DNA of 38,090 nucleotides from an uncultured Clostridia bacterium (lineage in GTDB: Bacteria > Bacillota > Clostridia > Oscillospirales > QAMX01). How positions within the stretch are numbered: position 1 is the first letter of the stretch; every line of letters begins with the position of its first letter. A program made the position numbers and the translations under genes. The notes beneath the pieces were generated by a model. The model searched no databases and was not told where the DNA came from. It saw only the letters and a program-made list of their open reading frames with translations. The stretch lies in assembly GCA_944380935.1 (NCBI GenBank), contig CALWJF010000110.1:1-38090 (forward strand), written 5' to 3'. This document shows positions 1 to 38,090 of this stretch, in pieces.

Positions 1-1529
1 GCGGTATTTTTACGAAAACAGCAGATGTCAGCGCGGATTTGGTAGGCAAAGTGGAACTGGGCATACCGGAAGATGACCCGCGTAACCCGGCGGTTATTGC
101 GGATAACGTCGGTGATAATGTCGGTGATGTTGCCGGTATGGGTGCCGATCTGTTTGATTCCAATGTGGCTTCTATGGTTTCTGCATTGGTGCTTGCGGCT
201 ACGTTGGACAGTGCGGGCGGTGTAGTCAATACGGCAATGGTTTTCTGCTATGCAGCATTAGGCTTGATCGCGTCAATTATCGGAATTGCAACTGCAAAAC
301 TTGGTAAAAAGGGGAATCCGACGCGAGCGCTGAATTCATCCACCTATGTTACAACTGCAGTATTCCTTATTCTGACAGCGGCAGCAACTGCATTGGTCGA
401 TGGCTTTGAGTGGCGGATCTGGGGTGCATCGGCGGTAGGTTTATTTGTGGGTGTCATCATTGGGATTGCGACAGACTATTTTACCGATGATTCTAAGCCG
501 ATCGTTAAGAAGGTGGCATCAGCATCAAGATCCGGTCCTGCATTTACAATTCTTTCGGGTGTTTCATATGGCTTTATATCCTCGCTGCCCGCTATGGTCG
601 GTATTGCAATATCTGCATTAGCTGCATATCAACTGTGTGCGCCGCTAGGGGATGGTTATGCAATGTTTGGGATTGCGATGTCCGCAGTTGGGATGCTTAG
701 TATTGTCGGCATGATTATTTCGAATGACGCATACGGCCCGATTGTAGATAATGCACGGGGGCTTGCAGAAATGGGCGGCCTTGGAGAAGATACGATTGCG
801 ATTGCAGATGAACTGGATAGTGCCGGGAATACGGTAAAAGCTGTTACAAAGGGCTTTTCGATTGCGGCGGCTGGGCTGACAGTAATTAGCTTGCTTGGGG
901 CATATATGAACGAAGTAAATGTCGCAGCAGCAGAAACTGGTGTGGCCGGGCTGTCCGGATTTGATATTATGAATCCTACCGTATTTTTTGGCTTGTTGAT
1001 CGGCGCGGCAATTCCCGCAATTTTTTCAGCTATGTTGATGTTGGGGGTTGACAAAAATGCCCAACGTATGATAAAAGAAATACATCGGCAGTTCCGTGAG
1101 ATTAAGGGACTGAAAGACGGCACGGAAGATCCGGAATATGACAAGTGCATTGATATTGCGACGGCGGGTGCATTACGTGAGTTAATTCCAGCGGGCCTTG
1201 TGGCAATTGTGTCTACAATTCTGGTTGGGTTTATCGGCGGTGTTTCTGCAATAGGCGGCTTCCTTGTGGGAAATATCGTCAGCGGTTTGTTGCTTGCCTT
1301 GTTTATGTCGAATGCTGGTGGCCTTTGGGATAATGCGAAGAAATATGTGGAGTCGGGCCATGAAGGCGGCAAAGGTTCGGATACACATAAGGCGGCAGTT
1401 GTCGGGGATACCGTGGGTGATCCTTTTAAGGATACGGCCGGCCCTTCAATTAATACGCAGATCACAGTTGTATCTCTGGTGGCTTCTCTGATGTCCACTC
1501 TGTTCCTTGGTTTCTCAATATTTGGTTGA
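1..1529 (+). CDS. hppA: Membrane-bound proton-pumping pyrophosphatase, C-terminal part
   Basis: This gene is cut by the window start; the first complete codon is at position 3. The enzyme hydrolyses cytoplasmic PPi and pumps ions across the membrane. The pyrophosphate/Mg-binding region is visible at the start (GIFTKTADVSADLVGKVE, then the EDDPRNPAVIADNVGDNVGD loop), and the C-terminal DTVGDPFKDTAGPSIN block is intact. Many hydrophobic spans lie between. The cation-selectivity motif reads GNTVKAVTKG, with Lys and Thr at the positions equivalent to 460 and 463 of the Carboxydothermus enzyme. Family knowledge assigns this pair to K+-independent H+-pumps. A PPi-dependent phosphofructokinase lies 9 kb downstream, consistent with PPi-linked energy metabolism. 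The next gene starts 12 bp after the stop, so the two are probably cotranscribed. Confidence 0.95.
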   Translation, partial: GIFTKTADVSADLVGKVELGIPEDDPRNPAVIADNVGDNVGDVAGMGADLFDSNVASMVSALVLAATLDSAGGVVNTAMVFCYAALGLIASIIGIATAKLGKKGNPTRALNSSTYVTTAVFLILTAAATALVDGFEWRIWGASAVGLFVGVIIGIATDYFTDDSKPIVKKVASASRSGPAFTILSGVSYGFISSLPAMVGIAISALAAYQLCAPLGDGYAMFGIAMSAVGMLSIVGMIISNDAYGPIVDNARGLAEMGGLGEDTIAIADELDSAGNTVKAVTKGFSIAAAGLTVISLLGAYMNEVNVAAAETGVAGLSGFDIMNPTVFFGLLIGAAIPAIFSAMLMLGVDKNAQRMIKEIHRQFREIKGLKDGTEDPEYDKCIDIATAGALRELIPAGLVAIVSTILVGFIGGVSAIGGFLVGNIVSGLLLALFMSNAGGLWDNAKKYVESGHEGGKGSDTHKAAVVGDTVGDPFKDTAGPSINTQITVVSLVASLMSTLFLGFSIFG

Positions 1530-1541
1530 TTTGGAGGAAAA

Positions 1542-2663
1542 ATGGAAATTCTATACGAAAATGTGCTGCAACTTTCTTGGCAGCATGTGGTAATGTGGCT
1601 CATTGGCGGTATTTTGATTTATCTTGCGATCAAGAAAGAAATGGAACCAACACTCCTTCTGCCGCTTGGATTTGGCACGCTTTTAGTCAACCTTCCCCTG
1701 TCTGGTGCAATCAATCAGGTTTTGGCGGATGGAAGCGTGCAGGAGGGTGCACTGAGTACATTGTTTGAGGCTGGAATATCGAATGAATTATTTCCGTTGA
1801 TTCTGTTTATCGGAATCGGGGCAATGATCGATTTCAGTCCGATTTTATCCAATCCGAAACTGATGATTTTCGGCGGAGCAGCACAGTTTGGTATTTTCCT
1901 TACACTTTGTCTTGCCTCCATGTTTTTTGATATCAATGATGCAGCCAGTATTGCAATCATTGGTGCCGCGGATGGCCCGACCTCTATTGTTGTGGCACAG
2001 AAGCTGCAGTCCAAATATCTTGGCGCCATTATGGTGGCTGCGTATTCCTACATGGCGCTGGTACCCATTATTCAGCCGCCGGTAATCAAGCTGTTAACAA
2101 CCAAAAAAGAGCGCTTGATTCGGATGCCATACGCACAGAGACCGGTTTCCAAACTGACTAAAATTCTTTTCCCGATTATTATTACCCTGGTGGCGGGTAT
2201 TGTTGCGCCGGCATCTGTATCATTGATCGGCTTTTTGATGTTTGGCAACCTGATTCGTGAATGCGGCGTGCTTAACTCCCTGTCGGAGACAGCACAAAAA
2301 GTATTGGCAAATTTGATTACAATTTTCCTCGGTATTACCATTGCATCGCAGATGCAGGCAGAAAGCTTCTTGCGCCCAGAAACTTTGCTGATTCTTGGGC
2401 TTGGACTCGTCGCGTTTATCTTTGATACGGCAGGCGGTGTACTATTTGCGAAGTTCCTGAACCTGTTTATGAAGCAGAAGATTAATCCTATGATTGGTGC
2501 GGCGGGAATTTCCGCATTCCCAATGTCCGGACGTGTGGTGCATAAGATGGGATTGAAAGAAGACCCGCAGAATTTCCTGCTTATGCATTCGATTGGTGTA
2601 AATGTTTCGGGACAGATTGCGTCAGTAATCGCAGGTGGTTTGATTCTGAATTTCTTTATGTAA
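1542..2663 (+). CDS. Na+-translocating decarboxylase beta subunit (OadB/GcdB/MmdB family)
   Basis: The 373-residue polytopic membrane protein matches the beta subunit of sodium-pumping oxaloacetate/methylmalonyl-CoA/glutaconyl-CoA decarboxylases. This subunit decarboxylates carboxybiotin and exports Na+. The conserved IIGAADGPTSIVVAQ segment carries the Asp known to be essential in Klebsiella OadB, and the MPYAQRP loop and the C-terminal GAAGISAFPMSGRVVHK segment are also typical. The start is supported by TTTGGAGGAAAA just upstream. It sits between hppA and a small gamma-like peptide gene. No carboxyltransferase (alpha) or biotin carrier gene is in the window, so the substrate cannot be assigned; the partner must be upstream of the window or elsewhere. 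Confidence 0.9.
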   Translation: MEILYENVLQLSWQHVVMWLIGGILIYLAIKKEMEPTLLLPLGFGTLLVNLPLSGAINQVLADGSVQEGALSTLFEAGISNELFPLILFIGIGAMIDFSPILSNPKLMIFGGAAQFGIFLTLCLASMFFDINDAASIAIIGAADGPTSIVVAQKLQSKYLGAIMVAAYSYMALVPIIQPPVIKLLTTKKERLIRMPYAQRPVSKLTKILFPIIITLVAGIVAPASVSLIGFLMFGNLIRECGVLNSLSETAQKVLANLITIFLGITIASQMQAESFLRPETLLILGLGLVAFIFDTAGGVLFAKFLNLFMKQKINPMIGAAGISAFPMSGRVVHKMGLKEDPQNFLLMHSIGVNVSGQIASVIAGGLILNFFM

Positions 2664-2675
2664 AGGAGCGCGCAT

Positions 2676-2816
2676 ATGAAATTTAATCCGATGGCATTTA
2701 TAGATAATTTATATTATATGCTGGTGGGTATGGCCGGAATCTTAATTGTAATCGGCGTGATCATTCTGATTACCATGTTTCTGAATAAAGCGACCACACC
2801 GAAGAACAATTCGTAA
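2676..2816 (+). CDS. 46-residue single-span membrane peptide, OadG-like gamma subunit candidate
   Basis: This short gene starts 12 bp after the decarboxylase beta gene and is preceded by AAAGGAGCGCGC, a strong ribosome binding site. The peptide begins MKFNPMAFIDNLYYMLVGMA, has one hydrophobic helix at about residues 14-36, and ends in a short polar tail (NKATTPKNNS). Size, topology and position directly after beta match the small gamma (OadG) subunits that anchor Na+-decarboxylase complexes. The zinc-binding C-terminal tail of longer OadG proteins is absent, so assembly or stabilisation of the complex is the more likely role. The assignment rests on context and topology, not on a diagnostic motif. 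Confidence 0.65.
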   Translation: MKFNPMAFIDNLYYMLVGMAGILIVIGVIILITMFLNKATTPKNNS

Positions 2817-2838
2817 AATTCATATGGAATTGGATGGG

Positions 2839-2887
2839 AAAACGCTTTTTGCAGGCCATATAAGGCGCAGAAAGCGTTTTGCTTTTT
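2839..2887 (+). terminator. Intrinsic terminator after hppA-oadB operon
   Basis: Perfect arms AAAACGCTTT (2839-2848) and AAAGCGTTTT (2871-2880) are followed by GCTTTTTG. It closes the hppA-beta-gamma unit. The rest of the 2888-3007 interval shows no gene. Confidence 0.75.
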
Positions 2888-3007
2888 GAACGTTGAAACA
2901 TAGCAGACAAGCGTATGATCAAGCGCAGGAAAAACGAAGGGATCCCTATACCGAAGTCGAAAAACAGGAATTTATGGGAATAAGGTGAGGTCGCTGTATT
3001 CTGGGGA

Positions 3008-3036
3008 TTGCAATATGTAGCAAATTATGTTAAAAT
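3008..3036 (+). promoter_or_regulatory. Sigma-A type promoter for hom
   Basis: TTGCAA (-35) and TAAAAT (-10) are separated by 17 bp, about 95 bp upstream of the chosen hom start. Confidence 0.6.
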
Positions 3037-3131
3037 AGTACGATTCTATCGAATTGCATCGTTAAAGTAAAATGAACTGGCTGTTTTTCCGGCCTTTAAA
3101 GGATGAAAATGGCAAAAGGGATGTGGAAAAA

Positions 3132-4349
3132 ATGATAAAAATCGCGATTTTGGGATTTGGGAACATAGGTTCCGGCGTTGCACAGGCAATTGAGTTAAAT
3201 CAGGACAAAATCGTGCAGGCAACCGGAGAAAAAATTGAATTGAAATATATCGTAGATATTGCGGATCTGTCAGCAAGTCCATATTGCGATCGGGTTGTCC
3301 GAGATTTTGCCGTGGTAGAGCAGGATCCGGAAATATCTATTGTTGTTGAAACAATTGGCGGCCAGCGGGTAGCCTATGATTATACGCGCCGGGCACTACT
3401 GGCAGGAAAGAATGTCGTAACGTCTAATAAAGAGCTGGTTTCTGAAAAAGGATATGAACTTCAGCAGATTGCAAAGGAAAAAGGTGTCAACTACCTTTTC
3501 GAAGCTGCGGTTGGCGGCGGAATTCCAATTCTCCGTCCCCTTACGCAGTGTCTTGCGATCAACCATATCCGAGAAATTTATGGAATTTTAAACGGTACGA
3601 CAAATTATATCCTTACCCGCATGTTTGGTGAAAATGCAGGATTTGAGGAAGCATTGCGGGAAGCACAGGCTTTGGGATATGCAGAGGCCAATCCGCAGGC
3701 AGATATCGACGGTATCGATGCTTGCCGTAAAATTGCCATTTTGGCGGATCTTGCATTTGGCGTAAATGTTTCCCCCGCGCAGATTTATACCGAAGGGATC
3801 CGCCGGATAACTGTGGCGGATACGGAATTTGCCCGGCAAAATGGTTATGTAGTTAAATTGCTGGGACGTGCGGTAAAACGTGCGGACGGTAAGATTTATG
3901 CGCTTGTTGCACCGCATCTGATCGAAAAGACGCGCCCGATTGCCGCAGTTTCCGGTGTTTTCAATGGGATTTGCGTCAATGGCGATCTCGTAGGTGAAAC
4001 GATGTTTTATGGTAGCGGGGCTGGCAAGTTGCCTACTGCGAGCGCCGTGACCGGTGATATTTTGGATATTGTTCGCAGACAGGGTACCTGTTGTACAGCA
4101 AGTTGGTCAGAGGGACGTGCAGATTATGTTGCCGATCTCGACGAAATGAATCTGGCCTATTTTATCCGTGTACATGCACAAGATGCTGTCCGATTCCAAA
4201 AGGCTTTCCCGGATGCGCAGCCTTTCGGTATTTGCGGGGATTCAGCAGGATTTTTGACGGAAGTGTTACCAACCGTGCAGGTCAATAGCCGGTTAGAAGC
4301 GTTGTCCTCCAAGGGTGTGGAGATTTTATCAAAGATCCGGAAGCTGTAA
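3132..4349 (+). CDS. hom: Homoserine dehydrogenase
   Basis: The protein reduces aspartate-semialdehyde to homoserine with NAD(P)H, at the branch point of threonine, methionine and isoleucine synthesis. The N-terminus is a Rossmann nucleotide-binding segment (IAILGFGNIGSGVAQAI). The family signature GYAEANPQADIDGIDACRK with its catalytic Lys lies about midway, and GSGAGKLPTASAV closes the catalytic part. A short ACT-like region (about residues 330-405) suggests threonine feedback control. The start at 3132 is chosen because AAAAGGGATG lies upstream and the Rossmann fold starts immediately; an in-frame ATG at 3072 has no ribosome binding site. The length of 405 residues is slightly short for ACT-containing Hom proteins (about 430). 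It appears monocistronic, with its own promoter and terminator. Confidence 0.93.
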   Translation: MIKIAILGFGNIGSGVAQAIELNQDKIVQATGEKIELKYIVDIADLSASPYCDRVVRDFAVVEQDPEISIVVETIGGQRVAYDYTRRALLAGKNVVTSNKELVSEKGYELQQIAKEKGVNYLFEAAVGGGIPILRPLTQCLAINHIREIYGILNGTTNYILTRMFGENAGFEEALREAQALGYAEANPQADIDGIDACRKIAILADLAFGVNVSPAQIYTEGIRRITVADTEFARQNGYVVKLLGRAVKRADGKIYALVAPHLIEKTRPIAAVSGVFNGICVNGDLVGETMFYGSGAGKLPTASAVTGDILDIVRRQGTCCTASWSEGRADYVADLDEMNLAYFIRVHAQDAVRFQKAFPDAQPFGICGDSAGFLTEVLPTVQVNSRLEALSSKGVEILSKIRKL

Positions 4350-4371
4350 GTATTTAAATATGTCTTTAGAG

Positions 4372-4410
4372 ACCGCTTTTAGGGATTGATTTCCTCAAAA
4401 GCGGTTTTTG
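4372..4410 (+). terminator. Intrinsic terminator after hom
   Basis: ACCGCTTTT (4372-4380) pairs with AAAAGCGGT (4397-4405), followed by a T run. Nothing gene-like is seen between here and the ftsK promoter. Confidence 0.8.
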
Positions 4411-4588
4411 TATTGGCGGTGGGATTGGATAAATAAATTAGAACCCTTATCTGTGTGTTTTTACCAGTGCCATGAAAGAAAATGTAGAAAAGAGCAGTTT
4501 TTCGTAAAAAGACATAAAACTATGGCATTCATATCCCAGTGAAGTGAAAGAACCGGTTGAAATCCAAGACTTTTTCCGTATTTTTTGA

Positions 4589-4617
4589 TTGACTTCGTGT
4601 TGTAAAACATGTAAAAT
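4589..4617 (+). promoter_or_regulatory. Sigma-A type promoter for ftsK
   Basis: TTGACT and TAAAAT with a 17-bp spacer. The implied leader is about 115 nt before the ftsK start at 4739. Confidence 0.6.
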
Positions 4618-4738
4618 AAGAATGCAAATCAGATTTTGCTATTTGAGGGAAAAAGCGTCGGAAGTATCCGGCGTGTTTTATTGTAAATGGATTTTGTTGA
4701 CGGCCTGTTGCGCCGGTATGAATAAAGAAAGGAAAAGT

Positions 4739-7564
4739 ATGGCAACTGCTGCAAAGAAAACCGCCGTTTCCGAGAAAAACACGACGAGGAAACGCAAAGC
4801 TGCGCCGAAAAAAAATGCGCAGCCCAAAAGAAGCTCGAAAAATACGACAGGAAAACAAAAAATACAGGAACCGGTAAAACGGGATCAGCATCGGGAAGTA
4901 TGGGTTGTGGTAACTTTTTTTCTTTCCCTGATCCTGCTTTTTGCTATGTTGGGGGTTGATGGTGGAATTTTGACACCGCTTTCAAATTTCTTGAAGGGGC
5001 TTTTTGGATTCGGGGCGTACATCCTGCCGTTTTCTGTGTTGGCCAGCTGTGTAATCATTGTGTTTGCACATGGGAAGCCGATAGCGGTGCAGCTTGCCTG
5101 CGTTTTGATGCTTCCGGTACTTGTGGGAATGCTTGCACATCTGATTTTTGCTGATGTCGTGTTGGACGCACACGTGATTCCGACTTTGTATCAAACGGGA
5201 AAAACTTGGGCATCAGGAGGCGTTATATCTGGCGGATTGGCGGCACTGATGGCGGCGGGTATCAGTAATGTCTTGTCGATTGTCGTGGTATTTATCTTAC
5301 TGGCTTATGCCATGTTGCGCTGTATCAATATTCGTGTCAGCGATATAATCGATTTTTTTGTGGATATCCGGGAAGAATCACAGAAGAAGCGTTTTATCCG
5401 AGAAGAGTATGAATATGAAAATACGGACAATTTGCCCAGGGTTCATCATGAACCGCCGGCGCAGGAAATAAAAGCTGAAAAACGGCAAGCAAATGAAGAA
5501 CAGACAGCCGAATTGGAGAAAAAACGCAAGCGCCGCCTGATTGACATACCGCTTGATGATGCACCGCCTGTTATACAGGAGGTAAAAACCAATACAAGAC
5601 CTGTTAAAACTTCGCCGGCACAGGCGGCAAAGGAAGCGGAATCGCAACCGGAAAGCACACCGTTACCGCTCGAAGAATTGTTGGAATTGGAAAGAGAAAC
5701 AACGCAGGTGAACGCCGCTGCACCTACTACATCGGCTTCGCAGATATTGGAACCGATTGTGCTGGAAAATACGGCGCCACTTCCGGATTTATCGGAACTG
5801 GAGCCGCAGCCGCTGAGCGATGAAGAAGCGATGGAAGAACGTATAGGACTTGTAACGGACGCCTACAGCGTGCAGGATGCACAAACCCCGGATACTGTAA
5901 TGGATAAAGAAATGCCGTCTGAGCGGGAAGAATCGAATGGTTCCCAAGAAGAGAGATGGCCGGAGGAAAAGATTAACCATAAGACAGGAGATGACCAGCG
6001 TACACCGCTGCCAGCCAAAGAAGTATCCGCATGTTCCGATCCGGAACCGAATGTGTTGGATACGCATCAGCTTGTGACGGAAACGGTTGCATCGCCGATT
6101 CCAGAGGAACTTGCCAAAGCCAGCTATGATTTCCCTCCGGTCGAGCTGCTAAAAGAGGAGAGTTTTACGGCTACCGACGATGTCAGTGAAGAACTGCGAA
6201 CACGTTCCCATAAGCTGGCGGATACCTTGCAAAGTTTTGGCGTACAGGCGCAGATCAGCAACGTAATCCGTGGACCTTCGGTTACCCGTTATGAAATCCT
6301 GTTAGATCGCGGCGTTAAAATATCGCGTCTTACGGCGCTTCAGGATGATATAGCTCTGGCGCTTGGAGCGTCAGGCGTACGAATTGCTGCAATTCCAGAC
6401 AAGTCTGCTGTTGGTATCGAGGTGCCGAATAAAGTCGTACAAACTGTATTTTTGCGTGAAGTGTTAACCTCGCGCGCAATGAGCGAGAACAAATCCAAAC
6501 TTGCGTTTGCCCTTGGAAAAGATATCACGGGGGCGAGTATCATTGGCGATATCGCTAAAATGCCGCATATGCTGATAGCAGGTACAACGGGGTCCGGTAA
6601 ATCGGTGTGCATCAATTCGATCATCATCAGCCTGCTGTATCGCGCTTCGCCGGATGAAGTGCGTCTGATTATGGTTGACCCGAAGATGGTAGAATTGGGC
6701 AATTATAACGGTATTCCGCATCTGTTGGTACCGGTTGTAACTGATTACAAGAAAGCAGCCGGAGCGCTGAACTGGGCAGTTATGGAAATGGAGCGCCGGT
6801 ATAAGCGTATGTTTGAATTGGGAGCGCGGGATCTGGACGCATATAACAGCATTGCCAGCAAACGCGGAGAAGAGGTGCTTCCGCGGGTGGTAATTATTAT
6901 CGACGAACTTGCAGATTTGATGATGATGGCTGCAAAGGAAATCGAAGAAAGCGTGTGCCGTATTGCACAGAAAGCGCGTGCGGCTGGAATGCATTTGATT
7001 ATTGCAACACAGCGCCCTTCTGCGGATGTTTTGACCGGCCTGATGAAGTCCAACATTCCATCCCGTATTGCATTTGCCGTTGCCTCTCAGATTGAGTCCC
7101 GGATTATTCTTGACCAGAACGGCGCGGAGAAGCTGATCGGACGCGGGGATATGTTATATAATCCGCTGGGTATTCCCAAACCCTTGCGTGTGCAGGGCTG
7201 CTATCTGTCCGCTGCAGAGGTGGAAGCGGTTACAGAATATATTAAGCAGTCGGGTACGGCGCAGTATTCACAGGAGATCCTGGATCATATGGAACGTAGC
7301 GCCAGCGAAGAAGGCAGTCTGTATGAGGAGGATGAAGAGGCGGATGACCGCCTGGATGAAGCCATCGATCTTGTAATACAGTCCGGTCAGGCATCAGCGT
7401 CTATGTTGCAGCGTAAGCTGAAACTTGGCTATGCACGTGCCGGCCGCCTGATTGACCAGATGGAAAGCCGCGGGATTATTGGCCCTTCCGATGGTGCCAA
7501 ACCACGTCAGGTGCTCCTGTCCCGCACAGATTGGGCGGAAATGAAAGCCCGCCGCAGCCTTTAA
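4739..7564 (+). CDS. ftsK: DNA translocase FtsK/SpoIIIE
   Basis: The 941-residue septal DNA pump moves chromosomal DNA during division or sporulation. A Lys-rich leader (residues 1-50) precedes a block of four to five membrane spans (about 54-195). A long acidic, Glu/Pro-rich linker follows (about 210-500), then the alpha/beta motor. Walker A GTTGSGKS is at about 615-622, Walker B VVIIIDEL near 720, and the arginine-rich IATQRPSADVLTG segment is present. The C-terminal gamma winged-helix domain (about 860-941: DLVIQSGQASASMLQRKLKLGYARAGRLID...) reads orienting DNA sequences. The start at 4739 follows AAAGGAAAAGT; an in-frame ATG at 4718 is a possible alternative. The name spoIIIE would be equally valid, because the sequence alone does not separate the two roles. 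Confidence 0.95.
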   Translation: MATAAKKTAVSEKNTTRKRKAAPKKNAQPKRSSKNTTGKQKIQEPVKRDQHREVWVVVTFFLSLILLFAMLGVDGGILTPLSNFLKGLFGFGAYILPFSVLASCVIIVFAHGKPIAVQLACVLMLPVLVGMLAHLIFADVVLDAHVIPTLYQTGKTWASGGVISGGLAALMAAGISNVLSIVVVFILLAYAMLRCINIRVSDIIDFFVDIREESQKKRFIREEYEYENTDNLPRVHHEPPAQEIKAEKRQANEEQTAELEKKRKRRLIDIPLDDAPPVIQEVKTNTRPVKTSPAQAAKEAESQPESTPLPLEELLELERETTQVNAAAPTTSASQILEPIVLENTAPLPDLSELEPQPLSDEEAMEERIGLVTDAYSVQDAQTPDTVMDKEMPSEREESNGSQEERWPEEKINHKTGDDQRTPLPAKEVSACSDPEPNVLDTHQLVTETVASPIPEELAKASYDFPPVELLKEESFTATDDVSEELRTRSHKLADTLQSFGVQAQISNVIRGPSVTRYEILLDRGVKISRLTALQDDIALALGASGVRIAAIPDKSAVGIEVPNKVVQTVFLREVLTSRAMSENKSKLAFALGKDITGASIIGDIAKMPHMLIAGTTGSGKSVCINSIIISLLYRASPDEVRLIMVDPKMVELGNYNGIPHLLVPVVTDYKKAAGALNWAVMEMERRYKRMFELGARDLDAYNSIASKRGEEVLPRVVIIIDELADLMMMAAKEIEESVCRIAQKARAAGMHLIIATQRPSADVLTGLMKSNIPSRIAFAVASQIESRIILDQNGAEKLIGRGDMLYNPLGIPKPLRVQGCYLSAAEVEAVTEYIKQSGTAQYSQEILDHMERSASEEGSLYEEDEEADDRLDEAIDLVIQSGQASASMLQRKLKLGYARAGRLIDQMESRGIIGPSDGAKPRQVLLSRTDWAEMKARRSL

Positions 7565-7589
7565 ACGGCAGATTCTGAATAAAAATGGA

Positions 7590-7631
7590 ACCGTCTTTCC
7601 GGGGTATAATCTTCCGGAAAGGCGGTTTTTC
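7590..7631 (+). terminator. Intrinsic terminator after ftsK
   Basis: Arms ACCGTCTTTCCGG (7590-7602) and CCGGAAAGGCGGT (7614-7626) are followed by a T run. Confidence 0.8.
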
Positions 7632-7718
7632 TTGAAAGTCAGCTGAGAATTGGCCAGTATACGATATTGGAAAATCCGAAGATCATCTGATTTTATACGG
7701 CTCCTGAATCCGGGACTA

Positions 7719-7747
7719 TTGCAATTTGCGCTGGGGCATAGTATAGT
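7719..7747 (+). promoter_or_regulatory. Sigma-A type promoter for flavin reductase gene
   Basis: TTGCAA and TATAGT with a 17-bp spacer, 50 bp before the start codon at 7797. Confidence 0.6.
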
Positions 7748-7796
7748 AGAAAATAACGAAGAGAGAGCGTATAAAAAACAGTAAAGGAGAAGAAAG

Positions 7797-8306
7797 ATGA
7801 GTCAATTGCGTGCAGTTGCATTAAACGAGCTGGTTCTCGATCCTGCCCGTCTGTATCGGGATGCCTGGGGGTTGCTGACGGCCGGGACAAGGGAAGATTT
7901 TAACAGTATGACGGTTAGCTGGGGCTGTTTTGGAGAATTGTGGGGAAAGCCTGTGACACAGGTGTTTGTACGTGATAGCCGCTACACCTTTGAATTTATG
8001 GACAAAAGTGATTATTTTACCGTTTGTTTCTTTGAAAAAAAGATGCGTCCGCAGTTAATGGTTCTCGGTTCCCAATCGGGACGGGATATGGATAAGATGC
8101 ACGCTTCCGGATTTACTCCCGTATTTTTCCCCCATGGCATAGCCTATGAAGAAGCGGTTTTATGCTTGGTGTGTAGAAAGCTTTATGCGCACAACTTCAG
8201 CAAAGAAAATTTTTATGATCAAGAGATTTATCAGGAAATTTACGGGGAAGGCGGTTTCCATCGTGAATTTATCGCAGAGGTAGAAAAGGCTTACGTCAGA
8301 GCGTAA
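7797..8306 (+). CDS. Flavin reductase family (FMN-binding split barrel) protein
   Basis: The 169-residue protein belongs to the flavin-reductase-like FMN-binding family. It has the early AWGLLTAGTREDFNSMTVSWG segment, in which T/S residues normally hold the FMN phosphate, followed by a small beta-barrel and the FTVCFF strand. It is likely a cytoplasmic flavin-dependent reductase or electron carrier; the substrate is not evident. The ribosome binding site is AAAGGAGAAGAAAG. The 3' end overlaps the convergent prmA gene by 11 bp, so the two transcripts share antisense ends. A second, longer member of the same superfamily is encoded at 19726-20427. Confidence 0.8.
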   Translation: MSQLRAVALNELVLDPARLYRDAWGLLTAGTREDFNSMTVSWGCFGELWGKPVTQVFVRDSRYTFEFMDKSDYFTVCFFEKKMRPQLMVLGSQSGRDMDKMHASGFTPVFFPHGIAYEEAVLCLVCRKLYAHNFSKENFYDQEIYQEIYGEGGFHREFIAEVEKAYVRA

Positions 8307-9264
8307 GTTTGTATAATACCCAGTCGTTTTTTTCCTCTCGGACACATACGGTAAAGCCGATTTCCTCCAGCTTTTGGCGGACTTCCTGTGCGCGCGGGCC
8401 GATAATTCCGGAACATAATAACGTTCCATGCTCTGCCAGACAATCATGAAAGAGTTGGCGCATGGCAATGATAACATCGGCGACAATGTTGGCAACAATC
8501 AGGTTATATTTTTTTTCGCGTACTTTTTTATCTAACCAGGGCATTGTCAGAACATTGCCGCAATAGCCGTCGTAATAGGAGTCATCAAATCCATTGCGCT
8601 CCATGTTTTCATGGGTTGTTTTAAGACATCCTTCGTCAATATCGATGCACAGGACATGCCCGGCGCCGAGCAGCAACGCGGCAACAGAAAGGATACCGCT
8701 GCCGCAACCCATATCCAAAACGTTGTATCCCGGTTTAATACAGCTTTCCAGTTGTTCCAAACATAAGCGCGTAGTTTCATGGGAACCGGTTCCAAAGGAA
8801 GAAGCCGGATCAATTTCCAGAATGGACCGGCCTTGTGCATCGGCGATGGTTTCCCAGGAAGGTTTGATGAGCAGTCTGTTTCCAACGGGGAAAGGTTTGA
8901 AATATTTTTTATAATTGTTTGCCCAGTCCTCATCACGGACTGTTGAAAATTTTAATTCTAAATTTCCCAAAATTCCGGAAACATCCTGTCGTTTTAAATC
9001 GTCTAACATTTGTTGCACGGAAAGCAGCAACGCTTCACCTTGCGCATTTTTTTCCGGATAGATCTTAATACGGGTAGGCAGGTCGCGCAGTTTCATCAGG
9101 GAATCATCAACATAGTCCCAGTGGGGCGTCACAGTTTCCAAAAATTCGTTGAAATCATTGCTGTCCTCAATCGCAAACCCGCGGATACCCAGATCTTCCA
9201 ATGCGCTGACAAGCGTATCAATACCTTGGCTGGTTGTTTGAATCGTTACTTCAAAAAACTCCAT
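8296..9264 (-). CDS. prmA: Ribosomal protein L11 methyltransferase
   Basis: The 322-residue enzyme transfers methyl groups from SAM to ribosomal protein L11. The N-terminal L11-recognition domain occupies about the first 120 residues. The SAM pocket follows (VLDMGCGSGILSVAALLLGA), with the PrmA-type catalytic segment LIVANIVADVI and the preceding DPASSFGTGSHETTRLCL motif. The start at 9264 is chosen because GGAGGAACT lies just upstream; the frame stays open farther upstream, but the homology starts at MEFFEVTI. It has its own promoter (9338-9366) and is divergent from the membrane protein gene at 9553. The convergent 3' overlap with the flavin reductase gene is 11 bp. Confidence 0.93.
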   Translation of the reverse strand: MEFFEVTIQTTSQGIDTLVSALEDLGIRGFAIEDSNDFNEFLETVTPHWDYVDDSLMKLRDLPTRIKIYPEKNAQGEALLLSVQQMLDDLKRQDVSGILGNLELKFSTVRDEDWANNYKKYFKPFPVGNRLLIKPSWETIADAQGRSILEIDPASSFGTGSHETTRLCLEQLESCIKPGYNVLDMGCGSGILSVAALLLGAGHVLCIDIDEGCLKTTHENMERNGFDDSYYDGYCGNVLTMPWLDKKVREKKYNLIVANIVADVIIAMRQLFHDCLAEHGTLLCSGIIGPRAQEVRQKLEEIGFTVCVREEKNDWVLYKLTL

Positions 9265-9337
9265 AGTTCCTCCAGATTCCGGCTCAAATGCCTTTGTAGT
9301 TTCATTCCTGTTGCTGAAAAAGCCTTCAGCTTTGCCT

Positions 9338-9366
9338 ATTATAACATTTGTAAAGAAGGCTTTCAA
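9338..9366 (-). promoter_or_regulatory. Promoter for prmA
   Basis: On the minus strand, TTGAAA (9366-9361) and a consensus TATAAT (9343-9338) have a 17-bp spacer. Confidence 0.7.
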
Positions 9367-9397
9367 CAGAAAAGACTTAGAGGTTCTCACAGGAATG

Positions 9398-9426
9398 TGG
9401 ACAAATTTCGAGTTTTTTGCTAAAAT
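9398..9426 (+). promoter_or_regulatory. Promoter for the membrane protein gene at 9553
   Basis: TGGACA and TAAAAT with a 17-bp spacer, divergent from the prmA promoter. The transcript would start about 50 bp before a possible GTG start at 9479. Confidence 0.5.
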
Positions 9427-9552
9427 ACATCCGATAAACCAGTGTGAAGCAGTTTTGTTGAAAAAACAGGAAAGGTACGTGGGAATTTTGCCGGATAATG
9501 AAAGACGGACAGCAGAAAACGATTTGCTGACCAATAAGATGATGGTAACATT

Positions 9553-10257
9553 ATGTATTGCCTGCATAGATTTATGTTGGTTATGGGAATCCGTTGGGGA
9601 TATGCCGCGTCGGGCGCTTTTCCATTTTTCTATACTGCAACAAAAGTTTGGATGTTTATAATGGTTGCGGTAACAGTTTTGGGAATTGTAAAGGAAATTG
9701 TGGATCGAAGAAAAAACGGTGAGCGGCCGAAACGGGTTTTTACGGGCGCTTTTATTGCTGGATGGGCGGCGCTTACAGGGTTTACCTGCTATGAGATGGC
9801 CTACACCAATTATTTGTCCTCGTCTAAATTTCTATATGTTTTTATCCCGGTTGTTTGTGTACTTTATCTGGTGTATATGATTTATCGCCGGGAATTTTTC
9901 ACGGTAGCGTTGATGGGCGCAGGCATTGCGCTATATATTTGGCGTTATGCGCGCTATGCTGTGGGTTCCGGGGGCTTTTATGCGGCACAGATCGTAATCT
10001 TGCTGATTTTAGCAGTTTTGCTGGCGCTTTTTGTACTTATGGATCAAAGCGGCGGTACGCTTACAGTACGGGGCGTGCGGTATCGTTTTCTTCCGCAGGA
10101 TGCGGAATTTCGGCCTGCAATCTTGGGATTGGCGATGCTTGCCGTAGCAGTGTGCGCACTGTTTTTTATTCCCGCGACCTTTTTTCTCTATTGTGCCTAT
10201 GCAGTAGTTGCGTTGGTTTTTTTCCTCGCAATCTATTTTACTGTAATTATGCTTTAA
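9553..10257 (+). CDS. Polytopic membrane protein of unknown function
   Basis: This 234-residue, highly hydrophobic protein has about seven predicted membrane spans, separated by short charged loops such as KEIVDRRKNGERPKR (about residues 47-61). No known motif was recognised. The start is doubtful. The ATG at 9553 lacks a good ribosome binding site, while the overlapping frame from a GTG at 9479 reads VGILPDNERRTAENDLLTNK and then MMVTLC before ending out of register. That looks like the natural hydrophilic N-terminus and first span of this protein. A one-base frameshift (biological or a sequencing error) near 9560-9600 would join them. The gene is followed by a terminator and is probably monocistronic. 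Confidence 0.6.
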   Translation: MYCLHRFMLVMGIRWGYAASGAFPFFYTATKVWMFIMVAVTVLGIVKEIVDRRKNGERPKRVFTGAFIAGWAALTGFTCYEMAYTNYLSSSKFLYVFIPVVCVLYLVYMIYRREFFTVALMGAGIALYIWRYARYAVGSGGFYAAQIVILLILAVLLALFVLMDQSGGTLTVRGVRYRFLPQDAEFRPAILGLAMLAVAVCALFFIPATFFLYCAYAVVALVFFLAIYFTVIML

Positions 10258-10271
10258 TTTTTGAATTGGGA

Positions 10272-10299
10272 AACCGGCGGTTGCGACTGCCGGTTTTTT
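10272..10299 (+). terminator. Intrinsic terminator after the membrane protein gene
   Basis: AACCGGC (10272-10278) pairs with GCCGGTT (10289-10295), followed by six T. Confidence 0.75.
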
Positions 10300-10410
10300 A
10301 TGTTAAAATACAAAAGATCGTTGGTTTCGGTAAAAAATTTGAGGGAAAGACGCAGCTTTTAAGACAAAGCAGTTTTTCCAGCTGAGGTTATTGAAAAAGG
10401 ATGTGGACAT

Positions 10411-11697
10411 ATGGCAAGAAATGCGCTTGTTGCGCAGTCCGGCGGCCCAAGCCCGGTTATCAATGCATCGTTATACGGCGTAATTGAGGCCTGCCGAGCC
10501 TATCCGGACCGCATTGCGCATCTGTATGCGGCCTGGCATGGGATAGAAGGGGTATTGATGGAAGAAATGTTCGATCTTTTTGAACAGGACCCGCAGGAAT
10601 TGGCCCGTTTGCCCTATACGCCATGTTCCGGTTCCATTGGAACCTGTCGGTACAAGTTGAAAAACGATGCACAGGAGGATTTGAACCGGATTGTTGAAGT
10701 GCTGCAAGCACATGATATAGGATATTTCTTTTATATCGGCGGCAACGATTCCATGGATACGGCTGATAAGGTTTCCCGGCTTGCCAAGCAAAAGGGATAT
10801 GCGCTGACGGTTACCGGTATTCCCAAGACGATCGATAATGATCTGGGGGACGCAGAATTTACTTTGATAGACCATACGCCCGGTTATGGCAGCTGCGCTC
10901 GTTTCTGGGCTTATCTCATGCAAAATGCGGAGGAGGAGAACCGGGCGATTTCTCGTAGCGAATGTGTCAGCGTTTATCAGGCGATGGGTAGAAAAGCGGG
11001 CTTTATTACCGCTGCAGCGCGTTTGGGCGATCCGCAGCGGCGCGCACCAATTTGTATGTTGTTTTCGGAAACCGGGGAAACGCTGGAAAGTGCGGCTGAG
11101 AAAATTTTTGCGCAGCTGCGTCGTACAGGCCGTTGTATTGCGGTGGTTAACGAAGGCTTAGACGTCGGAGAGATTGGCGAGCGGCATGATTTATTTGGGC
11201 ATATAGAATACGGAGCATCCACAATATCCGCTGCACAGGCACTGGTTAATTATTTGAATGCGCATCATCTCCCGGCCCGCGGCCAGGCGACCGGGCAAAT
11301 TCCGGGTACCATTCAACGCGGGGTTTCTATGCTGGCTTCAACGGTTGATATTCAGGAAGCGCAAATGCTGGGCTGCCGTGCTGTAGAAATTGCAGTGGAG
11401 GCGGGGACAGGCTATATGGCAACGATCCTGCGTGCCCCGGGAGAAAGCTACCGGCCTGTTTATGACAAGGTTGCACTTTCGAGTATTGCCAATTCTGAAC
11501 GCTATCTGCCAAAATGCTGGATTACGCGCGACGGTACAGATGTAACCGATGCTTTTGTCCGTTATGCACGCCCGTTGATCGGAGAGGAAGACCCACCTGT
11601 CCCACGCGAAAACGGCCTGCAACGTTTTGCCCGGTTGGCGCCGGTATTCCTTGAGAAAAAATGTCCGGAGTATATACCATATGCCTTATCCAGATAA
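10411..11697 (+). CDS. pfp: Pyrophosphate-dependent 6-phosphofructokinase
   Basis: The 428-residue enzyme phosphorylates fructose 6-phosphate to the 1,6-bisphosphate, reversibly, with PPi as phosphoryl donor. Two residues define donor choice. The motif GGNDSMD carries Asp where ATP enzymes have Gly (GGDGS), and PKTIDND carries the Lys typical of PPi enzymes. The N-terminal ALVAQSGGPSPVINASL segment and YQAMGRKAGFI are also characteristic. The ribosome binding site is AAAGGATGTGGACAT. The reversible reaction saves ATP in glycolysis and connects with the H+-PPase at the window start. The downstream tcdA overlaps its 3' end by 17 bp. Confidence 0.92.
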   Translation: MARNALVAQSGGPSPVINASLYGVIEACRAYPDRIAHLYAAWHGIEGVLMEEMFDLFEQDPQELARLPYTPCSGSIGTCRYKLKNDAQEDLNRIVEVLQAHDIGYFFYIGGNDSMDTADKVSRLAKQKGYALTVTGIPKTIDNDLGDAEFTLIDHTPGYGSCARFWAYLMQNAEEENRAISRSECVSVYQAMGRKAGFITAAARLGDPQRRAPICMLFSETGETLESAAEKIFAQLRRTGRCIAVVNEGLDVGEIGERHDLFGHIEYGASTISAAQALVNYLNAHHLPARGQATGQIPGTIQRGVSMLASTVDIQEAQMLGCRAVEIAVEAGTGYMATILRAPGESYRPVYDKVALSSIANSERYLPKCWITRDGTDVTDAFVRYARPLIGEEDPPVPRENGLQRFARLAPVFLEKKCPEYIPYALSR

Positions 11698-12397
11698 TGA
11701 GAGATTCTGCCGTACAGAAATGCTGTTGGGAACGCAGGCGCTGACGGTTTTGGAGCATGCGCATGTTGCTGTCGTCGGACTGGGCGGAGTTGGCAGCTAT
11801 GCATTGGAAGCCATCGCCCGCGCCGGCGTTGGGGAGATTACGCTGCTGGATGCAGACCGGGTATCGGTCGGTAATATCAATCGGCAGTTATGTGCGCTGG
11901 AATCGACGGTTGGACGAAAAAAAACAGAAGTTCTGGCAGAACGAGTTGCAGATATTCACCCCCAAGCGCAGCTGCATGTATTGGATTTTTTTTATGAGGA
12001 AAGCAGCCGGGAGTCATTCTTTTTTACAAAGTTCGATTTTATCCTGGATTGTATTGATACGGTTTCTGCAAAAACCGATTTGATTTGCCAGGCGCATGTA
12101 CGTGGGATTCCGATCCTTTCTGCACTGGGTACAGGCAACAAACTGGATCCAACACGATTGGAATTTACCGATATTTATGCAACATCTGTCTGTCCGCTTG
12201 CACGGGTAATGCGCAGAGAATTAAAAAAGCGCGGCGTCGCCGCGCATCGGGTATTATATAGCCGTGAAGAGCCACGGCGTACTGTAACCGCAGAAAATGG
12301 ACGCTATGCGCCCGGAAGCATATCCTGGGTTCCGGGCTGCGCCGGCTTGATGTTGGCGGGAGAAGCGGTGCAAAGGCTTATTTCTCGTCTGGGGTAA
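11681..12397 (+). CDS. tcdA: tRNA threonylcarbamoyladenosine dehydratase (TcdA/CsdL), E1-like
   Basis: This 238-residue ThiF/MoeB/E1-like protein cyclises t6A37 of tRNA to ct6A using ATP. The nucleotide-binding loop VVGLGGVGSYALEAIARAGVG (about residues 30-50) is followed by DADRVSVGNINRQL, which holds the conserved Asn-Arg of E1-like enzymes. The later block ATSVCPLARVMRREL and the C-terminal PGSISWVPGCAGLMLAG stretch match the TcdA subgroup better than ThiF or MoeB. The start at 11681 lies inside the end of pfp (17-bp overlap, upstream CCGGAG), which implies translational coupling. Its 3' end overlaps pth on the other strand by 20 bp. Confidence 0.88.
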   Translation: MPYPDNERFCRTEMLLGTQALTVLEHAHVAVVGLGGVGSYALEAIARAGVGEITLLDADRVSVGNINRQLCALESTVGRKKTEVLAERVADIHPQAQLHVLDFFYEESSRESFFFTKFDFILDCIDTVSAKTDLICQAHVRGIPILSALGTGNKLDPTRLEFTDIYATSVCPLARVMRRELKKRGVAAHRVLYSREEPRRTVTAENGRYAPGSISWVPGCAGLMLAGEAVQRLISRLG

Positions 12398-13013
12398 AAA
12401 CCGTCTGGTTATAGAGGTTGGCGGCGCTGGCAGGCCCATGCTCTACAATTTCACAGGCAGCAGCTGCTGCCCGGCGAATTGCATCGGTCACTGCTCGGCC
12501 GTCTGCGGCATCGAATGTGCCTAATACCCAATCAGCCAGATCATAGCCTTCATGGTTAGGCATGCCCACACCGATTTTTACACGTGGAAACTGGTCGGAA
12601 TTCGTCTGATAAATAATACTTTTCAGCCCGTTTTGTCCGCCGGCACTGCCTTTGGTACGGACACGGATGCGCCCGGGCTGGAGGTTGATGTCATCGTGCA
12701 GGACGATCAGATGTTCCGGCGGGAGTTTGTACCAGGACAGTGCTTCCCGGATGGATTCGCCGCTGGCATTCATAAAGGTCTGCGGCTTTAAAAGCGCAAT
12801 GCGATGTGCACCGATGTACCCTTCACCAAGTAGGCCGCGAAAGCGGAGCTTTTTGACTTCGCAGTTGAGTTTTATGCTCAAAACGTCCAATGCGAGAAAG
12901 CCGACATTGTGGCGTGTGTTTTCATATTGTTTACCGGGATTGCCAAGCCCGGCAATTAGCCATTCTACTGGGCCGGCAGGGATGGTCGTTTGAGATTTGA
13001 ATACCTTTAACAT
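12378..13013 (-). CDS. pth: Peptidyl-tRNA hydrolase
   Basis: The 211-residue enzyme releases peptidyl-tRNAs dropped by the ribosome. The core begins WLIAGLGNPGKQYENTRHNVGF, with the active-site Asn25 and His35. FMNASG (second Asn) and LHDDINLQPGRIRVR (catalytic Asp) follow, then GGQNGLKSII. Bacterial Pth is usually about 185-195 residues; this one has about 16 extra N-terminal residues (MLKVFKSQTTIPAGPV) ahead of the core. The start is supported by AGGTGATTT upstream, and no internal start codon would give the normal length. It is divergent from trmB (45 bp between start codons) and overlaps tcdA convergently by 20 bp. Confidence 0.93.
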   Translation of the reverse strand: MLKVFKSQTTIPAGPVEWLIAGLGNPGKQYENTRHNVGFLALDVLSIKLNCEVKKLRFRGLLGEGYIGAHRIALLKPQTFMNASGESIREALSWYKLPPEHLIVLHDDINLQPGRIRVRTKGSAGGQNGLKSIIYQTNSDQFPRVKIGVGMPNHEGYDLADWVLGTFDAADGRAVTDAIRRAAAAACEIVEHGPASAANLYNQTVFTPDEK

Positions 13014-13058
13014 AAATCACCTGATTTTGCAGATTGATGAGCAAAGGAGAACATTTGC

Positions 13059-13694
13059 ATGAGAATGCGAAGAAAGAAAAATTTGGAACCGCGTTTGGAA
13101 CGGCAGAGCGGTATTACTATAGCCGATCCGGAAGCGATGTGCGGACACTGGCGCAGTCTGTTCCCATTGACGCAGCGCCTGTGTGTAGAACTCGGATGCG
13201 GGAAGGGACGTTTTATTACGCAAATGGCCAAACAGCATCCTGAAAATTTTTACGTTGCTGTAGAACGGGAGCGCGGCGCCGTTGTTATGGCGATGGAAAA
13301 AGTTGCGGCTGAAGAACTTGCGAATGTTCGGTTCATCGTTGGGGACATCCAGGATTTTGAAAAATGGTTTAGCGGCGATGAGGTAGACGAGCTATATATT
13401 AATTTCTGTGATCCATGGACAAAGCGCCATCGTGAAAAACGCAGGTTAACCCATCGCGATTTTATTGCCCGGTATCGAAAAGCGGTACGGCAGGGCGGAC
13501 GTCTTTATTTTAAAACGGATAATGTCGAGCTGTTTGAATTTTCCGTTTTGGAATTGCCTGCTGCGGGTCTGAAATTGAATTTTGTCACACGGGATCTGCA
13601 CAACGAAACAATTGCCAATATCATGACGGAATATGAAGAACGGTTTTCATCGCAAGGTATGAAAATCAACTATTTGGAAGCGGAATTTGTATAA
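13059..13694 (+). CDS. trmB: tRNA (guanine-N7-)-methyltransferase
   Basis: The 211-residue SAM-dependent enzyme makes m7G46 in tRNA. The SAM pocket CVELGCGKGRFITQMAKQHP is followed by YVAVERERGAVVMA and the family signature LYINFCDPWTKRHREKRRLTH. The C-terminal TEYEERFSSQGMKINYLEA block is also typical. The ribosome binding site AAAGGAGA lies at normal distance. It is followed by a strong hairpin that probably serves both this gene and the converging ribosomal protein operon. Confidence 0.94.
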   Translation: MRMRRKKNLEPRLERQSGITIADPEAMCGHWRSLFPLTQRLCVELGCGKGRFITQMAKQHPENFYVAVERERGAVVMAMEKVAAEELANVRFIVGDIQDFEKWFSGDEVDELYINFCDPWTKRHREKRRLTHRDFIARYRKAVRQGGRLYFKTDNVELFEFSVLELPAAGLKLNFVTRDLHNETIANIMTEYEERFSSQGMKINYLEAEFV

Positions 13695-13707
13695 TACTGG
13701 CTAAAAT

Positions 13708-13740
13708 CCCCGCTGCAAGTCTGGAAAGACCGCAGCGGGG
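13708..13740. terminator. Bidirectional terminator between trmB and rplT
   Basis: The perfect 9-bp stem CCCCGCTGC / GCAGCGGGG is flanked by ATTTTAG on the minus strand side and a weak T-rich run on the plus side. Confidence 0.65.
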
Positions 13741-13751
13741 ATCGTCAATTT

Positions 13752-14108
13752 TTATGCAATTGCGGCTTTAGCCTGTTCTGCGAGTTTGGCAAAGGTAGCT
13801 TTATCATTAACGGCGATCTCAGCAAGCATTTTACGGTTAAGTTCAATACCTGCTTTTTTCAGGCCGTACATAAAACGGGAATAGTTGAGACCGTTAACTT
13901 TTGCCTGTGCGCTAATACGGGTAATCCACAAACGACGGAAATCACGCTTTCTCTGCTTACGGCCAATATAAGCATATTTCAGAGACTTCATGACCTGCTC
14001 ATTTGCGGTCTTAAAGAGCTTATGTTTGCTGCCGTAGTAACCCTTGGCAAGCTTTAAAATTTTCTTTCTTCTTTTGCGCGTCATCATCGCGCCTTTAACT
14101 CTAGCCAT
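13752..14108 (-). CDS. rplT: 50S ribosomal protein L20
   Basis: 118 residues, full length. The very basic N-terminus ([20 protein letters not shown]) and the [20 protein letters not shown] and [13 protein letters not shown] segments are diagnostic of L20, a primary 23S rRNA-binding assembly protein. In Firmicutes L20 also represses its own operon by binding the leader. GGAGGTAAAAGAAG precedes the ATG. It is the last gene of infC-rpmI-rplT, 30 bp after rpmI. Confidence 0.97.
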
Positions 14109-14138
14109 CTTCTTTTACCTCCGAATTTATGACCAGCC

Positions 14139-14336
14139 TTATGCGTAAGGCATCATTTTTCTGATGTTTGCTTCGATTGCGGTCGCGCCGTAAGCCGGGG
14201 AACGCAGCTGTCTCTTACGTTTGGTCGATTTGGTGGTAAGCTTGTGACGGCGGCCCATTTGGGCATGCTTTACCTTACCGCTTTTGGTAATTTTAAAGCG
14301 CTTTGCAACTGCGCTGCGGGTTTTAATCTTGGGCAT
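14139..14336 (-). CDS. rpmI: 50S ribosomal protein L35
   Basis: 65 residues, full length. MPKIKTRSAVAKRFKITKSG and HKLTTKSTKRKRQLR are characteristic of L35. The ribosome binding site is GAGAGGAGTTTTTCGAT. It lies between infC and rplT, the conserved order of this operon, and is cotranscribed with them. Confidence 0.97.
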   Translation of the reverse strand: MPKIKTRSAVAKRFKITKSGKVKHAQMGRRHKLTTKSTKRKRQLRSPAYGATAIEANIRKMMPYA

Positions 14337-14368
14337 ATCGAAAAACTCCTCTCAAGTATTGGACAGAT

Positions 14369-14887
14369 TTATTTGGTGGTTTTCGGCGCCAAAAACATAA
14401 GCATATGGCGTCCCTCCAGCTTCGGTGCTTTTTCCACGGAAGACAGGTCGGAGCATTTGTCCGCGAAGCCCAGCATCAATTCCTCGCCCAGGGCGGTATG
14501 CGCCATTTCACGGCCGCGGAACCGGATAGAGACTTTTACCTTATTGCCCGCTTCTAAGAACTTGCGCGCAGCGCTAAGCTTAAAGCCGATGTCATGTTCA
14601 CCGATACCAACACTAAGCTGGATTTCTTTGGTTTCCACAATTTTTTGATTTTTGCGGGCTTCCTTTTCACGTTTGGACTGCTCGAATCTGAATTTGCCGT
14701 AATCCATGACACGGCACACAGGCGGGACCGCCTGCGGGGCGATTTTAACAAGGTCAAGATTGCGGGACGCGGCAACAGCCTGCGCATCGCGGGCAGACAT
14801 AATACCAAGCTGTGAACCATCAACGTCGATAACACGGACTTCACGATCCCGAATATCCTCGTTAATCTGATGCTTTACGTTGCTGAT
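14369..14887 (-). CDS. infC: Translation initiation factor IF-3 (likely AUC start)
   Basis: IF-3 binds the 30S subunit, prevents premature 50S joining and checks the start codon. The N-domain (INEDIRDREVRVIDVDGSQLG), linker (FEQSKREKEARKNQK) and C-domain (KVKVSIRFRGREMAHTALG) are all present. The start is placed at ATC (14887): an ideal GGAGGT lies 8 nt upstream and the product has 172 residues, as in Bacillus. The only upstream in-frame ATG (14989) would translate straight through the terminator hairpin and T run of the leader. IF-3 genes classically use a non-AUG start (AUU in E. coli), which allows IF-3 to restrict its own synthesis. Confidence 0.93.
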   Translation of the reverse strand: MSNVKHQINEDIRDREVRVIDVDGSQLGIMSARDAQAVAASRNLDLVKIAPQAVPPVCRVMDYGKFRFEQSKREKEARKNQKIVETKEIQLSVGIGEHDIGFKLSAARKFLEAGNKVKVSIRFRGREMAHTALGEELMLGFADKCSDLSSVEKAPKLEGRHMLMFLAPKTTK

Positions 14888-15047
14888 GCCAAAACACCTC
14901 CAATTGAAAATAAAAAAAAAAAATACGACGCCTTCGCGCCGCACAAAACTCCACCGGTATACCAACTGCTTACCAGTGAATTCTTCCATAATATTAACCC
15001 CTATGCGGCGCTCGGGGTGGGGAAGAGAACTTCCCTCTTTCCTGTAC
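14888..15047 (-). promoter_or_regulatory. infC leader with terminator/antiterminator (L20-leader type attenuator)
   Basis: The leader holds a hairpin GCGGCGC-GAAG-GCGTCGT (plus coordinates 14925-14942) followed on the minus strand by 12 T (14923-14912), just ahead of the infC ribosome binding site. The left arm TGCGGCGC (14936-14943) can instead pair with GCGCCGCA encoded 60 bp earlier in the transcript (15004-15011), which would block the terminator. This is the expected layout of L20-controlled attenuation in Firmicutes; control by L20 itself is inferred. Confidence 0.75.
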
Positions 15048-15053
15048 CCCAAT

Positions 15054-15082
15054 ACTCTAACACACATAAATCCATTTGTCAA
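15054..15082 (-). promoter_or_regulatory. Promoter of infC-rpmI-rplT
   Basis: On the minus strand, perfect TTGACA (15082-15077), 17-bp spacer, TAGAGT (15059-15054). It starts only five bases past the rsmA stop codon. Confidence 0.8.
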
Positions 15083-15087
15083 GGTTT

Positions 15088-15954
15088 TTATAAATTCTCC
15101 TTTTTTATATTTTCCTGTAGATATATGGAAATGTGTGCAAAATCTTGTGCCGAAAGCTGTTCTGCACGAACACTTTTAGAAAATCCAGAAGCTAAAAGTG
15201 CTTGCTCAGCAAAAGCTCGCGTACAGAGTCCGGAATTGGCTAAAGCGTTGGCCATCGTTTTTCTGCGTTGCGCAAAAGCCGCGTGGATTACACGTATAGT
15301 ATCGTGCGCATCCGCCGGTAATTGCGGGCGAGCTTTTAAATGAATGAGTGCACTTCCTACGCCCGGCTGCGGGTAAAAACAGTCTGCCGGGACCGTAAAG
15401 GCAATACGACGCTCCGCATAAAAATCCACAACAGCAGCCAATGCACAATATGCCGGATCACCCGGAATGGCACAAATGCGTTTTGCCGCTTCATACTGCA
15501 ACATGAGCGTTATCGATTCAAAAAGTTGAGCGGAAAGCAGCTTTTCCACTGCTTGTGCCGTAATATAATAAGGCAAATTTGCGCAAACAATACGGCGCGG
15601 AAATGGAAGCTGTGTTATACAAAACGTATCCAGATCAAGTTTTAATGCATCTGCCTCGATAATGCTGACATTTTTCATTGCCCCTAACGTTTCTTCCAAG
15701 ATCGGAAGAAGCGAGCGGTCAATTTCTACAGCGGCAACTTTTCCGGCACAGGAGGCCAAAGCACAGGTCAGGGTACCAATTCCAGGGCCGATCTCCAAAA
15801 CGCCTGTGCATGCATCCGGGACGCAACATGCGATTGTTTTCTCTAAAATGTCTGCCCGGACAAGAAAATTTTGGCCAAGCGATTTTGAAAATTGAAAATG
15901 ATAGCGATCCGCCAGATCCCGAATATAGCGGATATCGGTTAAATTATTATTCAT
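15088..15954 (-). CDS. rsmA: 16S rRNA dimethyladenosine transferase (KsgA/RsmA)
   Basis: The 288-residue enzyme dimethylates two adjacent adenines near the 3' end of 16S rRNA. SLGQNFLVRADILEK, the SAM pocket VLEIGPGIGTLTCALAS and the catalytic VCANLPYYITAQAVEKLL (NLPY motif) are present, with the C-terminal FAQRRKTMANAL. The start at 15954 (MNNNLTDIRYIRDL) overlaps the end of the upstream YabE-like gene by 8 bp (ATGAATAA), implying coupling; there is no strong independent ribosome binding site. An upstream in-frame start would add 12 residues unlike the family. In Bacillus, yabE also lies just before rsmA, with rnmV between them; rnmV is absent here. Confidence 0.94.
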   Translation of the reverse strand: MNNNLTDIRYIRDLADRYHFQFSKSLGQNFLVRADILEKTIACCVPDACTGVLEIGPGIGTLTCALASCAGKVAAVEIDRSLLPILEETLGAMKNVSIIEADALKLDLDTFCITQLPFPRRIVCANLPYYITAQAVEKLLSAQLFESITLMLQYEAAKRICAIPGDPAYCALAAVVDFYAERRIAFTVPADCFYPQPGVGSALIHLKARPQLPADAHDTIRVIHAAFAQRRKTMANALANSGLCTRAFAEQALLASGFSKSVRAEQLSAQDFAHISIYLQENIKKENL

Positions 15955-16957
15955 TGGAAAGAACATATACAGTAGCGTCCTGACGGCCAAAGGTTATACA
16001 TTCGTCTTTGGTATCATAGAATAAATCGATCCGATTGCCTTTAATGAAGCCGCCGGTGTCTCCTGCAACTGCATAACCGTATACCCAGGAACCGTCGGAG
16101 GCAACCACAAACAGTTCCGTTCCAAGCGGGATAACCTTTGGATCGACGGCAATGATTCCATAACGGGCAACAGCACCGGATTTTGTAATTTTATTGGTTT
16201 GCCCTTCGGTAGTATAGGCAGTTGCTTTCACTTCTACGACATCGGAATAATGCAGCACGATCCCATCGCTGAGGGTGATGGTCTGTTCGGCTTCGGAAAG
16301 GGTATAGTTGGCATCCGGACGATAGTAGGATGTGGTTCCGTAAGATACAATCTGGTTAATAGGCTTTTTGGAGACAGAAGAACCTGCCAACACCCGGGCT
16401 GTTTCCACGCCGTTTTTATAGATAATATCGTAAGTATAACAGCGAACCCCGTCCACGCCGGTTTGTATGACTTTTTCTACGTTGACCAGCAGGGAATCAC
16501 TTGCCTGACGAACGGTTTCATATGGGATTGGTTCATACTCATATTCCTGTTCGACATATACGCGCGTGATATTAATTTCCATGCCATTATGGATTTGGGT
16601 ATTATCATCAATTGAAATTTCATCAAATTCCCCCAGTTCAATACCGGCTTTTTCCAGTGCGTCGGATACCGTGCCCGAACTGATATATATATTATAGGTT
16701 TCGCCATAATCATGGATAATCAGTTCTACGGCGGAAACATCCTGATCCATAACGGCAAAAACATGCTCACGGTTGCTAAGATCAAGATTATCCTGCGTCA
16801 GCGTACTGGAGAAAAGGGGATCGGTTGGAGCGGGATAACGTGCTACGGTCACAAGGCTCAGACATAGTGCAGCCCCAACGGTTAATACAAGCAAAGCTCG
16901 TCCACGTTCGGCCGTAAACGCATGATAACTTTTTTTTATGAACTCAAAAGCGTCCAT
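15947..16957 (-). CDS. YabE-like cell-wall protein: DUF348, G5 and 3D domains
   Basis: This 336-residue envelope protein is probably a lytic transglycosylase-like wall hydrolase related to RpfB/YabE. A membrane anchor or signal (about residues 19-41: ALLVLTVGAALCLSLVTVA) is followed by a DUF348 segment, a G5 domain (about 140-215) and a C-terminal 3D domain (about 245-335). The 3D domain carries its three aspartates in IIAVDPKVIPLG, AVAGDTGGFIKG and NRIDLFYDT. GGAGGATAA precedes the ATG. A consensus promoter lies 90 bp upstream, and rsmA is coupled to its 3' end. Related genes are involved in spore or wall remodelling; the precise role is not shown by the sequence. Confidence 0.88.
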   Translation of the reverse strand: MDAFEFIKKSYHAFTAERGRALLVLTVGAALCLSLVTVARYPAPTDPLFSSTLTQDNLDLSNREHVFAVMDQDVSAVELIIHDYGETYNIYISSGTVSDALEKAGIELGEFDEISIDDNTQIHNGMEINITRVYVEQEYEYEPIPYETVRQASDSLLVNVEKVIQTGVDGVRCYTYDIIYKNGVETARVLAGSSVSKKPINQIVSYGTTSYYRPDANYTLSEAEQTITLSDGIVLHYSDVVEVKATAYTTEGQTNKITKSGAVARYGIIAVDPKVIPLGTELFVVASDGSWVYGYAVAGDTGGFIKGNRIDLFYDTKDECITFGRQDATVYVLSNE

Positions 16958-17045
16958 TTATCCTCCACAGAACTGCCGCAAAAGCCGGCATTTCAACAGA
17001 CCTTGCAAGAATAAGAATAAGCCACATGGGGAAAAAATTTGTTTT

Positions 17046-17074
17046 ATTATAGCATGGAGACCCAGAAAAATCAA
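17046..17074 (-). promoter_or_regulatory. Promoter of YabE-like gene and rsmA
   Basis: On the minus strand, TTGATT (17074-17069), 17-bp spacer, consensus TATAAT (17051-17046). Confidence 0.75.
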
Positions 17075-17153
17075 GTTTGGTCATATGCTTATGGGTGAAA
17101 CCGGGCTCGAAAATCGGATAAAAACGATTGTCTTTCTGGAAAAAAGTCAAGAC

Positions 17154-17182
17154 TTGACAGAAGAATGCATACATTGTATACT
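17154..17182 (+). promoter_or_regulatory. Promoter of first DUF4190-type gene
   Basis: TTGACA and TATACT with a 17-bp spacer. It resembles the promoter at 17739-17767, including the CATTG just before the -10 box. Confidence 0.8.
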
Positions 17183-17258
17183 AAATTCGATGTTGATGCT
17201 TCCCCCCTGTACAAAAAAACACAGATGGAGAAGCGTAGAAAAAAGGAGTGTATTTGAT

Positions 17259-17591
17259 ATGGATTATAATAATCCCGGTCACTATCCCCCTAATGGTAAC
17301 GATGTTCCCGGAAAAGGCGCGGCGATAGCCAGCTTGGTTCTCGGCATTATTTCTGTGGTATGCTGGTTTGCAGGCTATTCTTCGCTCATTTCTGTCGTAT
17401 GTGGGATTGTCGGTTTGATTTTGGCTTCCAACGCTAAAAAAATGGGTTTTCTGGGCGGCATACGTACAGCGGGCTTTGTGCTGTCTCTGATCGGCCTGAT
17501 CGGCGGCGCGCTGGTGTTTGTTGCATGTATTGCCTGTATAGGCGCAGTAGGTGCGGCAGGTCTGTTTGATTCTTTTTATTATTTTCCGTAA
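17259..17591 (+). CDS. Small DUF4190-type membrane protein, copy 1
   Basis: The 110-residue protein has a Pro/Asn-rich polar N-terminus (MDYNNPGHYPPNGNDVPGKG) followed by GKGAAIASLVLGIISVV and two to three hydrophobic spans with small-residue packing, as in DUF4190 proteins. No catalytic motif is visible and the function is unknown. The start at 17259 is set by AAAAAGGAGTG; the frame is open farther upstream but without homology. It is one of two tandem paralogues, each with its own promoter and terminator. Confidence 0.8.
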   Translation: MDYNNPGHYPPNGNDVPGKGAAIASLVLGIISVVCWFAGYSSLISVVCGIVGLILASNAKKMGFLGGIRTAGFVLSLIGLIGGALVFVACIACIGAVGAAGLFDSFYYFP

Positions 17592-17616
17592 ATATAGTTG
17601 GCTGGGAAGCAAAAAG

Positions 17617-17643
17617 AACAGAGGGCAAGTCCCCCTGTTTTTT
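17617..17643 (+). terminator. Terminator of DUF4190-type copy 1
   Basis: AACAGAGGG (17617-17625) pairs with CCCCCTGTT with one mismatch, followed by a T run. It is similar to the hairpin at 18182-18208. Confidence 0.7.
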
Positions 17644-17738
17644 GTTGTGTAAGGCTAAATGACCGCTTATATTTGTGATGTATAACAGGGACTGGGAAAC
17701 AGATAAAAACATAGGTTTTCAGGGAAAATCGCAAGGTG

Positions 17739-17767
17739 TTGACAGATATCTGGGCGCATTGTATACT
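17739..17767 (+). promoter_or_regulatory. Promoter of second DUF4190-type gene
   Basis: TTGACA and TATACT with a 17-bp spacer; near copy of the promoter at 17154-17182. Confidence 0.8.
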
Positions 17768-17833
17768 GAATGCAGTGCGAGAACTGCTTTTGTTTTGACA
17801 AACAGGGAAATACGGGAAAAGGAGAGCTTTTTT

Positions 17834-18160
17834 ATGGACCCTAATAACAATTACGGTAATGATCCCCCGAATCGTAACCGTGTTCCGGGAAAGGGCGCGG
17901 CGATAGCCAGCCTGATCCTTGGTATTGTGTCCTTGGTGTTCTGGTTTCTGAGTTATTCTGCGTTTCTCTCCATTGTATGTGGGATGGCTGGCTTGATCCT
18001 GGCCTCCATCGCCAAAAAAAAGGGATTTACGGGAGACATACGGCTGGCAGGTTTTGTACTGTCCCTGCTTGGCCTGGTCGGGGGTGTGCTGGTGTTCATT
18101 GCATGTATTGGCTGCGCAGGTGTATTTTCTTTTGCGCTTGCAACTTTTTATGCCTATTAA
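17834..18160 (+). CDS. Small DUF4190-type membrane protein, copy 2
   Basis: This 108-residue paralogue of the preceding gene shares the polar head (MDPNNNYGNDPPNRNRVPGKG), the GAAIASLILGIVSLVFWF span, the IVCGMAGLILASIAKKKGF loop and the final IACIGCAG span. It differs mainly in the C-terminal ten residues (FALATFYAY instead of LFDSFYYFP). The ribosome binding site is AAAAGGAGAG. Function unknown. The divergence of the two copies suggests an old duplication kept for expression or specialisation. Confidence 0.8.
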   Translation: MDPNNNYGNDPPNRNRVPGKGAAIASLILGIVSLVFWFLSYSAFLSIVCGMAGLILASIAKKKGFTGDIRLAGFVLSLLGLVGGVLVFIACIGCAGVFSFALATFYAY

Positions 18161-18181
18161 AATATTTTGCTGGCAGACAAA

Positions 18182-18208
18182 AACAGACGGCAGGCCCGCC
18201 TGTTTTTT
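18182..18208 (+). terminator. Terminator of DUF4190-type copy 2
   Basis: AACAGACGG (18182-18190) and CCGCCTGTT (18196-18204) form a stem with one mismatch, then six T. Confidence 0.7.
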
Positions 18209-18224
18209 ACTGTGAGGATAATAT

Positions 18225-19019
18225 ATGTTCCCTTATATTCATTTGTTTGGCAAAAATATCCCCATGTACAGCTTAATGGCGTTTACAGGGCTTCTATTCG
18301 CTGTGGGTTATATTCTATTGCGCTATAAGAAGTCGGGGTTGTCGCGGGACGACAGCTTTTTTGCATTTATTTATGGTGCGGCGGGAGCGCTTGCAGGGGC
18401 AAAGCTTTTGTCCATCTTTACAATGCTTCCGCAGATCATACGCAATCTTGACCTGTTGCAAACCGATCCGGAACTTTTCTTTCAGGTGTTTCTTTACGCC
18501 GGTTTTGTATTCTATGGCGGGCTTTATGGTGCACTGCTGGGCGTATGGATTTATGCCCGGCATTGGAAACTTGCGTTTTTTGATTTTATGGACCCGCTTT
18601 TGCCAACAGTCCCGATCATTCATGCCTGGGGAAGGATTGGCTGCTTTTTCATGGGGTGCTGTTATGGGATCCCGGTGGACGCGCCGTGGGGCGTCTATTT
18701 TGCACGTTCGGAAATTGCGCCGACGGACGTAGCGCTGCTTCCTGTCCAACTGTATGAGAGCGCAGGTGTATTTGTGTTGGCAGCAGTTTTGATTGTCTTA
18801 CAGTATCGGCATATACAAAAGCGGATGCAGCTTGCTGTATATCTGCTTGGATATGGGGTTATGCGGTTTGTATTGGAATTTTTCCGCTATGATGCGTACC
18901 GCGGGTTTATTGGTCTGTTGTCCATATCACAGGTGATCTCCGTCTTGACGGTGATCTGGGGTATGGCGTTGCTTATAGGACAGGGATTGCATGTAGGCCG
19001 TGCCGAAATCAGAGAATAA
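18225..19019 (+). CDS. lgt: Prolipoprotein diacylglyceryl transferase family protein (Lgt), divergent
   Basis: This 264-residue membrane protein is of the Lgt family, which transfers diacylglycerol from phosphatidylglycerol to the lipobox Cys of prolipoproteins. Several spans flank the signature HAWGRIGCFFMGCCYGIP; the Arg is conserved, but the usual GNFxNxE-type continuation is replaced by a Cys-rich CFFMGCCYG. PVQLYES and the late RFVLEFFRYD arginines are kept. Lgt-like proteins with this Cys-rich signature are common in Clostridia. Whether this is the housekeeping Lgt or a paralogue cannot be decided from this window. It starts 17 bp after a terminator, with a GTGAGGATAATAT ribosome binding site region. 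Confidence 0.8.
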   Translation: MFPYIHLFGKNIPMYSLMAFTGLLFAVGYILLRYKKSGLSRDDSFFAFIYGAAGALAGAKLLSIFTMLPQIIRNLDLLQTDPELFFQVFLYAGFVFYGGLYGALLGVWIYARHWKLAFFDFMDPLLPTVPIIHAWGRIGCFFMGCCYGIPVDAPWGVYFARSEIAPTDVALLPVQLYESAGVFVLAAVLIVLQYRHIQKRMQLAVYLLGYGVMRFVLEFFRYDAYRGFIGLLSISQVISVLTVIWGMALLIGQGLHVGRAEIRE

Positions 19020-19082
19020 GGAGACGCCTGCTGGGAGCTGCTGATTTTGTAGAACAATAAATAAGTAAAGGGAAATTTGTAT

Positions 19083-19709
19083 ATGAAAAAAGCCATTGTA
19101 TTTGATCTGGATGGGACCCTTTGGGATTCGACCAATACGGTGCTTCCGGTTTGGAACGCGGCGTTTGAACGCGCCGGTGCACGTAGAATTACCCATGCAC
19201 AATTATGTTCCTATATGGGAAAAACGATGGAGCAAATCGGGGAGCTCGTGATGCCGGAGCTGCCCCCTGAACAGCGCAGGATGGTGATGCAGCAATGTTT
19301 TCGTGGGGAACAGCCGGTTTTGCGCGCGCAAGGTGCGCGGCTGTACCCGCATTTAGAGGAGGTCCTTTCCAGTCTTTCAGTAAAGTATCTGTTGGCGATT
19401 GTCAGCAATTGCCAGGATGGTTATATCGAAGCCTTTTTGGAACATTATGGTTTTGGACGCTATATTTCTGATTATGAATGTGCAAAGACAGGAAAGACCA
19501 AAGGTGAGAATATTGCGCTGGTTTTGCACCGCAATGAAATCGAAAAAGCGGTTTATGTTGGTGATACGCAGACAGATCGGGATGCTGCCGCTGCGGCGGG
19601 GATCCCGTTCATCTGGGCACGGTATGGTTTTGGTTCGATTCATGCGCAGGTACCGGGAATTGATGCGCTGATGCAATTGCCCAAGGCGGCGGAATGTTTG
19701 CTGATATAG
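19083..19709 (+). CDS. HAD-family hydrolase, phosphoglycolate phosphatase-like
   Basis: The 208-residue haloacid dehalogenase superfamily phosphatase has motif I IVFDLDGTLWDST at the N-terminus with both catalytic Asp residues. A helical cap domain follows (about residues 16-85). Motif II is IVSNC, the motif III Lys is in the TGKTKGEN region, and motif IV is VYVGDTQTDRDAAAAAG. The GIPFIWARYGFG end is typical of the Gph/PGP-like group; the physiological substrate is not evident. The ATG at 19083 is preferred over a TTG two codons upstream because of AAAGGGAAA spacing. Confidence 0.85.
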   Translation: MKKAIVFDLDGTLWDSTNTVLPVWNAAFERAGARRITHAQLCSYMGKTMEQIGELVMPELPPEQRRMVMQQCFRGEQPVLRAQGARLYPHLEEVLSSLSVKYLLAIVSNCQDGYIEAFLEHYGFGRYISDYECAKTGKTKGENIALVLHRNEIEKAVYVGDTQTDRDAAAAAGIPFIWARYGFGSIHAQVPGIDALMQLPKAAECLLI

Positions 19710-19748
19710 AAAAGCAGCCGAAAGTTTAGGCTTTCGGCTGCTTTTTTG
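19710..19748. terminator. Bidirectional terminator between HAD and flavoredoxin-like genes
   Basis: A long perfect stem (arms 19711-19724 and 19731-19744, AAAGCAGCCGAAAG / CTTTCGGCTGCTTT) has T runs on both strands. The minus-strand gene ends inside it at 19726. Confidence 0.85.
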
Positions 19749-20427
19749 CAATTTTTTTTACAGATGTGTTTTTTGACCCGGTTTTGGGATTCCTCTTGGA
19801 ATGCCCATATCCGCTTTTGGAATCTGAACGGTTGCGGGAAGCTTGGGTAGTTGGGTGTGTATAATAAGGCTTTTTGCGTACACTGAAGCCAAAAGTCCCC
19901 AACTTTTCGCCTAAGGAAAAATATTCCCCATGTGCGTAAGCGAGCAATTGTGCACGGTCCAAATGCAGTTTACCGGAATGGTCGATCAGACTCTTGTCGA
20001 CATCTACCGCCACAATATCCGCTAAAAACATGCTGTGTGAGCCAAGATCAATCTGCTCAAAGATACGGCACTCCAGAGAAAGCGGGCTTTGCGCCAGCAG
20101 CGGGCACTTTAGTTTGGACGCAGGAAGCGGAGTGAGGCCAGTTGCGGCAAATTTGTCAATCTGCCGCCCGCTGCGCACACCGCAGAAATCAACGGCGCGT
20201 ACGAGAGCCGTTGTAGAAAGATTAATGACAAATTCGCCAGAATCCCGAATCTTTGTATAGGAATACCGCTCAGGCCGGATGGAAATATAGGTTTTTGGAG
20301 GAATGGTGTTGATGATGCCGGTCCAGCCCACGGTTAGAATATTGGGATTCTCCATGGTGCCGCAGGTGACCAGCACCGGGGGTACCGGAGCGAGCAGCGC
20401 ACCGCCGCTCCAATTTTGTTTTTCCAT
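19726..20427 (-). CDS. Flavoredoxin-like flavin reductase with basic C-terminal tail
   Basis: The 233-residue FMN-binding split-barrel protein opens with LLAPVPPVLVTCGTMENPNILTVGWTG and has the GEFVINLS strand and FCGVRSGRQIDKFAATGL segment, typical of the flavoredoxin/flavin reductase family. It is a cytoplasmic electron carrier or reductase; the partner is unknown. After about residue 186 the family fold ends and a 45-residue tail rich in Lys, Arg, Ser and Thr follows (NRSDSKSGYGHSKRNPKTGS..., ending KKIAKKQPKA). The last codons are encoded by the terminator stem. The ribosome binding site is AAAAGGAGCTGGAAAT. Confidence 0.8.
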   Translation of the reverse strand: MEKQNWSGGALLAPVPPVLVTCGTMENPNILTVGWTGIINTIPPKTYISIRPERYSYTKIRDSGEFVINLSTTALVRAVDFCGVRSGRQIDKFAATGLTPLPASKLKCPLLAQSPLSLECRIFEQIDLGSHSMFLADIVAVDVDKSLIDHSGKLHLDRAQLLAYAHGEYFSLGEKLGTFGFSVRKKPYYTHPTTQASRNRSDSKSGYGHSKRNPKTGSKNTSVKKIAKKQPKA

Positions 20428-20474
20428 ATTTCCAGCTCCTTTTGCTTTTTACCACTGTTTTGGCTTTGGTGCAA

Positions 20475-20488
20475 ATACATTTATGTAT
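20475..20488. promoter_or_regulatory. Palindrome ahead of the flavoredoxin-like gene
   Basis: ATACAT-TT-ATGTAT lies 48 bp upstream of the start codon at 20427. It could be a regulator site; no clear promoter was resolved around it. Confidence 0.3.
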
Positions 20489-20645
20489 AAAAACAATGCG
20501 TACCGGAAAGGGCAAATAATTTTAAGGCGGCTTCAATCCTATTTTCCAAGGAACAGGGCAACTGTGTATTTACTGCGCTTTTCGAAAGGCGCTGTAAGCA
20601 GAATGCATAAAACCCCGGGAGGGAATGAAAAAACGGTTCGTCACA

Positions 20646-20676
20646 GAATCCGTCTCCGTTATACGGAAACGGATTC
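20646..20676 (-). terminator. Inverted repeat after the ABC exporter gene
   Basis: Arms around GAATCCGTCTCCG and CGGAAACGGATTC, nearly perfect, 18 bp beyond the ABC gene stop. On the minus strand a T6 run occurs only about 12 nt after the stem, so termination is plausible but not textbook. Confidence 0.45.
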
Positions 20677-20693
20677 TATTGCGGTGAAGTTTC

Positions 20694-22436
20694 TCAGGCG
20701 TCTTTTTCCAGGTTGCTCTGTATCCGGTTCATCCGGGCATATAATCCGTTATTGCGAAGCAGCTCGTCATGGCTTCCTGCTTCGCGAATCTCCCCATCTT
20801 CTAAAACGAGGATCAGATCTGCACTGCGGATGGTGGAGAGCCTGTGAGCAATGGCGATAATGGTCCGTTTTCCTGCAATGGCGGATATGGCCTTCTGGAT
20901 CTGCCGTTCTGTTTCGACGTCCACAGAAGCGGTAGCCTCGTCCAGAATTATAATAGGGGAGCGGCGCAGGATGGCCCGGGCAATGGCGACTCTCTGCTTC
21001 TGCCCGCCGGAAAGGCGCAGTCCCCTTTCTCCCACTTGTGTCTTATATCCATCCGGCATCTGTATAATATCCTCATGGATATCCGCAGCCTTGGCGGCTT
21101 CCTGGATTTCTTCGAATGTGGCGTCAGGCCGGGCATAGCCGATGTTTTCTTCAATCGTCCCGTTAAATAGGAAAGTGTCCTGTAATACGGGGGAAATATT
21201 GCGCCTTAGGCTCTCTACGGTGACATCCCGTATGTCTTGACCGTCGATTCGGATGCAGCCGGAATCCGGTTCATAAAATCGGGAGATAAGCTGGGTTAGG
21301 GTTGTTTTTCCCACACCCGTAGGGCCGGCCAGTGCAACCATCATACCTGGTTTGCAGGAGAAACTGATATTTTTTAAAACAGGCGTTTCTTTGTCATAAG
21401 AAAAGCTCACATTTTCAAAAGAAATTGCTCCTTTTACCTGTTGCAGCTCCTTCGCACCCTTTTTATTCTGTATTTTGGAAGGTGTGTCTAAAATGAGCAT
21501 GACCCGTTCCGCTCCGGCCATGGACTGCTGCATGTTTTCCAGAAGAGTAGCCAGGCTGGAAACAGGAGCGTAAAAAAGGCTTAAGTATAGCATGAAGGCG
21601 ACAATGTCTTCCACGGAAAGATTCCCCTGAAAAGCCAGGAACCCGCCGAAAGCCACCACGAGTATGGTTCCGATAGAGGACAGGAACTCTACGGAAGGAT
21701 GAAAAATCGCGCTGATCTTCAAAGCTTTCAGCATGGCTTTTACGTGGTCGAAATTTTTTTCGTCCACTCGGCCGGTCTCGTATTCCTCCTGGCCGAAGGA
21801 TTGGATCTCATGAATACCGGAAAGGTTATCCTGCAGCTTCCCGTTGAGCTCTCCCATCTTCTTTTGGGAAATCCGGAAAAAGGGCCGAACCTTTTTTGCA
21901 AAGATCACGCCGGATACCAGGATCAGGGGGATGGGGAAGCAGGTAATGAGCGCCAGCTTCCAGTTGATCGTTAACAGGATCAGCAGGACTCCGCCGAAGG
22001 TAACAAAATTGGTCATGATTTCAGGGATAATATGGGCGTAGAGGAGCTCAAAATCCCGGGTATCGTTAACGACCCGGCTCATGAGATCGCCCGTCTGCTT
22101 ATCGTGGAAAAACCCGAGATCCAGCCGTTCCAGCTTGTCATATATTTTCGTACGCAAATCCCCCACCAGATACCATGCGGCTTTGTGCGCAAGGTAATTG
22201 CTCAGGAATCGAAAGACCACCCGAAGTAGATAGAGAAATATCAACGCGGTCGTCAACCAGCCTATGATTCCCAAAGAGGATCTGTCCATTCCTCTTTCTA
22301 CAATACCCGTCATAGCAGAAAGCGCCCGAGGTGCTGCCAGGTTCACGATTGTAAGCCCCAGGGTAGATAGAATGGCTACCACATACAGATTTTTATAGCG
22401 GACCGCTTCCCGACTCAGTCTCCATAAAAGTTTCAT
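20694..22436 (-). CDS. Half-size ABC exporter (fused membrane and ATPase domains)
   Basis: 580 residues. The N-terminal ABC type-1 exporter domain has six spans (about residues 15-310). The nucleotide-binding domain follows, with Walker A GPTGVGKTT (about 370), Q-loop SPVLQDTFLFNG, signature LSGGQKQRVAIA, Walker B IIILDEATASVD and H-loop IAHRLS. It works as a dimer to export lipids, drugs or peptides; the substrate cannot be assigned. GGGAGGAACAAAA precedes the ATG and a promoter lies at 22491-22519. No second half-transporter is adjacent, so it may be a homodimer. The divergent neighbour is the beta-xylosidase gene, but a functional link is not evident. Confidence 0.93.
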   Translation of the reverse strand: MKLLWRLSREAVRYKNLYVVAILSTLGLTIVNLAAPRALSAMTGIVERGMDRSSLGIIGWLTTALIFLYLLRVVFRFLSNYLAHKAAWYLVGDLRTKIYDKLERLDLGFFHDKQTGDLMSRVVNDTRDFELLYAHIIPEIMTNFVTFGGVLLILLTINWKLALITCFPIPLILVSGVIFAKKVRPFFRISQKKMGELNGKLQDNLSGIHEIQSFGQEEYETGRVDEKNFDHVKAMLKALKISAIFHPSVEFLSSIGTILVVAFGGFLAFQGNLSVEDIVAFMLYLSLFYAPVSSLATLLENMQQSMAGAERVMLILDTPSKIQNKKGAKELQQVKGAISFENVSFSYDKETPVLKNISFSCKPGMMVALAGPTGVGKTTLTQLISRFYEPDSGCIRIDGQDIRDVTVESLRRNISPVLQDTFLFNGTIEENIGYARPDATFEEIQEAAKAADIHEDIIQMPDGYKTQVGERGLRLSGGQKQRVAIARAILRRSPIIILDEATASVDVETERQIQKAISAIAGKRTIIAIAHRLSTIRSADLILVLEDGEIREAGSHDELLRNNGLYARMNRIQSNLEKDA

Positions 22437-22490
22437 TTTTGTTCCTCCCTTTTTCCAGATCTGCTTTCTGAAGAGTTTTCTTTCTGGTTC

Positions 22491-22519
22491 AGTATAACAT
22501 ATGTTTTTCCATCAAACAA
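22491..22519 (-). promoter_or_regulatory. Promoter of ABC exporter gene
   Basis: On the minus strand, TTGTTT (22519-22514), 17-bp spacer, TATACT (22496-22491). Confidence 0.6.
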
Positions 22520-22653
22520 TCCGCGTGAGACGGCAAAGACAACTTTAAGTAAAAGATAGGGTACCCTCTCATTTTTGCCGCCGAATTTTGAAAACGAAGG
22601 GCAGGATGCGTTTTGTTTTCGTAAGTAAGAGTGATTTTTTATCGTGTGCTACC

Positions 22654-22682
22654 TTGACATGTCTTGTTCTGTGCTATATTAT
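22654..22682 (+). promoter_or_regulatory. Promoter of the beta-xylosidase gene
   Basis: TTGACA and TATTAT with a 17-bp spacer, 60 bp ahead of the start codon. No obvious operator or cre-like box was recognised. Confidence 0.75.
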
Positions 22683-22741
22683 GGCTGTAAGGAAGTATGG
22701 TTATTTTGTTAAAAACTTTAAATGGGAGAGGGGATTTTATT

Positions 22742-24727
22742 ATGAAAATTTATGTAGATGCCAATACGTTTCGGGACGGTATCGGCACACAAGAAAGACC
22801 TTTCAAACGTATTAATGATGCTGCCCGGATAGCCAAACCTGGCGACGAAGTGCTGGTGGCTCCCGGCGTTTACCGGGAATATGTGGATCCGGTTTTTGCC
22901 GGAACAGAAGAGGCTCGAATTACCTATCGGAGCATAGAGCCTCTTGGAGCTGTTATCACTGGCGCGGAAGTGGTAAAAGGCTGGGAACCCTATGAGGGAA
23001 ATGTATGGATGTGTCGTGTTGCTAACGGTATTTTTGGCGACTATAATCCTTATACGACCTATGTGTACGGAGATTGGTATTTTGCCGGACGCAGTAAACA
23101 TACTGGCTGTGTGTATCTGAATGATAAGGCTCTGTATGAAGCCGGAAGTCTGGAAGAATGCATCAAGGGCGAAGTATATAAATGTTCCTGGGAACCGGAA
23201 GCCAGCAGATATAAATGGTATGCGCAGCAGGATGGCGATACCACTGTAATCTACGGCAATTTCCAGGGAAAAAACCCCAACGAGGAAAATGTGGAGATCA
23301 ATGTGCGCCGGGAATGCTTTATGCCCTCCAAAACAGGTGTGAGTTATATCACCGTATCGGGTTTCAATATCAACAAGGCGGCTACCACCTGGGCGCCTCC
23401 TGCAGCATATCAGGACGGTATGATCGGGCCCCACTGGTCCAAGGGCTGGATTATTGAAGACTGTGAGATCAGCAATTCAAAGTGCGCGGGTATTTCTCTG
23501 GGGAAATACTTAGACCCCGACAACGATCATTATTTTACCTATAAGCATGTAAAATCCCCCACCCAGATGGAGCGGGATGCAGTTTGCCGCGGCCAGTATC
23601 ATGGCTGGCTGAAGGAGAATATAGGCAGTCATATTGTGCGCCGCTGCAATATTCACAATTGCGAGCAGGGCGGCATTATCGGCCGTATGGGAGCTGTGTT
23701 CTCTATTATAGAAGATAATCATATTCATCATATCAATAATATGATGGAGCTGGGCGGCGCGGAGATTGCCGGTATCAAGCTTCATGCTGCCATTGATGTG
23801 ACGTTCCGCCGCAACTGGATTCATGACTGTACCATGGGAATCTGGTGTGACTGGGAAGCCCAGGGCACCCGCATTACCCAAAACATTCTTTATAACAATC
23901 AGAAACCGAATTTTGCTGAGCGCCTGAAAGGCGGCATGATGAGCCAGGATATTTTTGTGGAAGTCAGCCATGGACCTACGCTTATTGATAATAATATTTT
24001 GCTTTCCGATGCGACATTGCGTTTTGCCACCCAAGGTGTGGCTATGGTCCATAATCTGATCTGCGGCGCTCTTACCTGTGTAGGCGGCGGTACCTATCCT
24101 CGCTATACGCCCTACCATATTCCCCATCGCACTGAGGTTATGGGTTTTATGACTTTCCTCCATGGGGATGATCGGTTCTACAATAACATTTTTGTGCAGA
24201 AATGGCCTGCTGCCCCGATTATCACCCCTCATGACAGCGATGACGGCCGCGACGAGGAGAATCGGGAAGTAGGCACCCATGTTTGGGACGAATATCCCAC
24301 TTATGAGGAGTGGATCGCTCAGTTTGACATGGATTCCGAGACGCCCAATATGGGAAAACTGGCGCCTGCGCATAATTCTCATCTGCCGGTATGGTCGAAA
24401 GGCAACGTGTATTTCAATGGCGCCAAGGCCTGGAAGCATGAGGAAAATGGCCTGGTGGACAACGAGCATACCGTCACTGTAGAACTGGTAGAACAAGATG
24501 GAAAACCGGTGCTTTCTACCAATGTATACAATTTCCTGGAGGACTTCCGGGATGAGATGGTATATACAGGGACTTTGGGTATGGCCTTTGAACCGGAGCA
24601 GCGCTTTGAGAATCCCGACGGTACCCCCATCACTTTTGACCGTGATTACTTTGGTGAACACCGCGGTATGGATGTGCTGCCCGGCCCCTTTGCCACCAAA
24701 GAAGATGCCGGTAAAAAACTTTGGTGA
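22742..24727 (+). CDS. Beta-xylosidase, glycoside hydrolase family 120 (beta-helix)
   Basis: The 661-residue right-handed parallel beta-helix protein resembles XylC of Thermoanaerobacterium saccharolyticum along its whole length. It opens KIYVDANTFRDGIGTQERPF and shares WSKGWIIED (232-240), GSHIVRRCNIHNCEQGGIIG, EIAGIKLHAAIDV (341-353), CDWEAQGTR (369-377) and DIFVEVSHGP (403-412). By comparison, Asp370 is the likely nucleophile and Glu407 the acid/base. There is no signal peptide, so it acts in the cytoplasm on imported xylo-oligosaccharides. About 10 residues between the catalytic segments (LKGGMMSQ region) are extra relative to XylC as remembered. The ATG at 22742 is preceded by GAGAGGGG; it has its own promoter. 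GH120 activity is inferred from family resemblance. Confidence 0.85.
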   Translation: MKIYVDANTFRDGIGTQERPFKRINDAARIAKPGDEVLVAPGVYREYVDPVFAGTEEARITYRSIEPLGAVITGAEVVKGWEPYEGNVWMCRVANGIFGDYNPYTTYVYGDWYFAGRSKHTGCVYLNDKALYEAGSLEECIKGEVYKCSWEPEASRYKWYAQQDGDTTVIYGNFQGKNPNEENVEINVRRECFMPSKTGVSYITVSGFNINKAATTWAPPAAYQDGMIGPHWSKGWIIEDCEISNSKCAGISLGKYLDPDNDHYFTYKHVKSPTQMERDAVCRGQYHGWLKENIGSHIVRRCNIHNCEQGGIIGRMGAVFSIIEDNHIHHINNMMELGGAEIAGIKLHAAIDVTFRRNWIHDCTMGIWCDWEAQGTRITQNILYNNQKPNFAERLKGGMMSQDIFVEVSHGPTLIDNNILLSDATLRFATQGVAMVHNLICGALTCVGGGTYPRYTPYHIPHRTEVMGFMTFLHGDDRFYNNIFVQKWPAAPIITPHDSDDGRDEENREVGTHVWDEYPTYEEWIAQFDMDSETPNMGKLAPAHNSHLPVWSKGNVYFNGAKAWKHEENGLVDNEHTVTVELVEQDGKPVLSTNVYNFLEDFRDEMVYTGTLGMAFEPEQRFENPDGTPITFDRDYFGEHRGMDVLPGPFATKEDAGKKLW

Positions 24728-24991
24728 AAAGAGCTTCCCTCAAAACGGTTGAGGCCATTTGCTTAAGAAGACGGGTACCATGAAACTGCGAATTGTACCC
24801 GTGCAGACCGTACTGCCATAGGACGTGGAATAGGAGCTTGGCACGTGGCTCTGATTACCCGTTAAGAGGAAGACGGACTAAAGAGATGGATTTATATACT
24901 CCTGGAATATGCGCAGCTGGTGCCCAGCAGCGAATGCAGACAATATGTCCGTGTACGCCGAAGAAGGATTGGATGAATTAACAAAATGGAT
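24728..24991. other. Gene-free stretch after the beta-xylosidase gene
   Basis: No convincing gene is seen. Short overlapping frames near 24885-24980 (one reading MDLYTPGICAAGAQQRMQ, another MSVYAEEGLDELTKWIEHS) look protein-like but are tiny and out of register with each other. They may be the decayed end of an old gene. Confidence 0.3.
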
Positions 24992-25036
24992 AGAGCACAG
25001 CCCGCCGGTCAGATGATCGGTGAGCTGTGCTCTTTT
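24992..25036. terminator. Terminator hairpin between xylosidase region and kinase operon
   Basis: GAGCACAGC (24993-25001) pairs with GCTGTGCTC (25024-25032), then TTTTG on the plus strand. The inner CCGGTC/GATCGG part also pairs. On the minus strand it may end the kinase operon, with a weaker T run. Confidence 0.65.
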
Positions 25037-25126
25037 GTTCGAATATAGACTTTTTTGTATCAATTCAAAAATGAAGCTTACAAAAAATTTGGAGTGGACT
25101 CCTATTGCCCATGGTTTGCTGATTTG

Positions 25127-25450
25127 CTAAGTTTTCTTATCTTCTAATGCCTGCACTTCCTCGATATGCTGCAATACACTATCCAGAAGATAGTGTATTG
25201 CCAATTGCTTTTCTTCTTCCGCCAGCAGCTCCATCGTTTGAAGCAGCGAAATATGCAGAATCGATGTTTCCGAAGTTAACTCCGTTACAGCAAAAGCGTA
25301 TTCGCTGGTTTTTCCCAGCACATTTACCTTTGCCTTGATATCACCAGCCATGGCCCTTTCGTATTCACCGCCCATTTTGTCAATGATGTCAAACACAGCG
25401 AATATGACCATTCGGCGGGAACAATTTAAATTTTCCTTTAATCCTGGCAT
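25127..25450 (-). CDS. Unknown 107-residue protein, last gene of the kinase operon
   Basis: No family recognised. The protein is soluble, with no signal or membrane span. It starts MPGLKENLNCSRRMVIFAVFD, has a central strand-rich part (about 45-65: KVNVLGKTSEYAFAVTELTSET) and ends in an acidic helical segment (LLAEEEKQLAIHYLLDSVLQHIEEVQAL). The ATG at 25450 is chosen for AAGGAGAACAAAA just upstream; seven more residues are possible from a weaker upstream start. It starts 25 bp after the second kinase gene stops, so it belongs to the same transcript. By context it may be a cytosolic partner, regulator or substrate of the kinases. Confidence 0.7.
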   Translation of the reverse strand: MPGLKENLNCSRRMVIFAVFDIIDKMGGEYERAMAGDIKAKVNVLGKTSEYAFAVTELTSETSILHISLLQTMELLAEEEKQLAIHYLLDSVLQHIEEVQALEDKKT

Positions 25451-25475
25451 TTTTGTTCTCCTTGCTTCCAAAAAT

Positions 25476-27620
25476 TTATGCTACCGGGCGAAGAGAACCC
25501 ATAATATCTGTTCTTAACCCGTTATTATCCAACTGTGCCTCCTGGCTGGAAGTAATAATCATCAGATATGCATGATCTTGCCATATTGAAACGGAATATG
25601 ACATATAAATAGGGATTCCTTCGCTTTCATAGGTATAGTTTTGAATGATCCATTCCATTCCCCCGCTGTTTTGTGTCTTCTGTTCGTCAAGCGGTTCTAT
25701 GCTGGGGTATACTGTGCTCAACCCTTCGGTTACCTGTTTGAAAAGCCCGTCCACAGTTTCTGTGCCGGCTGATGAAAGCGCACTGACGGTAAGAATAAAA
25801 TAATCGCTGTCCGCCATGGAGATGGCGGTCAAGATACCGTTTTCAATCTTGAAGTCCAAAGCTGGTACATCGTCTGCATACATAAACTGAAACGGAAGCG
25901 TTGCGTCGGAAAGCAGCTTATAACTTGTTCCTGCCGGCCCCAGACATTGGAAGGATTCTACGGACAACAGGACCTTTTCTTCTGCAGCATCGTTCCCCTG
26001 GGGATATGAGGCGATCACGTTGTAACATCCGAAACCATTTTGAGCATCAATGAACACCGCCAGGAAACGCATCGTAGAACCGCTTTTTTCCGTAGCTTCG
26101 AACTGAATCCGATATGAATTCAGCGCACCAATCTGCTGGTAGCCTTCGCTCAGAATTCTGTAATCCGTAATGTCCGTACTGTGCAGAATGCCGATGAAGT
26201 ATTGGACATATTTTTGCGTATTGGATTCCACATCCGTTAAAGAATACACAGGAAAGCCGGACCAATAGGTATAAAATCCAATTTGAAGGGAGCAGCTTCC
26301 ATCTGATGAAATGAATACTGCGCTCTCGGGATCGGTTTCCTTGAAATCAGCCGGGATCTTCATGGAAAGATTTAAATAGGAATTGGAATAATCGACAAAC
26401 GCCGGCTGTATGCTGCTGGGTTCTGATACGCTGCTTCCAGATTCTGACACAGGGTTTGACGGTTCGGAAGTTTTCACGTCGGATGGAGCGCGGCTCTCTG
26501 ATAAAAACTTCCAAATGCCCAATCCGCTTACTGCAATGCATACGATTAGTGCCGTGATTTTCAGGGCAAAACATTTTTTCGGGGGTTTCGTCCGGGTTTT
26601 GCCGTTCTCTGACGCCTGTTTCCTATATCGCTTCGCGACTTTTCGTGAAGATGATTCGGCGTTTCCGCCTGTGACAGCCTGCAGGAACGCGCCCATGGAA
26701 GGATAACGATGTTGCGCTTTTACCGCCATGGCTTTCATTATGGCCGTTTCTATGTTCACCGGCAAGGAAATTCCCAACTCAGAAGGCCTTTTTAGGGTGT
26801 CGAGATGAACTCTTGCGATGGAATCCGGCGGCAGTTCTCCTGTAATGCAGCGGTATAGTGTGGCGCCCATAGCATATACATCCGTCCATGGACCCTGGTT
26901 ACCGTGACTGGAATACTGTTCTTCCGGCGCAAAACCGTGTTTCAGAATTACCGAGACGCTTTTTTCCTCTCCGGAGGAATACCGTGCCGCTCCAAAGTCC
27001 AGCAGTTTGCTCTTTCCATTTGAAGTAATAAAGATATTGTCAGGACTAATGTCCCGGTGGGTGAGTCCCGACCCATGGACTTGGATCAATGCTTCCATGA
27101 TGGGCTGGAGGATGGTCAGCGCCTGGTCATACGGGATTTTTCCGCTGCGGGACACAAGGTAGGCCTTCAGACTTATTCCGTCTACATACTCCATCACAAA
27201 GTAGGCCGTGTTGTTTTCCCTGAAGTGGTCCTGTACTGAAACAATATTCGGTGTTCCCCGGAGCTTGGCCAGGATTCTTGCTTCATCCAGGAAACGGTTC
27301 AGCCCGCTTTCGTAGTCTTCTATCCTGTTCCCGGTCAGTACCACCCGATAGTGGTCGGTATAACGTGTGGCAAGGCCGGAGGGCATATACTCCTTGATGG
27401 CGACCTCGATTTCCAGCAGTAGATCGTAGCTGAGATAGGTAATACCAAAACCGCCTATGCCCAATACCTTGCCTATGAGGTACCGCCCTCGAAGTATGGT
27501 TCCCATTGGCAGGGCCAGGAAAGGCGGCTCTTCCTGCGCATTAAACCCGCAATATGGGCAGACAGGCAAACCCTCTGGCTTTTCCCGAAAACAGCCGTAA
27601 CAAACGCGTCCTAAATCCAT
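25476..27620 (-). CDS. Transmembrane Ser/Thr protein kinase 2 with zinc-ribbon N-terminus
   Basis: 714 residues. A four-Cys zinc-ribbon (CYGC...CPYC, Cys 7, 10, 21, 24) precedes a full Hanks-type kinase domain (about 47-315): glycine loop GKVLGIGGFGITYL, Lys76 in VAIKEYMPS, HRDISPDN (Asp190), DFG (Asp208) and APEEQY. One membrane span lies at about 351-373. A Ser/Pro linker and an extracytoplasmic domain (about 410-714) follow, weakly like PsbP/DcrB-type folds by pattern. The start at 27620 has AAGGAG upstream; a TTG at 27647 is less likely. It is a close paralogue of the preceding kinase across both kinase and outer domains. It probably senses an envelope signal and phosphorylates the FHA proteins or other targets. 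Confidence 0.9.
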   Translation of the reverse strand: MDLGRVCYGCFREKPEGLPVCPYCGFNAQEEPPFLALPMGTILRGRYLIGKVLGIGGFGITYLSYDLLLEIEVAIKEYMPSGLATRYTDHYRVVLTGNRIEDYESGLNRFLDEARILAKLRGTPNIVSVQDHFRENNTAYFVMEYVDGISLKAYLVSRSGKIPYDQALTILQPIMEALIQVHGSGLTHRDISPDNIFITSNGKSKLLDFGAARYSSGEEKSVSVILKHGFAPEEQYSSHGNQGPWTDVYAMGATLYRCITGELPPDSIARVHLDTLKRPSELGISLPVNIETAIMKAMAVKAQHRYPSMGAFLQAVTGGNAESSSRKVAKRYRKQASENGKTRTKPPKKCFALKITALIVCIAVSGLGIWKFLSESRAPSDVKTSEPSNPVSESGSSVSEPSSIQPAFVDYSNSYLNLSMKIPADFKETDPESAVFISSDGSCSLQIGFYTYWSGFPVYSLTDVESNTQKYVQYFIGILHSTDITDYRILSEGYQQIGALNSYRIQFEATEKSGSTMRFLAVFIDAQNGFGCYNVIASYPQGNDAAEEKVLLSVESFQCLGPAGTSYKLLSDATLPFQFMYADDVPALDFKIENGILTAISMADSDYFILTVSALSSAGTETVDGLFKQVTEGLSTVYPSIEPLDEQKTQNSGGMEWIIQNYTYESEGIPIYMSYSVSIWQDHAYLMIITSSQEAQLDNNGLRTDIMGSLRPVA

Positions 27621-27767
27621 CCTGACCTTCTCCTTCTGCGCAACCAAATACCCCTATGCGGGCAGTGCGAAATTTCCATGGAATTCATCGTATAGGTAAT
27701 CTGGCCCTGCGCCTCTTTTCTGCCCACTTTGGCTGTCGGACGGATTCCGACGGCTAAAGGGAGTCTC

Positions 27768-30068
27768 TTACCAGGGGCGAACGCTTGCCAGCACTTGATT
27801 GCACAGTGCGATCACCGCCTCTTGATTTGAAGCGTTGTACATGGCACTCATATAGAAACACTGGCCGTCGATGACCGCTGCGGCGCTGCTGAAATTAAAG
27901 GAACTTATTGTATAATCCTGGCAGAGCCATTCTGCTCCGCCCAGGGCAACCGTATATCTCTCTCCTACGGTTCCGCCGGCAGCAATAGCCGAATCAACGT
28001 GAGCGTTAAGCAGCTCTTCCGGCGTACTATAGCCATACTCTGAGACGTATCCGACTTCCACCCCTCCGGAGTCTGGAGAGTCGATGTTGCCCAGGCCGGC
28101 GTCCATGGCGGCTTGCGTTGGATAGATTACAATTACCTTCGCTACGCCGTTTTCCAGTTGGATCTCTGTCTCCCATACGCTCCCCAGCGCAATGGAATCG
28201 TCGATGATGATCTTTATACCGACGTTGTCGCTGTACCACATGCTGTAGGTTGTATCCGGTACACCATTGCTCTGAAAGGTTTGTAGGATCTCATAGACCT
28301 CCTCCTTGCCTGCCTCGTCGCCTAAAGGGTAAGCACCTAACACACTGTAGCAGCCAAAAGGATTGCTTCCCTGTATTGCCATATAAATCAGTTCCATGGA
28401 AACGCCGTCCTTGTCGGTGCCCTCAAAACAGATCTGATAAGCCTCCTGGCTGCCTATACTGTCAGGACCTGCTGTGAGAATCGTATAATCCGTCACTTCA
28501 AGTTCGGTCATCACCGAAGAAACGATCATTTCCCGGTTCGTTGCCACATCAGAAAGGGAATAAACAGGGACTCCGATATTCCATACGAAATTGGCCATGA
28601 TCGCACAGCCTCTGTCCGCATTTACGAAGGTAAATCCATCTTCGCTTACTGCATAATCGGAAGGAATATCAATACTGGCATTGAGAATTCCAAGGTCCCT
28701 TGTTTCCATCTGCACTGTGGAAACGGACGGGTCAGATGGTTCTGTTGAAGTGTCCGGCGTTTCATCTGGAGCATTGTCAACAGGAGGATCTTCAACCTCT
28801 ATATCAGGATCGCCTATATCAGGATCGCCTATATCACTACTTCCGATATCTCCAACACTGCCGCCGCCGGTGGGTGTAGGGTTTTTCCCGCCGGAGAGTA
28901 TAATCGGTAACAAAACACACAACACAATCACAACCGCCAGCCCGCTGCCGGAAACCCAGGCAATTACGGGATTGGCTTTGAAATAGGCAATCAGTTTGGA
29001 AAACGCAGAAGATTTCTGTATGCCTGTGTCGTTCCCACCATATACGGTTTGGCTGAAGGAAGAGGCCTGCGTTCGTTCACGCACACTGGCGGAAACTTGG
29101 TCCTGTATCGAAACCTTACCTGTTAAAGCACGGAGAAAAGCGCTCATATTGGGGAAACGATCTTCCGTTTTCACCGCAAGCGCTTTTAAAATCGCTTGTT
29201 CGATGTTTTGCGGGATATAAATCCCCAGTTCCGAAGGTGTCTTGAGTGTATCGCTGTGCATTCGCTCCATAGAGTCCGGCGGCAGCTGCCCGGTAATGCA
29301 GCGGTACAAGGTGGCGCCCATAGCGTAGACGTCGGTCCAGGGCCCCTGGTTTCCGTGGCTGGAATACTGTTCTTCCGGTGCGTAACCGTGTTTTAGAATA
29401 ACCGACACGCTTTTTCCGTCGCCCAACGCAAACCTGGCGGCTCCAAAATCCAGCAGCCGGCTAGTTCCCTGTGAAGTGATATAAATGTTGTCCGGGCTGA
29501 TATCCCGATGCAGAAGGTTAAGCGCATGTACCTGGATCAATGCTTCCATGATGGGCTGAAGAATCGTCAACGCCTGGGTATATGGGATTTTATCCCCCTG
29601 GTTAGCCAGATACGCCTTGAGACTCATTCCATCGACGTATTCCATCACGAAATAGGCGGTGTTGTTTTCTTTGAAATAATTCTGCACAGAGACAATATTG
29701 GGCGTATTTTGCAGCTTGGCGAGGATTTTTGCTTCGTCCAGAAAACGCTCCATGCCGTATTGATAATCCTCTTCTACCTGTCCGGTTCGTGTAACATTGT
29801 ATCGGTCTGCATTCCGTGCAGCAATGGATGAGGGCATATATTCCTTGATGGCAACGGTGATTTCCAGCACTAAATCGTACCCTAGATAGGTAATACCGAA
29901 GCCGCCGATTCCCAGTACTTTCCCCAGCATATACCGTCCGTTCAGAAGGGTCCCCAGCGGCAAGGCAAGATAGGGCTGCTCCTGGGTTTCGTTGAATCCG
30001 CAATGCGGACAAAAACTGCCCGGTTCTTTTTCACGAAAGCAGCCGTAGCAAATTCGTTCCGGATTCAT
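27768..30068 (-). CDS. Transmembrane Ser/Thr protein kinase 1 with zinc-ribbon N-terminus
   Basis: 766 residues, same plan as kinase 2. The zinc ribbon has Cys 7, 10, 20 and 23. In the kinase domain (about 46-315) are GKVLGIGGFGITYL, Lys75, Glu112, HRDISPDN (Asp189), DFG (Asp207) and APEEQY, so all catalytic residues are present. The activation loop reads KSVSVILKHGYAPEE. One membrane span lies at about 368-392. A low-complexity acidic linker contains a GDPDI repeat (15-bp tandem repeat in the DNA near 28800-28835), then comes an outer domain related to that of kinase 2 (VYSLSDVATN..., PFGCYSVLGAYPLGDEA). The ATG at 30068 overlaps the stop of the 109-residue gene by 4 bp (ATGA). Confidence 0.92.
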   Translation of the reverse strand: MNPERICYGCFREKEPGSFCPHCGFNETQEQPYLALPLGTLLNGRYMLGKVLGIGGFGITYLGYDLVLEITVAIKEYMPSSIAARNADRYNVTRTGQVEEDYQYGMERFLDEAKILAKLQNTPNIVSVQNYFKENNTAYFVMEYVDGMSLKAYLANQGDKIPYTQALTILQPIMEALIQVHALNLLHRDISPDNIYITSQGTSRLLDFGAARFALGDGKSVSVILKHGYAPEEQYSSHGNQGPWTDVYAMGATLYRCITGQLPPDSMERMHSDTLKTPSELGIYIPQNIEQAILKALAVKTEDRFPNMSAFLRALTGKVSIQDQVSASVRERTQASSFSQTVYGGNDTGIQKSSAFSKLIAYFKANPVIAWVSGSGLAVVIVLCVLLPIILSGGKNPTPTGGGSVGDIGSSDIGDPDIGDPDIEVEDPPVDNAPDETPDTSTEPSDPSVSTVQMETRDLGILNASIDIPSDYAVSEDGFTFVNADRGCAIMANFVWNIGVPVYSLSDVATNREMIVSSVMTELEVTDYTILTAGPDSIGSQEAYQICFEGTDKDGVSMELIYMAIQGSNPFGCYSVLGAYPLGDEAGKEEVYEILQTFQSNGVPDTTYSMWYSDNVGIKIIIDDSIALGSVWETEIQLENGVAKVIVIYPTQAAMDAGLGNIDSPDSGGVEVGYVSEYGYSTPEELLNAHVDSAIAAGGTVGERYTVALGGAEWLCQDYTISSFNFSSAAAVIDGQCFYMSAMYNASNQEAVIALCNQVLASVRPW

Positions 30069-30394
30069 ACATGCACCCCCTTTCTTTCGGCCAGCACCCA
30101 TAAATTTTCCTCAATGTGCCGTACTCGGTCCGTATGCCGTAACATCAGCGCTTCCAACCATTTCTGCGCGTTGTCAGCTTTTAAAAATTCAATCTGAATT
30201 TCCAGAGGCTCTACGTAAAAATCTCCGGCATACATCAAAAATCCTTCGCCTTCTATCAAATAGGGAAGTTGCGAGACTTCCCGCAGCACGCCGTCTACAG
30301 TGAGATGGAAGATGGCCGCCGGTTCCTGACCGGCGGTGTCTTCTTCCAATGCTTCCTGCAGCCTTCCGTATTTTAGACAATATCGATCTGTCAT
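30065..30394 (-). CDS. Unknown 109-residue soluble protein in kinase operon
   Basis: No family recognised. The sequence is acidic, with no membrane span: MTDRYCLKYGRLQEALEEDT, a strand-rich centre (AIFHLTVDGVLREVSQLPYLIEGEGFLMYAGDFYVEPL) and a helical end (NAQKWLEALMLRHTDRVRHIEENLWVLAERKG). It lies 7 bp after the protease-FHA gene, and its stop overlaps the kinase 1 start by 4 bp, so the products are made in fixed proportion. It could be an adaptor or kinase regulator; that is inference from position alone. Confidence 0.75.
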   Translation of the reverse strand: MTDRYCLKYGRLQEALEEDTAGQEPAAIFHLTVDGVLREVSQLPYLIEGEGFLMYAGDFYVEPLEIQIEFLKADNAQKWLEALMLRHTDRVRHIEENLWVLAERKGVHV

Positions 30395-30401
30395 AAGCGG
30401 C

Positions 30402-31718
30402 TTACTCCTTTGTTACAACAAATCTGTTGGCATTGTCGCATAAATAAAAGGTGTCGCCCGCAGATAGCTTTTCTACCACATTGGCCGTCAGCTTTTTGCC
30501 GTTGCCAAGGAATGTGCCATAGGAGGACCCCAGGTCGGTGATAAGGAAGCAGTCTTCATTGGGATCGTAGACCACCTGGCAGTGCCGCCCGCTGATACCC
30601 GGTGTGTTTTTATCAAACACAATGTTGCAGGTTGCCGGATCTCTGCCAATGACGACTTTTCCTTTCAATAGGTCAAACCTTTGGCCGGCATATTTTCCGG
30701 TCACGCCACGCAGTACTGCATATTTGCTTATCGGACCACGACCTTTTGCCACAGACTTTTTCTGACCGCCGATTCCCGCAGCGGCCAGAACCGCTCCGCC
30801 CTTTTGCGAGGACATTACCAGCAGTACGATACCGCCTGCCAGAGCCAAAATGCCGATGGGCAGAAATACATAGGCAAACCAGTTGGGTACCCAGCTGAGA
30901 CCACCGGCCATTGTATATTCAATTCTTTCCTGATCGAGGATTTTCGTCAGTTCATCCATAATAATGGCATAGTTCATGCCCAGCATAAGTCCTGTGTCCG
31001 GATCAGTTGCTCCGGAAGCATTGATTCCGATGACCCGACCGTTCTCATCAACCAGGGGACCGCCGGAATTCCCCGGCGCAATGGACACATCCATCTGGAA
31101 CGCCTCGTAGGTTGCCCATTTGGCGTTTACTCGGTTACTGACAATTCCTTTGGTGATGGTCACGTCATTCAGGTCATAGGCTGGAAGCGTTTGTCTGCTG
31201 GAGGAATCCCCGGGATAGCCTAAAGCATAAGCGGTTTCGCTCATTTTGACGGAGTCTGATTCTCGAAGTGTAAGGGAAACCCGCTTGTTTGTGGGGGTGG
31301 GAAGCTTGAGGATGGCGATATCCTTTTCCGTCTGCGGGGAATAATAGACCACCTCTACTTGGGCAAAATCATTTTCTGCGGCAGAATAATACACCTGAAC
31401 CGTTCCCACTACATTCTCATACATTCTGGGGTAAGCATAAGCAGCTTCTACCACATGCCCATTGGTTACAATGTACTGTACCGGCTCACCCGGTTTTCCA
31501 ATTGCCCAGCCTGTACCTGTTCCGCCCATTTGTTCGACGCTTCCGTCTTCATTATACACAGTTGCAACGGCGTAAACCAAGACGACACCTTGGCGGGCCT
31601 CATAGGGTTCGATATTACCGCCTCCTACAAGTCCGAATATGCCGAACACCGTGCCTACGAAGCCGACTACGAGCAGCACAATGGCGGCAATTTGTTTACG
31701 AGTTCTTTTTTTGTCCAT
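30402..31718 (-). CDS. Membrane trypsin-like serine protease with cytosolic FHA domain
   Basis: 438 residues. Span 1 (about 10-32) leads to an S1C/HtrA-like protease domain (about 45-270) with catalytic His88 (VTNGHVV), Asp133 (EKDIAILKL) and Ser218 (APGNSGGPL). Span 2 (about 281-303) and a C-terminal FHA domain (about 345-438) follow. The FHA domain has the phosphothreonine-binding residues in VIGRDPATCNI, ISGRHCQVV and DLGSSYGTFLGNG. The two spans put the protease outside and FHA inside. No PDZ domain is present. The ATG directly follows the PP2C stop (TAAATG), with AAGGAGCGG upstream. Likely role: envelope proteolysis controlled by, or reporting to, cytosolic phosphorylation. Confidence 0.92.
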   Translation of the reverse strand: MDKKRTRKQIAAIVLLVVGFVGTVFGIFGLVGGGNIEPYEARQGVVLVYAVATVYNEDGSVEQMGGTGTGWAIGKPGEPVQYIVTNGHVVEAAYAYPRMYENVVGTVQVYYSAAENDFAQVEVVYYSPQTEKDIAILKLPTPTNKRVSLTLRESDSVKMSETAYALGYPGDSSSRQTLPAYDLNDVTITKGIVSNRVNAKWATYEAFQMDVSIAPGNSGGPLVDENGRVIGINASGATDPDTGLMLGMNYAIIMDELTKILDQERIEYTMAGGLSWVPNWFAYVFLPIGILALAGGIVLLVMSSQKGGAVLAAAGIGGQKKSVAKGRGPISKYAVLRGVTGKYAGQRFDLLKGKVVIGRDPATCNIVFDKNTPGISGRHCQVVYDPNEDCFLITDLGSSYGTFLGNGKKLTANVVEKLSAGDTFYLCDNANRFVVTKE

Positions 31719-32648
31719 TTATTTTTCCGCTCCTTTCCCATGGTATTTCAGAACGATTGCTGTATAATTGTCCTGGTTTTCTTTTCCTGCCGCCAGAATT
31801 GTTTCCTCAAGCTTGTCGCAGCAGGCCTGCGGTGACAAAGCCATCGCTTCACGAATCTGTTTTAGAGTCAGTGTGTCGCTCACACCGTCCGAGCAAAGTA
31901 ATAAAATGTCTTCAGACTGCAAGGAAAACGGCATGTAGGTATAGTCGCACTTGACGTCTTCTTTTCCAATATATTCTGAAAGAGCACCTGCCTGCGGATC
32001 TGAAAACGCCTCTTCTACCGGAAAGGCACCCTCAAGAGCACGCAGCACCAGATCGTGTTTGAACTCTTGCCGAACATTCAACGCATAGAGCTTGCCTTCT
32101 CGTGACAGGAACAGATCGCTGTCGCCTACACACCAGAAGGAGAGCTCCTGTCCTCTGAGTAATGCAGCCACCAACGTGGTGCCGCCATGCCCTCGAAACT
32201 GTTGATAGACGAGGCTGCTTCGTTGTCGGACCCACTCCGGTACGGTGCCGTTGTCTTCCCAGGGAAACATGCCGACCATCTCTGTCACCGTCTCCGCTGC
32301 GATTCTACCGCCCTCGGCCATACCGCCCATCCCGTCGCAGAGCACCGCCAGCAGGCCGTCTTCTTCCAGGCGTTCTAAGCGGGAGATTCCAAAGGCGTCT
32401 TGCTGTTCTTCGCGATTACCGAGCCCTTGGAGGTTGGCAAGCTCCAGGACCGGCAGAGGACTCGGCTTCTCGGTAGTCGGGTCTTTCCCATCAGACTTTT
32501 CTTTTTTCCGCTCCTTTCTTTTTTTGATCCGGACAAGGAGCAGGATTATCACCACCACGAGCCCTGCTGCAGCTGCTAAGGCCATCCAAACCCGGATGAA
32601 GCTGTTCTGAAAGAGTGGCTGATTTAGCCACGACAATACACCCTCCAT
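31719..32648 (-). CDS. Membrane-anchored PP2C-family Ser/Thr phosphatase
   Basis: 309 residues. One N-terminal span (about 17-40) is followed by a basic stretch (RIKKRKERKKEK) that keeps the catalytic domain inside. Metal-binding motifs are complete: EEQQDAFG, VLCDGMGGMAEGG, GHGGTTLVAALL, CVGDSDLF, LLLCSDGVSD and NQDNYTAIVL. It should reverse the phosphorylation made by the two downstream kinases. The start codon directly follows the FHA gene stop (TAAATG), with GAGGAAAAATAA in front, so translation is coupled. The Arg usually seen in GDSR is Asp here (GDSD), a point of difference from PrpC/PstP. Confidence 0.93.
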   Translation of the reverse strand: MEGVLSWLNQPLFQNSFIRVWMALAAAAGLVVVIILLLVRIKKRKERKKEKSDGKDPTTEKPSPLPVLELANLQGLGNREEQQDAFGISRLERLEEDGLLAVLCDGMGGMAEGGRIAAETVTEMVGMFPWEDNGTVPEWVRQRSSLVYQQFRGHGGTTLVAALLRGQELSFWCVGDSDLFLSREGKLYALNVRQEFKHDLVLRALEGAFPVEEAFSDPQAGALSEYIGKEDVKCDYTYMPFSLQSEDILLLCSDGVSDTLTLKQIREAMALSPQACCDKLEETILAAGKENQDNYTAIVLKYHGKGAEK

Positions 32649-33191
32649 TTATTTTTCCTCTTTCCATTGGAATTTTTCACCACACAACGGCAGGAACAGA
32701 AGCTGGCTTTTCCCTACTTCGATCACGTCATAGGCGTTCAGCGGATGAACCATCTCGACTTGCTCGTCGTTGCAATAGGTGATCCCTCGGCCCTGTCCGG
32801 GGGAAAGGGAAAAGGTGTTGTGCTTTGCATCATAAGTAACCAATGCATGGCTCTCTCTGGATACGGTGTCGTCATCTGCCAGCGCTACATCCATGGCCGC
32901 TGCCCGGCCGATAAAGTTACGTCCGGATACGAGTTTATAATCTGCGCCGCGATGAGGCCCGGAGATGCATACCAAAAATCCCACAGCGGGGTCAATCCCG
33001 ATTTGCTTTTTTATGATCCCCACTGTCTTTCCGCGATCTGACTCGGGTGCCATACCACCTGGGACAGCGGCTACCGTTTTGCCAACGGAGCCTGCCGCAA
33101 CTGTCTTGCCAACGCCTGCGCCTTCCTGGCAATACGGGCAGCTGTCAAAACGATTTTCATCATAAAAATGGCCGTTGTCACACTGTTTCAT
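32649..33191 (-). CDS. Zinc-ribbon/FHA domain protein with GKTV repeats, first gene of kinase operon
   Basis: 180 residues, soluble. An N-terminal zinc-binding motif (Cys4, His8, Cys18, Cys21: CDNGH...CPYC) is followed by a flexible part with three GKTV motifs (Thr30, Thr39, Thr56) and then an FHA domain (about 70-170) with IGRAAAMDVAL and TVSRESHALV as the phosphothreonine pocket. The design recalls GarA/OdhI, where a kinase phosphorylates an N-terminal Thr that then binds its own FHA domain. The GKTV threonines are therefore likely acceptors; this is inference. GTAGGAGGACATAAA gives a strong ribosome binding site. No convincing promoter was found immediately upstream. Confidence 0.88.
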   Translation of the reverse strand: MKQCDNGHFYDENRFDSCPYCQEGAGVGKTVAAGSVGKTVAAVPGGMAPESDRGKTVGIIKKQIGIDPAVGFLVCISGPHRGADYKLVSGRNFIGRAAAMDVALADDDTVSRESHALVTYDAKHNTFSLSPGQGRGITYCNDEQVEMVHPLNAYDVIEVGKSQLLFLPLCGEKFQWKEEK

Positions 33192-33341
33192 TTTATGTCC
33201 TCCTACAATATTGTTAAAGTTGCAGATATAGAGCGGTATTCTTTGATACAGCCCATGTTTATATTTTTGTTTTTCTGCGTCTGTTTTTCATGACCGCTGC
33301 AGTTTTCAATTTGTTTTCCAGCAGCTGTCTCACCCGGTCAG

Positions 33342-33494
33342 TCAGATAATCCGCCGCCCGAAGCTTACTCTGTTAAAAAGTTCCCCGCAGGGGGTTGCAT
33401 CTTGTACCGTAAGGACGGTAACCGGCGATTCTTCGGATACAGCCAGGGTAAATCTGTATTTGTTTCTGTAAATGGTTGCTTTGGCAGTGTACAT
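33342..33494 (-). CDS. Possible 50-residue protein upstream of the kinase operon
   Basis: An ATG-initiated frame starting MYTAKATIYRNKYRFTLAV and ending GELFNRVSFGRRII reads like a compact beta-rich protein (alternating TLAVSEESPVTVLTVQDAT). It has a weak ribosome binding site (GGAAAATAA). Overlapping frames on the same strand are also open but look less protein-like. It lies 150 bp before the FHA gene in the same direction. Function unknown; it may be a real small gene or the end of a decayed one. Confidence 0.35.
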   Translation of the reverse strand: MYTAKATIYRNKYRFTLAVSEESPVTVLTVQDATPCGELFNRVSFGRRII

Positions 33495-33800
33495 TTATTT
33501 TCCGTTTTATCAAATTTGCTTTTTCGTGAGTCCGGGATGATATATAACGCATACAGCACAGGCCGTTTGGCATGCGGGAGAATCTGCTGAACCGATGTTA
33601 TTCTATCGCCTCCTTCTTTGAATTCTTGTTTTAGATCTTGTGCCTGGATGTTGAGTATCGCAATAATTCTCCGGTTCTCTGGATTTCCCTGCGCAATCGC
33701 ATCATGCTGTTACCATCATGATACATGCAAATCACGCCTTTTTGCAGTTCACATGTGCGCCATTCTTTCAAAAACGGGGGTTCGTATGTGCGCCATTGTG
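33495..33800. other. Intergenic region with a direct repeat, upstream of the kinase operon
   Basis: No confident gene. Two copies of ATGTGCGCCATT occur at 33753-33764 and 33785-33796, 32 bp apart (three helical turns), about 560-600 bp before the FHA gene. A strong AAGGAGG on the minus strand near 33610 has no start codon at the right distance. The operon promoter was not identified. Confidence 0.4.
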
Positions 33801-33839
33801 AAAAAAAGAAAAAAAACCGCTTTCCTTGCGGAAAGCGGT
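33801..33839 (-). terminator. Terminator of the LuxR-MFS gene
   Basis: On the minus strand ACCGCTTTCC-GCAA-GGAAAGCGGT is followed by eight T and a further T-rich run, 18 bp past the stop codon. Confidence 0.9.
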
Positions 33840-33856
33840 GCTCTGCTAAACGAATA

Positions 33857-35260
33857 TCAGTCTGCAGTAAAATTCATATAACTTTGAAATAAACCAAGCC
33901 GTGTTTTTGTTTCCGTTTTTTCGTAAATGGAGGAGACATACCGTTGGACCATCCGACGTGAAATATATAGGCTGTCGGCGATCCTTTGCAAGTCGTCATC
34001 GGTGGTCAGGAGCCGCTCCAATACTTCTGTTTCGCGGGGAGTCAGGCAACAGCGCTGTGCATATAAACGCAGCCGTTCCTGTTGGGAAATTTCCTGCTGT
34101 TCGGGGAGTGCTTTGTTTTGCTCAGAGACAGCAACTGCGCGGCCAATATGCGGCAGCAATACCAGTAGGATCCCAATTGAACCCAGACAACTTCCTACAG
34201 CCAGTGCTGTGCTGCCCAAAGCATCATAAATTTTTAAGGCTGGCAGGACCGTCGCGGCTACCGTAAGGCTACGTACAATACGCCCCATGCCGGCCCACAG
34301 TTCTGGACATCTGCTTTTCGGTGCAAAATCCAAAAACATCATGGTAAAAAACATTACATAAAAACCACTGTATAGATACGTCAGCGCAATGCCCGCAAAA
34401 TAACTGACTTCTTCCGATAGAAAAAACATACAGATAGAAGAAAGCAGCATGGCGCATACCGTGGCAAGAGGAAGATAATTTCTTCCCCGGACATCTGCAA
34501 TAAATCCCGCAGCAATCAGTCCCAAAGCATAGAATAACCGAACGCCGCTGTATACATCATAAATTCTCTCGGCATTAAAGGCGGTCAGCACACTGTCAAT
34601 CATTCCCGCTACCAGGCTCATCAGTACGACGGAAAGGATCAAGGCGATGGCTGTTTTACGATCCCGCTGATTTTCCGAGGAATACGGAAGCGGATTTTCC
34701 AAAATCCAGTCCTTCGGCGCCCGGATGATAAAATACATTACAAATGCTACGCTTAAGAAGATACTGATCATAAAAACGACCGACTGCGGTGTTAGATTCT
34801 GCACGATGAACTGTAAGAAGATTGCCGTCGCCATGCCCGTGCCAATTATTCTCCCCGCATAACGGCTCCCGGTAAAATACATTGCTGTATTATAATGCAC
34901 ACAGCCACCGATATGGCCGGTCAGAAGCAGAGCTGCAGTAGAGCTTATCAGGAAGACAACCGGTCGGTTTGCAATCAATAAAACAGCGGCGGCTGCAAGG
35001 CATAGAGCACCAATGATCAGCAGCGCCGCTTTCCTTGACTTCTCTGCTTTGCAGATTCTGCGAAGCAGAGAAAAAGAAAGGAAACCAGCCCCCGTACAGA
35101 AAAGACCGAAAGTATATACGGTATTTACAGCACCGCTTCCGAGAATGACGGCGCAGCGTTCATTGATGAATGCTTCGGTCAACATGAAAGTAAAGAAACA
35201 TAATGCGAAACAGATTCCGCACAGGGACTCAGAAAATCGAGTTCTTTGTTTATTTGTCAT
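33857..35260 (-). CDS. MFS-like membrane protein fused to C-terminal LuxR helix-turn-helix
   Basis: 467 residues. Twelve hydrophobic spans with an MFS-like layout (about residues 10-385) are followed by a polar linker (SEQNKALPEQQEISQQERL) and a LuxR/FixJ-type DNA-binding domain (about 400-465). This domain reads CLTPRETEVLERLLTTDDDLQRIADSLYISRRMVQRYVSSIYEKT. It is a one-component regulator held in the membrane, presumably sensing a small molecule through the transporter-like part. AAAGGAGGTCGAGCA precedes the ATG, which overlaps the stop of the 70-residue upstream gene. Similar fusions are known as large families in gut anaerobes such as Eggerthella; the ligand and targets here are unknown. 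Confidence 0.88.
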   Translation of the reverse strand: MTNKQRTRFSESLCGICFALCFFTFMLTEAFINERCAVILGSGAVNTVYTFGLFCTGAGFLSFSLLRRICKAEKSRKAALLIIGALCLAAAAVLLIANRPVVFLISSTAALLLTGHIGGCVHYNTAMYFTGSRYAGRIIGTGMATAIFLQFIVQNLTPQSVVFMISIFLSVAFVMYFIIRAPKDWILENPLPYSSENQRDRKTAIALILSVVLMSLVAGMIDSVLTAFNAERIYDVYSGVRLFYALGLIAAGFIADVRGRNYLPLATVCAMLLSSICMFFLSEEVSYFAGIALTYLYSGFYVMFFTMMFLDFAPKSRCPELWAGMGRIVRSLTVAATVLPALKIYDALGSTALAVGSCLGSIGILLVLLPHIGRAVAVSEQNKALPEQQEISQQERLRLYAQRCCLTPRETEVLERLLTTDDDLQRIADSLYISRRMVQRYVSSIYEKTETKTRLGLFQSYMNFTAD

Positions 35261-35469
35261 TGCTCGACCTCCTTTGGAATCCCTGCTATGTCAGCGAAAT
35301 CAAAATGGGGTATCCGGAAGATCTGTTTAAAAATCTCAAGGCCGACATAATTGTCATGGTTAAATTTTGCAATCGTGGAAGCCAGAACACTGGCCATTTG
35401 GGTTGAGGGAGAGTCCTGTGTTTCTCTGCCGATCAATAGATTCCATGCCGCATTATATTGCACAGCCAT
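35257..35469 (-). CDS. Unknown 70-residue protein coupled to the LuxR-MFS regulator
   Basis: The frame starts MAVQYNAAWNLLIGRETQDS and ends ADIAGIPKEVEQ; no membrane span and no recognised family. The ATG at 35469 follows GAGGTGAGCCGT; a GTG three codons upstream is possible. Its stop overlaps the regulator's start by 4 bp (ATGA), so it is the first gene of a two-gene operon. It may be a true small partner or a leader peptide that couples translation. The sequence resembles the end of a larger enzyme, so a truncated gene is also possible. Confidence 0.65.
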   Translation of the reverse strand: MAVQYNAAWNLLIGRETQDSPSTQMASVLASTIAKFNHDNYVGLEIFKQIFRIPHFDFADIAGIPKEVEQ

Positions 35470-35497
35470 ACGGCTCACCTCATCGTTGTTTTAATAT

Positions 35498-35526
35498 GGT
35501 ATAACACAAAAGCTTTCTGAATGCAA
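35498..35526 (-). promoter_or_regulatory. Promoter of the LuxR-MFS operon
   Basis: On the minus strand, TTGCAT (35526-35521), 17-bp spacer, TATACC (35503-35498), about 30 bp before the first start codon. Confidence 0.65.
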
Positions 35527-35537
35527 TAAATATTGCA
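35522..35537. promoter_or_regulatory. Palindromic operator candidate over the -35 box
   Basis: TGCAATA-AA-TATTGCA is a perfect 7-bp inverted repeat that covers the -35 element of the LuxR-MFS operon. It is a good site for autoregulation by the regulator or control by another dimeric protein. Confidence 0.5.
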
Positions 35538-35539
35538 AA

Positions 35540-36149
35540 AATTCCTGATTTTTTGACATGGCGGAGTCTGTAAACAGGTGCAATCAGATATAGAATTGTT
35601 TTATGGCTTCAACGTTCGATTTTGATGGTTGAAATAAAAACGAAACGAAATAAAAAGGGTAAGGATATATAAAAATGGTATATTGACAGTGGGGAAATTG
35701 ATCCGGATGACAAAAAGCAGCTTTTTATTCGTTGTATTAAAGCGTATGTCAATGCAATTGTCAAATGATTCCTTTGATACAGGATGCTGCATTGGAGATA
35801 GGCTAATGAAAATATGAAAAACCTTGGATGCGTATAACTTCAAAGGCTTCTGGAATGAATGGGCTCATGGATGAAATGAGAAACAGAACGGTTTTGCTTC
35901 GTTAATGGAGAAAGCATTTGGAAACACGTGGCTCGTAAGCCGGATGTTGTTAATATATGGGTTGGCCGGTCAATGGCTCCGCCGTTTAACGGAAAAGACA
36001 ACGGAAGTGTGTTTGTAAAACAATGTGTAAAAAATTCTGAGATCAACAGGAAATGCAAAGCAAACCTGCTGAGGGTTGCTGTCTGGGATCAAAGTGTAAT
36101 TTGTACTTATTAAAGAGCCGGGACCTCTTACGTTAAAATATTTAAGACG
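35540..36149. other. A-T rich degenerate region, no intact gene
   Basis: Only short frames. A stop-bounded stretch at 35679-35768 reads YIDSGEIDPDDKKQLFIRC and ends AYVNAIVK, and a 61-residue frame at 35928-36113 starts MARKPDVVNIWVGRSMAPPF. Neither has a convincing start with a ribosome binding site or a recognised family. They look like remnants at the edge of the mobile-element debris. Confidence 0.35.
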
Positions 36150-36435
36150 AGGTTGCTTATTTCAGATTTATGGAAGCTTTTTGGGTAATGGAATAGTTGT
36201 AAGTTCTCAGATAGCATAAGAGAAGGAAGCTTCAGGCCGTTTTCCGCTTTGAACAGATAACGGGGTGGGTAGCTTGGCTTTTGCGTTTGCTTTACTGGAG
36301 ATTGCTGCCACAATGACGGTGGTACTGTATTTGTTTCTGGATAATCAGAACCGGGCGGCAGCCTTCCTGCTTGGAGCCGTCTCCTTGGCCTAAATCGGCA
36401 TAGTACATATCGCCGCGCAAGTATGTTCTGTTCAT
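36150..36435 (-). pseudogene. PemK/MazF-family toxin gene, frameshifted
   Basis: After a good ribosome binding site (AAAGGGGGC) the gene starts MNRTYLRGDMYYADLGQG and continues EGCRPVLIIQ, the typical N-terminus of ICE-borne MazF/PemK endoribonuclease toxins. The reading frame then shifts: TTVIVAAISSKANAKAKLPT follows in one frame and YLFKAENGLKLPSLML in another. At least two indels have therefore occurred and the original frame stops early. The intact protein would cut mRNA. No antitoxin gene is visible next to it. It is inactive as read, unless the shifts are sequencing errors. Confidence 0.72.
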
Positions 36436-36600
36436 GTTGTATGCCCCCTTTGAAATTCAGACAGTCTGCGCCGCCTATGTAGAAGCCGGCCAACAGGGTA
36501 GAAGGAAGGCCGGGGAAATATAAATATTTTTCTTATTTCTCAGCCTGTTCTGCTGCACGGCCATATTTCAAAGCAGTCCAATTTGTCCTCGGCACCCCCG

Positions 36601-36754
36601 GACTGCTGTGGGCAGTCATCAAACGGTTGGCAACTCACCAGCTCCACGGGGAATCTCACCCCTCGCGTGGCCTCACGCAACCGCCCCCATTGCCTGCGAC
36701 GGATTACACCGTCAGATCGGACTTCACCTGTTCGTTTTCGCCCAAAGGCGAAAA
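36601..36754. other. Cluster of five perfect hairpins (structured RNA or oriT candidate)
   Basis: Five short perfect inverted repeats lie within 154 bp: GACTGC/GCAGTC (36601-36617), GGGG/CCCC (36648-36662), GCGTG/CACGC (36665-36678), GACGG/CCGTC (36698-36713) and TTTTCGCC/GGCGAAAA (36735-36754). Both strands are open in some frame here, but neither product looks like a protein. The density of stems suggests a folded non-coding RNA of the conjugative element or an origin of transfer. Confidence 0.45.
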
Positions 36755-36858
36755 GCTCACTTGTTTCGTCGCGTCTCCTCTTCCCACAAAGTTTTTCAAT
36801 TTTGCGGGAACCTTTACAATGCTTCAACGCACGGACGTTTGTCTGGACGGAAGTATCC

Positions 36859-37098
36859 TTATCCCCGCCGCTGATCATGGGTGATACCGGAAACCACCTG
36901 GCATTGATAGCCGACTGTTTTTCGCTCCATGCAGATAGAACAAGCCGAAGACCTTCCTACGTTCTTTTCGGTGCTGTCTTGCTGTTCCTGTCCGGCAGGT
37001 TCTCGCACAGCCGCTGTCGGGGCTTTTGCTTTCGCCAAAGAAGCGGGAACGTGCTTGATGAATGGGTATACGGTTTTCAAGGTTCGGGGAGAGGTCAT
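36859..37098 (-). CDS. Possible small mobile-element protein
   Basis: The minus-strand frame from MTSPRTLKTVYPFIKHVPAS to GITHDQRRG (79 residues) has protein-like composition (Ala/Lys-rich middle, one CSIC) and a weak AGAGG upstream. It lies just after the sigma-like pseudogene in the same direction. No family recognised; it may be spurious. Confidence 0.25.
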   Translation of the reverse strand: MTSPRTLKTVYPFIKHVPASLAKAKAPTAAVREPAGQEQQDSTEKNVGRSSACSICMERKTVGYQCQVVSGITHDQRRG

Positions 37099-37149
37099 AA
37101 AAAAACCTCTTCCCCTTTTTGCCATTGGGTGAAAGGTTTGTACCACATT

Positions 37150-37592
37150 GTTTCAAAAGATTTTTCAGTTTTTGAGAATCCTGATTTTCCGAAGCTGGAT
37201 TGCATTTCAATATATGCCCAGTTCTTCCGCATACTGCCGTTTCGTCTTTTCCTCAAAGAACAATGCCTGGATCAACGCTTGGCTTCTCCGGGGGCGGCAT
37301 CGCCGGGGCGATATCTAGCGTGTCCACCTCCAGCTTAGGAAGCACCGTGTTCTCTACGCTCTCTCCTCACCGGGGAACTGCCGGGCGTTTTCATCCATCA
37401 GCCGGTCTAAAGAATCTTCGTGGCTGGGGATAATTTGTACTACCTGTCCCTTCTTTCCGAGAATGAACCGTTTGGTTTTCAGGTCACAAAGTAACGCATC
37501 TTTCTGTCGCTTTGCGTATAGGCCATATGCACTTCATCCGAGACCTCGACATATTGGCTGCGAATCCATATTCTTTTTTGCCAGCTTTCACG
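37150..37592 (-). pseudogene. Sigma-70-like regulator of a conjugative element, decayed
   Basis: Pieces of one protein appear in successive minus-strand frames: IRSQYVEVSDEVHMAYTQSD with RKMRYFV, then ILGKKGQVVQIIPSHEDSLD with RLMDENARQFPGEE, then LEVDTLDIA, then ALIQALFFEEKTKRQYAEEL, then KLKNLLKQCG. In this order they match the sigma-factor-like (region 4) proteins carried by Tn1549-type elements. At least three frame changes and internal stops separate them, so the gene is dead. Confidence 0.65.
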
Positions 37593-37600
37593 CTGTTTAT

Positions 37601-37644
37601 CTCCCGGTCAGACCGAATTTTTCAAAATCCAGACTGACCGGGAG
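37601..37644. repeat. Inverted repeat upstream of the sigma-like pseudogene
   Basis: Perfect 11-bp arms CTCCCGGTCAG (37601-37611) and CTGACCGGGAG (37634-37644) around a 22-bp loop. Neither side has a T run, so it is more likely an operator or RNA structure than a terminator. Confidence 0.6.
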
Positions 37645-37836
37645 ACTGTGGCAACTGACGCTTGGAATAGTCGTAATGTCGCTAAAAACAAAAAACCTTT
37701 GTGTAGAGATAAGTTTTTCTGCACAATTGATTTTAGTTCATAATATAAGTCTCAATGTTTCTTTATGGGGGCAGGGGCTTTTTAATAAATCAACTCTGAT
37801 AATGCAAATACTTATATAAATGGAGGTGAACTGTAA

Positions 37837-37935
37837 GTGCATAATCATCCTGAAATGTTTGGAAGTATCGTCAAAGTTACTCGTGAAAACGCCGGAATCA
37901 CTATGGAAGTGTTGGAAAACAAAGTAGATACTGTC
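37837..37935 (+). pseudogene. XRE-family helix-turn-helix regulator, N-terminal fragment
   Basis: A GTG start with a perfect TGGAGGTGA ribosome binding site begins a typical Xre repressor N-terminus (FGSIVKVTRENAGITMEVLE, NKVD). The homology stops at about 37932, halfway through the helix-turn-helix. The frame then continues for 34 residues antisense to a parA fragment, so the gene is truncated by a rearrangement. Confidence 0.6.
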
Positions 37936-37938
37936 CCT

Positions 37939-38090
37939 TCACGGTGTCCAGATACTGCCGCAGGACGGTCTCGCGGCTCATGGCGTTTACCAGCGATACC
38001 TCCATGCCGGACAGCTGGATGTCAGCAGGTATGAGGTCCACGCCCTCCGGGTGGTGCAGGATGCCCTCGCCGGGTTTGATAGGCTCGTCC
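37939..38090 (-). pseudogene. ParA/Soj-family ATPase fragment, cut by rearrangement and by window end
   Basis: Read from the window end, the minus strand gives DEPIKPGEGILHHPEGVDLI, PADIQLSGMEVSLVNAMSRE and TVLRQYLDTVKGQY, the middle of ICE-type ParA partition ATPases. The match stops after GQY at about 37939, where the usual ILIDCMPSLG Walker B region should follow, and XRE-fragment DNA begins instead. The 5' part lies beyond the window. Confidence 0.75.

Follow-up and report, generated by a model that had tools for sequence, protein, structure and literature searches.

A conserved phospho-signaling operon that joins kinases, PP2C phosphatases and a GarA-like FHA adaptor to an FHA-tailed membrane protease

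RESULTS

We analyzed a 38,090-nucleotide stretch of DNA from an uncultured Clostridia bacterium (here called the window) and found that a run of genes at positions 25127 to 33191 is almost certainly one conserved phospho-signaling module. The conserved unit has five parts: a soluble zinc ribbon-FHA adaptor (ZnFHA), a membrane PP2C phosphatase, a second PP2C, an FHA-tailed membrane output, which in the window is a protease, and one or more kinases. These parts are linked to each other far beyond chance.

Layout of the operon

All seven minus-strand open reading frames given in the preliminary description were found. In the direction of transcription, they encode ZnFHA (32649 to 33191), a soluble adaptor of 180 amino acids; a membrane PP2C (PP2Cm, 31719 to 32648) with a single N-terminal transmembrane (TM) segment and a cytoplasmic catalytic domain; a protease-FHA protein (30402 to 31718) consisting of a TM segment, an extracytoplasmic trypsin-like (S1C) protease, a further TM segment and a cytoplasmic FHA domain; a 109-amino-acid protein (30065 to 30394); the kinase KinA (27768 to 30068), with a zinc ribbon, a Ser/Thr kinase domain, a TM segment and two extracytoplasmic domains; its paralogue KinB (25476 to 27620), which has the same layout; and a 107-amino-acid protein (25127 to 25450). 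For KinA, KinB and the 107-amino-acid gene, ATG starts at 30068, 27620 and 25450 were preferred over the longest reading frames. Pfam domains and intact catalytic motifs bore out the earlier assignment of two TM kinases, a membrane PP2C, a soluble FHA protein and a protease-FHA fusion.

The packing of the genes was described as tight, and this holds for the TAAATG junctions between ZnFHA and the PP2C and between the PP2C and the protease, as well as for the ATGA overlap that joins the 109-amino-acid gene and KinA, but not for KinA and KinB, which are 147 bp apart. The spacing from the protease to the 109-amino-acid gene is 7 bp, and that from KinB to the 107-amino-acid gene is 25 bp, with an AAGGAG site present. 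An inverted repeat without a T run (CGTCGGA...TCCGAC), spotted by eye in the gap between the kinase genes (27621 to 27767), is a possible attenuation or mRNA processing site; an Rfam scan of the whole window returned no RNA family. Elsewhere in the window, the interval from 35480 to 37900 holds no convincing gene, just short overlapping reading frames on both strands, and likewise no Rfam match.

Conservation and distribution of the core

An order-level search of 295 genomes with the protease-FHA protein as the query matched 18, including the window's own; we fetched the 17 other loci and picked their genes homology-first. ZnFHA, the membrane PP2C and the protease-TM-FHA protein occurred together in 17/17 of these loci, and kinases (one to four) were present in 16, the contig of the remaining locus ending early. 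Named genomes were also scanned with the ZnFHA alignment alone, in the form of a subset because the full alignment was too diverse, and 422 relatives were found. The best 80 of the 422 came from Clostridia, Bacilli, Heliobacterium, Synergistetes, alpha-, beta-, gamma- and delta-proteobacteria and an acidobacterium; the alpha-proteobacterial set includes one record titled Rhodospirillaceae, and two of the scanned loci (L056 and L062) are contigs also present in the order-level set.

Forty-two loci were well flanked (8 kb or more on either side). A kinase was present in all 42, PP2Cm in 40 and the second PP2C (PP2C2) in 39, and the full set including an FHA-tailed membrane protein was found in 38. 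Adjacent core pairs were co-oriented in 232/232 cases. Furthermore, pairwise distances among the four core families were correlated (r = 0.58 to 0.73, 49 loci, 0/999 permutations), a correlation that also reflects the shared ancestry of the hosts. All parts are under purifying selection (dN/dS 0.03 to 0.17). The arrangement can be read directly from the RefSeq annotation of an Azospirillum lipoferum 4B plasmid, where the gene order is FHA-FHA-PP2C-PP2C-trypsin-DUF805-kinase. The distribution is patchy, with the module in 8 of 299 phylum-sampled genomes at an E value of 1e-20. When 606 non-core neighbors were clustered, no target gene recurred, and the groups obtained were limited to common ABC genes, two-component genes and antisense artifacts.

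These results support the earlier proposal that writer, eraser, readers and a membrane protease sit in one unit, since the linkage extends across Clostridia and far beyond. Homologues scattered without linkage, which would have spoken against that proposal, were not the pattern observed (core linked in 17/17 and 38/42 loci). What is conserved in content, however, is the five-part core and not the set of seven genes, of which the 109-amino-acid gene is a decayed PP2C2 and the 107-amino-acid gene is not part of the core.

The adaptor and its conserved threonine

ZnFHA (Pfam FHA/Yop-YscD_cpl, 3.7e-11) combines an N-terminal zinc ribbon, predicted from the sequence, with a Thr-rich linker that contains GKTV repeats and Thr56 and with a C-terminal FHA domain. 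The zinc ribbon occurs in 93 of 97 ZnFHA proteins, and a linker Thr lies 8 to 14 residues ahead of the PVVGW motif in 97/97. At the +3 position of this Thr, V, I, L or M is found in 79/97 proteins (81%), versus 171/415 (41%) for the other linker Thr residues, and the linker consensus is (D/E)(D/E)G(R/K)TVA(V/I/L)I. The conserved Thr motif, TVxI, given also as TV[AG][VIL], is of the FHA-type pTxx[I/L/V] ligand pattern, which is the ligand rule of FHA domains (PMC8786283). The nearest solved structures to ZnFHA are those of GarA, the pThr22 form included (sequence match, E value = 1e-5), and the NCBIfam OdhI model gave an E value of 2.5e-6 and 27 bits against a cut-off of 200. The most economical reading is that ZnFHA docks in a phosphorylation-dependent manner, the phosphorylation itself being a step that we infer.

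The membrane protease and other FHA-tailed outputs

The protease-FHA protein matched Trypsin_2 (3.8e-26) and FHA (1e-13) in Pfam. Its catalytic triad is intact, and H88, D133 and S218 are invariant in the alignment. The FHA core of the membrane output is conserved as well. Many of the FHA domains of these proteases, including that of the window, have Y in place of the N of the NGT motif, and the usual FHA Arg is also missing in 3 of 18 protease-FHA proteins; because of these changes, the output may bind pThr weakly or differently.

A protease is the FHA-tailed output in 21 of the 42 well-flanked loci. The other FHA-tailed membrane outputs are VWA proteins, VWA proteins with a peptidoglycan-binding domain, PrsW, RDD and an ABC2 exporter. 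With half of the clusters lacking a protease, proteolysis is not the universal output; the membrane output is swappable, and the protease is one among several interchangeable types. Since the same core elsewhere pairs with other FHA-tailed membrane proteins, the FHA tail would, in the model that we propose, act as an address label for outputs on a common core. On a Leisingera plasmid, a kinase/FHA/PP2C set lies just upstream of two dynamin-family genes (locus L173, 9023 to 15580), which are possibly a different output of related FHA modules.

Kinases and phosphatases

KinA and KinB matched Pkinase (2e-31 and 1e-30, respectively), and their HRD and DFG motifs are intact. Both have a putative N-terminal zinc ribbon, and Thr is absent from their activation loops. 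Pfam gave no match for the kinase ectodomains, the first of which (36% identical between KinA and KinB) was placed by structure prediction only. The model of KinA ectodomain 1 matched PsbP in Foldseek (2.5e-5) and aligned with CyanoP with a Z score of 14.6 and an rmsd of 2.8 over 139 residues; the KinA model was built from a three-sequence input and has a pLDDT of 64 overall, mostly 74 to 89 in ectodomain 1. The predicted fold is thus PsbP/Mog1/DcrB-like, although a shared fold shows no function. Among the loci gathered, relatives of these ectodomains were found in the sister genus only, and the kinases of other clusters carry different ones (LRR_5, Flg_new or adhesin-like). Sensing of the envelope or the outside by the module is plausible.

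The membrane PP2C matched PP2C_2 in Pfam (1.4e-7) and the NCBIfam Stp1 model (3.6e-23, below its cut-off); its metal-binding Asp residues are all present, and the motif columns are invariant in the alignment. The two small proteins of the operon had been listed as unknown. Pfam indeed has no family for either, but both could be placed. In the alignment, the 109-amino-acid protein corresponds to the C-terminal portion of PP2C2, starting just past the GDSR motif; its N-terminal half is missing and the SDG and DN catalytic motifs are replaced. A PP2C2 profile built without this protein scored it at an E value of 9e-6 (search space of 20,000 sequences). An intact PP2C2 occupies the same position in 14 of the 17 order-level relatives, and the shortened form is found also in the sister genus (G003). 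Judged from these alignments, the 109-amino-acid protein is what is left of a second PP2C and lacks the catalytic residues. Compared with its counterpart in the sister genus, the gene has a dN/dS of 0.165 at a dS of 0.9, which indicates purifying selection and argues that it is not simply decaying.

The same genome carries a second cluster on another contig (C85; locus L161, 91 to 5005) with ZnFHA, a response regulator-like gene (so labeled from its sequence only), an FHA gene, a zinc-ribbon PP2C, a kinase and an intact PP2C2, and with no membrane output in view. The intact PP2C2 of that cluster might cover for the decayed PP2C2 of the window.

The 107-amino-acid protein and its MFS-LuxR neighbor

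The family of the 107-amino-acid protein had matches in 10 other genomes of 197 searched, one of them a fusion in the sister genus and one a weak match within a peptidase-like reading frame. In 8/8 of the remaining loci (L147 to L154), several of which belong to one genus, a gene related to the MFS-LuxR fusion gene of the window (33857 to 35260, minus strand; Pfam GerE and MFS_1) lies within 13 kb. In the window, this gene is upstream of the operon. It was found in 0/80 genome-scan clusters and, among the 17 order-level clusters, in the sister genus only. The 107-amino-acid protein is therefore a passenger of the operon that belongs to an MFS-LuxR-linked family and not to the phospho core; this family and the MFS-LuxR fusion regulator form an uncharacterized pair. 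Because of its own terminator-like site (33839 to 33816), the MFS-LuxR gene is probably a separate transcript.

The 107-amino-acid protein is predicted to fold as a helix-grip-like alpha/beta sandwich (pLDDT 87), and the model has weak matches to START/PR-10, BamC and KA1 domains. In the sister genus (locus L039, 6159 to 8363), KinB is absent and the 107-amino-acid protein is fused in frame at the end of KinA ectodomain 1, which would place it outside the membrane there.

DISCUSSION

A model for the module

The wiring that we propose, and toward which we lean with some reserve, runs from the kinases through the ZnFHA threonine to the FHA-tailed protease, with the PP2Cs resetting it. KinA and KinB would use their PsbP/DcrB-like domains to sense an extracytoplasmic cue and, on the cytoplasmic side, would phosphorylate threonine, a main substrate being ZnFHA at its conserved linker Thr. 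Phospho-ZnFHA might then close on its own FHA domain in the manner of GarA, or the cytoplasmic FHA tail of the protease might bind it, and this docking would recruit, cluster or release the protease, such that the phosphorylation state inside sets proteolysis outside. The PP2Cs would reset the phosphorylation state, one of them having shrunk, in the window, to a fragment. Points that speak against this wiring are the altered NGT motif and the missing Arg of protease FHA domains, the activation loops of KinA and KinB, which contain no Thr, and the clusters that lack a protease. In a broader and more tentative view, which we hold to be possible rather than probable, this is a widespread and as yet undescribed system in which one pThr adaptor serves interchangeable surface-sensing kinases and interchangeable outputs (protease, VWA protein, intramembrane protease or exporter) that share only a cytoplasmic FHA tag, the window being the instance with inside-gated extracytoplasmic proteolysis.

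Bacterial Hanks-kinase signaling is mostly known from PASTA kinases, the targets of which are scattered. In the module described here, the writer, the eraser, the adaptor and the output stay together in a single cassette across phyla, and because a likely substrate residue and its likely reader can be read from the sequence, the path from kinase to output is directly testable. If the model is true, a phospho-gated, outward-facing protease would be an inside-out route of control distinct from DegS-type and sigma-factor routes.

Alternative explanations

That the kinases, phosphatases and ZnFHA serve other targets, as in GarA-like metabolic or cell wall control, while the FHA tail does no more than keep the protease close to the kinases, would fit with GarA being the closest solved relative of ZnFHA, with the existence of clusters without a protease and with the second cluster of the same genome, which has no membrane output in view. 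We nevertheless regard it as unlikely, given that 38/42 loci hold the complete set, FHA-tailed membrane protein included, and that the FHA core of the output is conserved. A real, if rather doubtful, alternative is that the module controls a secretion or contractile-injection machine posttranslationally, in the manner of PpkA/PppA/Fha of type VI secretion systems (T6SS), with the protease as an accessory. At four loci (L167 to L170), a variant core consisting of ZnFHA, PP2C, a PP2C with TPR repeats and a kinase does adjoin a phage-tail-like gene set, in which a Phage_GPD baseplate hub was seen (L169). The window's genome (87% complete), however, has neither a GPD hub (PF05954) nor WXG100 proteins, and clustering of the neighbors of the main loci showed no machine genes. 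A link to type VII secretion was rejected on the lack of WXG100, and one to T6SS or contractile injection on the lack of the hub protein; the latter was kept for the variant loci only, which are possibly a phospho-controlled contractile-injection machine of Firmicutes.

The preliminary description had also considered a defense-type system, and antiphage defense in which a kinase is the trigger and a protease the effector would be compatible with the patchy distribution and with the resemblance, at the domain level, of the kinase and protease to PD-T4-6, MADS and RT-protease defense models. We consider this highly improbable. The topology places the protease outside the cytoplasm, the PADLOC matches are to generic kinase and protease domains and touch none of the other parts, no system-level partners of MADS, PD-T4-6 or BREX kinase defense systems being found, the MAD6 model of MADS (NCBIfam) gave 139 to 147 bits against a cut-off of 460, no phage record carried ZnFHA, and the neighbors of the operon in the window are housekeeping genes. 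Although each part by itself is a common domain family, a chance run of unrelated genes is refuted almost beyond question by the cross-phylum linkage, the 232/232 same-strand neighbors and the correlated distances. The reading that we retain is that of a single phospho-signaling module.

Comparison with known systems

GarA and OdhI are FHA switch proteins of mycobacteria and corynebacteria that are phosphorylated by Pkn kinases. ZnFHA resembles them as a soluble FHA protein whose FHA domain is preceded by a conserved Thr motif, a likeness seen at the level of the motif. It does not reach the score of the curated family, and it differs in its zinc ribbon, in having TVxI instead of ETTSVF and in being encoded beside a kinase, PP2C and membrane outputs. 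The threonine phosphorylation pathway of T6SS (PpkA-PppA-Fha1), which controls an envelope machine, likewise has a kinase, a PP2C and an FHA reader in one cluster, but it has no protease-FHA protein or zinc-ribbon adaptor, and a T6SS-type hub is missing from the window's genome. The pairing of a membrane Hanks-type kinase with PP2C is shared with PASTA kinase/Stp systems (PrkC-PrpC), from which the operon is set apart by its two kinases, FHA readers and protease. Pfam found no PASTA domains in KinA or KinB, which scored 175 and 163 bits with NF033483 (cut-off of 450); PASTA-bearing proteins are encoded elsewhere in the genome. The protease shares an S1C catalytic domain outside the membrane with HtrA/DegP and MarP, yet it has a second TM segment and a cytoplasmic FHA tail instead of PDZ, which the Pfam scan did not find, and it scored 83 bits with TIGR02037 (DegP) versus 416 and 62 bits with the MarP model NF033740 versus a cut-off of 250.

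A kinase-addressed, FHA-tagged membrane output has a precedent in Rv1747, an ABC exporter of mycobacteria that carries two FHA domains and is a phosphorylation target of PknF (FEMS Microbiol Lett 2004, cited in PMC6213207). The output in locus L088 has the same architecture; in mycobacteria, Rv1747 is not reported within a ZnFHA/two-PP2C/protease cassette. GAP1-N2 and TerY-type systems contain a zinc-ribbon kinase/PP2C/vWA triad with a standalone vWA protein (PMC7159879). The zinc-ribbon kinase and PP2C are common to that triad and the operon, and many relatives of the operon have vWA proteins, but the description of the triad includes no FHA adaptor or protease-FHA protein; Pfam found no VWA in the window operon, and the VWA of its relatives is a TM-FHA fusion. 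The preliminary description knew of no pathway with its exact set of genes, and while that set of seven is not the conserved unit, a search of open-licence papers, which is weak evidence of absence, found no account of the ZnFHA/two-PP2C/FHA-tailed-output gene set. The parts are known, and we rate the cassette of a GarA-like adaptor, two PP2Cs and FHA-tailed outputs as a variant of Hanks-kinase/PP2C/FHA signaling rather than as a new category.
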